Assembly (NCBI RefSeq): GCF_000151315.2
Contig: NW_011887302.1
Span: forward strand, 372,001 to 436,000
Origin: Capsaspora owczarzaki ATCC 30864
Lineage: Eukaryota; Opisthokonta; Filasterea
Direction of reading: 5' to 3'
DNA: 64,000 bases
In this document: positions 1-64,000 of the stretch, piece by piece
Position numbering within the stretch: position 1 is the first letter of the stretch
How the letters are laid out: every line of letters starts with the position of its first letter
Position numbers and translations under genes: made by a program
The notes under the pieces: generated by a model
What the model was told of the DNA's origin: nothing
What the model saw: only the letters and a program-made list of their open reading frames with translations
Database searches by the model: none

Positions 1-47
1 TTGGATTGGCAACAACAAACTATCTAAATCGACTGTACAGAGCGTTG

Positions 48-1986
48 TCAACAAAGCGGGGTCCAAAGCGGAAACGCAAACAACTGATCATTGGAAGCAA
101 CAATCAGCACAGCGTGGGCTTGTGAAAACCACACCTGAGTGACCAAGCCGTGAGGGACGGACAAAACGGCAATGATTGATCCCGCTTGAAAGTCGTACAC
201 ATGAACAAATGCGCCAGATACGACGCAAAGAAACGGCGGACAGCATCGAACGATCGAGATTGGGTGCTTGTGCCGAATAACGAGTCGGGGTGTGAGGGAT
301 GGGAGGCGATAAACAACCACCAAGTTGTCTGGAAACCGGACGGCCATTTCATCCTCGAAAAAGTCGACATAGCCGATAGGTGACCCGAGATATGCTGCGT
401 GTATAAGCTCTGTACTCGCCGGATACGCCGGCCAAAACCGCACGACGCCATCTTTCGCCACCGTCACGCAAATGCAGCTCGAGTCGACCGTCGTCGTTGG
501 CCAGTGTTCTGGACGATTGTTGCGATGGAGCATTGCGGGCGTGGTGCCAAGATCGACACCATGTTGCACGAAAGGCAGTGGCGGCTCGTTGTCTTCATCG
601 AGTTTCGTGTCGGGCAAAGTCTGACGACTCTGTTGTTGTTGTCGCGCTAGCTGAAGTTCTGTCAGAGCATCTGAGCCTAGCTGCAGCAGTCGAATACCAA
701 GCAAGACTGGCTGGCGATAAATTCCTGCACAAGTTTGGCCGGTTTTCAAGTTCCAGAAGAACACATTCCCAAGGTGAGCAGCGGTGGCCATCAAGCCATG
801 CTTGGGCGAAAGATCAAAGGCAATCACTGCCGACGTGTGACCACGGTATAGAGCAGCAACGACACCAGACTCCAGCGAGACTGAACTGATTGTTGCGTCA
901 AACGATGCCACGTAAACGTGTTGATTCTTTGGGTCGGTGTGCAGGCAGCTCACAGTGCTAGAGCTGATTCTAGAGATCATGGACAAAGAATTCAAGTCCC
1001 ATACGCGCACCGATCTGTCCTGCGAGCCTGCAAATTCAAGGGTGAGTGAGCGAGAGAATGAACGGGTTTGTCACTAAAAAAAAAACCTCAAGCAGGGAAC
1101 TCACCAGTCACAAAGCGATCTTGGCCAAGAGCCTCGATGGAAAGTATTCGAAGCTCGTGCCCACCGAATCGGATGAAGCGCTTTTGTGCGTGGTCAACAC
1201 CATACCATTCCTGCGCTTTGCGAAAGCAGCCGTGCCATGTTCGATGCGCCAGAATGAACGCACGGCGACTCGCCGCTCGACAGATGCCATCCCGTGCTGT
1301 TTGCTCTTTATCGACTTCCTCGAGCATGCGTGCTTGGGCGTGAACAAGCGCCTGCGCGGGTTGGCTCAGTCCGTCGATGGCTCCGGTTTCTTGCGTTTCG
1401 AGCTTGAGAAGCTCTTGAATGTAGCCAGTAAATGCAAAATCCTTGCAAAAGCTTCGCCAGAGTCGATCGGCTCCCAAGATGAACGCTCGCCAACTGCGGC
1501 ACACGAGCGAAGCCGAAGCGAGCGACGTCAAATCCAAGTGTGCGAAAACCAGCTCGGCCAACTCGTACGGCAGGTAACTAACAAAATCCAATCTGCAGGT
1601 TGTTTTTCAAGTTGTGCTTGTGTTAGTATGATCAGACGTAAATCTGGGACCTTGGGGGTGCAACAAACGGCAACGATTCGTGTCTGTCAAAGTACTTTTT
1701 CGAGTGCATCATCCCCGTCAACATCGCCAAAAGCGTACCTTGATTCGACAATCACAATGTTTGACAACTCGAACAGCGTCCTTGGCGTGCATACTGCGAG
1801 TAGCTGACGAAGGTAGTCCAATTGCTGCCTGGCATCCAACCTTGCGAATTGGCCAATGTGGCGGGCAGCGTCGTCCATCCCGAGCGGCTGCTGTCCGATG
1901 ACTGCCGCGCCCAGCAGCGGAATGGAGCTCCGCGCTTGTGCTGGAGTCCCAGGAGTGCTCTGCCCTGACGCGGACGGCTCGACCAT
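48..1986 (-). CDS. F-box and WD40-repeat protein (SCF substrate receptor type)
   Basis: Three exons, 1739-1986, 1105-1592 and 48-1027, join in phase (1,716 nt, 571 aa). Exon 1 gives a low-complexity start and a short helical stretch (about residues 50-82) resembling the dimerisation/linker region before the F-box in FBXW7 or Met30 proteins. The F-box starts at about residue 86 (FVSYLPYELAELVF, then SLVCRSWR). Exon 3 opens with SQDRSVRVWDL and holds degenerate WD40 repeats to the end. In this family the F-box binds Skp1 of an SCF ubiquitin ligase and the propeller binds the substrate. The exon 2 donor is GTGAGT and both acceptors end in CAG. The start at 1986 is the first Met of the first exon; a further upstream exon cannot be excluded. 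The substrate is unknown and I could not assign an ortholog. The gene is head-to-head with UFC1, 217 bp apart. Confidence 0.85.
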
Positions 1987-2203
1987 GGCAAGCCAAAGAA
2001 CAACGCACGCCGTCTAGAAAACTCTGAAACTGGCTCAAAATTTGTAGGACTAGCTGGCCGGATTAGAAACTGGTATCGTTGTGATTTAGTGATGAGACTG
2101 TGATCATCACCAATTCCAACGGATACTTGAAAATCTGAGCCAATTTCCCATCATCCTAACATAAACAGGTCATTCTTCATTTGACTGTAGATCATCATCA
2201 CCC

Positions 2204-3319
2204 ATGGTGGACGACGCGACGAAGAGCACGCTTGCGAAAATCCCGCTGCTCAAGACGCGCGCTGGGCCACGCGACGGCGACGCGTGGATTCTGCGACTGA
2301 AGGAAGAGTACGCGGCGCTGATCAAGTACGTGCAGAACAACAAGGAGGCCGACAACGACTGGTTCCGCCTCGAGTCGAACAAGGACGGCACTCGGTAAGA
2401 AAAGCAGCAGGGGCGACTTTTGGGGGAGCTCAGCTCGGCTCAGCTCAGCTCGGTTCGGCAGCTCAGAACGACTGCATTGAGGCAGAGGTTGAGAAATGCT
2501 GACAGTGTGGAGTGGAGACGCGGGAGAGCCATGGCGAGGCTCAATGCTCAAATGTGAACCGTATCAAAACCTCCGCTTGGGCTAACTGTCAATGCACCTT
2601 GTTTCGTTGTCTCTGTTAGGTGGTTTGGAAAGTGCTGGTTTGTGCACGATCTGCTCAAGTACGAGTTTGACGTCGAGTTTGACGTAAGTGGAAGCGATTG
2701 GTTTTGGTATAGCAGCTATCAATCCCGAGCTCATGAAGGCCGGGTCCCGTGTCTGTGTGTATGTGTCTGTGCATGTAGATTCCCGTAACATACCCTGAGA
2801 CGGCCCCAGAGCTGGCATTGCCCGAGTTGGACGGCAAGACGGCCAAGATGTACCGGTAAAGCTTTCATTTGACTCATTTCTGATGCCTCCACGAGTCTGG
2901 TTCCATTTCATGTTTGGAGAGATTTGTCTCTAGTTTCTTTGTGTGAATCGGAGAGCAATCTGCTGAATGCCGATTCCCTTGTGCTCACAATTTTCATTTT
3001 TCGTGCTGCACAGTGAGGGAAAGATCTGCTTGACCGACCATTTCAAGCCGCTCTGGGCGAGAAACGTACCCCGTTTCGGCATTGCACATGCACTGGCTCT
3101 TGGCGTGAGTGTGACCGACGGCAGGATGAAGGGGAGGGGGTTTGTCTGTGTTTTCTGTAGGCTCAAAAACTGATCCTTGTTTTGTTGTTTTGTTTTTGTT
3201 CTGCATCTCAGCTCGGTCCTTGGCTTGCCGTCGAAATTCCCGACCTCGTCGAGAAGAAGTTGATTGTGTATAACGAGCCGAAGGCATCCAGCTCTGCCGC
3301 CAGCGGGTCCGGTCAATGA
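2204..3319 (+). CDS. UFC1: UFM1-conjugating enzyme (E2)
   Basis: Five exons, 2204-2394, 2620-2683, 2779-2855, 3014-3104 and 3212-3319, give 176 aa. I recognise UFC1 almost end to end: [12 protein letters not shown], the [16 protein letters not shown] block, [31 protein letters not shown], and the active-site segment [16 protein letters not shown] with Cys116, the same number as in human UFC1. It accepts UFM1 from UBA5 and passes it on with the UFL1 ligase, acting mainly at the ER on ribosomes. The C-terminal few residues (Ser/Ala/Gly) are not conserved. All introns are short with GT..AG ends. It is convergent with the DUF72 gene. Confidence 0.97.
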
Positions 3320-3600
3320 AATCGAGTTCCAGTCAAAAACAAAGCATCGTCCAGTTGGTGTGTTTGATTTGATTGCTTGCTGGTGTATTGATACAAAACA
3401 ACAAACATCAATGATACAAATCAACCCTGAGAACTGACTATTAACATTGCATTTTTTGCCATGACACTCGCTGATCTACGAATCAACCATCCTTGATTTG
3501 ATCCCCATTTTGGTTTTTTTGGGGGCGGTTCTTTATCGAGAGAGCAAAAATAGCAGAAAGGTGCCTGAACACTTGAAGAGTCGTGGACACGCAGAACCCT

Positions 3601-5347
3601 TCAAGAAGCGCTCCGGAAGAAGGAAGAAATGGCCTTCTGGCCTTTCATTGGGGATGCGGCTGCCTTGCCAGATTTGACTGACGCATGGCTCGATGGAGCT
3701 GATGGCTTTGCTGCAGCTGGTGCAGCTGGTGCTGTTGTTGTTGCTGCTGGAGCTGGCGCAGAGTCCAGCTTGACACGCTTCACATCCGCGACAGGCGACG
3801 AGATAATCTCAATCGAATCATCGTCGTTCGGCGGTGCCGCGTCAGTCGGAAGAGCGGCAGCCTCGACCGTACTCACGTTATCGCTGTCATCCTGCTCAGA
3901 TTCATTGTGCGAGCGCTTGACACCTTGGGAGGGAACTTGTGAACGAGGCACAGCAGCGTCAGGCTTGGCGCTGCTGCTGCTGCTGCTGCCAGCTTGCGAT
4001 TTTCCAAACATGGACATCAGCGTACCGCGGTCGGCAGAGCGTTCTGACTTCCAGTTGTACACCAGATCTGGAACAAGCTCGGTGAGGCGTTTGGCGTTTG
4101 TCATTGACTGGTTTTCGTAGTTTGTGTTCCACAAAAAGTAGATTGGTCCAGTGGCTTGCTCGTGGAGGTGCTTGACACGCTGGGCCCAGCGTTGGAGCTC
4201 GCCAGGACCAAGCAAACGGTCGGTGCCTTCTCGTCGATGAATGCGGACATAAATCAGACTTGGCACGGGAACGTGCAGGCCGAGCGACACCCGTCCAGGG
4301 CGATCTGGTTCGGTGATGGGTGGATTTGCAGTGCTCGAGCCAGCACCAGAAGGCTGCACGGACGAGGTTGCTGCTGTTGCTCCTGCTGCGCTGCTGCTGG
4401 GGCCGCTGGAACCTTCAGAGCTCCACGGCGGCCGAGCCACAGCGCCAACAGGCGCCAGCTCGGACTCCAGCTCGTCCACAAGAATCAATGGCAGGTCGTT
4501 GGCCTTCATAAAGTCCATTGTATCCTGGACCTGCTCTGCCGCAAACCACGCACGGGAGCGAAACTCGAACGCGAGCTTGTATTTCGGATCGAGGCGCGAG
4601 CGGATGTCGAGCAACTGCCGCTTACTCTCCGCCGACGGGTGGAAATTTGTTCGAAATTGAAAGACGATGACGCCTGTTGTTGAGGGGTTGGGGGCGTAGG
4701 GGGGGTGGGGTGAGCTATGCAGCTGGTCAACTCAATCTGCTCGAAAATTGAACAGACAAAACTCACCCAGCTTGCCAGCATCGTGCGCCGGCTTCAGACA
4801 AGTGTTCCAGTGCTCCCAAAGCAGGGACATTTGCATGTCGGACAGATCGGTGCGCGAGACTGTTTCGCGACGCTTGAGGTGATCGGAGAGGGTTTCTTTG
4901 ACCAGGTAGGGCAGCGCGTTGGGCGGGCAGCTGGACAGGGCGAAGATCTGGAAGGCCTTAAAGTGGATGAGAAAGCCCTTGGGAACAGCATCGACCCATG
5001 CCTTGACCTTGGCCTCGCTCGGGATGGCGTAGTTGGACGAGTCGACCTCGACGCAGGGAAACGTCGAAGCGTAGAAGGCGAGTCGGTCGCGGTCTGTCTT
5101 GACGTTGCCCGGGTAGAACTTGTGGCATCGCACGAGCTGGCGTTTTGTTTGTCGAGCAAATGAAGGAGGGGAAGGGCAAGCGGGCGAGGGGCGGGAAGGG
5201 CAAGCGGAAGGCAAAGTCAAAAAGTTGCACGCAAAAGCACACTCAAACCCCAACCTCGATGATACGCACCGATTCGTCCGTCCACGAGCATGTTCCAAAG
5301 TGCAGCAACCCTGCCGTTGACGACGCCGATGACACACTTCCAGCCAT
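3601..5347 (-). CDS. DUF72 (YecE-like) TIM-barrel protein with C-terminal PIP-box
   Basis: Three exons, 5270-5347, 4767-5136 and 3601-4673, join in phase to 506 aa. The N-terminal part is a DUF72 domain: HFGTCSWTDES, then RCHKFYPGNV, RLAFYASTFPCVEVDSS, and after the second intron GVIVFQFRTNFHPS and FEFRSRAWF. DUF72/YecE proteins are predicted TIM barrels of unknown biochemical role. The barrel is interrupted by a Ser/Ala/Pro-rich insert after about residue 220; core motifs resume at YVRIHRREG and IYFLWNTNYENQSMTNAKRL. A long disordered Ser/Ala/Pro tail follows. It ends in KGQKAISSFFRSAS, where QKAISSFF fits the PCNA-interacting (PIP) consensus Qxx[ILM]xx[FY][FY]. That suggests a nuclear DNA replication or repair setting, which is inference. 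The gene is 150 bp from the divergent gene at 5498. Confidence 0.88.
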
Positions 5348-5497
5348 GATCGACCAAAAACACAAAAAAAACAACCCAAAAGAAAGTGTGTTTCAAAAAA
5401 AAAGTTCTTGTTCTGTTTCACAAACGAAAACAGAAATGAAAAGTGAAACAGAATCCTAATCTGAAAGTTCAGTGTTCATATTCAAACACACCACTCG

Positions 5498-6053
5498 ATG
5501 TTGATCAAAATCTCAGTCCTTCTTTTTTTGATCGCTTTTGTGGCGCGTTTTTGTGATGCAAGTCAACCGAGCACAAGCAGACTTTTTGATGAAGTCGACA
5601 ATTTCCTAACTTTTAACCGCCTCGTTATCTTTCTCCTGTTTCTCTCTCAGGCAATACTCGCTCCAAGAGTCAGAGATTATCAAATCCTTGTTCAACGTTG
5701 GAACTCTGGTGACCGAAAAGGCCAATCCGTCCTTGATTTTGGACGAGCTCCGTGGCACCATGAACCTCGTTCGAGATCTTGCAGACAGGCAGCTTCCGCA
5801 GCTTCCTAGAGATGACCTCCTCGTGCGATTGCTCCACACAAAGTTCCCTCCAACGCGTGATGAGGTGTCTCGGTACTGCACGGCGTACACACAGCTGCAG
5901 CGCGACTGTTACACCGGGAAGGTTGCTCGTTGTGCGCTCGAATCGCTCGAAGAGTACCACTGGACGATTGCCGTTCCTGAGTTCGACAAGTTCGAGGCCG
6001 AGGACTGTGCAAACAGAGTTGAGGACTCTGCGGGTCCAGTTTTCCATCCGTAA
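5498..6053 (+). CDS. Small cysteine-containing protein, possibly secreted (exon model uncertain)
   Basis: The second half is an open frame from about 5652 to 6053. It starts just after a pyrimidine-rich stretch ending in CAG and encodes about 133 aa, including QESEIIKSLFNVGTLVTEK, DELRGTMNLVRDLADRQLP and four cysteines in YCTAYTQLQRDCYTGKVARC and AEDC. Upstream at 5498 an ATG opens a convincing signal peptide (MLIKISVLLFLIAFVARFCDA). I could not find a canonical donor that joins the two in the right phase, so the first exon or its boundary may be wrong. No known family is recognised. Composition is helical and charged, with no membrane segment after the leader. Confidence 0.45.
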
Positions 6054-6341
6054 TGCCGCCTTCTGCTCAAGAGGTTTACTTTTGTGGCATTTGCGCGGCG
6101 ACAGGTCGCCTGGAGAGCATGCCCCGATGCGCAGTCGGGTTTACTTTTCACTCGAGGCGCGCCGGTTTAGCAGCCTCGGCCACGTCTTTTGGCAGCTTTT
6201 TGGAGCAATTTCTTCGATGGTGGCACTCGCGCCAAGGCAAACCCGCAGTCGACGTGGTTGGCTCCACGGCGAACAACAAGGGGCTTTTCGTTGGATTGTC
6301 TCAATACATGGCAGCGTTTCTTTGTTGGATTGCCTCTTGCT

Positions 6342-6405
6342 CCACCTTCGGTTTGGTGTTTATTGTAGGATTTCCACCTTCGGTTTGGTGTTTATTGTAG
6401 GATTT
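6342..6405. repeat. Two perfect tandem copies of a 32-bp unit
   Basis: The unit begins CCACCTTCGGTTTGGTG and occurs at 6342-6373 and again at 6374-6405. It is non-coding and lies downstream of the small gene ending at 6053. Confidence 0.9.
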
Positions 6406-6786
6406 CAAAACATGGGAGCGTTTTCTTTGTTGGACGGCATTTTCTCCGTTGTTTGCTCTCTGATCACCAACCGCCCCCTCGCCCCCAGATTGACATTTGA
6501 TATGAACATTTATATCCAGTTTTGATCATGCTTCTGCACACTTCGATATATCGTAATTTGTTAGGGGTGGATTACTCGTGTGCTGTGAAGCAAGGTGTTT
6601 CGAACTGGGCAACGGTCTTCCCTCAACTCTTCACGATATTCATCAGTGGACGAAACTTTCGCATTCATTTTATCGTTTCAATAGTGAATCCAGGTTCAGT
6701 TAGGGGTAAGGTTGAAGCACACGGTCAAACCTTTCTCGTCTTTTCACACAAAATCCAAAGCCTGTCAATTTTTCCCGTCACTGTTG

Positions 6787-6947
6787 CTCACCGACTATGA
6801 AACACGAAAATGCTCGACACGGATTTACAAAGTAAAAACAAATGGGTCGCTTCTGGATTGACTGACAGTTTTAGCAGATAGGTCGCTTTGGGATTGACTG
6901 CCAGTCTTTTGTTTGTTTAGCTGTGTTGATTTCAAAGATCTTCCAAA
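6787..6947 (+). repeat. Upstream/leader duplicon, copy 1
   Basis: This stretch begins CTCACCGACTATGAAACACG and ends just before the ATG at 6948. It shares blocks with 9661-9783 and 12046-12125: ATGAAACACGAAAATGC, TGGATTGACTGACAG or close variants, TTTTGTTTGTTTAGCTG, and AGATCTTCCAAA. It probably carries the promoter and 5' leader of this gene family, copied together with the gene. Confidence 0.75.
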
Positions 6948-9622
6948 ATGCTGTATCAGTATATGAATCAGAAACAGCGCGAGTTGTATGATCAAGTCAA
7001 GAATGCGAGTGAAGGGCTCAGGTAAGAGAAAAGCCCGAGTTGATTTGGAACACAGTGTTGACTGTGCTGACGAGAATGGAGGGAACAGTCTGAGTGGGAA
7101 ACAGATTGGCGATGCTGAAGCGCAGGCGATTGCTGAGGCACTCAAAGTGAACAAGACACTGCACAAGCTCAAGTAAGTCACTTCACTTGGACTGATGCAT
7201 GTGAATGTTCTTCACTGTGCTCACTGATGGAGGAGATGGACAGTTTGGACCGCAATCAGATTGGCGCTGCTGGAGCACAAGCGATTGTCCAAGTGAACAC
7301 GGCGGTGACTAAGCTCATGTAAGTCATCTCACTTCTAGTGATGCATGTGAATTGGTGATTCAGCTGAGGGAAAGTCCGGGTGCTCACTGATGGAGGGGAC
7401 AGGCTGAACCAGAATCGGATTGGCGGTGCTGGAGCGCACGCCATTGCTGAGGCACTCAAGGTGAACACGACGCTGACTTGGCTCGAGTAAGGCATCTCAC
7501 TCTTGCTGGTGCATGAAAGTGGGCGATTCAGAAGAGCGCCCATTGATGGAGGGGATGGAAAGTCTGTGGGTGAATCAGATTGGCGATGCTGGAGCATGGG
7601 CGATTGCTGAAGCACTCAAGGTGAACACGACGCTGACTTGGCTCGGGTAAGGCATATCACTTTGACTGATGCGTATGCAAGTGGGCGATTCAGAAGAGTG
7701 CTCACCGATGGATGGGGTGGACAGTCTGCACGCCAATCAGGTTGGCGAGGCTGGAGCAGGGGCGATTGCTGAAGCACTTAAGGTGAACACGACGCTGACT
7801 TCTCTCGGGTAAGGCATATCACTTTGACTGATGCGTATGCGAGTGGGCGATTCAGAAGAGTGCTCACCGATGGAGGGATGGACAGTCTGAACAAGAATCA
7901 GATTGGCGATGTTGGAGCAGGGGCGATTGCTGAGGCACTCAAAGTGAACAAGACGCTGATTAGGCTCGGGTAAGGCATATCACTTTGACTGATGCGTATG
8001 CAAGTGGGTGTTTCAGAAGAGTGCTCACCGATGGATGGGGTGGACAGTCTGCACGCCAATCAGGTTGGCGAGGCTGGAGCAGGGGCGATTGCTGAAGCAC
8101 TTAAGGGGAACACGACGCTGACTTCTCTCGGGTAAGGCATATCACTTTGACTGATGCATGAGAGTGGGTGTTTCAGAAGAGTGCTCATTGATGGATGGGC
8201 AGATTGGAGTTCAATCAGATTGGCGATGCCGGAGCGTGCGCGATTGCTGCAGCACTCAAAGTGAACAAGACGTTAACTGCTCTCTTGTGAGTAATCTTAC
8301 GAGTACTTGTACTGATACATGAAAGTGGGCGATTTAGCAAAGACATGCAGTGCTCACTGATGAAGGGGACGGACAGTTTGAATTCGAATCAGATTGGCGA
8401 TGCTGGAGCGCAGGCGATTGCTGATGCACTCAAAGTGAACACGACGATGACTGGGCTCTAGTAAGACACCGCACTTCCCTGATGCATGTGAGTGGGTGAA
8501 CCCGTAGAGGGCGTGAAGATTGCTCACTGGACGGACAGTTTGGAGAGGAATCAGATTGGCGGCGCTGGATCGCAGGCCTTTGCTGAGGCACTCAGAGTGA
8601 ACAAGACGCTGATTAAGCTCAGGTAAGGCAGCTCGCTTTGACTGCTGCATGAGCGTGAGTGATTCCGTAGAGGGCGTGAAGAGTGCTCACTGATGGATGG
8701 GCAGATTGGAGTTCAATCAGATTGGCGATGCCGGAGCGTGCGCGATTGCTGAGGCACTCAAAGTGAACAAGACGGTGATGCTACTCGAGTAAGTTACTGT
8801 GCGCGCGTTGCTTGTCTCGCGCATTGAGCCTGGGTCATTGCTACGTTGTCATCCTGCTCACCCAATGTTTTGACAGTCTGACGTCTAATTGCATTGGCAA
8901 TCTTGGTTCTCAAGCGATCGATGAGGCACGCAAAGGCAACTGCGGATGTGAGGTTGAGTAAGTTTGATCTTGCCAATCACAGATGTTGATGCTTAGACAA
9001 TGTTCCTCCCACCGATGGAGTGGTCACTGACTGATCATGCCTCGCTTGCTCGTTTCACAGCCTCCGCGATCAGATCAACCCTCTTGCATTCTCCTTGCTT
9101 CCTCGATTGGCAACTGCTGAAAGTCTTCACAACGTATTTCACTTGCTGACCAGCGGGCTGGCGCTGGAGGATCAACCCACATCTCTACCAGCACTACCAA
9201 ACGAGATTGCCGAGCTCATTATGGACGAAGCGCACTACTGGCAAGGCGTGCAGCAAACCAAGCGATCGGAGTTTGATGATGAGTTCCCCGCGTATCTTAT
9301 TCTGAAAGTCACACTGCCTCAATGCGTCAATGGGAATTCAATCCGTATAAAAGCAATTCAAGTGCTTCGTGACACGAGAAACCGTTCCGACAGTATCGAT
9401 GGCAGCGGCTTTGATTTGATTGTTCGCGATGAACAAGCTGCTGTTCGATTTGAATTCTCAGCAAAACCGACTTTTGTCGATTCGAGCCTCGACCTTGTGA
9501 CAATCCTGCCAGCCAATCATCCTGTCATCCGACAAATGCGCGCGGGTTGGCAGGTTCAAGTTCGAGCCAGCAAGTCTTCTCGAGATGTGGTGTTGGAATC
9601 TCTTTATGTTGGTTATGTCTAA
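6948..9622 (+). CDS. NLR/RI-type LRR protein with an F-box-like C-terminal domain
   Basis: Fourteen exons join in frame to 543 aa: leader 6948-7021; LRR exons 7089-7172, 7244-7318, 7403-7486, 7563-7646, 7725-7808, 7886-7969, 8048-8131, 8203-8286, 8377-8460, 8539-8622, 8705-8788 and 8877-8957; last exon 9061-9622. Each LRR exon is 84 nt (two are 75 and 81), phase 2 at both ends, and encodes one 28-residue ribonuclease-inhibitor-type repeat of the form xLxxNQIGDAGAxAIAEALKVNxTLTxL. The short leader (MLYQYMNQKQRELYDQVKNA) is helical. The last exon encodes an F-box-like helix pair, LPALPNEIAELIMDEAHYWQ, then a beta-rich domain of about 110 residues (LILKVTLPQCVNG to VLESLYVGYV) that I do not recognise. 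Function is unknown; the architecture suggests recognition by LRRs and a Skp1-type contact. A tandem paralog follows at 9784. Confidence 0.85.
7647..8159 (+). repeat. Recent duplication of an LRR exon plus flanking introns
   Basis: Positions 7647-7836 and 7970-8159 are nearly identical (offset 323 bp, only a handful of differences by eye), covering an intron, a whole LRR exon and the start of the next intron. The two LRR exons, 7725-7808 and 8048-8131, differ at one noticed base. Confidence 0.8.
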
Positions 9623-9660
9623 CAATCAATGCATGTCCATTTCACCACCCTTCGCTTTCA

Positions 9661-9783
9661 CTCACCCACGATGAGACGCGAAAATACCGAGCATGGATCT
9701 GCAAAATAAAACAGCGAGTTGCTTTTGGATTGACAGGCAGTCTTTTGTTTGTTTAGCTGGGCTGAATTCGAAGATCTTGCAAA
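9661..9783 (+). repeat. Upstream/leader duplicon, copy 2
   Basis: Begins CTCACCCACGATGAGACGCG and ends at the ATG at 9784. It matches copy 1 (6787-6947) in order and spacing, including TTTTGTTTGTTTAGCTGGG and AGATCTTGCAAA just before the start codon. Confidence 0.75.
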
Positions 9784-11751
9784 ATGACGTTTGTTCTGAA
9801 CATGAATCAGAGACAGCGCGCGTTGTATGATCAAGTCAAGAATGCGAGTGAAGGGCTCAAGTAAGCGAAAGCCCGAGTTGATTTGGAACACAGGGTTGAC
9901 AGCGTGTGTATGCTGACGAGAATGGAGGGAGCAGTTTGGATAAGCAGCAGATTTTTGGCGACGCAGAAACACAGGCGGTTGCTGAGGCACTCAAAGTGAA
10001 CACGAAGCTGACCTGGCTCTAGTAAGGCATGACTGGTGCATGTGAGTGGGTGATTTCAAGCAGATGGGCGTTCGGAGCGCTCACTGATGAAAGGAACGGA
10101 CAGTCTGCGCCAGAATCAGATTGGCGATCCTGGAGCACAGGCGATTGCTGAAGCCCTCAGAGTGAACACAAGACTGACTGGGCTCGAGTAAGGCATCTCA
10201 CTCTTGTTGGTGCATGTGAGTGGGTGATTCAGAAGAGTGCTCATTGATTGAGGGGCTGAACAGTCTGAGTGCGAACCAGATCGGCGATGTTGGAGCGAAC
10301 GCGATCGCTCAGGCAATCAAAGTGAACAAGACGCTGACTTGGCTTCAGTAAATATTGATCGCTTTAAGATGCTCTGACAGCCGTTAGACTCATGCTCCAA
10401 TCTGACGATGTAATTGACAACAACAACAGTTTGAGCAAGAATTTCCTGACCGACACTGGAATCACTACAATCAGGCAAACAGGCAATACCATTTGTAAAT
10501 TGGAGTAAGACTGCTTGTTTATAGGATTTTTGCATGAGCAATAAGCCACTCACCTGCTTTGGCGAACGTGGGTTTCCGAATAGCAACCTTGACGAGCAGC
10601 GTGTTCCGTCGCCTGCCGAATGGGCTCAGATTGCAGCTCGTGTTGTTGCGAACGTGGCAGAGATTCAGCAATTGCGCTCCGAAATTGCTGCCAAAGAGCA
10701 AGTCCTCGCTGCCAAGGACCAAGAGCTCGCAACCAACGTGCAGGACCTGCAACAACTTCGCTCAAATCTCGTTGCCAAGGATCAGGGGCTTGCAACCAAG
10801 GATCTTAAACTGCAGTCAGCTCTTGATCGGATCGACGTACTTGAGCGCAGTCAGCCCGCCGGTGGATCCGCGTCAAGCTTTGATCAACCCATCCCACAGG
10901 TGCCTCTCGCCACTCTCGTCTCCGCCACGAACAACTTTGCTGATGATTCTCTGCTCGGCGAAGGAGCATTTGGTCGCGTGTATGGCGCCAGTTTGCCTGG
11001 ACCTCCCGTTGCCGTCGCCATCAAAAAGCTGTCCGCCGAATCGATCCAACACTATGCAGCATTTCAGTCAGAGTTGAAATCTCTATCTAAATTCCGTCAC
11101 CCCAACATCATTGTCATGCTGTCCTATGCCGAAGCTCAGGATGAATATTGCTTGGTGTACGAATTCATGCCAAACGGTTCTGTGCGCGATCGCTTGAATC
11201 GCAAAAACAACACTCCTCCACTGACTTGGTCCCAGCGGCATCGCATCGCGGCTGATGTTGCCCGTGGCATGCACTATGTCCAAACCGCCTTCGCAGGCCA
11301 TGTTCTGTTCCACCTCGACCTCAAGACGGACAATGTTCTGCTGGACGCGCATTACAATGCAAAAGTGTCTGATTTTGGTCTTGTCCGTGCTGCCGAGCAT
11401 CTTGATGAGAAACGCTACCTTCGTACTCAGAACGCTCAAGGCACAGTTGCTTACATGAGCCCCGAGTTCCTCGTTGATGGCAGAATGACCATCAAGACCG
11501 ATGTGTACGCATTTGGCATGATTCTGCTCGAGCTGGTGACGGCAATGAAGGCAGCTGTGCAACTGAAAACGGATCTGCGCAAGGCTGTGAAAACCCAAAA
11601 TGTCATTGGCATGCTGGACTCGGCGCTCAAACCAACCGAAGCGGAGCAGGAGAGCATCAACGAGATTGTCACTCTCGCGCTCAAGTGTCTTGATGAAGAT
11701 GTCGATGAGCGTCCGTCTTTTGGCAGCATTCTCGTTCAGTTGGGTCCTTGA
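9784..11751 (+). CDS. LRR, coiled-coil, Pelle/IRAK-like protein kinase
   Basis: Six exons, 9784-9860, 9935-10021, 10104-10187, 10264-10347, 10430-10504 and 10539-11751, join to 539 aa. The leader is a close copy of the preceding gene's leader; four one-exon LRRs follow. The last exon starts at 10539 after a weak GAG acceptor. It encodes a coiled coil (about 163-240, heptad-like AEIQQLRSEIAAKEQVL) and a kinase domain with the plant RLK/Pelle signature ATNNFADDSLLGEGAFGRVY. Visible key residues are the glycine loop from about G276, Lys298 in VAIKK, Asp396 in HLDLKTDN and Asp414 in DFG, so it looks catalytically competent. The HRD arginine is leucine (HLD), a non-RD loop. SPE replaces APE. It is cytosolic, since no signal peptide or membrane segment is seen. 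The partner and ligand are unknown. Confidence 0.9.
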
Positions 11752-12120
11752 TGCCAAGCGAAAGATGCTGTGCTGGTGTCTCAGTACTTTATCAAGAGAT
11801 GAGCGAGCTACTCCCTCATTCTTCACTACTCTCTCTGTGTCCGTTTCCGTTTCGCCCTCTTGTGGCATGCTCCTCCTGCATGTTGTAACTGTTGCTTCCT
11901 CGCCTGTTCGTTTTTCAGTGCTCTTGCTTTTCACAACGATTGTTCGTTTCTTTATGTTGTTGCTTGTCACAAACATTGTTCTTGTATCAGCGCTCTTGCT
12001 TTTCACACAAAAATCCACAGTGTTCACTTCACCCCTTCACTTTGACTCACCGACGATGAAACACGAAAATGCTGAGCAATGAGTCGCTTTTGGATTGATT
12101 GACAGTCCTTTTGTTAGTTT
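11752..12120. other. Intergenic region between kinase gene and kinase remnant
   Basis: No coding region is seen. Pyrimidine-rich sequence leads into the third copy of the upstream duplicon (12046-12125). Confidence 0.6.
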
Positions 12121-12125
12121 AGCTG
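12046..12125 (+). repeat. Upstream/leader duplicon, copy 3
   Basis: CTCACCGACGATGAAACACG, then TGGATTGATTGACAG and TTTAGCTG, match copies 1 and 2. Here it runs straight into the middle of a kinase domain instead of a leader exon. Confidence 0.75.
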
Positions 12126-12533
12126 TGCACGCACACTTCAATGCCAAAGTATCTGATTTTGGTCTCGTCCGTGCTGCCCAACACCTCGATGACAAGAGCT
12201 ACCTTCGCACACAGAACGTTCAAGGCACGGTCGCTTACATGTGTCCGGAGTTCCTCGAAGAAGGCCGCATGACTACAAGACGGATGTCTATGCCTTTGGA
12301 ATGATTTTACTGGAATTGGTGACTGCAGCCAAACCGGCACTAGGCTGAAAACAGAAATGCGGAGAACTGTTAAAAACCAAAAGTTCATTGAGATGCTGGA
12401 CTCGACACTCAACCCAATCGAAGCAGAGCGCCAGAGCATCAGCGAGTTTGTCGCTCTTGCGCTAGAGTGTCTTGATGAGGGTGCGGATGAACGGCCATCC
12501 TTTGGACGCCTCATTGCTACTTTGGATCCTTGA
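12121..12533 (+). pseudogene. Truncated kinase remnant of the LRR-kinase family
   Basis: The sequence resumes the kinase of the 9784 gene just before the DFG motif: HFNAKVSDFGLVRAAQHLDD, GTVAYMCPEFLEEGRMT. It continues to a matching C-terminus (GADERPSFGRLIATLDP, TGA at 12531-12533). The leader, LRRs, coiled coil and the ATP-binding half are absent. Compared with the intact gene there is a 1-nt loss near 12273 (in the stretch corresponding to MTIKTD) and another near 12342 (after AAKPA), so the frame changes twice. It looks like the product of unequal crossing-over that removed everything between the promoter copy and the C-lobe. Confidence 0.85.
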
Positions 12534-12806
12534 TGACAATCGGAAAACATACTGTATTGCACGTTTCTAACGAGGGCGAGGTTGCACACTTTTTCATTCA
12601 GCGGATGTTTCGGCTTGGCGAACACTCGCATATGGGCGTGTTGGTCAATTTACCCCTTCTCTTCTCGAGCATTCTTTGAATATAAGCTATGGTTTTGTTC
12701 TCTCCACGCTGCAATAATGAACTTACATTGAATGATTGAATGGGGAATCAAGCTCACTTTACTTTGTGCTCAAAGAGTAAAGCAACCAAAAAAAAAAAAA
12801 AAAAAA

Positions 12807-13632
12807 ATGGCGGCGAGCCAAGACCACGATTCATCACGAAATCTCGCCGCTTCTACTTCGACCGCTCCAACTGAAGTGGTCGACCCGCGTGCAGAGTGGG
12901 CGCGCGACCTCCGCCTGCGCTTTTGCGTGCGGCCACAGTTCCCCGAGACGGCGACCATGCTGCATGCGGACGGCAGTCTCAACCGCGGGTAAAGTTCAGG
13001 TTGGGATTTCCCGCCAAAAACACAAAATCCTTCGTGAATGCTTGCACCGAGGCTCATCCATTGCTGACGATGGCACGCTGTTTTGTACGTCTATGGGATG
13101 GCTGACATAGATACTTTCGCATTGAGCGAACGGCCACCAAGGAGCGGACGTGGACAGATCGCGAACGCGACCTCCTCATTGCTGGCATTGGCACGTACGG
13201 CGTTGGCAACTACTCTGCCATGACTGCCGACCTGCTGCCAGAATGGGTAGGTGCAGTCTAGTGTGTGGCACTTGCAAAGTTCACCAGGGACAGCGGGTGT
13301 GTGAAACATGGAACAGTCAAGCAACAAACGACAATTCTGACCTGATTCTTGCTTCTGTCGCTTGGCCAACTCTGCAGACAAGCAACGATTTGCGATTGAA
13401 AACAATGCGCTTGCTGGGCAGGCAAAACCTGACCAGATACAAGGGCTGGATGGGGGATGCAGCTGCAATTGAGCACGAGTACGAACGCAACCATGCACTC
13501 GGCATTGAACTCAACTGCTGGCGAAGCGGCATGCTCGTGGCAGACGACGATGGGGCATTAGAGCGAGCACTAGACGTGGCATCGTCTGGGAATGGTGCTG
13601 CTCTGTCGGCCAAATCCCCAGCAACTTCGTGA
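12807..13632 (+). CDS. SANT/Myb-like domain protein
   Basis: Three exons, 12807-12988, 13111-13246 and 13378-13632, join to 190 aa. A single Myb/SANT-type domain lies at about 75-130: RTWTDRERDLLIAGIGTYGV, GNYSAMTADLLPEW, then after an intron NDLRLKTMRLLGRQNLTRYKGW. The spaced tryptophans and the turn before the third helix fit Myb/SANT. The rest is unstructured, and the tail has Ala/Ser and acidic residues. It probably acts in the nucleus binding DNA or chromatin, but I cannot name an ortholog. An A-run of about 20 nt lies directly before the ATG. The first exon ends GG|GTAAAG. Confidence 0.7.
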
Positions 13633-14048
13633 AGCGACTTTTCGCAAAGCCGGGCTCATCACCAATGACCTCGTTCATTCGCAAGCTGGCAGCGCTTGAC
13701 AGCTTCAGAAACGATGCGCTTGAGCTGGAGCTTTTTATTTATTGTTACAAGGAAGTCATGCAGGTGGGTTGATTCCACTGCATTGCTAGTTTTTGCACAA
13801 ACGGCCGTAGTTTTCCACGCACTCCATCCCCCAAGTCCAAGCCATACCGCCGCGCATGTGCACCAAGTGTCTCTTGTGTTGTATCAAAGTTTGAATACAA
13901 AACGAAAAGAGCGAAACAAAAACCTTCCTTGTTGTCGAAAACCATACCACATACAGACATACACACTGAAAACAACGACCACACGATCAACAAACAACAA
14001 CACATACACATCCACTACGAATCCAGCAGCTGTTTTTTTTTTTTTTTT
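13633..14048. other. Intergenic region, convergent 3' ends
   Basis: No coding evidence is seen. It ends with a T-run of about 19 nt that abuts the RPB8 stop codon (an A-run on the sense strand of RPB8). Confidence 0.6.
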
Positions 14049-15101
14049 TTACACTCGGCGAATCAGAAGGTAGATGTTGTCGTCCAAATTCAGCTTGTCG
14101 AGGTTGCGCGCATCGCCCTTGATTCGCATCAGCAAGCCGCCGAAAGATACATAGACGGCGAGCTTGTCGCGGTCCTCCTCGTCGCACCGGTAGATCTTTC
14201 CGTGCATAACGTACTCAAAGTTGTCCGCACGCGTGTTCTTTGTGCTGCGAATAAAGTGGCCGTCGTCCGGCACGCCGTTCTCATTGAGTGTGGAAGCGAG
14301 CATGAGCGAGAACTTTTCGCTCAACTCCAACTGGTAAATCTGCGAGTTGATATCGAGGACGAGCGCCATGTCGTAGTTCTCAGACTGGCACTCCAACCGA
14401 GAGACTGAGAAGCAAAATGCATCAAAAAACCAAGCGGACGATCAAACAAAACAAAGTGATGAGCGATTCGACCGGATGGTAAGCATGATTGGAATAACGC
14501 ATGCAAACAGGTTGACCCATGACACCAGATGCGAGACGACTGAGCAGAGTGAATGGTAGAGCATTGTATGGACCTTCCATTGCGTTTGCCCCAGGTTTCC
14601 TCTCGTCCCCGCCTGATCCCCTCGCGCTCCTTCTCTGGCGTTTCGTGGACATGTGTGTGCACTGATGTCTCCGACTCGAGTGGGCTGATGCTGGCCACGG
14701 ATTCACGGATTGCCCGCTCATCGCCGCTCCATTGCCGCGTGGAGTTGAGCTCAGCTCTCAGCTCTCATCTGCCTTCGCTCGCTGCCTCCGCCCCCCCCCC
14801 AATCCCGCCACCACCACCGCTCTACGGATGCACGAGCAATGGATCATACTTTATCAGATCGCTGGCACGCCCCGGGCGGTCGGTCCTAAGTCGCGCGGCA
14901 TCCGATCTTCAATCTCGCTCCACTCAAGCGACGACGCCTCCAACTCCACTCCACCTCCAGTCCACTCCGCCCTTCGCATTGCCTGCAACGTAATTTGTCG
15001 TAGTCCTTTTGTGCTTTACCGCGATCGAACTTTTTGCCATCGCGGTTGATGTCCTTGACTTCGAAAATGTCCTCAAACAGGACGCCAGAGTTGGACGACA
15101 T
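14049..15101 (-). CDS. POLR2H: RNA polymerase I/II/III common subunit RPB8
   Basis: Two exons, 15020-15101 and 14049-14404, join to 145 aa, close to the family's usual 146-150. The protein starts MSSNSGVLFEDIFEVKDINR and crosses the 615-nt intron at KKFDR|VSRLECQSENYDMAL, matching human KKFDRVSRLHCES. FEYVMHGKIYR, YVSFGGLLMRIKGDA and the C-terminal NIYLLIRRV are classic RPB8. RPB8 is a small OB-fold subunit shared by all three nuclear RNA polymerases. The nearby Met eight codons upstream (15125) is less likely because homologs start at or near MSSN. Divergent from the fluoride exporter gene, 442 bp apart. Confidence 0.95.
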
Positions 15102-15543
15102 TGGAAAACGCGACTGAGTGAGCAAAGAAAGACTGATGTAACCGTAACATTGATGATGGATGTTGATGACATGCTGCTACATTGGAGGATTTTCGTAGAG
15201 TAGGAGCAAAGTGAAATGCAAGCAAGGAACAGCAGCAGCAGCAGCAACAGCAGCAGGACAGTTCAAAAGCGATCGCAGCGAGAGATCAAGAACAAGCGGA
15301 GGAGAGAATACTCGCACCATCACACCTTGCATTGTGGAATAAAACTTTGAGCATCACGATGGGGGGTTTCTCGTGCTCAGTCTACGAATCTGAGATTTAC
15401 TTGTTTTGTAGATTGCAGACCTGTCAAAATCAAGTGCCTTTCCACCGCACCGCCCCCACGACAAGACAACAGCCCGAAGCACAACAAGCGCACAGAAGCA
15501 GGTCCAAGCCAGTCCTGCCAGCCAGAGCGCTGCGAGAGAGCGG
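15102..15543. promoter_or_regulatory. Shared intergenic region of RPB8 and the fluoride exporter
   Basis: This is the 442-bp divergent spacer. It holds a CAG/CAA trinucleotide run at about 15230-15256. I see no recognisable core promoter motif. Confidence 0.4.
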
Positions 15544-17405
15544 ATGAAGCCGCGGCCGGCCTCGATGTCGGAGACAACAGAACTGGACAATCTGCCGCCA
15601 GCACGGTCTCGTGCCTCTGAGGCCGATGATGCTGATGCTGATGCTGATATCGATGCCCATGCAAGCAGTGTGGCTGCAAGACACGTGCCCATGCCACAGC
15701 AGGCCGGAGAAGCGTCCGTCAACATGGCACCTCCTGGCTCAGTGCCCATCGCCGAGCTCGTCGCTTCCAGCGAAGCTGCACACCCAACCGAAGCTCCGAT
15801 TCAAACACAAGCTTCATTGTCCCTGCTTGATGTCGATACTGTGCTGGCAGTGTCAATTTTTGCCATTGTTGGTGTCCTGATCCGCATCGGGACCAACCAT
15901 CTGACGCCGTACGACAGTCAACTGCTCTTTGGCTCGTTCTACGCTCAAGTCGTTGGGTGCATCATCATGGGATGCGTCTTTACATTGCAAAGCGTGTTTT
16001 CACCATGGTATAGCAAATGACGCGGCAATCGCACCATGCTCTGGTGGCATTTTTTTTTCTGGGCCACCAAACGACATTCTGACTAGCGGGTTGTTGAACT
16101 AGGTTGTACGTAGGCCTCACCACAGGACTATGTGGCACAATTACAACATTTTCGTCGTGGAATCAGCAAGCTAGCACTGTTTTGGTGGGTTGGCACGGAA
16201 TGCCACCACCTTCCTACAATTCTGGCGCATTTCAGGTACCGGAATGCTGCTTCTCGCCTGTCTGTGTTGTCGGTGCTGTCGGGTGTTGGTCTTTGTGTGT
16301 CTAAAAGGGTGTATTATGATCTGTTTCGTCGCAAAGAGCAAAGCCAACTGATCTGCATGGACACGAGCTCACACTCTTTGCAAAATGTCGAAACTTTGAT
16401 TGTGCTAGTTTGTGTCCTGGATGACCATTCTCGTCATCGGCCTCGCCGTGTCGCTTGTATCACTGGCGTTCGGAGTACATGTCGGACAGGCCATGCTGGT
16501 CTTGCTTGAACGACGACGGCGTCATCAGCAAGGAAATGAGCCGGCTCGTTCAACAACCAACAAGTCCCAGCGAGATGGAGATGCAACTGCTCAAACCAAC
16601 CGCTTGACTCGTCAAACCATCATCCTTGCTGTAGTACTGTGCGTTTCTCTCGTGCTTGTGATCGTCCTTCCATATGAGCTGGACTGCAGAGACATCATGT
16701 TTTCGTGCATCTTAGCGGTGCCAGGTAAGAATCTCACTGGCCAGAGGAGGAGGGTGCGCTGAAGATTTGCTATTCAAATATTCGCGCGGTTGTTCTCTCG
16801 TGCAGGCGCCCTGAGTCGCATGTGGCTCAGTCTGTGGTTGAATCCCAAGCGACCGACCTTTCCGCTCGGCACCTTCACTGCCAACATTATTGGCTGCGTT
16901 CTGCTCGGGATATTCACTGTCGTTCAAAGCTCACAGCACTGTTTTGTGAACAACTCGATGTGCGTGCATGCGTGTGAGGCGATTTTGGAGAGAAGCGTTT
17001 CCACTTGGTTGGCTGATTTTGGTTTGTTGATTCTGCCAACGTTCTCGTTCTCGCTCTCCTCCCCAGAGTGAATGATTTATTTATTGGACTCGAAAACGGG
17101 TTTTGTGGTAAGTTGGTAGAGAAGCATCGTCAGAGCGCCTTTGCTTGATTGCGCCTGCATTGCCCTGGCTGATTTGGAATTCAAACTTTCTTGTTTGTTG
17201 TTGTTATCCGTTGAACGCTCTCTGCTGTTGTCCTCTATCAGGCGCCCTATCGACCGTATCGACGTTTGTTGTCGAATTGCACATCAAACTGAATTTCCCC
17301 TCCGCCTACACGTACGGATTGGCGGCTGTCGGCGCAGGCCAGGCCGCGCTTCTTGTCATCAATGGCGTCTATGTTTGGGGCTCGACGCCAGATCTGTGTG
17401 CATAG
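15544..17405 (+). CDS. FEX: Fluoride exporter, two CrcB/Fluc domains in one chain
   Basis: Six exons, 15544-16007, 16103-16235, 16409-16724, 16806-16959, 17067-17107 and 17242-17405, join to 423 aa. After a long acidic, disordered N-terminus (about 95 residues) come two CrcB domains. The first has RIGTNHL and GLTTGLCGTITTFSSWNQ; the second has LSRMWLSLWL, GTFTANIIGCVLLGIF and GLENGFCGALSTVSTFVVEL. Both carry the GxxxGxxGxxTTFSxF-type signature, adapted as STVSTF in domain 2. A charged linker (RRRRHQQGNEP region) joins them. Eukaryotic FEX proteins export fluoride across the plasma membrane as a fused pseudo-dimer. Exon junctions fall inside the signatures (W|LYVGLTT and C|GALST) yet join in phase. 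Confidence 0.93.
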
Positions 17406-18418
17406 CGCCTGTTTACTGTTTTGGAAATGCACGATTTAGCCATCGAATGCATAGGATCGAAGAAACCCAATAGTAGATCTCGCTTTGCACTGTTGCTGCT
17501 TCCTTATTCGAGAGTAGATAGACGTTGTTATGCTTGATAGCTGCAACAGCCCTGGCGGAGGAATTTCAGGAACAACGCTGATTGTACCATTCATCAACGG
17601 TGAGGAGATCACCATGTGAACAAAGTCGCTCGGAATCTGCGGAAGACCTTGTTCGATGCGAATTCCTCATTCTTGTTGTATGAATCTGTGGCAGACATGA
17701 TGCTATCGTATCGAGCGGCTGGCGCTGAAACGACTCACATCAAATATTGTGGAGTTTTCTCCCTCAAATGACTCACCCAAGGCTTCCATCCCATCAGACT
17801 GACACCAGATGCCGTTTTTCGCACATAAGTACACTGTATGGTGCTTGGCAGGGTCAGAGGGCGATACAGCCCAGTCCTGGAATTCGGGGCACCTGCTCGA
17901 AATCATCTGCCCGTTGTGCCTGCAGTCCGCGGCGCGCTAGAGATCCGCTGTATTTGTTTGATCTCGATCCAACTTACTAAGATTTTGTATTGTAGAGTGA
18001 AGGTGCCTCGGTTCGGTCGAACAACAGGCCATTTTTGGGCCTAGTTCCGGCAGTTTCGTCGGAGCGCCCTCGACCGTGTCGGTCTTCTTTCACCGCTTCT
18101 TTTTTGAAGCACTATTTGCCATTGGCTTGTCGGGGAGAGCGCGACGCGGACGCCGCCTCGAACGGACGAGATTCCTTATTTTGACTTTTCGTAATGCTGC
18201 GCCAGCCAAATCGAAGTCGGCTCAGAAGGCTCTGCCAGCCCCCCTCTGTGGCAAGTTACTCAAATGAGGACAACTACATGAAATTTGTGAGAACAGGGCA
18301 ATGGCGTCCAGAGGACAGGCGTGAGATCGAAACGTTAGGCACCCTTCACATTAAATCGATTTGTCCTGATATTCAGTCAGTTTTGAAGGGTAACTTGTTT
18401 GTTTTTTGTCTTTTCTAA
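17406..18418. other. Intergenic region between FEX and the long LRR gene
   Basis: It contains one weakly supported two-exon small ORF on the minus strand (17566-17906, listed separately). Nothing else is supported. A plus-strand open frame from 18194 ends at a stop at 18416-18418, just before the ATG of the LRR gene, and lacks family similarity. Confidence 0.4.
17566..17906 (-). CDS. Possible small two-exon protein
   Basis: Exons 17777-17906 and 17566-17636 join with matching phase to 66 aa, using a GTGAGT donor and a GCAG acceptor. The peptide (MISSRCPEFQDWAVSPSDPA, VYLCAKNGIWCQSDGMEALG, GDLLTVDEWYNQRCS) looks protein-like, with five cysteines. It has no signal peptide and no known relatives that I recognise. 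It could equally be the 3' end of a longer gene: an acceptor-like CTGCAG sits at 17925-17920. Treat as tentative. Confidence 0.3.
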
Positions 18419-21400
18419 ATGGCTAAGAAGGCCGTACCCTCGGCTGCTCCTGCTCCGACGCGCTACAAGAGCCACCAAGCCAAAGACTGGTGGCAGCCTC
18501 GGTAGCACCGACGCAGCGGAGGACGATCGTGTGGTCGCGCGAACGGAGGTCGATCCACCCAAACCCAAGCGAGCTGCTGCCCGTGCTGCTACTGCTGCTG
18601 CTGCCACTGCTGCCACATCAGCAGTACAAGTGGCTAGTACTACTATTGCTGCTCCCCGAGGCAGGACCAGCAAGGCAGCCGCACCTGTCCCTGCCATCTC
18701 AGAGCCGCTCAGCAAGGTGCCGCTTGTGCCCAAAAGTTGTGAGGCGTAATGCCAGTCCACTAGCTCGTCGCTGACATCTTGTTTGCTTCGTTTGTGATTC
18801 CTACTGTTTGATTTTTCACATAACGCCAGACCGCTCAGAAGAAGGCCACTGCACCAACCAACCAAGGATCTCAGACTGTGAGCTACCATCTTCGTGCTCG
18901 CAAACCCATTCAGGTTGCAATTGCGCGTACTGGCAAGACGAGTTCAGCTTCCAGTAGTGGCGTCCGCAGCAAGCGTGGCGCTGCTGAAATGGCCGGGGAG
19001 AACACCTCAACATCCAAGAAGAACAAGAAGAAGGCTCGTCAAACGAACGCTGACGATGCTGACGACGGCGACTACGAGGACTGCGAGGACGACACTGCTG
19101 GCGACGACGACGACAACCAGGACAGCAAGAAGCTCAGCAGGGAGGAAGCGATTGGTGAAGCTCTCCTGCAAAACACCACACTGACTACGCTCGAGTATGT
19201 ACTTGTCGTCTTCTGCTAACTCCATGTTTGTTTGATGCCTTGACTCACCGTATGGTATCAGCTTGGGCGAGTGTGTGATTGACGATGCAAAAATGCAGCC
19301 GATTGCGGCCGCGTTAGTGCAGAACAAAACGCTGACGACACTCCGGTATGTAAAGCTGGATCCATTGCCTATGGTAATGGCAGCTGTACAAAGCTCACTC
19401 GCTCACTGCTTTGCTTTATGATAACAGGACTCGAAATTACATTGACGCAGTGATTGCCGATGCACTGACGCAAAGCACCACACTAACTGAACTCTCGTAA
19501 GTTGTTTTTTGCAATTTGCCCGTGTTGCTTTGTGCGAGGTAATTGGCTCACCATGTAACGACAGAGGTTACCTCGATGCCAATGGAGCGCGATCGATGGC
19601 AAAGGCACTGACGCAAAACGCCACGTTGACCACGCTCTAGTACGCACCGCTTTCGCATTTTGATTGCATTCGAGTTTGCCATTGCAAATGCTCCGGTTTG
19701 TTTCGATGGCGTCGCTCATTGTGTGGTAACAGTGTGGACTCGGGCAAATTCGGCCCGGCAGAAACAAACACGATTGCCGCCACCTGAAGCAAAACTCGAC
19801 ACTGACCACCCTAGAGTATGCTTCTTTCCTCTCATGCTGACCACTTCCGTGTCTGATTGCGAACATCAATCTAACCATGTCTGTCTGTTGGGTCAGGTTG
19901 TATGGTCCTCAGATTGGAGACTTTGGAGCTCAAGCGATTGGAGAAGCGCTGAAATCAAACACCACTTTGACTGCACTCCGGTAAGGATTCCACTCTCTTC
20001 CTCTTCTGCTAGTTGCTTGTTCGCTGATAAGTTGAATCGTATATTGGATTATTGATTCTCATGTCATGGTCACCAGCTTGATCGGCAACGATATTGGCAG
20101 CGCTGGAGCGCAAGCGATCGGAGCGGCACTCAAGAGCAACTCGGCATTGGCTACGCTTGTGTCAGTGCCATTCTCATGCTGAATCATTGCTTGAGGTCAT
20201 GCGAGAAGCGCAGTGATGTGTGTTGCTCACTTCATTGTAATAGTTTGAATAACAACAAGATTGGCGAAGCTGGCGGACTTGCGATCGCTGATGCTCTGGT
20301 GTGCAACAAGACGCTGACCACGCTTTCGTACGTTCTGCCGGATGGATGTTGTGGCCTTGGGTTCCACTGCTGCGTTATTATGCCATCGCTGACATCAATT
20401 GCCACAGGCTGTATTGGTGTTCGATTGGAGATGCTGGAATTGAAGCGATTGTCCACGCGCTCGAGAAGAACACTACGTCGACTTCCCTCAAGTATGATCC
20501 TTGGCTCTCTTTGACTGAATCCATGTTTTTGCCACTGCAAGCGATGGTTCATTCGTCATATCGCTGACTGTAATGCTCGCAGCTTGAAAAACAATATCAT
20601 TCTCGGTTGTGGCACGCAGGCGGCGCTACCACGGATGCTCCAAGAGAACACGACGCTGACTGAGCTTGAGTACGTGACAGCTCCTATCTTTATCCCCCTA
20701 CCCCAAACGAAAAGCAGAAAGATGAAGAGAACGAAAATCGCGGCTGCCGAATACTGCATGCTCACACGTGGCTGTAGCCTGAGTGAAAATGGATTGAAAG
20801 GCGTTGGATTCCAAGCAATTGCAGAAGCGCTCGCGCGAAACACGTCGCTCACGACACTCTCGTACGAGTTTCCCTGTTCATGTTGATGAATGCTGTGCTT
20901 TATTGTGGTATTGGATGGTATGACTCACCGGTTTGGAATAGACTTGCGCGTGACGCCATGGAAGTAGCTGGAGCGCAGGCGATTGCTGCAGCACTCAAGA
21001 GCAACACCACACTGACCACACTCGAGTATGTTTGCAATCTGTCATGCCGGTTCGACGCTATCACTCTTGATTATCAGAGTACTTTGGAATTCTCACAATC
21101 GGATACAGTCTGGATCACAGTCGATTTGGTGATGCCGGTGCGCAGGCCATTGCGGATGCTCTTCGGCAGAACAAGACGCTTACCACTCTGCAGTATGTTT
21201 TTCAGCCGCATTGGCCCGTTTCTCGTCTGCAAAGGCCAAAGATTAACCTTGCTTGTATTGCTTGTCACGTGTCAAGTCTCAAGCACTGCAGGATTGGCAC
21301 CGCTGGACTCCAAGCGATCAGTGGAGCACTCGCGCAGAACAACACGCTGACCACGCTCAAGTACGTTTGGGAACGATGTTGTAGAGAGCGAGGCTTTATT

Positions 21401-24376
21401 CTGGTGATACATTTTCTTCACACTTGAAAACACAGTCTTTCATGGAACCCGATTGACGATGCTGGTGCCAACAGCATTGCCGAAATGCTGAAGTCGAACA
21501 CAAGTTTGACCACTCTCGAGTACGTTCTATGCTCCTGTTGTTGTGGAACTGGTTGTTGCTGCATTTACTCACGATCAGCCAACAGTCTGAGTTGGAGCCC
21601 GCTTTGTTTTAAAGTGCACTTGATTGCGGAAGCACTCAAACAGAACACCACGCTTACGACACTCGAGTAAGGGTTTCCACCATCTCTCTCGCTCCTGTCG
21701 CTCATACACAATTGCTGTTCCTTGATCCTTCAATTACTCACGGCTTTGCGCATTCAGTTTATCTCGCAATAATATTGGCGCTGTTGGAGCGCAGGTCATT
21801 GCCGAGGCTCTGAAGCAGAACAGGACTCTGACGACGCTGTGGTACGTGCCTTGCTCGTTGCTCAATGTCAAACCTTCAGGTGGAAGTGGTATTCTTGCTC
21901 ACCATGTGGTCGCAGTCTGAATCATGCTGAGATTGGCGCTCCTGGGATGAAAGCTCTCGCCGAGGCCCTCAAAATGAACACCGCGCTGACCACTCTCGAG
22001 TATGTTCAACCATTCGTGCTGATTGATGTTGTCATGCCTCATTTCAGTGCCTTACTTGTTATGTGGGAGCAGGCTGGAGGCCGAATCCATTTATGATGCT
22101 GAAGCGCAGGCGATTGCACCTGGCCTTGTTCAGAACACGACTCTGACCTCGCTCAAGTATGTACCGACTTTCATGCGGCTTTGTCTCGATGCTTGATTCA
22201 CTGAAACTGACACTTTTGGTTGGGTTTAGGCTGGGAGGAAGCCTGCTTGGCGAGACTGGAGCGCGCGCGATTGCCAAAGCTCTGAACAAAACTCTACACT
22301 AACCACGTTCCAGTACGGCCATTTACCTTGTCGCCCCGATGTGACAGCAACTGTTAAATTCTAATTTTGGTGTTTGATTGTTTGATTGTTGATTTGTTTG
22401 ATTGATTGATATTGATTGTTTGCGTTCTTCACCGTGATGGCATCACAGGTTGATGGCTAGCTTTGTTGACTCAGGAGTGCAAACAATTGCAGCCGCACTC
22501 AAACAGAACACTGCGCTGACCACGCTCGAGTAGGTTCCACTCCCTCGTGTTGATCCATGTCCCATTTGTGCGTATCACACCATTCTTTCTGATGCGCTTA
22601 CTCACGGCATGGTTCCAGGTTGTGTGACATGAACAACCGGTACTCTCATATAGAGCGGGATATTTCAGAGCCATTGACCACAGCCAGGTATGTTGGCCAT
22701 TCTCCTGCGGCTGAGGTTATTTCTGAAGTGGCCAGCGCTTCTTGCACACGTAACTTGTCACTTATCGCCTTTTTGCAACAGTCTGCTATCGCGGTTGCGT
22801 AATCCACGTGCTTTTGGACTCGAAAACGCCTTCTTGCAGGTTTGCAGGCTCTAGTACGTTCCTTCACCCTTCTCCTGTCGTTCCCCTTCTATGACGACGA
22901 CGCATGTGATGCTTCTTTCGATGGATATAAGTAACTCAGTTTATGCGGACAGCTTGCGTGAGAACATTGTTGACTCTGCTGGAGTGCAAGTGATTCAAGA
23001 GGTTCTGAGTTTGACCAAGCCAAGCAAGCTTGAGTAGGTTCTCGTGCTCGTTGGTGTTGTGACTTTCATTGCAACTCACATTGATTGTTGTTCACGACAC
23101 TGTTTAGGATTCGCTTTGGCCTTGACGACTTTGGAGCTCAAGTGCTTGCAACATCACTCAAGCAGAACTCTTGGATGACCGAGCTCGAGTATGTTTACTT
23201 CTCTCGCGCTGTTGTTTGTATCCGGGTGGGTTTGCTGGATGGCGTCCGTGATCGACCAGATTGATTTTTGATGCGAGCCCATCCTTACTCACCGCGTGAC
23301 AACAAACAGTCTGGATTCCAATGCGATTGGCCCGATTGGAGCCCAAGCGATTGCAGAAGCGCTGACGCAGAACACCAAGCTCACTATACTCACGTATGTT
23401 GTCTCTCCGTCGCGCTGTCTTGCTGATTGTTGTCGTTCTTGGCGTTGTCAGCTAATCGCTGCTCGACCATGTCGGGGGTTTGTTCAATCACGACACGATT
23501 CTAGTCTGAGTTCCACTCTGCTCGGAGATGCAGGAGCGGAAGCGATTTCCAAGGCACTCAGGGTAAACACGACACTGACCACGCTAAAGTACGACTTGGC
23601 TATTTCTGCCCTTGCCTTGTTGCGCCCTTGCCTTGTTGCGCTGCGCTGATGATACTCACACTTTGAGCAGCCTGCGCGAATGTTGGATTGGCAGTGCAGG
23701 AGCGCAGGCGCTGGCGGAGGAGCTGAAGCACAACGTGGGATTGACTTCGTTCGAGTACGTTTCCGTTCGCTTGCTATCTTGCATGCTGAGCATGTCGTTT
23801 AATGAACAGTGATAGCGGTACTTACCTTTTGAGAGCAGTCTGTCCCGCAATTCTATTCGCGATAGTGGTGCAAATGCGATGGCGGCAGTGATTTCGCAGA
23901 ACACAACACTGACTACTCTCGAGTATGTTCCTCTCGCTTTTCTGCTGCTTCGTGTCGCACTGGTAATTGAACAAGCTGCATGTTACTCACTGCATTGTAC
24001 ACAGTCTCGGGATGAATCATATTGGCGATGCTGGCGCCGAAAGGTTGGCAGAAGCGCTCCTGCGAAACACCACGCTCAAAGTACTCGAGTATGTGACCAT
24101 TATTTTGCAGATTGAGATCAACAATGAATGTGTGTACGTCCTGATCTGCAGTGCTTTTGCTCACTCCTATGCAAACAGTCTGTGGTATAACGAAATCGGG
24201 GAAGCCGGAGAGCTTGCGTTGGACAACGCACTCAACCAGAATTCTGCACTTGACTGGCTCAAGTATGGTCCCTTTATCTGATGCTGATTCTGTCGTGTTT
24301 GTGTGTGGTACTTACTGTTTGACGGTATGGCTTTCTCACTTCAAACAGCTTGAGCGAGAATCAACCGCCGAATTAA
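18419..24376 (+). CDS. Long RI-type LRR protein, about 30 one-exon repeats; frame breaks present
   Basis: About 33 exons can be traced. The first two (18419-18716, 18830-19194) encode a basic Ala/Lys-rich start (MAKKAVPSAAPAP), an NLS-like KKNKKKAR and an acidic Asp-rich tract. LRR exons, phase 2 at both ends, follow at 19262, 19428, 19565, 19733, 19897, 20077, 20244, 20408, 20583, 20778, 20942, 21109, 21277, 21436, 21586, 21758, 21916, 22073, 22230, 22449, 22619, 22782, 22953, 23108, 23310, 23505, 23671, 23839, 24005 and 24179. The last exon is 24349-24376 (TAA). Most are 84 nt; repeats read xLxxNxIGxAGAQAIAEALKQNTTLTTLE. Three places break the frame: one extra base near 18467 and two 83-nt exons (19733-19815, 22230-22312). 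The gene may therefore be decaying, may skip those exons, or may contain sequence errors. Intact length would be about 1,050 aa. Donors are mostly GTATGT or GTACGT. Function is unknown. Confidence 0.65.
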
Positions 24377-26548
24377 CCAAAGAGCGCTCGCTTCCTTTTC
24401 TCTGGTGGTGTGATGATGCTGTGTTTTCTTCTGATGATGACTTTTGCTCACTTCGAGGTAGCAGATTGTGTTTGAGTTCGGGTAGTTTTGTAGACGTAGT
24501 TTGGTAGTTTGTTTGTTTGTTTGTTTTTTTGGTTTTTCTTTCGTTTGTTTGTTTGGTTGTTTGTTTGTTTGTTTGTTTGTGTGTGTGTTTTTACCTTGCA
24601 TGGCTTGACAAATACATGTACTTCGTTGAGTGTCGACCTTTCCATCATGAAACCGTGCAAGCATGAATTAAGGTGCTGTGATCAACCTGTGGATTACCCC
24701 GAAGCGTGGACCAAAGCCGGAATGGTTACCAGTTTGAGCTTGTACAAGTTTTGTAGAGCTAAACCTGAAGAACTCAAAATGAGTGCCACCATCCTTCGAA
24801 CGAACAGGTAGTTTTGCAAACGCTTCCAGAACGCCGATTTGTTCTTAACCATCAATACGATAGTATAGTACTGCTGAGAGCAAAGCGGGGTCTGCCAATG
24901 TCAAATCTTAGAACTTACATAGTTCGTCAAAGCACAAATTTATTGGAAAACCAAAAGGCCAACGCTCGCACGAAGGTTTGAGAATAAGTATCAAAAAACA
25001 ACAACAAGCGCGTCCAAAGCTCAGGGCTAGCCCTCTTGTGGATAGCACAGCGGAATGTACTCCAAACTGGGATACAGCGCAGGGACTGCACAAAAGCTGT
25101 TTGTGCGATCTATCTGCGTGTACATCAATGTGGTGTTGCCAGCTTCAAGGGGAGAATCCGCTCCATGATCGGTTCGAATTGCCAGTTGCTCAAAGCTGCC
25201 CTCTCCGTCTGGGAAACGACCAACTCGACCTCAGAGATATCCAACGTGTGGAAGGAGGCTTTGGCCGAGCTGAAAGAATTTGCAGTATTGATGCTGAGAA
25301 TCTCGTGTCATGATCGCCCAATAGTGTTGGGCGGGGGTTTTGTTCATTCGAGTTGCGCGGAGCATTTGTGTGACTCGATTTTTGTTGGGCTAACTCTTTC
25401 TCTCGCCGTGCGTGGGCAGGAGTGAAAGGCGATTTACTTCATTTGCTACCAGTGTACATCTAGTCCACTGGGAATAAGGCGGCCCAAGTTTGCAGGATGA
25501 CGCGACTGTTTGGCGGTCGAGCGTGAGTCACGTCGCGTCTTTCCTTTTGTGCCATACCATCTTTCGGGGCTTTTCACATCCTTCTTCTCTATTGAGTAGG
25601 CTGCAATGAACCTTCCAACCTTCGGTGTGGAGCATTCCAATTCTCCATTCCCACGATCATGACAGATATGTCTGCGGAGCTTTTGAAGTTGCTGTTTATG
25701 TTTTGCTTTTGTTTGGTGGGGGGTTTTTTGAAATATTTGTGGATATGTTTTCAGTTTTATTTGGTTGCTATTCCGACCCACCGCCCCAAACAACGCGCTG
25801 CCCAACGCTTCATTTGCGTTGCACCGGTGATGTGCGCTGCTGTTCTGGGAGCATCTCGTGTCTGTGTGGCTTGGAAGCAAGAGAAGATCGTTTCGACAAA
25901 ATAAACACGTTCAGTTCTGTTTTTGTGGGTTTTTGTTTTGTTTTTTCTTTCGGTTTGTTGCTTTTTTCGTTGAACGGTGAGACATGTCCATTCACCCGCC
26001 CCCCCCCACACACACACATGCACCCATCTGCCCTCCAAAGCCCCCTCTTGCATTTCTTGATCGCGCGATCCGAAAGACCTTCCACTCCGATGACGGTGAT
26101 GCTTTTCAGCTGAAAGAGAAAAAACTGTTCGTGACACTGAAAATCCTCCAAAACCAAGCCCAAACGTCGAGTGTGGGTTGCCCCGAACAGCACCAAAGCA
26201 GAGTCTGGTTGTCTCGTTGCGAGCGACATGCACAATGCTCGCAGCTCTCTTGTGGCCAGCGACAACCTCAACCCTCGCGGGACTCTCGCCTGGAGCAACA
26301 TGGTAGTGCATAGAGAATCTCGGCTCTATTTGTTGAAAAAAAGTAACAAACAAAACAAAAAAAACACGTTGTTGTTTTGTTTTTTGGTGGAGATTTTGTG
26401 TGTGGGTTAGTCATTCTTTTCCTTTGTTGGTTTCTCTTTGTTTGTCGTGTCTTGCTTTGCTGCTGCTTGTTGTGGTTGATCACTGATTGTAAATGGTTCC
26501 CCTCGACTTCAAACTGCAGCTCATTCACCAAGCAGCAGTCAACAAACA
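24377..26548. other. Long intergenic region, no supported gene
   Basis: Contains a GTTT repeat (24506-24590). Short open frames at 24649-24811 (MKPCKHELRCCDQPVDYPEA) and 25036-25425 (with SNVWKEALAELKEFAVLMLR) look mildly protein-like, but they lack splice support and homology; they could be gene relics. Nothing else is supported. Confidence 0.5.
24506..24590. repeat. GTTT-type simple repeat
   Basis: Runs of GTTT with a few interruptions, grading into GT at the end, in the intergenic region. Confidence 0.9.
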
Positions 26549-29500
26549 ATGCGGCCTGGTTGGTCTTGTGTTGCCGCCCTGTTGCTGCTAGCAGCAATGA
26601 CTGGTATTGCCCCACTCGGCGTCATGGCGCAGACCAACGACGCGTGCTCGGTTTGCAACTGCAGCCCAGGCTATGTGGGTTTCTGCCAGCCCTGGCTCAT
26701 GGTCGACCCGACTCAAGTTCCATACAACATCCCGCCCGAGACGACAGACTTGTGAGGGAAAAACAAAACAAAAGAGTTCGGTTTTGTTTTGAAAATTAAA
26801 ACCAAAAAAAAAAAACCACCAAGGACCTTACCTTTGATGACCATTCTGATTGCGACTCGGGCGTCTTGAATGTGCAGGGATCTAACAACGCTTCAACTCT
26901 CGTACATTCCTTATTATGCGCTGATGGGACTGTCTTCACTGAACTCATTGTAAGACCATTTGCGAGCGTTTTGGGACCTGTTTGCGTGGTTTGTCGCTGT
27001 TTAATTTCAAGATTGTCATTGGATTTTTTGCTGACTTGTTTCAACAGGTCGTTGAGTGGCGTCTCGTACATTGAAAATGGTGCTTTCGCGGACCTCGCGC
27101 TGATGACGACCTTGTACGCGGAGTCGGATTGTGCCTTGAATTGTTGGAAAGTTGACTCACAAACGTTTTGACGAGCAGGACTATTTCATTTGATTCGTCT
27201 GTCACCACCTTGGCGGTTGATTGGTCGGGCGTGTCCTCGTTATACTCGCTGAAGTAAGGGATGAGAGATCTGCATGACGCTTCCAGTTGGTTTTGCTTGC
27301 GCTAACGACTGCTGCGTTCTTGAAAACAGTTTGAATGGCCCTAACCTTTCTGAACTCCCGGATTCTTCATTCAGTGGTCTGGGCTCTTTGATCGAGCTGT
27401 AAGTTCACTACGCCCTTCGTCAACTGTAGATTGATGCTAATTTTATTCTACTGTGAATGCTTTTGTTGTCAGGAGCGTGAGCGGCCCATTGACAACACTT
27501 GGAAACTGGCTGTTTCTCAGTACCCCTATGCTGAACCGTTTGTACGTTGGATGATGCTCTCTTACCAATTGGATGATGCTCTTTTACCTGTTTTTGGCAT
27601 TGCTGGCTTTCGCTCGTTCGCTCACTGTCTTGCTAACTCTTCAGATCATTGTACTCCAATCAACTGCCCGTCTTCCCTAAGCTTGCCCTGAGCCCCCTCT
27701 CATCCCTCATGGGCCTGTATGGTAGTTTTTTTGCGAATTCGATGGGCTGATGGAAATTGAGTGCTCAATTTGTCACGCCGATTGGACTCGACAGCAACCT
27801 GCAGGGTTCCCGATTTACGTCCCTTCCTTCCGACGCCTTCGCGACTCTGACCAGTCTTTCGTTCTTGTAAGTTTGTGTGGCAAAGTGCGCTCACGCCATT
27901 CAAAACCACAGCGAGCTCACCTCCTATCATGTCGCGTAGAGATCTATCCAACACGCTGCTCACCGCCATTCCCGACGATGTGTTTGCTTCAGTTCCGCTC
28001 GGGAATTTGTGTGCATGCTCTTACAATGATTTGCGCCAACATGTTAGAATTTATGGCTCACAAACCAGACAATCTTGCAGGTATCTTGGTCAAAACACAA
28101 ACCTTGGCCCCCTTTCCGGTGGGGCCTTCCGCGGACTGGGTTCGACGCTGGTGGAGCTGTAAGCCAGTGTCGAGCAACTCCTTTCGTCTTTCAGCGTAGA
28201 TTTGGGAAGATGTCGCGGCACTCAATGACTCGGATTTGCTCGACAGGGACCTGGACGGTTGTAGTTTTACGTCTATCACGGCCAGCGTTTTGAATCTTCC
28301 CCAGCTTCAGCGACTGTACGACTTTCAGATCTTCTTTGTAGACTTTCTATCCCAGCTCGTTTCTGTTCTGATCAACACGATTGTTCGATGCTAGTGACCT
28401 TTCGTCCAACCAGTTGACCTCGCTTCCGGACGGTCTGTTTTCAAACTGCCCGCAGTTGACTTCACTGTAAAGATTCCGCGTCCAGAAGCGCCAAAGGTTC
28501 ATATGTCCAGCTCCACTAATGATTTGCTTTTCCTCTGCTGCAGTTCCCTCCACAGCAATTCGATAGCCTACGTGGGCCCCGCCGCGTTTTCAGGGCTCGT
28601 GAATCTCCTAGATGTGTAAGTGCCAACAAGAAGGACAGGATGAAACGGGAGTACTCACAGTCCTCAATTCGGCTGTGTAGGAACTTGCATGGTCTTCATG
28701 TGACGACCCTCTCTGCGAGCACTTTTGCAGGGCTGACCTCATTGACCAGCATGTAAGCAATCCTGCCTCTAAAGTCATGCACGACAGGACACCTGACCTT
28801 TTGCTTTTTTTATTTTTTTGGTTTAGTTCGCTGCATGTCGGTATGCTCGAGACCATCCCGCCCCACCTGTTTGATGGTCTTCAGTCTCTTCAAACCATGT
28901 AGGAAGCATTCGCTGTTGAGTGTAGTGCATTGATTCGATTCTCGGAAGCGCTGACTTTTTCTATCACAATGATTCAAGATTGTTGCAGCATAACCACCTC
29001 CAAACGCTGCCTCCTGGATTGTTTCAAGGATTGAATGCGCTTAGCTTTGTGCTAATGTCCGACAACAACTTTGGCTCAGTAGCACCTCCGAGTACTTACG
29101 GCGCTGCATCGAATCCGAGCAGTAAGAGTGATCTTGGTGAAAGGGGGCACAGGCGTTAGCCTGCCACTCAACGACGTCTTGGTTTCGCGGCTTGGTTGAC
29201 AGGTTGTAACGCGAACTGTGCTACTTGCTATGGCGGATCTTCCAGCCAATGCTGCGGGCTGAATTGCCTCACTTGCAATAGTGGAAATCTCTGCCTAACT
29301 TGCTATGCCGGCTATGACATGATGAGCGGCTACTGCCAGCCTTCCGCGGCCATGATTGCCAGAGCTTCGGCTTCTTCCGCCTCGGTCGCCTCTGCCGCAT
29401 CAGCCTCTTCTGCTACAATTGCTTCTGCTGCATCTGCTTCCTCTGCTACAATTGCGTCTGCTGCATCTGCGTCCTCGGCTTCTGTAGCTTCTGCTCTGGC

Positions 29501-31715
29501 AGCCACTGCTTCATCGGCATCGGCTGCTTCTGCTGCCTCTGCCTCTGCCGCTTCCGCTTCCTCGGCAACAGTCGCATCCGCCGCATCCGCTGCATCTGCC
29601 TCATCTGCCTCGGCCGCTTCTGCTGCTTCCGCTCTGGCTGCCACTGCCTCGTCTGCCTCGGTTGCATCTGCTTCCTCTGCCTCTGTCGCTTCCGCTTCCT
29701 CGGCAACAGTCGCATCCGCCGCATCCGCTGCATCTGCCTCATCTGCCTCGGCCGCTTCTGCTGCTTCCGCTCTGGCTGCCACTGCCTCGTCTGCCTCGGT
29801 TGCTTCTGCTTCATCGGCAACAGTTGCGTCCGCTGCATCTGCCTCGTCTGCGTCGGTTGCATCTGCTGCTTCGGCCGCATCTGCTTCATCTGCCTCGGCC
29901 GCTTCTGTTGCGTCCGCTCTGGCTGCTACTGCCTCTTCTGCTTCGGTAGCATCTGCTGCGTCCGATGCTTCTGCTCTGGCTGCCACTGCCTCGTCTGCTT
30001 CGGCGGCATCTGCCTCATCTGCGTCGGTTGCATCTGCTGCTTCTGCCGCGTCTGCTTCATCTGCCTCGGCCGCTTCTGCTGCGTCCGCTCTGGCTGCTAC
30101 TGCCTCTTCTGCTTCGGTAGCATCTGCTGCGTCCGATGCTTCTGCTCTGGCTGCTACTGCTTCGTCTGCCTCGGTTGCATCTGCGTCATCTGCATCGGTT
30201 GCATCTGCTGCGTCCGATGCTTCTGCTGCTTCCGCTCTGGCTGCTACTGCTTCTGCTCTGGCTGCATCTGCCTCTTCTGCTTCTGTAGCATCTGCTGCGT
30301 CCGATGCTTCTGCTGCTTCGGCGGCATCTGCCTCCTCTGCATCGGTTGAGTCTGCTTTGGTTGCCACGGCTTCATCTGCTTCAGTCGCATCTGCTGCATC
30401 TGCATCCGCTTCAGTCGCATCTGCTGCATCTGCATCCGCTGCGTCCGATGCTTCGGCTGCTTCGGCGTCATCGGCATCAGCAGCTTTTGCTGCTTCGGCT
30501 TTGGCCGAATCCGTTGCGTCTATGCTTACTGACGCAGCTCAACGTGCCTCAGCAGCCTCGGCTTCCTCGGATACAATTGCATCTGCCTCTTCTGCTTCCG
30601 TTGCATCTGCTGCTTCCGCCGCGTCTGCGTCATCTGCTTTCGATGCTTCAGTCGCTTCTGCCGCTACTGCCTCATCTGCATCTGTTGCCTCGGCTTTGGC
30701 AGCGAGTGCCTCCTCTGCTTCCGTGGCGTCGGCCTCTTCCGCCTCTGTTTCAGCATCGTCGGTCTCTGCCGTGGCTGTGTCTGTTGCCTCGGCCTCTGTC
30801 GCGTCGATTGTCTCCGCCTCCGCTGCATCTGTTGCGGCGGTGGCTGCTGCGTCCGCTCTGTCCCAGCTGGGATCTGCGGCCGTGGCTGCATCAGCGGCAT
30901 CTGCGGCATCTGCTTCGTCGGCTTCTGTTGCTTCTGCTGCATCAGCAGCATCTGCTTCGTCCGCTTCCGTTGCCTCAGCTGCGGCATCTGCTTCCTCTAC
31001 GTCAATTGCGTTTGGTGCAACTCCCAATTTGGTCAATCCCGTGTCCAATAACGCCACCAGCTCTTCGTCCATGCCAATCATTGTGGGCGTGATCCTGGGC
31101 ATGCTTGCATTGCTCATCGTGATTGTTGCTCTGCTCATCTGGCGTCGCCGTCACCGTGCCATTTCCCAACCCATCGCCGCCGAAACCGGAGCGACCCAGC
31201 GCGCGAAAGTCAAATCTGGCGAAAAGGCCATCGCCGAGATGACCACCAATCCCCTGTACGACGTTGTGGTTCCTCCTCCGGTCGCATACGATGTACTGAA
31301 GCCAACCGCGGCCAAGACTGCAGCCAATTACGATGTCCTGAACCCAGCAACTGCAGCCAACTACGATGTCCTGAACCCGGCAACGGCCGAGGCTTCAGCC
31401 AACTACGACGCTCTGACCCCGCAGGCGGGATCTTCGGCGACCAACAAGGAGGAACCGATCTATCAGAGCACCGATATCAGCCCTTCTCCAGCAATTCAAG
31501 TCGAAACGAGCGGCACATACGTCAGCGTGGCGCCGTCGGCAGACTGCACTTACGCTGATGTCGGCAGCTCCCTTGCAATTGCAACGAACTCTTCCGTGCA
31601 GCATGCAGACTCTGGCACCTCATATGCCGCCATAGCCGCAGTGCCCCCGTCTTCCGCAGACAACTATGCAAAGATTGTGAGCGGTTCGGAAACCGACCAT
31701 GTCTCCACGCTCTGA
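26549..31715 (+). CDS. LRR receptor with Ala/Ser stalk, one TM helix and ITAM-like tail
   Basis: Seventeen exons join in frame to 1,285 aa: 26549-26751, 26878-26949, 27048-27113, 27179-27253, 27330-27398, 27473-27541, 27645-27716, 27795-27866, 27940-28008, 28081-28158, 28247-28315, 28395-28466, 28544-28615, 28681-28752, 28827-28898, 28979-29121 and 29203-31715. Order: signal peptide (MRPGWSCVAALLLLAAMTGI), a Cys-rich cap (CSVCNCSPGYVGFCQPW), about 14 extracellular-type LRRs, one per phase-2 exon of about 72 nt, and a Cys-rich module (CNANCATCYGG to CLTCYAGYDMMSGYC). Then come an Ala/Ser stalk (about 500-1050), a TM helix (about 1072-1096, IIVGVILGMLALLIVIVALL) and an RRRHR stop-transfer. The tail (about 190 aa) carries NPLY1134, then YDVL at Y1144, Y1158 and Y1169 and YDAL at Y1183, followed by IYQS, YVSV, YADV, YAAI and YAKI. 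Y1158/Y1169 fit YxxL-x7-YxxL. In other organisms such motifs recruit SH2 proteins once phosphorylated. There is no kinase domain. The ligand is unknown. Confidence 0.92.
29352..31012 (+). repeat. Ala/Ser-coding low-complexity tract
   Basis: About 550 codons made almost only of Ala, Ser and some Val/Thr/Asp/Glu in an ASAASASSASVAS-like rhythm. Codons are mixed (GCT, GCC, GCA, TCT, TCC, TCG), and longer blocks recur, for example around 29580-29660 and 29718-29800. It encodes the receptor stalk and leaves several spurious long open frames on both strands. Confidence 0.9.
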
Positions 31716-31972
31716 GTCGTTTCTATCAAGCTCGACCCCCTTTGACTTGCTAATTTTGAAAATTGAGCTGTTTTCTTTCGTGTAGTCGTTGTGTCAGGAT
31801 CTGTGGCCAGTCGTTCGACTTGTATGACATGTTGTTCCACGAAAATTACATGTTGTTCCACGAAAAAAAAAAAGGTACAAGGAAAAAAGAATGATGGTTC
31901 GCCAACAGCAACCATTCACAAACAACACTCGACTCTTCAACTCAAGACAGAACTTTTTATGACGGAAAGGGG

Positions 31973-33660
31973 TTACAGCGCAACATGTTTGATCACCAGT
32001 TGGTGGCACACAGGGCAGCGGTTGTCCAGCTGCGTGCTGGCGATCGTGGCACAAGAGCTGCAGAGCGCAGAATGGCCACAAGGCTGGGCAACTGTCGCAA
32101 CTGGGCGCTCGTAGCAATGCATGCAACGGTCAAAACTGGGTGCCGCGTTCGCGGGCGCCATGTATGGTTCGCTGGACGACGGAGGATTCGTGAGGGGCTC
32201 GTCGAGTATGGGCGCTGTGCTGCACGGTGTCGATTTGTCCAGAATGGGAGCGGACGGCAATAACAGTGCCGACGAGGCTTCAACAGCGGTGGCCATGGAG
32301 GCACTTCCCATAGCAACAGCGTCAGTGTATGCCGGAGGTGGCGAGGGGCTCCGAAGTTGACTCTGAGGCAGAGATTGCGACGGCGCTGCAGAAGGGGCTG
32401 CTGGCGTCGTGCCATAGTGCGCAAAGGTGCCCTGCTCGGAATTCGCCACAATCAGAATCTGCTGGAGCAATTCGTCGTCTTCCACGGCTGCGCGGACCAG
32501 GGACGGCAAACGGAACAAATCGACCAGCCAGAAGCATCCAAAGCCGCCAAACGTGAGCAAGTACACGAGACCCCAGCAGTGACGGCGCAGGTAGAAGTGA
32601 TGCAGGCCAAGGAAGCCCATGGGGAACCACAGCATGTACGCTTCGTGGAGCCAGATGCGCTGCCGGCGAGCGGCTCCAGAGTTGGCGTTGCGCACAAGCC
32701 AAACGATGCGGAACCAATCGACCAGCCAGCCGACACCAAGCAGACCAAAGGTGAAAAGGTACAAGAAGAACCAGCCGACACGTCCCAGATACAGGTGGTG
32801 CAGGCCGAGCATGCCCAGGGGCGAGAGGGTCAACTTGGCAGTCTCCCAAACGGTCTTTTCCGAGGACGACTCGAGCGCCATGGAGATGGCAAAGGAGGAT
32901 TCTTTGGGGAAAGCCCAGGTCGCGTCCATCATTGCCTTGTATTGTTCCTTGCGCCGCTCCGAGTTGGCCTCGCGCACCAAGTGGGGCAGCATGAACAGGT
33001 CGGTCAGCCAGCCGACGCCCAGCAGGCCAAAGGTGAAAAAGTAGATAAACCCCCAGAGCGGCTTGCCAACGTAGAACATGTGGGCGCCTGTTTTGACCAC
33101 AAATGACATATTCAGGCATATTGCAAATGAGAGAGAGGGGGGGGTTGCAGTTTGATTGCGCGCCCAAAAAAAAAAAAGTCTAGGATGCTCAGACTCACCG
33201 AGCACTCCAAGCGGATTGAGCCATAGAATGTAGGCAAACAGGAGGCTTGTCTGTGGCTCTGGGACAATTTCGCGCGCGACACGGTGCTCGTGCTCGATCT
33301 TGGCATCCTTGTAGAGCGACGGAAGGCGGAAGAGATCGACCACCCAGCCCACGCCCAGCAGGCCGAGCGTGAAAAAGTACACAAAGCCCCAGCGGATGCG
33401 ACCCAGGTAGAAGTGGTGCGCGCCTGTCCCAACAGAGCAAAATTGATGATGATGATAATAATAATGATGATAATAATAACGATGATGATGATGATGATGA
33501 GTGCGAGTCGTGAGAATTCAAATGCAGGCAAACAGGACTTGTGTGGGAAGATTTGTTTACTTCGTTTTTGGAACTCTCAATCGTCCCATCCAGTCACACT
33601 CTCACCCCACCGCCGGACAGCATGGTTTATAAAACCAAGTCCAGACACACAAAGAGAAAG

Positions 33661-33691
<31 letters not shown>

Positions 33692-33914
33692 GAGACTTAC
33701 CGAGCCAGCCGAGAATCAGCCAGCACATAAACAGCTCGACGGGGCTCTTGCGAAACGGCAGCGTCGGAAGCGCCTGCTGCTGCTGCTGTTGCTGCTGCTG
33801 ATGCTGCTGTTGGAGCTGCTGCTGGTGTTGCAGGTGCTGGTAGTACTGCCGGGGATGCACCTGCACCGCTGCAGACGGATGGTGGTGGTGGTGGTGGTGC
33901 TGCTGAGCGTACAT
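31973..33914 (-). CDS. Four-TM2-domain membrane protein with C-terminal RING finger
   Basis: Three exons, 33701-33914, 33199-33423 and 31973-33087, join to 517 aa. The N-terminus is His/Gln-rich. Four TM2 domains follow, each a helix pair with the turn motif: GAHHFYLGRIRWGFVYFFTL, GAHMFYVGKPLWGFIYFFTF, LHHLYLGRVGWFFLYLFTF and LHHFYLRRHCWGLVYLLTF, each ending in GVGWxVDxFR or a variant. A Pro/Ser-rich linker leads to a RING (C3HC4-like) finger, CMHCYERPV, CGHSALCSSC, CPVCHQLV, 10 residues from the end. It is likely a membrane-anchored E3 ubiquitin ligase; which membrane is not evident. Both introns are phase 1 and fall at the same spot in TM2 domains 1 and 2 (LG|AH), a sign of internal duplication. 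The start at 33914 (MYAQQHHHH) is chosen because a T-rich acceptor-like tract precedes it. Confidence 0.88.
33444..33500. repeat. GAT/AAT trinucleotide run in an intron
   Basis: GATGATGATAATAATAAT-type repeats inside the first intron of the TM2/RING gene. Confidence 0.9.
33652..33696. repeat. GA-rich simple repeat in an intron
   Basis: AAAGAGAGAG-type repeat directly next to the first donor site (GTAAGT on the minus strand) of the TM2/RING gene. Confidence 0.9.
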
Positions 33915-34458
33915 CTTGTGCACGAGAAGCAGAAGGAGGAGGACTGATCCTGGAAAAAAAAAAGAGCGAACGAGCGACGATGACGCAAAACACGCGACAG
34001 ACAGCACATCATCCGATCATTGCACAGCAGGATCGTCCATCCATTTCAAAGATCTTCAACAATTGACAAGCATAACAAAGTCAGGATGATTGTTGTGATG
34101 GAGAGAGCGAGGAGGAAGAAGACGAAGGCCTCAGACAATGGCGCAAACGCTGAGCTTTGATCCTTTGCATTGTTGTTGCCGTTAAATCTCCCCGTCATTC
34201 GCGTAAAAATGACGAGAAGGATTGTTTACAAGATTGTCGACTTGCAAACTCGTGGCTGGTTGGAATGCGACCACATCATTGCCAACAAAATCTGCCTGAA
34301 ACGTCAAACAACTGAAACGTTTGCTGTTTCAAAGTACTGCATGCAAAGTTCTATCCAACGATGCGTGCAAAGTTGTACACAATGAAACGCACTCGACTGC
34401 GTAGAGCTGCTACTCGTGCGACACACCATCAGATGCAGAGTAGAGATCACTCGGTTGG

Positions 34459-34549
<91 letters not shown>
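34459..34549. repeat. CT dinucleotide microsatellite
   Basis: About 45 CT units with a single CA interruption. Confidence 0.95.
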
Positions 34550-34552
<3 letters not shown>

Positions 34553-34747
34553 TCTTCCCCAAATCTCCAAATCTCCAAATCCCGCAAATCCCCTCGCAGC
34601 CTTTCTTGTTTCGCAGCTGCCCACTCAAAAGCGACTTGTTCAACTTTATCATCCACCTTTCCACTTTCTACAACCTTGTCGATCTGAGCTTCTTAGTCTT
34701 TTTTTTTTTCGGCTTTTTTGCTTGATCTTTGACTATCTGCTCTCCCA

Positions 34748-34751
<4 letters not shown>

Positions 34752-34789
<38 letters not shown>
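34752..34789. repeat. CT dinucleotide microsatellite in leader
   Basis: About 19 CT units shortly before the ATG at 34818. Confidence 0.95.
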
Positions 34790-34790
<1 letters not shown>

Positions 34791-34817
34791 TGCGTTTGCC
34801 TTCTTTTGTTTAGCAAC

Positions 34818-37800
34818 ATGTCTGGGCTGACTGCTGCGTTCGAGAGCGAGGAAGGCGCTGCACTGGGGCTCTCGTACGACCACGACGAGCACCAGCAGCC
34901 GACGTCACAGCAGCAGAGCAACAGCCCTCGCCCAGCAGCCGCCTCGCCACCACCACCATCATCATCATCATCGTCATCATCGTCACCAGTATCAGCATCA
35001 GCATCCGTCCTCGGTGCGTCTCTTCACTCACTCTGCTTTGCAATGCACTCCATTTCACTTTTTCTTCGCTTTCACGTTGCTCATCCGCCATTGCAGCAGG
35101 GGCTTCCGACTGAGCAAAGCGGGGGGGTTGGGTGCAATGTTGAGGCTTCTTTCTTTGTCTTTGGTTCTTTTTGTAATCCATTCCATGCGTCTCTCTGGCT
35201 GTCTGTATGTTGGGAGGGGGGGAACATACAGCGAGGGGGAGACAAGTGACTGCCTGCTGCTATGCTGCTAGTCCAGTGTCCCACTGCCTGTGCTTGTGCC
35301 TGTGATGAGATGTCACTTTACCAAGCACTTTTAGCAACTACAGATGGAAACGAGGGCAAAACAAACAGACCACTCCGAACGAGTGAAGATGCGACGCGCT
35401 ACAGCGAGTGATGCTGTTGGGTCGAGTTTTCAAGTTTCCCCCCACAACTCACACATACACTCATTCATACGCACATCGCTGTCAATGTCCATATGGAACA
35501 CCCTTATCAGATACACAATGGGTCATGATGATGATGATCCAGTCTCTCTCCAAAAGTCATCCCTTCATCACGTCGTCCTGCAGATTTGGCACCCAACCAC
35601 CACCCCTTCAACCACCCCTGCAACCACCACCCCCAAACAGACGCATTTTCGCGTGACTTTGCACACACCTGCGTTTGGAGTGCGTTCATGTGCAGATCAT
35701 CAGCTCACCCCACTGCTTGTATTCTGTCCTTGAATCTCAGGACAAGCTCCGAAACCAACGCTGGCCGCAGCTGCTGCAGCAGCAAACCAGGACATTGCCA
35801 ACTCAAGACCAAGCTCACCAAAAGCTCCCCCAAAGTACACTGTCGCGGGCTCAGACACGCTCGCAAGCATTGCTGTGCGCTTTGGAGTCACCTCGTCCGA
35901 GATTGTCGCCGTCAACCGACTCGTGTCAAGGACACTGTTTCCTGGCCAGGTAAGCCTCCCTGAAATTGTGACAAGTCGCTGTTGCTTGTCCGCCCATGTA
36001 CATAACGCTTTTAATGCCGTTTCTCACCTCGTATGGTGTGGAATTCACAGGTCATTTCGTTGCCAGCATCCGCCGTCGTTTTGCCGCCTTCGTCATCCTC
36101 GCCATCCTCCTCCACCGCGACCTCTACCACATCCCCCTCTAACTCATCTACCGCAGCTACCACCCCCGCCTTGAAAGAATTGGATGCGGCACCACTAGCG
36201 CCGTCCGCCAGCGAATCCATCCTCGCAGCGTCCGCCCAAGCACTCGTGACGGCCCAGGCAGCCCTGAAGGCGTCTCGCTATGCGGGAAGCAGCAGCAACC
36301 TGCTCGGAGACACCACCAAGCAGCGAGCGGCGACGTCCGCTCCCATTGGCATCTCACGATCAAACTCCTCCCTCGGAACCAAAGAGCCACACGGCAGTCC
36401 GTCGTCATCCAGCCTGATGTTTTTGCACCAAAAGTTCTCACCTACCGCCGTCTCACCTATCGATGTTTCGCCAGCCAGCTCGCCTTTGCCGGTTGCGGAA
36501 CCAAAACTGCTCTCCAGCAGCTTGAAGCGCGCAACTGGAGGCTTTGCCAACACGCTTGCGTCCGTGTTGACGTTGGGCTGGGCAGACGACAGGTCATCTC
36601 CGCCACAGCAGCAGCAACAACAACAACCACAGACGCAGCCACAGTCGCTGACGCAGGAGGTGCCACGTGAAAATCCCGTGTACGATAGCGACATCCCGCT
36701 CAATTTGGAACGCTTCTTCCAAATATCCGACAACCAGTGCTCAATTTCGTGCTACCTGTTGACTGCCAATCGAGGCACGGTGTACGGCATCTTGAGCATC
36801 TCTCCTGCCGAAATTGTCTTCCACCCTGACGACGACGACCCAATAGTGGTGAATCGAGGGGTCGATCCTTACTCTTTCCATTGCTCCTTGACGCGACTGA
36901 TTGCGTATGAGGTGGTTGAAGCCTTCCCCGCGCAGAGCATTTCAGCGGTACGAAGTTATTGAATTTGTGGTTTTTTGGGGGTTTGGCTTTGTTGTGGCTT
37001 TGTTTTGTTCTGGAAGTCCTCAACTAACCCGCCTCCGCCATGACAGACTGCGCTAAATGTCGATCCACAAGAAGTGCGGTATCTCGCCATCACCATTGAG
37101 GGCAGTGCGGCTGCTATTCCGATTGACCAGGACGATGACTATAAGGCCCGCTATTGGCTTGCCATCAGCGTCAAATAGTAAGTTAGGAGGCGGGGCAAAG
37201 TGCCTCGTTGCCTGGTGGACTGTTTCTGAACTTGCCTCTCTATCTGCTTGGCATCAGTGTCGACTCGGTTTTGGTCCATCTCTTCCAATGCGCGGATCAC
37301 ATTGAGCCCGATTCGGTCCTCAATCTGTCTGGCATTACAGAAGCGTTGCGCGAGACCACGCCCCGATATCAGCCACAACAGTGCGTTGCCTTTTGTTCCA
37401 GCTTGACATTTGAAACCTTGACATTTGAAACGAAAGTCTGGTTTCTTGTCGTCAACTCATCTCTATTTGGCTTCTTTTTGTCTCAGAATGGCTCATCCTG
37501 TCGAAGTGAGCCTTGATTTTGTTTCACAATCCTCAATCTTGACTCGTGAAATGGCTGTTGAGGTGAGTTTCACGAAGCCAAAGATGGATTTTGTGATCAA
37601 ACTCTTTTTCGGATTTTGTGATGAAACTCTTTTTTGTGTTAACCGGCCATGACTTGAATTCTGCTAGATTATCAACGCACTGCCACTGCGAGTGCGTGAT
37701 AGTCCGTGGCACATCAACTACAGCACTTTTGCGCATGGAATCAGCTTGAAGACATTTTATCGCAACCAACTTCATATTCGAGAACATGCTGTTGTATTAC

Positions 37801-38308
37801 TCATCACTGACATGGATGGCAACGTAAGTGGATTGGTGCAACTCGACTGTACTCGTGATGAATCGTCAAACTGCGATGGTCTCTCACTATGAACCGGCTT
37901 TCTTCAGAAATTTGGCGCATATGCGTCGGAGCCGTTCCGAGTGACCGAAGGCTACATTGGGTCTGGCGAATGCTTCCTTTTCCGCCTCACTCCGACCTTT
38001 GAGGTCTTTCGTTGGACTTTTGCCAATCATTACTTTATGCATGGGACTATTGACGGCATCGCTATGGGTGGTGGCGAGTACGTATTGTTGTGTTTCGTTC
38101 GGATTCAGGTTGTTTGGCTTGGGCCTCCGTACTCACTTGGCCTTGTGTGCTCCTCTCTTTCAGCGGCGGGTTTGGCCTTTGGTTTGACAACGCGCTGCAC
38201 CACGGAGCCACCAAGCCGTGCCTGACGTTCGACAACCGACCTTTGACGGACAAGACAGATTTCTTCATCGCTGGTCTCGAGGCGTGGGCATTGCTTCCAT
38301 CCCCTTAA
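34818..38308 (+). CDS. OXR1: OXR1/NCOA7-type LysM-TLDc protein
   Basis: Nine exons, 34818-35013, 35741-35949, 36051-36947, 37047-37177, 37258-37380, 37487-37562, 37668-37823, 37908-38077 and 38164-38308, join to 700 aa. A LysM domain lies at about 98-143 (YTVAGSDTLASIAVRFGVTS, VNRLVSRTLFPGQ). After a Ser/Pro/Gln-rich linker comes a GRAM-like middle domain (TVYGILSISPAEIVFHPDDD). A TLDc domain runs from about 525 to the end (INALPLRVRDSPWHINYST, HGISLKTFYRN, VTEGYIGSGECFLF, GGFGLWFDNALHHG). This is the OXR1/NCOA7 arrangement. TLDc proteins of this family protect against oxidative stress and regulate the vacuolar H+-ATPase. The first intron is the longest at 727 nt. It is longer than a TLDc-only form, and the LysM here is the intracellular OXR1 type (no signal peptide). 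Confidence 0.93.
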
Positions 38309-38479
38309 GAGACCCTGAATATTGTTATCCAATTCATAGAAACAAAATGTACTAGCCCAACATTAAAGATGAAAAATAAATGTATTTCGAATTTTGCGAT
38401 AACTTTTTTTTTTTGTTTCCATGAGATGGATCCGCACGAGTTCAACAAGACAACAGATGAACAAGCTGCATAAGGGACG

Positions 38480-41400
38480 CTATCCATTAAAGCTGCGAAC
38501 GTCCTCAGCTCGCACGCCAAGTTCATTGCGCAGCATCGAAGTGACGTCGCGCATGAAAGTGGGTCGGCCGCAGATAAAAATGGACGGTCGACCTTCAGGC
38601 CCACTGCCTACATTGGTGGCCAGTGTTGGTACTTCGTCTTCATCGACCCTCATTGAGCAGGAGCTGGACGAGTCCGCCACAGAGGACTCTGGCGTGCAAC
38701 CAAGAACTTGCAGCAGGTGCTCGCAAAGGATGGTTGGATTGACAATGCCATACGAGCAGGTGGCTGGATCCGGTGCATTCAATGCTTGATCGCTCGGTGG
38801 CAGCGCAGGCGCCACGTCCATGCGCTGAGCATTGGAGAACGACGATGCCTGCGAGAAGGCGACCGGTTGGAAGAAGCTCTTGATCGAGCTCTGCTCGCCC
38901 TCGGTGCCAGGCGCATAATGTACAACGTGGTGCACGTGGAACCACGAATTCATCTCTGCCAGCGCTTGAAGCTCGCTGTACGCAAGAATATCTTGCACAG
39001 TTTGATTGCAAAAGACCAGCGCTACAACAAGCGGAGATTGCCCGACCATGTGGCGTCGCTTGTTTTCACCAACGCAATTGCGAATGATGCGCAGCATTGG
39101 CGTGATGCCAGTGCCTCCGGCGACCATTCCAATGCGATGCAGAGAGCCCAGGCTTACTGGCACGCCCAGCGTCCCGCTAACGTCAATCATGTCGCCGATG
39201 CGCAAGCGTGTGAGGCTTGGCGTAAACAAGCCGTCGTTGTACCGCTTGACAAGGAACTCGAGCTCGGCAGCTGTGCCGCTGGGCAGTGCTCGCACGCGCA
39301 CAGGCGTGTAAGGACGTGAAATGTTCATAAACTCGACTTGCAGTGCCAAATCGACGTGCTGCGCAATGCCAACAATGCCCACGGCATCGCCGGATTCCTC
39401 CGGAAGCAGAACGCTGGAGGAACCGTCAATGGCATCCGGCAAGCTGGAAGCGCTCAATGACTGTGATGTGGATATGCGCGGCAATGGCAGGGGAACAACC
39501 ACCCGCAGCCAAACAGTGTTGTGATTGGCGGTGCTGATGGCAGTGACTCGGCCTGCGTTGAATCGCGTCGAGACTGAATCGGAAGAACATAAACCAAAAG
39601 CAAAACAACAAAAAATGAGCTCAGCAACAATCAGGACACGACGCTCACGGCACGTCAGCAAACTACTCACCTGGAGAGCTGATGCCGCCGGAGAGGTGAA
39701 CGGGTTGAGTGACCATCGGCTGAGCGACATTGGCAAGAACAGGAGAAGCTGTGCCACCAATGTCAGGAGTGGAAGTCCACGGCATCCACTCTTGACTGAC
39801 CGCGCCAAGTTTGCGAACCATTGTGCCGGGTTGGGCCTTGGGCAAGGACACGCCAAGCTTTGCAGCAGCCACGTTGGTGACACACAACTCGGATTGGATG
39901 GTGGTACCAAGATCAGCGCGGAAAAAGAGCCGCCGCTTGGCCTGGGTGGCTGGCGACGCAGCATGGCTGTTGATGGCGGGGAGCTTGTCGACACTCCCGC
40001 TTGGAGAAGGACCCGCAGAAACTACTGGAGGAACAACGAGCAGCTCCAGGGCAATGGAGTCTCGACCAAAGCGCTCTTGCACAATGTCGGACTTGGTGAC
40101 GCCCTTCACGTAAAGAATAACAACAATGTGGGTGGATGTTTCATACCAGTCGTAGCGGACGCCAGGCTCGCCGGAAGTCGTCAATGGCGCCACGACAGAT
40201 GGCATTGGCGGCTGTTGGACGACGGACTGCTTGGAAAGTCGGGCCATCTCGCTCGCCGAGAAGAGGTTGGATGCGCTGGAGGATGGGCCGAGGCGCTTGT
40301 TCGACGTCGTGATGGTGAGCGGCTGGGCAAACACGGACGACGCGCTCGCACGAGCCACCCGACCGCTGCTGCTGCTGCTGCTTGTGCTGCTGGAAAGACT
40401 GCTGGCACTGCCACCCGCGGACGGAACAATCATCTTGTTGTCGCGCGTCAATTGGCCTTCCATCTTGTCGCCGTTGTCATCGTCGTCCTCGTCCTCGTCC
40501 TCCGCGTACGGATTGTCCGGGACCAAGAAGCCAATCAAGCACTTTTCCAACATGGACTCGGCATTCACCCACGCATGGATGTCTTGGAACAGCTGGGTGC
40601 CATCGCGACCGGCCGCCTTCATTAACTCGGCTTCACCGCCTGGGTGATATGCCACATAACGCGTAATGTTGTACACCTTGCCTCGCAGCGCCATCCAACA
40701 GTCTGTGCGTGACGCATGCTTTTGCAAATCGCGGAGCGTCACGCGCAGCAAGTGTTGGCGGCCAACGCCGCCAGTCAGATCGATGCCCGTTTCGCGTGTG
40801 AGTCGCACCCAGTCGTTCAATCCATATCCAGGAGCGAGACGGACCTGAACGAATGGAGGCCAAAATTGTTTTTCGCAGTTCGATTTAGGAAAAGATCAAG
40901 TCAGCCGAGGTAAACAATAACAAACAAACAAACAAACAAACAAACAAGCTCACGCACTCGCTCAGACAAAACCACAACCACAACCACAGCCACAACCACC
41001 CACACAGCAACACGCCAGTCAAACCGAAAAAAAGGACCAAACATGCGCCCATGACCAACTTGTGCCAATGTTGTGATTGTTGATCGAAAATGCTCGTGTG
41101 ACAGGCAACCTCGCACCCCCACTGTTGCTGCTTTGTCTGTCACAAGTCCTCTGTGTTTGTTCCTTCTCGTCATGTTTGCTGCTTGAATTTACGATTCGTC
41201 GGAGCTGGTCGTATTGCGTTCTGCATGCGTTGCGTTGAACCAGCATTGTGTGTCGCAGCGGTTGAGAATCGGCCGATGCTGTTCGGGTTCCTCGTCGTCT
41301 CGTCCTCTCGTTCTCATCCTCCTCCCTCATCGTCACTCAACTCACTTCATCTACAATTCCATGCCCTTACTGCTCACCGAATGAATGACGAGTGAGTTGG

Positions 41401-42099
41401 CTGCCGTGTATTGTATGGGCGTAATCTGCTGGACGACAGCGAGAACTTCCCACTTCCCCCGATGCCGCACTCCCAAGCAAAGAGTACAACCCCATTCACC
41501 ACTCTCCCTCTCTCCCTCTCTCTCCCTCTACTCTGCTCTTTGGGTGGATGCAGCTCGTCACGCACCCTCGTTGCCCAATTGAAGAACCGAGGCAGAGAAC
41601 CGGGGAACAACAGTCCCATCGTCTCACATATGCTCACAGTGTCGCACTTGTTTGAAACAGACGACCTTCCCTCCTCGCTTCCCCTCTTTCCCCATCATAC
41701 ACTCTCCGATGTCAACAACAAAGGCGTCGCAGCAAGCAATTGGTATGTCACTCGACAATGCACGCGAGCCACAGGCGCGCTTCTGGACCACACGGCAAAT
41801 GGAAGAGCGACAAGTGCGAAAACGAGCTCGCGCTTCCGTCTGTGGCACACGGAGCTTTCTCTGCTGTCTCTGCCATCTCCATTCTGCACCAGAGGGGACA
41901 CTTGGGAATGGACAAAGACAGAAAGCGAGGGGGGGGGGCCAGGGCTCACCTTGTTGCGCGAGGTCGGCCGTGTTCCTGCTGGCACAACCAGCGTCGGAGC
42001 AGTAGACGAGCCATTGCCATTGCCGTTGGTGGCTGAGGATGCACTACCGCCAGCACGCTGCGGAGAGTCGAACGCCGGGAACGACGGTCGTTGCAGCAT
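38480..42099 (-). CDS. CYB5R4: Cytochrome b5 reductase 4-like (b5 + CS + FAD/NADH reductase)
   Basis: Three exons, 41950-42099, 39671-40844 and 38480-39573, join to 805 aa. The start MLQRPSFPAFDSPQR resembles human CYB5R4. The conserved APGYGLNDWVRLT precedes a cytochrome b5 domain with its heme ligands H117 (YHPGG) and H140 (DIHAWVN). After a Ser-rich acidic linker a CS (p23-like) domain follows (VRYDWYETSTHIVVILYVK). The last exon is a cytochrome b5 reductase module with the FAD motif RPYTPV and the NADH motif GGTGITPMLRIIRN. The usual CGPxxF reads CGRPTF here, and a long insert lies between these. The protein is soluble/ER-associated and moves electrons from NAD(P)H to heme. It is much longer than human (521 aa) because of the linkers. 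The first intron is 1,105 nt and holds a CAAA repeat (40919-40948). Confidence 0.95.
40919..40948. repeat. CAAA simple repeat in intron 1 of the CYB5R4-like gene
   Basis: Seven or so CAAA units about 75 nt from the exon 2 acceptor. Confidence 0.9.
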
Positions 42100-42415
42100 C
42101 GGGTGTGAAATGAATGAGATGGGGTGGTTTTGGCGGGAAAAGAGAAAGGACAGGGGGAGGGGAAAGAGAAAGGGGAAAGAGAAAGCGGGAGGACGAAAAA
42201 GGCGGGAAGTTGAAAATGTAGAGTGGAAAAAAATGGGGCAACCTTGCTGTGTATCAATCGCACAGGAAAGACGTGGGAAGATGGAATATGGGGAGTATGG
42301 GTCAAGGAGGCAAGAACGAACGTTTCAATCAACAACAACAACAACAAAAAGACACACACGCACAACAATCGCAACAACACAAAGGGGAAAAATAGCTTCT
42401 TGTCGCAACAGCCCT
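42100..42415. other. Short intergenic region
   Basis: Spacer between the 5' end of the CYB5R4-like gene and the 3' end of the NUP205-like gene. Purine-rich on the plus strand; nothing else is seen. Confidence 0.5.
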
Positions 42416-45400
42416 TTATTGCTTGCCGCCAAGAACAAGCAAATCACGAAGCCGACGGACGATGGAGTGAGCAAACGTGAAAGATGTGCTCGGCTTGAAC
42501 TCGAGCTGAGCCTGCACATGAAGGAGAGAGGAGAAAAAAAGGAGGAGGAAACAAAAATGGTGAGCACCAACAACGCAAAACCAAGGTATCATCAAAAACC
42601 AAAAAACCAAAAAGCAAAAATTCCGCTAACCTCGCTGATGCTGGAAATCTGAGTAAGAACATCTCGCAGCGCAGTGAGCGCATCTTGCTGCAGCTGCTCA
42701 ATGTCGTGAGCAGTGAGATTTGCGACAGACGCCGACTGCAGTGCAAACCCAAGCGCGTCGCTGGACGCGTCCGCGCCGTTGCGAGCAGGAGATGACAGTG
42801 TGTTATCTGTAAATGCGCCTGGTCGCGTCACCACAGCAAGCTGACCCAGCGGCTTGAAATGCACCAAAAAGTATTCGAGGTGTTGCCACAGCAAGAACAC
42901 GGTGTTTTCAATAATGTCTGTGCAGAAACCAGTCAAGAACGGACATGGTCAGTATTCCATACACTCAGATGCTGCAAATAGATGGCTCGCAACTGTCGAC
43001 AAAAACTCACATAACAAAGAATTAATCATGTTGGCGTCCTCTGCGGCCGTCTGCATCAAGCGAACACGCGCCAAATCCTGGCGTTGGGAGGTGGAAATGT
43101 CGCTGGTGAATGGGATGCCAGAGTCTGCCGCAAGCTGCCAGATTTCGAGCGTCATCACACAAAGACCGAAAATGAATTGGTCAGTACAAGACAAACACTA
43201 CACTGCCCAATTGCAAACTCGGCGGCGTACCTGAGAAACTTCCTCGCTACTGAGTTCGGAAACGTGGGAAGCGCGATACAGCATCCGCTTGTGGTGATCG
43301 GCGACTTGAAGCAGCGAAACGACGCACGATTGCAAAAAGTGGGTCATCAAGCCCAATGTCGGCTGGTGCGCACTGACGTTGCCTGTAGTGAACAGAACGA
43401 AAACAAAGCAAATAAAAAAACGAAAAATAAAAAGGGATTGAGATCGGGTGAGCGATGAAACAACAAGACATGAAACAAAACGACAAAGTTTTTGTTGGTA
43501 AAAGTCACACTACCTTCAAGTTGCGGGCTTTGGTCGAGAAAGTGGGCAGGAAAAGAACTCGGCGGTTGATTGCAGAACCTACACCCAAAACAATCTTGTG
43601 GTTTAGCTCATTCGATTTTTTTTTTCAAAGTCTTCAAACACACCACAATGCCCTGCCACCTCGTTGACACCAAAATACTCCTCACCTCGACTGTCAGACA
43701 GGGTCAAAGCATGACAGTAGCTGACAAGGTTGGCGCAGATCTGCTCGGCAGCCACACGCGCGGCACGCTGCTCGGCTTGCGAAAACTCGACGGCGCGAGT
43801 GGCCCACCATTCTCGTGCGCTGAGGCTGCTGTCGCCACTGGTAGCAATAAAGGTTGTTGGGGGGCCAACAGTCAACGATGCGGCGAGCGTGTTGGAGTGC
43901 GCCGAGCTGGTCGCAACCTTGCTGCCAGCCGCAACAATCAGGGCCGGCATGAATCGCGGCAGAAGGTCGATGATGAGCTGATGGAAGCGCGAAGCACGCG
44001 CCTGCAGAGAATCCTGAATCAGGCTGTCGTGCTCGGCAACCTGCGCAAAAATGGCCGTCACTAACGACAGCTCCTCGAGCGCAGCAAGCGTGAGGCGAGG
44101 CAGCCTGTCGCGAAGAATTGTGGTGAACGTCTCTGCGTGGCGGTTGATGAAGGCAAGCGCTTGACGCGCGGCATCGAGGTGGTGCGGGCAGGACGAGAGC
44201 ACGCTAAGAACCACACGAAGCACGGGCAAGACCAATCGATGGTACCGCTCGAGGGAGGTCGGCACGAAAGCGCCATCCGCCTCCATGTCGTCCGCGAGCA
44301 TGGCAGAAAGCACGCGCGTGCCGTTGCCGTTGCCCGAGCCGCTGGCCGTCGCACCACCATCAGGGCGAGCGTCAATGAATCCGCAGTCGCCCAGGATTGG
44401 CAGCAGACGGAACTGAAGCAGACGCTCGGCGCCATCGCGGCCTTGGCTGGCGATTCGCAGCAGGAAGGCCATCTTGGACTCGTAGACGAAGAGCGGGTTG
44501 AGCGATGCTGGGTTTTCCACCAGCATTTCTCGCAGCGGCACGTCCTCAAGCGCAAGGTCTGCCACAACTTGCTTCAAAAACCCGCGCTCAGTCACGTACA
44601 TCATCCACTTGTTGTTGAAGCGGTCGCTGCCCACAAGCGTGTCAAGGATGGCAAACGCCATGGACTTCCAGACTTCTGGGCCATCGCGGGCATCGCTGCA
44701 AAGCGTGCGCACAAACACTTCGCCGTGGCTGGCAAAAATGTCGGCATTGCCCTGGATCAGTGCACGCTGCTGGGTGCCCAGACCGTCAGTGCCGACTGCG
44801 GCAGAGCCCAGCATGCCATCGCCGCGCTGCTGGCGCGGGAGCCACGACGAGAGTGCAATGCTGTTGGAGGCAGCCTGGAAGGGCGAGGTCACCATGCCTC
44901 CGGTAGGCTGCGCCAGCTGGATGTAATTCAACAGGGCGCCATACAGGTTGCCACGCATCGGCTTGGAGGACCCAGCCCGCAGAATACCCGCAAGCAGCCC
45001 GCGAAGAATGGCGTGCAGCTGGTCCACCGGCAAACGGGAGGTGGAGGCAGTCGAGACAATGCTCGACAGGTTGGACAAGAGCGCTTCGCTGTTGGAGGCA
45101 GAAGCGCCGCCCAGCGAGAGCGCGTCCAAGCCGAGGGCAATGCGGGCGGCACTGTGCTGACGCAATCGCGTGAGCAACGTGAGCGCAACGCCCGCCATCG
45201 ACGAGGCAAGGGGAATGGCGCAGTCGGGAGCGCTAATCTTTGGAAGAAGCATGAGCACGAGCTCGTACAGGACGTCCGCCTTGGTCTCGAGCTCGAAAAA
45301 GAGCTCGAACGTGCTGGTCAGGGAAATTTCCACAACATGGCGCCACGCTTCCAGCAGACGCGCCTTGCCATGGAAGAGCTCGCGGGACTGATTGCGATGC

Positions 45401-48400
45401 AGGCACCAGAACAGGACATTGTGAATGTCGTGGGTCACGCTGTGGCTGACTTGGAACCCGTCGTCGGCGCCAGTAACCTGTCGGAGGAAGGTGTACAGGT
45501 GCTTGAGATCGATGACGCGGACATCCCGCTCGTTCAGCATCTCAAACTCCTCCAACTGAATCACGGCGGGCAGGCTCGGGAGGGCCGGCATTTCGGGCTC
45601 GGTAAAGGTGAGGTCGATGGTGTCCAGGATCTCGAGCATGCGGATGCGCGATTGCTCCATGCGCTGTTTCTTGGTAGCGCCGGTGCGTCGTCCGTTCGGT
45701 CGCGCTCGGCCGCGCCAGGCAGCCATGTCGTTTGCCGCAGCAAGCGAGTCATTGTCCACGCCGGATTGGTACAGGCTGTCGTCGGACTCAAAGTACGTGC
45801 TGCCGCCATTGCTGTGGTAGTCACCGTACACACGACTAGCATAGCCAAAGCCAATATCCGAACCACCTGCACCTGCAGAAAACTCGGATGCGTCGTCGTC
45901 ATAGTCGCCGTCCATCCGATCGTCCTCGAGAGCATACTCGTCCGTTGCGTCATCCGTGTCGAGCCCGGAGGACGACCACGCATTCTCGCTAAACAGCAGC
46001 TGGAGGAGGCGCTGCGTGTGCGATCGCTGGCCACTCTGGGCGGTGATGTGGATTTCGATCGCCAGAGTGCGGAGCAACCACGAGCGCTGGTGCAAGGAGC
46101 ACAGGTCAGAGTAGCTGCGCCCGAGAGGAGCAGAGGCGGGCACAACACCACGACGGATGGCCGAATCGGGTCGCCCACGCGCCGGCAGGTACTTGACGTG
46201 GCGGTAGAAAAAGTCATTGTGGTTGCGAAGGAAGCGCATCGTAGGGCCAGTGGTGAGGCGGTTGACGCAAAGCTCGTGGATGAGCTGGTAGCAAAGCTCT
46301 CCAAGACGAGGGTGGAATCGCATCACGTCCGATCCGTAACGTGACACCAGGCCAGCATCGAGAATGTCAATCACTGCGTGGAAGCAGGTCAGCATGGCGT
46401 GCGGCGTGTTGGGGTCTTGCAGCGTGGATGTAGGCACGGGGCGCGAGACCTCAAAGCCAAGCAGCAGGTGAGCAAGGTTTGGCGCAGGCTGCGTCTGAAG
46501 ACAGTCCAGCAACAGGGCGAGAATGCCTTGGCGCGTCGCGTTGCTCATGCGCGCGTCATGCAAACGCTCGTCACGGTGAAGGGGCGAACGAGCTGCGCCC
46601 AGCAGGAGCGACTCGACAGGTGCCCATTCTCGGCGAATAAACTCAGAGCTCGCGGGCGACACGAGGGCGTTGGACGCAAGCTGGGCAATGGCATCGACGT
46701 GTGTGTCGACATCAGCGCTCGATGTGGCATCAAACCCATCCTTGGCCGAGAGCTGTTGGTCGGCCGACGCCATCACCAAGTCGCCTTGAGTCACGGGCAG
46801 CCAGCGCTCCAGCTCCTCTTCCTCGGATTCGTCTTCGGCCAGACGTTGGCGAAGGCCTTGCAAAATGTTGCCCAGTTCACCGGACTGTTGGATGAGGTGC
46901 ACAAGCGTCACGCGTGCCGTGGCGACCTGACCGAGCCAGTGCAGCAGACGCGTCGCGCGATAGCAGATTTCGGGACGACGGTGGTAGCCCGTCAGTTTGG
47001 CGATTTGGATGGCGTGCGTGGTCGGCAGTCGCGAGGCGTCAGAATGCATCGTGAGGAGCAGGCGGTCGAGCGACGACACGGTGATGCTGGTATTCGAGAG
47101 GCGGATCTTCTCGATGAGGGAGCCCTGCGCTTGGAAAACTTGCTCGAGCAGCCGCAAAGACCAGAGCATTGCTTCTTCAAAAGCCCGGCTGGACTCTGCC
47201 AATTGCGGATCCGACGAGCTGGCAGAGCGATCAAAGTCCTCGTTCAAGGCAGACATGCCCTGGTCGACAATCCACACGACCTTGCGCGCCAGCTCGGAGC
47301 TGTTCAGCAGCGTGACGAGCAAATCGAGCCCTGGATTGACGACAGACAGGCTGGTGCCGTCGTTGGCTTGTCCGCGGCTGCTAATGGACAGATTGGACAA
47401 GCTCGGCGTCGGCATCTCGCCCGAGCTGCTCTCCAAATCTTGGACGGTCGGCGTGTACGCTTCGATGGCCAAGAGGAAGAGACGCAGACAAGCAGAAGCC
47501 ATTTGCCACTTTTGCTTCGGGCAGAGGTACGCGCGTGTGTTGAATCGCAAAAACACGCGATCGCGAAGGAAGCCCACGTAGGGTCCGAGCAGCATGGGAC
47601 TCGAATAGTCGACCAAACGGTTGAGCAAGTACAGGAAGGCAAGCGTGTACGTGTAAACGCGCTCGTTGGCCTCGATTTGCTCGAGTTCGTAGCGGATGCC
47701 ACCTTCGACAAAGCCAGCCAATCGAATGGCGCTCGGTCCCGCGGCAGCACCACCAGCAACAAGAGCGCTCGCGCCAGAAGCGGACACACCACTGCCAGCG
47801 GCTGCATCCCCTGCAATATCCACGTTGCGATCACCGTTCGCCTGTCGGGAGCCGTTCAGAACGCTGTGTTTGCTCAACAGGAGCCACATGTCGTCGGCGG
47901 AAGAGGTGCTGTTGACGAATGCTGCCAGGGCGTACACAATCTCGGCCTTGAGTTTGGCCGGGACACGGGACCCGAGCAGGCCAAAGAGAGCGTCGGACAC
48001 ATACTCGGGTTTGTTGAGCGAGCTGAAGGCAGAAGGGCTGGCACTGACGACCTGGCGGATGAGACGCAGCGTCGACACGGTTGTATCGAGCTCGTACGGA
48101 GCCATCTCGCCAGTCGGGTTCGCGGCGAGCTCGTCCACGTACTTTTTCAAGTTGATAAAGAGGGACGACCAGGACAAGATGCGGCTGGCGCCCGAGGAGA
48201 CGCCCAGTCCGTGGAGCTGGCTGTTGCTGGAGCCGCTCAAGAAGCTGAACGTGGCGTTCGCGGCCTGCATGCCAGACGAAAGTGCAACCAGCAGTTCGAG
48301 GAAGGCGGCCAGATACGACACGGGCGCCTCTGCAGTCACGTGGATGAAATGGGGGAGATTGAGCGAGCCAGAGACGGAGGCGATATCCCAGAACTTGAGG

Positions 48401-50727
48401 CACAGCTCGGGCTGGCCACGGTAGGTTGCGGCGACAAAACGCAGAAAATCGTCAAACGGTGTGTGACCCGCCTGATCGAGAGCGCGCTTGCGCTGTTCAA
48501 TCACCGCATCGCGCCGTTCAATGTGCTCCTGCAGTTGCTGTTGCAAGTACTGAAGGTGTTGCTGCTCATTGTTTGCGCGCGCGCTCGAGCCGTAAAACGC
48601 CGTCGTCGCGTCAAAGTAACCGCCCGCGCCGGCACCAGTGCCCCAGTTGAAGAGGTTGCGATTGTCCGAATTGCCGCGGCCATAATTGGCTCCGCCGCGC
48701 CCAGAATTGAGCGTGAACGAGGCGCCAATGTCAGCCGAGAGCTCGGCTATTTGGTCTTGGAGCTGACGCACCTGTGCCTCGAGCAAGTCCTCCTCGGTGA
48801 AGCAGTTGCGCATCCGGGCAAAGTCGTCGTCACAGATGCTGCGCAGCTCTTCGATGCGCGGGCGCATGGACTCAAAGATGGAACAGATAAACTCGTCGAG
48901 CTTGGACACGAAAAACTCGCGATTCTCATCCCGCAGCGAAAAGCTGTGGGACGCCATGAGCTTGGAATGCAGGTAAAAGAAGGCGCCTTGCTCCAACGCT
49001 GCGCCAAAGTACCGCGAAATTTGGGTGTCGACATCGTTGTCCGCGTTTGTGAAGGCTGTGGCAGCCGCGGGCGCATTGTGCAAAAAGAGGGACCACGCGA
49101 GATACAGCACAGAGTTCAACGCAGGGCCTGTTGCGGGAAGCGGGGCATCGAGCGTAGCTGGAGTGCTCAGGACGATGGCCGCAGAGCTCGAGCTGGATGC
49201 CGCAGAAGAAGCCTGGCTGCGTGACAGCTCTTGGTCGAATTGACGGATAAAGTCAGAGTTGTTGGCCAGGCCGACGGCGCCGCCAGCAATCACAGCAGAT
49301 GCGACGCGCGGGGCCGGGCTGGTGACTGCACCACTGTCCCACTCACCGGCGTCCGTGCGAAGGACGTCGAGAACCGCCAGGGCGGTCATGAGCAGCGTGG
49401 CAGTGACTTGGTTTGGAACGTCACGAAGTTCGCTGCGATCGGACTTGTTGATCGAAGAAGCACCACTACTGGCGCTGGCAGCGCTGGCGCTCGAGTCTTG
49501 TTGGAGCTGCAACAACTGTTGCTGCTGCTGTTGCTGTTGCTGTTGGTGATGCAGCTCTTGGTTTGACGCGGAGGTGCGAAGCAAGGCAAGAAGCTTGAGC
49601 GATTCGCTCGCGTTGAACGAGGACTGATAGGCCATGTAAAACAGACACTCTGCCAGCGTTTTGCGCTCCTCGCGCATGTAGGATGTTTGGATGGCGGGGT
49701 AGGGCAGCGCACTCATGGTCGATTCCAGCGAGCCGATCAGAGTAATGATGGTGATGCGCACGCTGTCCGTCTCAACCAGCGTGTCCACGAAACGGCGAAC
49801 GACGGCGATGAGCTGCTCGCTCACCTCGGAGGCCATGCGGGCCTTGATCAACTGGAGAAGCGAGCCAAGCAAAAAGCGACGCTCAAGGTGGTACAAGTGC
49901 ACCGCTGCAACAACTGGATCGTGGCCAAACTGGTCCTGCTGCTCGACGCCGTCCTGCAGAAACTCGGCGCAGACGATTTCGTTCAACAGCAGGAGGTCGC
50001 TCAGCTTGAGCGCCTGCTTGACAAAGTCTGGCGAGAGACGGCGGCTTTCGCCTCGCAACACTGCCTCGCCCTTCTCGACGCGTTGCCGATCGGCGGGGTT
50101 TTTGGCAGGGTTCTTGAGCAGGTTGATGAAGGACGGGCGGTGCTGCATGAGCAATGCTTCGAGCTTGCGTGCAGCTGCCGGGGTGCCCTGCAGTACGCAC
50201 TCGTCGACAGTGGCAGCCAGCTGTCGGAATGAGGATGCGAGGGCGGCGGCCGCCGCTGCACCTGACGCAGAATAGGAAGCGTTCGTCAAGGTGGAGGTGA
50301 TCACAAGCGGCGGGGGCAGAGGAGGTGCTGCGGGCGCCACTGCCGCTGCAGCAGGCGCAGCTCCCAGGCCTCCCAACATGGCGCTCTGTTGACCGAGGCC
50401 GAGGCCGCCGCCGAGTGGTTGCGCACCCAAGCCTCCCAAGCCTCCCAAGCCGCCCAGCCCGCCGACACCAGCACCAGCAACAGCAGGTCGAGGTGCTCCA
50501 AGGCCTCCAAGGCCTCCAGCGGGTGCCAGACCACCGATCGGTGCAAGTCCACCAAGACCCCCACCAATCGGAGCAGCAGCGCCGGGCAGGGCACCGAGTC
50601 GGGGAAGTCCAGCAGCTCCACCGCCGAGCGCGGGAGCCGCGGCTCCAAGACCGCCCATACCGCCAAGGCCCGTGCCACCGAGGCCAGCGCCAAGGGTCGG
50701 ACGAACTGCTCCCGGCAACAACGCCAT
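42416..50727 (-). CDS. NUP205: NUP205/Nup192-type nuclear pore scaffold protein
   Basis: Six exons, 43679-50727, 43514-43578, 43231-43382, 43011-43197, 42631-42917 and 42416-42511, join to 2,611 aa. Nup205 features are clear near residues 165-290: RKLEALLMQHRPSFINLLKN, then ALKLSDLLLLNEIVCAEFLQ and AAVHLYHLERRFLLGSLLQL. Near the end, IIENTVFLLWQHLEYFLVHF matches the family. The rest is long alpha-solenoid. The inner-ring nucleoporin binds NUP93 and shapes the pore. The first 140 residues are an extra GLGG-type Gly/Leu/Ala tract. A Gln run lies near 49520-49550. The 3' exons are the least certain: exon 1 uses a GTATTT donor to keep frame, and the third intron would be only 33 nt (43198-43230). 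Human NUP205 is about 2,012 aa. Confidence 0.92.
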
Positions 50728-52456
50728 TGGTTTTGCTTTGTTACCAGAACCTCACCGAGATGACTTGATGTGTGTGTTTTCGAGTTCGAGAGTTGGGCGG
50801 AAAGAGAGAGAGAGAGCTTTGGTTTTGGACAAAGACAGGGTTTCTCTCGTTCTTGCTCGAGACCTGCGAATGGATCCAACCCAAAACACGCATAGCGTTC
50901 AAACGGGAGCACGCAACAGTGAGCATGTGAGATGAGTGGATGCAGATTCGATGCAGAGCGGGGGAAGGGCGAGCGAAGACGAGGAAGAGACGACGACGCG
51001 CGGGCAACAGCTTTCCCCCAAACCCTTCTTTCCCGCCCTCCCAGAAGCGGCATCCACGATGCGCAATGCGACAATCTGCGACTGATGAGCTCGTCTGTGA
51101 GTGCAAACGAGCGGTCGTGGCTCTTGGCTGTGGATCCAAAAGGGCGCGCAATGCTTTCCCCAAACACGAGGTCCTTTGCGCTTCCATCGCAACCCGCACG
51201 CCGTCACACTCGCCGACTGCAACGCAGATGGCTGATGGCAGGAAGTGTCCCAGTGCTGTGATGCAAAGTGCCACGCTTCGGCTCCAAGTGGGGGAAACGG
51301 GGACGACGGAGCGAGGACAAGCCGCTCGCATGGGCTTTTTCAATGCAACGATCTCACAAAAGTGAAAAATCAAAAAAATCCAATCCTTCTTCAATCCTTC
51401 AATCATCAAAAGGTCAGTCCCAGACGCTCAAGGGGGGGGAGGGGACGTTTGACTCGGAGTTCAACTTGGGGATGGGGATGGAAATAAATGGATGGGGGAG
51501 GACAAGACAGAGAGCGAGAAACTGTCAAAACCAACCAAAAAAAAAGTGAAAGAAAAAAACTCAGACTGCAGACTCAGACTCGCACGAGAGTGACAAAGGG
51601 GAAAACAATGGCAAAGTATACCTATAAGCAATACACAAAGTACGATCGAGGTGGACGTTGGATTCAGTGCTTTGAGGAAGAGAAATCGAATCGAGGAAGG
51701 AAGGTTGTCGGAACCTGGCCTGAATCACCCCACTGCAGCATGCTAGAATGGCCGCAGGGGGGGGGTACAATAGCGTGTACTTGAGAGTACATGTATTGTG
51801 AAAAATGAGGGGGAAAGATTGAACGGGACAGAGAATCCAATGCACAAGAATGGAGTTTTTCTCCAATGTTTTGACCGTCTGAACAGGAACATGGCCTACA
51901 ACACCCGCTGAGGCATGCTAGGATTGAATGTGACAATGTCGTGTATTTAAGAGTGTCGCCAAGAAGCAGGCGAGAGTGTCGACCAGGAGGCTAAGCGAGC
52001 AGCACAAGGATTCAATCTTTTGTTTTTTGTGCTTTTTCCCCCATACATTATTTCGCTGCTTGCATTTTCATTTCAGAACATTCATCCAATCTTATCATCT
52101 GCTCAATTTTCGCATCGACTCAACGACGAATACCACTCAACAACAACCATTTTCGGGGGAATCCCCGCTCTTCCACAACAAAAATCGCTTTCAATTGCAA
52201 TTTGTTCGCAATGATGATTTTTCCTCCTTTTCGTTCTTCCTTTTCCTTTCCCTTTGCGTTCCCACTCACTCACTCACTCTCTTACAGCCATTGTGTGTGT
52301 TTTCAAGTCTTTGTCGTCACACTGCCCATGCACCAACTCTTGCAACCCATCTCAACAGCCCGTTCTCCCTTTGCTTTTTTTTCCCACCCCGCTTCCCTCT
52401 TTTGTAAAACCACTCTTTCTTATTTTTATTTTATTTTTTTTTTTATTATTGTTCAG
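50728..52456. promoter_or_regulatory. 1.7-kb divergent intergenic region with a diverged repeat pair
   Basis: Lies between NUP205 (minus) and a secreted-protein gene (plus). It includes two similar segments (about 51710-51789 and 51886-51954, listed separately). A pyrimidine-rich tract ends in TTCAG right at the ATG at 52457, suggesting a 5' leader intron whose acceptor abuts the start codon. No gene is seen. Confidence 0.5.
51710..51954 (+). repeat. Pair of diverged direct repeats upstream of the secreted-protein gene
   Basis: Copy 1 (51710-51789) and copy 2 (51886-51954) share GGAACxTGGCCT, CAxCATGCTAGxAT or close variants, then ACAATxxCGTGTAxTTxAGAGT, in the same order. Copy 2 ends about 500 bp before the ATG and contains TATTTAAG, which could be a core promoter. 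Confidence 0.55.
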
Positions 52457-53477
52457 ATGCGCTCTTCCGTCATCTTCACCGTCGCCATCCTCGCCGCGCT
52501 CGTTGTGGCCTCTGGCTCTGTCGCCCACGGCCAGAAGCTCGTCCCCAAGTACTTCACCCTCCTCTTCCGCGGCAGCATCCAGAACGCTACCACCGACCCC
52601 GTAAGCTCCCAACGCGAATGCGAATCCAAATTGATTCCTTCCCCCGTGATCTTCCTTCCGTTCCTCTGCTGCTTGCATTGCGCGTTCCGCTGTCAAACCG
52701 ACCTTCTTGTCAACTCACTGTGAACTCCCCGCCTTTTTTTGTGTGATTGGAATGGTGCTGCAACGCAGATCCACGCTGCGGCCACGACCACCAAGTTCCA
52801 GACCAGCATTGACCCCAACCTTGGCTTTGTGACCACCGTCCAGTCGCTCCCCGGCCCCCTTGGTATGTCATGGTGCCTACCTTTTGTTCCAAGAGGGAAG
52901 TTGGGGGACAACCGCTTTGTTCCTTCGGTCACGGGAGCGGAAGACGCGGTTTCTCTCATCTCAGAGCCTCACCCTCTCCTCTTTATTCTCAGTCACACTC
53001 CATTCGCTTCTTGCTTTTGGTTGAACTTTGACTAACACCGTCCTGTTGATTTTTGGTTGGCTTTCTGCTTGAACTGCAGCTGTCTGGGACGCCACCATCT
53101 TCGACTACAAGCAAAACCCCGACTTCTCTGCCACCTTCAGGGAGAACGGCACCATCTCGTTCGGCCTTCACGACGCCAAGCCGCACGTTCTTCACGTTGA
53201 GGGCGAGGGTGCTTTCCGCCCCGTCACCAGCACCTCGTTCGTTGGCACTGTACGGCAACAACTTTGATTCTTGTTTGTTATGGTGCCTTTGAGCGCTTGC
53301 TCACTCCCAGTGGTCTTTTCTTTCCAGGGTGCTTGGCGCATTGTGTCTGGTGAGGGTCAGTTCGCTGGCGCTACTGGCTTCCTCTCTGCCACCTGGTTTG
53401 GCGAGATCGACCCCAAGGATCCCACCCGCCTCGACACTGAGAACACTGTCACTGGCAACTTCTTTGTCAACGCCTAA
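52457..53477 (+). CDS. Small secreted beta-rich protein
   Basis: Four exons, 52457-52600, 52769-52862, 53080-53249 and 53328-53477, join to 185 aa. A signal peptide is clear (MRSSVIFTVAILAALVVASG, cut near SVAHG). The mature part is beta-rich with two N-glycosylation sequons (QNATT, ENGTIS). It ends in a GEGQFAGATGFLSATWF block followed by NTVTGNFFVNA. The GxGxFxGATG pattern recalls small beta-barrel proteins of the allene-oxide-cyclase/dirigent type, but that is only a pattern match and I do not assign a family. There is no membrane segment after the leader and no ER-retention signal, so it is probably secreted. A T-rich tract plus CAG directly before the ATG suggests an intron in the 5' leader and perhaps high expression. 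Codon use is strongly C/G-ending. Confidence 0.85.
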
Positions 53478-53733
53478 GCAGCGTGGCCCCTTGGCCCCTG
53501 CCTCCTCTGCGTCTGCCCGCTTGTTGTGCATTTAAGTGCGAGGATGTGTGCCTCTATGATGAATGTGTTCCATCAACAAAAGACTTGGAAGGAAGTGTAA
53601 AATGAGCATCAAACATTATTGTCATCAAAGAACCAGGAAAAAAAAAAAGAAAGCGATAAACCACCCTTGTCACGACTCGCACAAAGGAGGCTGCGAAAGC
53701 AAGAGTCAAAACAACAGAACGAACGAAATCCAG

Positions 53734-55984
53734 TCATCGAGCAGATTCGCCAACGACCGGGGAGTTGGCAGAAGTTCCAGTCGTAGAATTACTAAACCGA
53801 TTCGTTGGGATAAGCGGAGTGGACGAGACCTGCACGGGGGTCGCAGGTCGGGAGCGCGAGCGACTGGGAGAACTGGGTCGAGCAGAAACGCTCAGCACTG
53901 TTTCGAGCAGGCGCGGCAGCGCTCGGCTGCGGTTGATCACCTCGAAATCTTCATCGTCACTGAGCTCTTCGTCGGACTCGTTGTCGGATCGATCGTCAAA
54001 CTGCTCGTCATAGTAATGATCGGCCACCTCACCAGCGGCGGACATGCGCGAGAGAAGGAAGAGCACCGGGGTGACAAAGAAGGCCATCTGCAAGCCAATG
54101 TACCCAATCGTGTAGCTCGCAAACGAGCCCAAGAAGGCAATGCTGCAAATCAGCGGAATAATCACCACCTTGAGGGAAACGTAAAACCGAATGTCAACGC
54201 TCAGCTCGGCCTCTTCGCTCAGGATGCGCATCTTGGTGTGAGCGGTTCGCGGACGCAGCAGCACGTACACCCAAATGCCTGCTTGGAACATGGCGGCAAT
54301 AAAGATGGTTCCCGCCGCAAGCTGGACGACAATAATTTCACCAAAGCTCGCAGTTGTCGCAAAGTCCGTAATCAGCGAAGAGCAGAACGGAATGAAGCCC
54401 ACGAACGCGAGCGAAATGTTGTTAAAGACCACCATCAGCGTGGTGCACCGCTCGACGTTGAAGTGGATGACATGGTGGACGTGCCAAAGAATAGCCACCA
54501 ACATGAACGATCCCACGAACGACAGATAGGACGGCCACAGGTTCTCGAGCACGCCAACCAGCCCTGCGTTGTCAGTGTCCTGAGTGCTTGGAACCTCCAC
54601 GGTAAGGACGAGCAGGGTGGCGGCCAAGCTAAACACGCCGTCAGCAAAACCCTGCAGACGCGCCAGATCGAGGGCTCCGTCGCGGAAGGGCGAGTCGTTG
54701 ACCAGCAGCAGCACCGTGTTGTAGCGGCGGCGAATGTAGCGATTTCCCGAATAGTTGATTGCCGGCGTCATGAGCAGCAAGATCAGGAACGCCCAGCCAG
54801 CATAGACAGAAATGAAGGCGCTGATCAGAGCGAGGCTGCAGAGCGTCGGAATCACCAAAAGCGGCAAGCACTGGATCCACACGCCGCGCGGACTGCTGTT
54901 AAACGCTTTGCGAGCGAGGAATGAAAGCAAATGCGGCCGTGAAGACACGTACCGCACCATCAGCAGCTGCGACCCACCGACAATCAGCAGGTTCAACGAG
55001 GCAATCACGACTGCTATTGTGGAAGAGCTGTAGCGGCCCAGCAGTGTGCACGAGAACGGGATAAAGGAAGTAAACAGCAAGACGAACAGGTTGATCCAAG
55101 TCACAATGTCGTCCACATGCTTGATCAAGCGGAACAAGCGCACATGAGAAGCCCACATGTTTGCAATGATTGTAAAGGATGAGAGGTCTGTTTGTTGGAT
55201 GTTGTTTCGATGTGGAGATGTGAGTTGCAAATGCAAACGGGGGGGGATTTCCAGCCGTCGAGAATGAAACGTACAAATGAGAAATTGCGGGAGCATGCTG
55301 TACAAAAAGTGCTCCAAGTCTGTATCATCAGGAAGCGGCTTGGTGACTTGCAATGGCAGGACCTGTGATACATGCCCAAACATGTTTTCGAATGATGATC
55401 AGGTGGTTTGAGCAAAGGGAAAGCGCCGCAAAAATGACAAACGAGGTAGCACCAACCCGCTGCAGTGCGCGCCAACGTACCATCAATGTAGCGGCGACAC
55501 CAAAAATCGAGTCGCTATATGCCTCGAGACGACTCGTCATGTACACGTCGTGCAGCTTTGCTTTGGAGAGCCGCTTCACCAGCGACGTCTGGCTGTTACC
55601 ATCGACAGGAAGCAGCGGTTTACTGCCACTGTTGCTATTGCTATTGGTGTTGCTACTGCTATTGCTATTGGTGTTGCTGGTGCCGCTGGGGCGGATTTCG
55701 ACGACCGAGTCTGACACGGACACTTGCTTCAAGGACCCGCTCCGTGGGCTGGACGCCGACGACGAGCTTGCTGCCTGCTGGTGCTGCTGATGCTGGTGCT
55801 GCGGATGCGACATCATGGCCGATCTCAAGGACGACGACGACTCGCTCCGCCGCACAAAAACCTCGTCCAAGCGTCGTGAAGCGGCTGTGGTTGGCGTTGT
55901 GGGTGTGGATGTGGACGTGTCTGGCTCGAACAGCCCTGGCGAGTCGCTGCCTGGTCGGATGTACGGTGGGAACGGATCGGTCAT
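53734..55984 (-). CDS. TMEM175: TMEM175-like endolysosomal cation channel, two repeats
   Basis: Three exons, 55481-55984, 55275-55362 and 53734-55187, join to 681 aa. After a disordered Ser/Asn/Pro-rich cytoplasmic start, two six-helix repeats follow. Each starts with the family signature, RLEAYSDSIFGVAATLM at about 152 and RLQGFADGVFSLAATLLVLT at about 374. TMEM175 channels conduct K+ (and H+) across lysosomal membranes; the signature (normally RxxxFSD) lines the start of the first pore helix. Here it reads YSD in repeat 1 and FAD in repeat 2. HVHHVIHFN and the following helices fit the second repeat. The C-terminal tail is acidic then Ser/Arg/Pro-rich. An intron splits the first signature helix after ATLM. 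Head-to-head with the SDF2-like gene, 303 bp apart. Confidence 0.93.
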
Positions 55985-56287
55985 TTGACGCGAAAAATAA
56001 AAATAACAACTCTAAATAATAGCGAAGGTCTATGGAAATGGTCGATGAAAGTGCAATGGATGGAATAGAGGAATAAAGAGAGAACGAGTGAGCTTTGTTA
56101 TGGTGGACTGGGTGACTGAGGCAAAAGGCAAAACGCCAAGACCCGAGATCGAAAACATGGTGAGGTTGTATTTGCACCATCAGCAGCAGCATCACCCTGT
56201 CATCTTACTTGCGTTTTTATTCTACGAACGATTTGTTTGTGCGTTCGTTCAAATGCATGACGGCAGTCAACTATTTCTGATTTCTCG
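55985..56287. promoter_or_regulatory. Shared divergent promoter region of TMEM175-like and SDF2-like genes
   Basis: 303-bp spacer without coding signal or obvious core motif. Confidence 0.4.
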
Positions 56288-57733
56288 ATGCAACTCTCAG
56301 CCAAGTTGATCGTTGTGGTTGGTGTGCTCTGCGCTGCCATGCTCGCGATGGGCGGCCTGCCACTCGTCACTGCCCACGTCCACGCCTCCAAGGCCAGCAT
56401 TGGTAAGTCCCAGCACCGAACGCACCCCAGAGCCCACGATCGGTCGCTCCTCTTCCCTCCTCCTCAACTCGAGAAACAAAGAAGAAAAAAAAAAACGAGA
56501 GAAAACGTCTCCTCTCTGCCAGTACCATTCAGTTTCACTCGAGATCATCATAGCTCGCGCACCTGCATGACGTTTGTGTCGAGTCTAACTGGTTCAACTT
56601 GTGGGGCGCCACAGGGTACGAGCACGTCACTTGCGGAAGCGTCGTCAAACTCACGCACGCACCGACGGGCGCCAAGCTCCACTCGCATGAGGTCAAGTAC
56701 GGCACGGGCTCGACGCAGCAGTCCGTCACGGGCTTCCCACAAGCAGATGACACCAACAGCTACTGGACTGTGCGCGGCCCCCACGACGAGTACTGCGAGC
56801 GCGGGTAAGGCTTTTGTTTTGTTTTGGCGCTGCCAAGCTTGTGCCAGCTCAGCTCCGTTCAGCTCGCGCTGCGCTGTGCAGTTCTCGATCGCTCAGATCA
56901 TCCGATCGTCGTCGTGCTGTTTTATTTGGCGTGCCGGTTTGACTATCGACAAGCTCCTTTCTCACCCTTCGGTCCGTTCTATTCCACAAATCTTAGACAT
57001 CCGATCAAGTGCGGCGACGTCGTCCGTCTCACTCACCTGAATACCCGCCGAAACCTGCACTCCCACCAATTCCAATCCCCGCTTTCGGGTCTTGTTGAAG
57101 TGAGCGCTTTTGGCGAGGGCGGCAACGGCGATGCTGGTAGGTAGTTTGTGTGGTTGATTTTGCTCCTGTTTGTTTTGCTCCAGGCTCTGTACGACGAGGA
57201 AAGACTATGAAGACTATGCTGCATCTCATCCATTTCTGCTTGTTTGATTGCGACTAGGCGACAACTGGAAGGCAGAGTGCACTGGCTCTCACTGGATGCG
57301 CAACGCTGACGTTCGCTTGCGACACGTTACCACTGGTCAGGTAAGACAGCCATCCTTTTTCTTGATGGCAATTCTGCCCCACTAGCTGTCACATCAAGAG
57401 TGATTTCTGGTGTCAACGACCGCAAATCTGATTCGTTTGTTGTTGTTTCTTTGTTTTTGTTCTTCTCGTTCTTCTTCTTCACTTCAACAGTACTTGCACA
57501 TCACTGGTCGCCATCAATTCGGCAGGCCCATCCAAGGACAGCATGAAGTTGCTGCCTACGCACGTCCCAGCAACGAGAACGTGTGGCGAGCAGAGGTAAA
57601 CCCATAACACCAAAATAACAAAAATTGCAGACTTTGACAAACGGACCCCTCATCCATGCGTGTTTTCATATTTTTGTAGGAGGGCATTTACATCAAGTAC
57701 GAACGACCTGAAACCGACGAAGATGACGAGTAG
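56288..57733 (+). CDS. SDF2: SDF2-like ER protein with MIR repeats
   Basis: Six exons, 56288-56402, 56615-56804, 56997-57136, 57258-57340, 57491-57595 and 57680-57733, join to 228 aa. A signal peptide (MQLSAKLIVVVGVLCAAMLA) precedes three MIR repeats: YEHVTCGSVVKLTHAPTGAK/LHSHEVKYGTGS, PIKCGDVVRLTHLNTRRNLH and AECTGSHWMRNADVRLRHV, then HITGRHQFGRP. SDF2 proteins sit in the ER lumen and work with ERdj3-type chaperones in protein quality control; MIR domains also occur in O-mannosyltransferases. It ends ERPETDEDDE. Animal SDF2L1 ends in HDEL, so retention here must depend on another signal or on partners. Every exon junction joins in phase. Confidence 0.95.
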
Positions 57734-58080
57734 TCTCATTCTGAAACGCGCGTTTCACCTCAAATATACTTCTTCTGTTTGCTGGTCTTCTTTTTTCTCC
57801 CTCACCCTCGCTCACTGAACTGACGCTGCTCCTCCATCTCAACCAGTCCATGTTCTACCCTTTCATCACAACCACGCATGAAAAATGAACAACAACTTGA
57901 AAGAATTGGACCGAGGGATGTTGATTTTCAAAATTTTGCCATGTAGTTGAGGAATCAGGGACAGTTTGGTGTAAAACAAAACAAAGGACAAAGTAGCAGC
58001 AACAGCCAACACAACCAACAACCGTAGATAGATGACGTGAGAGATGCTGTGCAACTTTGACCGGCTGAATTGGTTGACTT
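57734..58080. other. Short convergent intergenic region
   Basis: Lies between the 3' ends of the SDF2-like and eL18 genes. Nothing is seen in it. Confidence 0.5.
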
Positions 58081-59247
58081 TTACACCTTGTAGCCGCGAG
58101 AAGCACGGCGACCACGGGCCTTCTCGAACTTGCGGCCCTTGGAGCGGACGTAGGGCTTGGTGGTGCTCTTGGGGACACCGGGTGCGGCACCGAAGTGCTT
58201 GACCGCCTCGCGGGACTTGACGGGGCCGCGGAGGAGGAGGGTGTTCTTGCCAGTGGGCGAGCGAAGAGCAAGCTGATCGAAGGTGATGGTCTCACCGCCA
58301 GCCTTAAGAATGCGAGCGCGGGCAGCAGCCGTGAAGCGGAGGGCGCAGACGGTCAGCTTGGGGACAACGTGCAGACGCTCATCGTCAGTGACAGTGCCGA
58401 CAACGACGGCAGTCAGCTTCTCGCTGCCCTTGGTCAGGCGGACGAGCTTGGAGAGGGAGAGCGGGGGACGGTGAATGCGGCTCTGGAACAGGCGCTTGAG
58501 CACGACCTTGTTGAAGGGCGAGTCAGTGCGGCGAGCGAGGAAGCGGTAGAGCTTGACGAGCAGGCGGATGTAAAGATCCTCCGACTTGGGCTCCGTTCGG
58601 ACCTTCTTCTTAAGGTGCTTGTACTTGATGTCAATGCCCTGGAAAGTGGAGATGGATGCGAGTGGCGGGTGAGCATTCGGCAAGAAAAAAAGTGCACTCA
58701 ACGTGGGACGACAAAAAGTTGAGGGTGATCGTTTTGCTCTGGTTCGAAGCCTTCCCCCGTGCTCCCCGGAAAACCCCTCAACCCCAAACAACCAGTCGTC
58801 GTTCTCTGGCAACGGCTGATGAAATTTCAAGGCGGGCCAACCGTGCTTGCTGGAGGGGGCTGGAATCAAAAAAAAAATCAAAAGAGCAAAATAAAAAAAA
58901 TCGGCCTTCTCGCGCCTCTCCTCCAAGCTGCTGCAAGCCTCCAGTCGATCGCCGCGTCCCCAAGCTGGATCCTTCAGGTCACTGCAATGCAATGCCAACG
59001 AACGGGCCGTAGCTGAGGCCGAAAAAAAGCGCACGAGAAGCCGGAAAACAAAGCGACAATGGCCGAAAACCAACTTGCAGCGAAAACTCTCGTCCGCCTC
59101 TCCCCAGGCCGCTTTCCCCGACTCGGTCCATTGCTCGCCCCGTCCAATCCGGCCCCAATGGTGTCGTGATAGGTCTCTCTAACGGATTCAGTCGACGGGG
59201 GGCGCGTGCGGGCCGCAGATGTGAGAGATGGGCGGTCGTCGTACCAT
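58081..59247 (-). CDS. RPL18: 60S ribosomal protein L18 (eL18)
   Basis: The body is a single exon, 58081-58638, starting [20 protein letters not shown] and ending [18 protein letters not shown]. It matches eL18 throughout ([68 protein letters not shown]). It lacks its own Met. A TTTCCAG acceptor precedes GGC (58638), and the start codon is predicted at 59245-59247, where ATG is followed at once by a GTACGA donor. The first coding exon is then just ATG, a layout common in ribosomal protein genes; the 606-nt intron makes this an inference. Total length is 186 aa. eL18 is a structural protein of the large ribosomal subunit. Head-to-head with the URB2-like gene. Confidence 0.94.
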
Positions 59248-59777
59248 GGCGAAATAAGAGAAGAGAGAGCGATCACTCAAGAAAGCCAAACCAAGGATTA
59301 GCAAAATTCGTCCCATTCTGTATTTCGGTAAATTCGCTCCCTACTCTTCGACCCCGGTGGATTGACAACCAAAATATGAATAGGTGCAAGTATTTGAAGA
59401 TTTCGGAGAAGGTGAAAGGGGGCGGAGGAGCAGAAGAAGAAGAAGCCTTTGAGCTGTCATTGTTGTTCGGAAACCGAGCCGATGTGTCAAAAGAGCGTTG
59501 CGTTCATCTACTCTGAAGGGCTCAATAGTATCATTGGATGGGGGGGGGGGGAAGGTGTTGCCTGAAATGGAAATCCTGAAGTGGTCAGAGCGTTCTCTTT
59601 GCGCCAAAAACCCTTTTTGCTCAGACAAAGACTTTTCTCTGGTACACGCGCACCCAATTCCCCCCCCCCATCTGCTTCATCCAGGCTCACATCAACTCAT
59701 CCAAGCGATCATTGTCAATTGTCAGCAGAGCATTGGAGCCCCGACGACCATTCTATTATTTTTGACTGAATCCAGCC
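59248..59777. promoter_or_regulatory. Divergent promoter region of eL18 and URB2-like genes
   Basis: 530-bp spacer with no coding signal. G- and C-runs (near 59539-59550 and 59662-59670) are visible. Confidence 0.4.
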
Positions 59778-61702
59778 ATGATGCTCGCTCAGCTCCGACA
59801 GCTGCTCCAGCCAGTGTCGCGCAGCCAGATCGCCGCTTCAAACACCTCGAAACAACAGCGTGCCAGTGCATCCTCTGCAGACTCCACAACCGCAACCGCC
59901 GCTGGTCGGATCGCCCTGGCATGGCAGATTCTGAACGCCAATCCCAACGAGGTCGCAATGCCGCGCAGAGAGCTTGCCTTGCTCGACTGGGTCACACGCG
60001 AGCTCACCGTCCCACTGCACGCCACGGGGCACCACGCCACACCCGTCGTCGTTGTCGATGACGGCAGCAGCGACAGCAGGTGAGTTCCGACCATTTGTTC
60101 ATGCATGTTTCCACGCGCGCTGCAGTACCATGTGGATGCACTGTCAGCACCAGCGAAATGCCACCAACCAGCTCAACCATCGCCAGCCCCACTCATCAGA
60201 AGAAGCATGTGCACTGAAACTCGACGAGAGATGGGCAGCGAGAACTCACTTGGATGCTTGTTGTGTTTCCAAATCCCAACACAGACAAACCGCCAATGCT
60301 GCTGCTGCTGCTGCTGCTGCGGGTGCATCAAGTTCCGCGACGACCGTCATGCCATACCACAGCGCAGAGTATTGGACATTCCTTGTCAGCGTCATTGATG
60401 CGATCGCGTCGGCGGGACTGTCTTCGACCAGTAGCAGCGCTCCTGCCGCTCCAAGCCTCGCTGGCGCCAATCGTGCCGCTGCCAGCTCCATCGTGATCAA
60501 GCCTCACTTGATGCAGTCGCTGCAAGGCGCAATCGACTTTATTCATGCCCGCGAGACGGTTGATGAAGCGTTGCTCGAGTCCGTCATGGTGGCATTCGAC
60601 CGCCTCTTCGACCCTACTTCTGCAGTCGCGTTTCTGCCCAAGTTTGAGGTGTACTGCACATTCTTGGAGCGAGTGGCTTCTCTGGCTGTGGCCGAGTCGG
60701 CAGCGGTTCCATCTCGGCTCTTGCTCGCCGCCCTGAACGTTTTCGCGTCCATGCACCGACACCACGCAAACCAACGCAAACTATTCAGCACATTCATCCA
60801 AACGCTGCTGCCCAAACTAACTCTCCTATGGCATCGCTACGCGCTCTCCAGCTCGGCAGCAGACCTGGTCGACTCGACAGACAGCCTTGCTGCTGCCACC
60901 ATCATCTCGATTATTTGCAGCGTGGTCTTCCACAAGGAGCACATCCCCTTGTTCCAGAACGGCCTGGTCTCGCGCTCCGTTGCCTCGTATACCTCCTCTC
61001 TGTTTGAGTTTGTTGCGACGCACATGCGCTCAGATGCCAATCCCAACTTGCACCAGGCAGTCAGCTTGCTCGTTCCCGAACTTCTCGCTGGCTTTGTCGA
61101 TGCCGTCGTTGGTCGTCCCGGAGCCACAGCCGTCGCTCTGAGCGATGCCAAGGAGCGAAGATCCCTGTTCTTGTTCTTCCTCGAGCTGTATCAATGCTGC
61201 TGCGCTGATGCAAGCGCTGCCCAGGTCACGTCCGCTGCTGCTGCTGCTGAAAAGCCTTCGGCGGCTGGACGGCAAGGTCGGAACAATCGCAACCCAAAGC
61301 AAAAAGACCAGTCAGGGGCTGATACACCAATGCAGGTGGACTCTCTTCCTGACGCTGCTGCGGCTACTACCCGAACGCCAACGTTTGGACCACCCGCGTC
61401 GTGGGGCGAACATTTGAAGCTTGCTCACTCCCTACTCCTTGTCCTCGCTGCACGCGACGTGTATCAGATTGTTGCGGACAGCCATGTCGACGCCGAGCAG
61501 TTCACCTGGCTCAGCTCGCTTGCGAGCAGCGTTGGGTCACAGGCCATCAACAGCACCGCGGTCTACGACCGAACAGCCGAGGAACTTGCCAACATCATCT
61601 TGGTTTTCGACACTCTGCTTGGTCTCAACCACGCTATTGTTGAGCCTCACCTCGCGCACTTGTGGCACGCGCTGTCGCTTCAGCTCGAGCTGCATCGCAG
61701 CG

Positions 61703-61738
<36 letters not shown>

Positions 61739-64000
61739 GCGGCAGCGACGCGGATGCGGCGACCTCGCGCCCGGCCTCGTATTCTGCGTTTATTGCAAAC
61801 TTGTTTGCGACATATACCAAGCTCCGCCAGCTGGACGTGCTTGTCGGCACCGTGCTGGCTGCTATCAATCTGCTCGCGGAAGCGCCGAGCTCTGCAACCA
61901 CGCCCCTTCGGTTGAGGTGGCTTGGCGAGCACTTTCACTCCCACTTTGCCACCGCCATCCGCAGCTATCCCGCAGCTCGCTTTCCGCCGCTGTGGGAAAT
62001 GGTTGTTGACTGGCTCCTTGAACGTGGATCGCTCCTTTTCGAGCTTCCAGAATCCTCGTCGTACACTTCCATTCCGCGTTCGGCGACAGTCGCATTCACG
62101 CTGTGCGCCTCCGCGCTCGAGACGATGATTGCGCACGTGCCAATCACGGATTTGACTGCCGATATCACGCTCGAGTGCGTGTCGACGTTGCGCTCCAAGA
62201 TTCTTCGTCCGTTGTGCGCCACTCTGCGGGCGCTTCGACAATCACACCAAACTCTGCGCACCCCTTCTCGCGGTGGCGCGCAGCTCAAGCGCAGCGCCGA
62301 TTCCGCTCTCGAGCCCGCCTCTACAAAGCGAGTCCGGGCGGCAGACCATTCCTCTCAGAGCGCCAATCCGCTCGCCAATGAGCTTGAGCAACGACTCTTG
62401 TGTGTTTACTTTTCGCTGCTCGACCGTCTAGCTCGCTGTGAGTATGCTTGTCATGTAGCACTGCTCCAAGGTGGCCAGTCATCCTTGATTGTGCTGCAAG
62501 GCTTTTACGAAACGGAAGAGGGCCGTCTCACCGCTCACGAGGTCGCCGCCGCGTGTGCTGATGCCAGTTGGATTCAAGTTTCTGTCTTTGGTGTAAGCTG
62601 TGGTGTTGATGCACGCCCTAGTGTAGTTGGGCCGAATCCGTCTCATTTTCTGATCTTTTTGTATTTCTCGTCCGTTGTTCTGCAGCAACAATTTGCTGCC
62701 GGTTGGATTCGATTGATCGATCTCGCCTCCACAGAGACCACCTGGGACCCGTCATTGGTCTCGGCCTTCCCAGTGATTAGCACCCTTCAAGACGAATTGG
62801 CTGCCTGGTCTCAATTCCTGATCGACAGCCTCCCGCAGGTTGCCGAGAACGCTGGCAACGCTCGCCGATGGGACGGACATCCCTCATCTGTGGACGCAAG
62901 CAACCGCCCGATGGCCACCATTGGCGCTATTGCCTCGGTTTTGCCAGTGTTCTCGTCGCGAAAACTGCTGTCCCAGATCGATAGTGTGGCACGCTTCATC
63001 AACAAACTGACGAGCTCGGCCAGCTTGTCGCCAACGAGCGCAGAAGGGTCGTCCGGTCAACTCGCCATGCGGCTGCTCAACGATCCAGCCTTCTCCGAGT
63101 TGACATTGTTGCATCACTCGCTCGTTGTTGCGTCGTGCACTCTGGCGTCCGAGCATCTGCTTGCCTTCGTCGCAAAGTGCGGTCGCTCGCCGGCCTCATC
63201 TGCCGCCCAGACAGCTGTTCGCAGCTTTGGCCTTGACACGCTCGACGACACTGCCGTGTCCCATTTTGTGGACGCACTCTATCCCTCTCGCCCAGCCGTC
63301 AATGTGCCTAGTGGTCGCAATGCAGGAATTGCAAAGGACATTGCCGCAGCCTGTGCCTCGTTGCAAGTACTCCGCCACCTGCCACTGGCTGCAACACAAG
63401 GAGAGCTGCAACAGCGTGTGCTTGCAGTGTTGCTTCCGCTCGACTGGCTGGCTGGTGCACTCGAGCTGGCAATTCCCACCGAAACCCGTGCATTTGTTCG
63501 AACTTTGACGGTGGAACTCTTCAATCTGATTGCCTGCCAGGGCCGTTGGGTGGAAGCCAGTGTCAAGTGGGCCACTTCTGCTGCTGCTGCACTGAGTGCG
63601 TCCGAGCCACTTCAGCTGCTCGAGCCGACCACACGCATCGTTGCCAACTCTGTCTCTCATCTGCTGTCGCAAACTTCGGCGGAAATGCAAGCCATCATGC
63701 GCACGCTGCTCGGCGTGGTGACTCTGGGCTGTGAACAAGACGCTGCCCGAATCGGCAAGGCAACAACTGCATCGCCGCGCTCGCTTCTTGTCGGGTTTGC
63801 CCTCGCGGATGTCGTCATCCGAGCCGTCACAGACCAGAAAGCCAGTGCGTCACACCAAAACGTCACATCGAGTGACACGCTGTCCAAGCACTTATTGCAA
63901 CCCGTGGCGCACGTGCTAGTCTCTTCCATCAACGGCCTGCTGGCACGCACCACCTTGGCCAACGAGCGTGCTTATGAAGTCATTTACGTGTTGGAAGTGG
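59778..64000 (+). CDS. URB2: URB2-like ribosome biogenesis protein (3' end outside window)
   Basis: Exons 59778-60079, 60285-62592 and 62686 onward; the frame is still open at the window edge (more than 1,300 residues). The N-terminus reads GRIALAWQILNANPNEVAM, then PRRELALLDWVTREL, matching the URB2 opening (human [20 protein letters not shown]). The rest is long helical repeats with disordered inserts: an Ala run at 60296-60318, an Asn run at 61702-61739, and an NLS-like KRVRAADH. URB2/Npa2 acts in the nucleolus in early 60S assembly. The second intron (62593-62685) is 93 nt, in frame and stop-free, so it could also be retained as 31 residues, but the pyrimidine tract before CAG favours an intron. 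Family assignment rests on the N-terminus and overall character. Confidence 0.75.

Follow-up and report, generated by a model that had tools for sequence, protein, structure and literature searches.

Gene model and ectodomain architecture

The window, a 64,000-nucleotide stretch of the Capsaspora owczarzaki genome (C11:372001-436000), carries on its forward (+) strand a gene at 26549–31715 whose 17 exons encode 1,285 amino acids, according to a gene model built from DNA rather than transcripts. All 16 introns are GT-AG, and the model reproduces exactly the residue numbering used in a preliminary description of the locus (Y1158, Y1169 and so on). Exon 1 (26549–26751, +) encodes a signal peptide, with a hydrophobic run from residue 5, and an N-terminal Cys cap. 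It is followed by 14 exons of one leucine-rich repeat (LRR) each (26878–28898, +; Pfam LRR_8, 1.5e-44), separated by phase 2 introns, and exon 16 (28979–29121, +) adds the C-terminal LRR and a linker, bringing the total to ~15 LRRs. The solved chains that scored best for the LRR region were LRR ectodomains of animal type, among them LRRC15, IGFALS and LGR4.

Behind the LRRs lies a 10-Cys module (residues 450–493; 29205–29336, +) with the pattern CxxxCxTCx7CCx3CLxCx5CxxCx10C, for which a Pfam search returned no match. An internally repetitive Ser/Ala stalk of ~559 residues (29346–31022, +; 260 Ala and 201 Ser) then leads to a transmembrane (TM) helix at residues 1073–1094 (31074–31139, +) and to WRRRH, with which the cytoplasmic tail begins at residue 1095. 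The hydrophobic segments of the protein accordingly fall at about residues 5–27 and 1068–1097. The stop codon directly follows the tail, and the 3 kb that follow the Cys module contain no tyrosine kinase (TK) match; the gene is thus without a cytoplasmic kinase domain. The order of signal peptide, LRRs, Cys module, stalk, single TM helix and tail agrees with the preliminary description, which had counted about 14 LRRs and 190 tail residues, the latter now set at 191. LRRs, 10-Cys module, Ser/Ala stalk and TM helix together make up the plan of the genome's LRR-Cys-stalk receptor family.

Tyrosine motifs in the cytoplasmic tail

The 191-residue tail contains ten tyrosines, nine of which are in YxxL/I/V motifs. 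Composition-preserving shuffles place L, I or V at +3 of 1.7 tyrosines on average, and none of 5,000 reached nine. The first site, NPLYDVV, includes the PTB/talin-type motif NPLY with Y1134 (31248–31259, +), which begins 37 residues past the end of the TM helix. It is followed by an array of YDVL, YDVL, YDVL and YDAL (Y1144, Y1158, Y1169 and Y1183; 31287–31415, +) with gaps of x10, x7 and x10, and then by Y1202 (EEPIYQST), Y1221 (TYVSV) and Y1232 (TYADV) (31461–31562, +). The tail closes with the pair TSYAAI (Y1256), an ITSM-like TxYxxI site, and NYAKI (Y1270) (31617–31676, +), for which several relatives have TxYAT[IV] and then VDYAxI as the counterpart. As a control, 463 overlapping 190-amino-acid windows from seven hand-chosen other open reading frames of the window contained at most three YxxΦ motifs and no ITAM pattern.

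A receptor family ending in a kinase or a tyrosine-rich tail

The genome searched comprised 27,456,641 bases in 29 contigs. It contains a single exact match to a published Capsaspora GAPDH qPCR primer (PMC9170242) and no match to a 90-base coYki arm or a coYki primer described in the same paper. A search with the TM helix and tail yielded 38 places at E values up to 10, of which 20, including the window gene, were read. Among the 19 others, 13 reach a stop after the tail (L010–L012, L014, L015, L017, L019, L020, L022, L024 and L026–L028) and six run on into a tyrosine kinase (L013, L016, L018, L021, L023 and L025). Eight further tails were read, all ending in a stop. L024, which has NPL repeats instead of a tyrosine array, was excluded from the motif counts.

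The Cys module was used for a census. A 44-residue composite of it matched 129 places at E values up to 1, 124 of them below 0.01; these places are not quite equivalent to genes, since a few sit two to one reading frame. At 42 of the 129, the 3 kb downstream contain a same-strand TK match, as judged from 134 TK places typed from the 176 PF07714 matches, fragment and unlisted places being left out. The remaining 87 are an upper bound for kinase-less genes, because scoring covered 134 of 545 TK candidates and pseudogenes may account for some of the modules. All 16 of the 87 that were read from TM helix to stop, a set selected by tail similarity, close with a TM helix and a tyrosine-rich tail, after which a stop codon follows. 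A composite built from the most frequent type of tail gave 53 matches at 37 loci. At 33 of these the tail lies 253–1,219 bases behind a Cys module without a kinase match; none lies behind a module with one, and at four the module was not detected.

LRRs were sought upstream of the same kinds of loci. A simple LRR regular expression found almost nothing credible at the loci scanned (14, then 20) and was therefore replaced by an HMM of the window gene's own 14 repeats, applied to the window and 20 loci other than L050–L057. LRR-like exons were detected upstream of seven kinase-less genes (L029, L031, L033, L036, L039, L046 and L047) and of three receptor tyrosine kinases (RTKs; L032, L037 and L040), with few in L032, where 4,198 bases lay outside the scan. 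The other ten of the 20 loci gave no upstream match of at least 6 bits. The Cys module is present at all ten LRR loci. The window gene is a member of a large family whose related ectodomains are followed by a kinase in some genes and by a putative docking tail in others.

Motif code and conservation of the tail tyrosines

Across the 21 kinase-less tails, which were gathered by similarity to the window tail and include paralogues that are not independent, 97 of 157 tyrosines are in YxxΦ motifs, compared to 21.6 expected (0/2,000 shuffles). The juxtamembranes of the six RTKs have 11 of 46 (Fisher p = 8e-6), and after de-duplication the contrast is 65 of 103 versus 8 of 40 (p = 4.7e-6). This comparison is confined to RTK juxtamembranes, whereas docking sites of RTKs often lie in the tail beyond the kinase. 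Three of the six RTKs (L013, L018 and L021) have the Cys module and are a small part of the 42 Cys-module places with a TK match.

A motif profile was derived from the 103 tyrosines of 13 de-duplicated tails. Upstream of the tyrosine, E is enriched at −3 (19 versus 5.4) and P at −2 (20 versus 7.5, five of the 20 being NPxY sites), as is V at −2. Enrichment at +1 concerns D (29 versus 5.9) and A (38 versus 15.1), and that at +3 is restricted to L, I and V, with F and M not enriched. In the same 13 tails, TxYxx[IV] occurs 11 times compared to 3.8 expected (4/5,000). The broader ITIM pattern, with [ILVST] at −2, is not independently enriched (31 of 75 versus 6.8 of 17.8 in shuffles); its general excess follows from the +3 rule. 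Crk-type YxxP is a secondary motif of the family (22 versus 12.3 expected in 21 tails; 9/2,000) and is absent from the window tail. Overall, the profile is close to the consensus peptides listed for human Src (DECIYDMF), Abl (DEPIYAVP) and EPHB1 (PEPNYEVI) (PMC10065799).

The conservation of the tyrosines was assessed in a nine-member paralogue clade. Seven tyrosine columns have a mean pairwise identity of 0.85, compared to 0.58 for 118 other columns, which, among paralogues, is the opposite of the loss of tyrosines amid retained neighbors that the preliminary description had named, for orthologs, as evidence against its proposal. Arg columns, mostly from the basic cluster after the TM helix, are about equal to tyrosine at 0.83. 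These values bear on the proposal that the tyrosines are a functionless, neutral by-product of repeat expansion. Tandem duplications do occur in the stalk and tail, and at 15 of the 37 tail loci the composite matched two or more pieces, several of which are in-line duplicates of the tail. Neutrality is nevertheless contradicted by conservation, as the tyrosines outlast most neighboring residues, and the same +3 rule is found in dissimilar tails, which together make this explanation extremely improbable.

The motifs could also serve uptake rather than phosphotyrosine signaling. YxxΦ and NPxY are classic endocytic sorting signals, and in an endocytic or phagocytic cargo receptor YxxΦ would bind AP-2 μ, and NPLY clathrin adaptors, without phosphorylation; a sorting signal, however, needs fewer than ten sites. 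Capsaspora TM proteins with cytosolic NPXY have been noted in connection with clathrin-dependent lipid uptake (PMC13171883). The kinase-substrate-like tail profile (E at −3, P at −2 and D at +1), the restriction of the +3 enrichment to L, I and V and the lack of such a YxxΦ excess in the six RTK juxtamembranes all argue against a cargo receptor, and we consider it unlikely.

Candidate phosphotyrosine signaling partners in the genome

The genome contains 34 SH2 (PF00017), 176 tyrosine kinase (PF07714) and 16 PTP (PF00102) matches, and the case in which SH2 or tyrosine kinase genes are missing altogether is excluded. The earlier proposal of a kinase-less receptor that signals through separate tyrosine kinases is supported in this respect, whereas its ITAM/Syk part is not, as set out below. 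In seven genes an SH2 match precedes a TK match; each has a single SH2, which in one gene is split into two pieces.

Three genes with two SH2 domains were of other types, and a fourth was read in part. One is a PLC-gamma, with PI-PLC X and Y, two SH2 and SH3 domains. The second, L004, has the SHP-type order SH2-SH2-PTP, with an SH2 region nearest to a PTPN11 chain (6.8e-89) and a PTP domain at 3.6e-53. The third is RASA1-like (SH2-SH3-SH2-PH-C2); the part of it that was read contains no RasGAP domain. The fourth (C9:345598-346966) was read only between its SH2 domains and has no TK match within 6 kb. For the p85 iSH2 domain, one sub-cutoff match was found, and the closest SH2 match on its contig is ~10 kb away. 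A search for Shc/Numb-type PTB domains (PF00640), which was without power, gave no match.

IRS-type PTB domains gave three matches, one of them strong and located in a 3,220-amino-acid frame that is possibly talin. This match is one point in favor of a talin-linked adhesion receptor, in which talin would be anchored by NPLY, as it is in integrin beta or SibA, leaving the remaining tyrosines a secondary role. NPxY is present in the window tail and in 11 of the 16 Cys-module kinase-less tails, and Dictyostelium SibA, which has two NPXY motifs, is believed to tie TalA to the membrane (PMC12686525). NPxY, however, accounts for one of the ten sites in the window tail and is missing from five of the 16 Cys-module tails and from all five other kinase-less tails counted. 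Talin anchoring as the main role of the tail is therefore improbable.

ITAM spacing and Syk-type kinases

The tyrosines Y1158 and Y1169 form YxxL-x7-YxxL, as had been claimed for them; the window tail has this one x7 pair and four strict ITAM matches at x6–12. A strict YxxL/I-x6-8-YxxL/I pair arises by chance in 161 of 20,000 shuffles of the tail. ITAM receptors such as CD3, FcR and CLEC-2 have in common with the window protein that they are kinase-less TM receptors with a YxxL pair spaced x7. A true ITAM would recruit a Syk-like tandem-SH2 kinase through this pair, and SH2 domains as such are available in the genome. The pair is, however, contained in a 33-bp tandem duplication (31317–31384, +; 2.1 copies, 94% matches), in which two adjacent 33-base units are identical at 27 of 33 positions, which suggests that repeat duplication gave rise to the canonical spacing.

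Nor does the spacing extend to the relatives, all of which are paralogues. Strict ITAM spacing (x6–8) occurs in five of the 21 kinase-less tails. A first count over the 21 tails gave 34 of 76 gaps at x6–12 compared to 18.7 expected (0/2,000), a seemingly strong result in which near-identical paralogues were counted. In the 13 de-duplicated tails the excess is marginal (20 of 52 versus 13.2 expected; 89 of 4,000 random placements), and with the window gene removed it falls to 14 of 44 versus 11.0 (750 of 4,000). Gaps of five residues or fewer are scarce in the de-duplicated tails (3 versus 14.3 expected; 0/4,000 as low). Judged from these sequences, the tyrosine sites keep their distance from one another, and ITAM spacing is not established as a feature of the family. 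The x7 spacing of Y1158 and Y1169 itself may or may not be used in signaling.

The kinase that an ITAM would call for was likewise not found. An exon-by-exon profile search that scored 134 of the 545 initial TK candidates, with one two-SH2 gene read in part, revealed no tandem-SH2 kinase of the Syk/ZAP-70 type, and the seven SH2-TK genes have one SH2 each. Published accounts are in line with this outcome: the Syk family has been assembled from sponges to primates in a search limited to metazoan proteomes (PMC9601881), and Syk is listed elsewhere among the kinase families that emerged in vertebrates (PMC8662651). The window protein also differs from ITAM receptors in its ten mixed sites. With no tandem-SH2 kinase seen and the spacing not family-wide, ITAM/Syk was rejected as the main reading, and recruitment of a Syk-like kinase by the paired YxxL is very improbable.

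A probable phosphotyrosine docking receptor

The product of the window gene is probably an adhesion or recognition receptor that lacks a kinase and has a tail predicted to act as a phosphotyrosine docking array. This assignment is favored because of the YxxΦ excess, the retention of tyrosines among paralogues, the RTK relatives with the same ectodomain plan and the presence of candidate SH2 partners; the weakness of the spacing signal after de-duplication counts against it. Ligand binding would cluster the receptor, and an RTK relative, a Src/Abl-type kinase or one of the SH2 kinases would phosphorylate the tail. The SHP2-like phosphatase, PLC-gamma, the RASA1-like protein and single-SH2 proteins could then dock on the phosphorylated sites, and talin or another PTB protein may bind NPLY. 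The receptor may possibly be paired with RTKs. Such a system would work in the style of animal docking receptors and would be nearer to ITIM/ITSM-SHP2 than to ITAM-Syk signaling.

ITIM/ITSM receptors, for example PD-1, act through SHP1 or SHP2. The window protein shares with them the TxYxxI site TSYAAI, with its counterparts TxYAT[IV] and VDYAxI in relatives, and the genome provides an SHP2-like SH2-SH2-PTP gene. In contrast to these receptors, the ectodomain here consists of LRRs rather than Ig domains, and the motif order is the reverse of that in PD-1; the resemblance would, at most, be convergent. The main survey of premetazoan RTKs is reportedly that of Suga in 2012. Three Capsaspora RTKs (L032, L037 and L040) have the same LRR-Cys-stalk-TM plan, whereas the window gene has a YxxΦ tail in place of the kinase and the six RTK juxtamembranes follow another tyrosine code. 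Choanoflagellate TM proteins with YxxP repeats have been reported, and candidates in Capsaspora are mentioned alongside them (PMC5043372). These are also TM proteins with repeated SH2 motifs; unlike the tails described here, they have YxxP for the Crk SH2, and the section devoted to them mentions neither LRRs nor kinase and kinase-less partners (PMC5043372). Titles and abstract openings of the PMC literature on Capsaspora and choanoflagellate receptors, SH2 and ITAM/ITIM, a set that excludes subscription papers, contain no account of the Cys-module receptor family.

Immune-type signaling separates recognition from the kinase: the receptor is kinase-less, another kinase phosphorylates it and SH2 proteins are recruited. 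The setting described here, a unicellular holozoan, comprises a large kinase-less family beside ectodomain-matched RTKs and an SHP2-like phosphatase, with no Syk-like kinase seen. If a docking role for the tails is correct, docking-receptor logic, possibly with activating and inhibitory pairing, would predate animals, and the order of events becomes testable. Such a role can be tested in practice, since Capsaspora can be transfected (PMC6001378) and its genes can be disrupted (PMC9170242).

Shared ectodomains with alternative outputs

The clearest instance of a possible paired-receptor plan is given by an RTK on contig C13 (L044) and a kinase-less gene on C5 (L045), which are 97.07% identical in DNA over 2,011 bp. 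The alignment runs from near the start of the open reading frame through TNFR-type Cys repeats and the TM helix, and it stops 79 bases after the start of the TM match; the cytoplasmic parts have no further DNA match. Shared through ectodomain and TM helix and then abruptly divergent, the two genes show that the same ectodomain can be coupled in this genome to a kinase or to a kinase-less tail. A broader, tentative proposal is that these are paired receptors outside animals, with LRR and other ectodomains common to RTKs and to SHP2-recruiting, ITIM/ITSM-like kinase-less partners. Gene conversion or duplication would keep the ectodomains matched, and the pairs might serve recognition of self, partners or prey, for example in aggregation; we regard this proposal as conceivable though rather doubtful. 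The L045 tail, counted as L026 in the motif analysis, has 12 tyrosines, five of them in YxxΦ motifs. L045 is not an LRR gene.

Pairwise DNA comparison of the RTK gene L044 with L045, a kinase-less counterpart carrying a tyrosine-rich cytoplasmic tail, revealed 97.07% identity across the ectodomain and TM stretch (L044:4267-6271 and L045:4106-6116, both sense), with no DNA match between the cytoplasmic parts beyond this stretch. L044 and L045 may be paired receptors or a product of gene conversion.

Tail units of ~86 aa were detected in tandem copies at several tail loci by the composite-tail search of the genome, with more than one matched piece at 15 of the 37 loci. Examples, among others, are C12:721383-721850, C5:271952-272479, C9:1309212-1309736 and C3:944580-945095.

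Two further kinase-less tyrosine-tail receptors, L038 and L041, have ectodomains of another type that resemble each other by eye, and the same kind of Ser/Ala stalk is attached to this differing ectodomain type. Opposite the stalk of the window gene lies an open antisense frame of 402 codons (29333-30538, −), probably a by-product of codon composition.

Elsewhere in the window, one ORF (31976-33517, −) unusually pairs four TM2 domain matches with a C-terminal RING finger. Also present were a protein kinase domain (10525-11748, +; PK_Tyr_Ser-Thr 6.4e-49, Pkinase 4.5e-43), a Nup186/192/205-type nucleoporin (43606-50751, −) and a TMEM175-type potassium channel match in two stretches (53737-55398, −).
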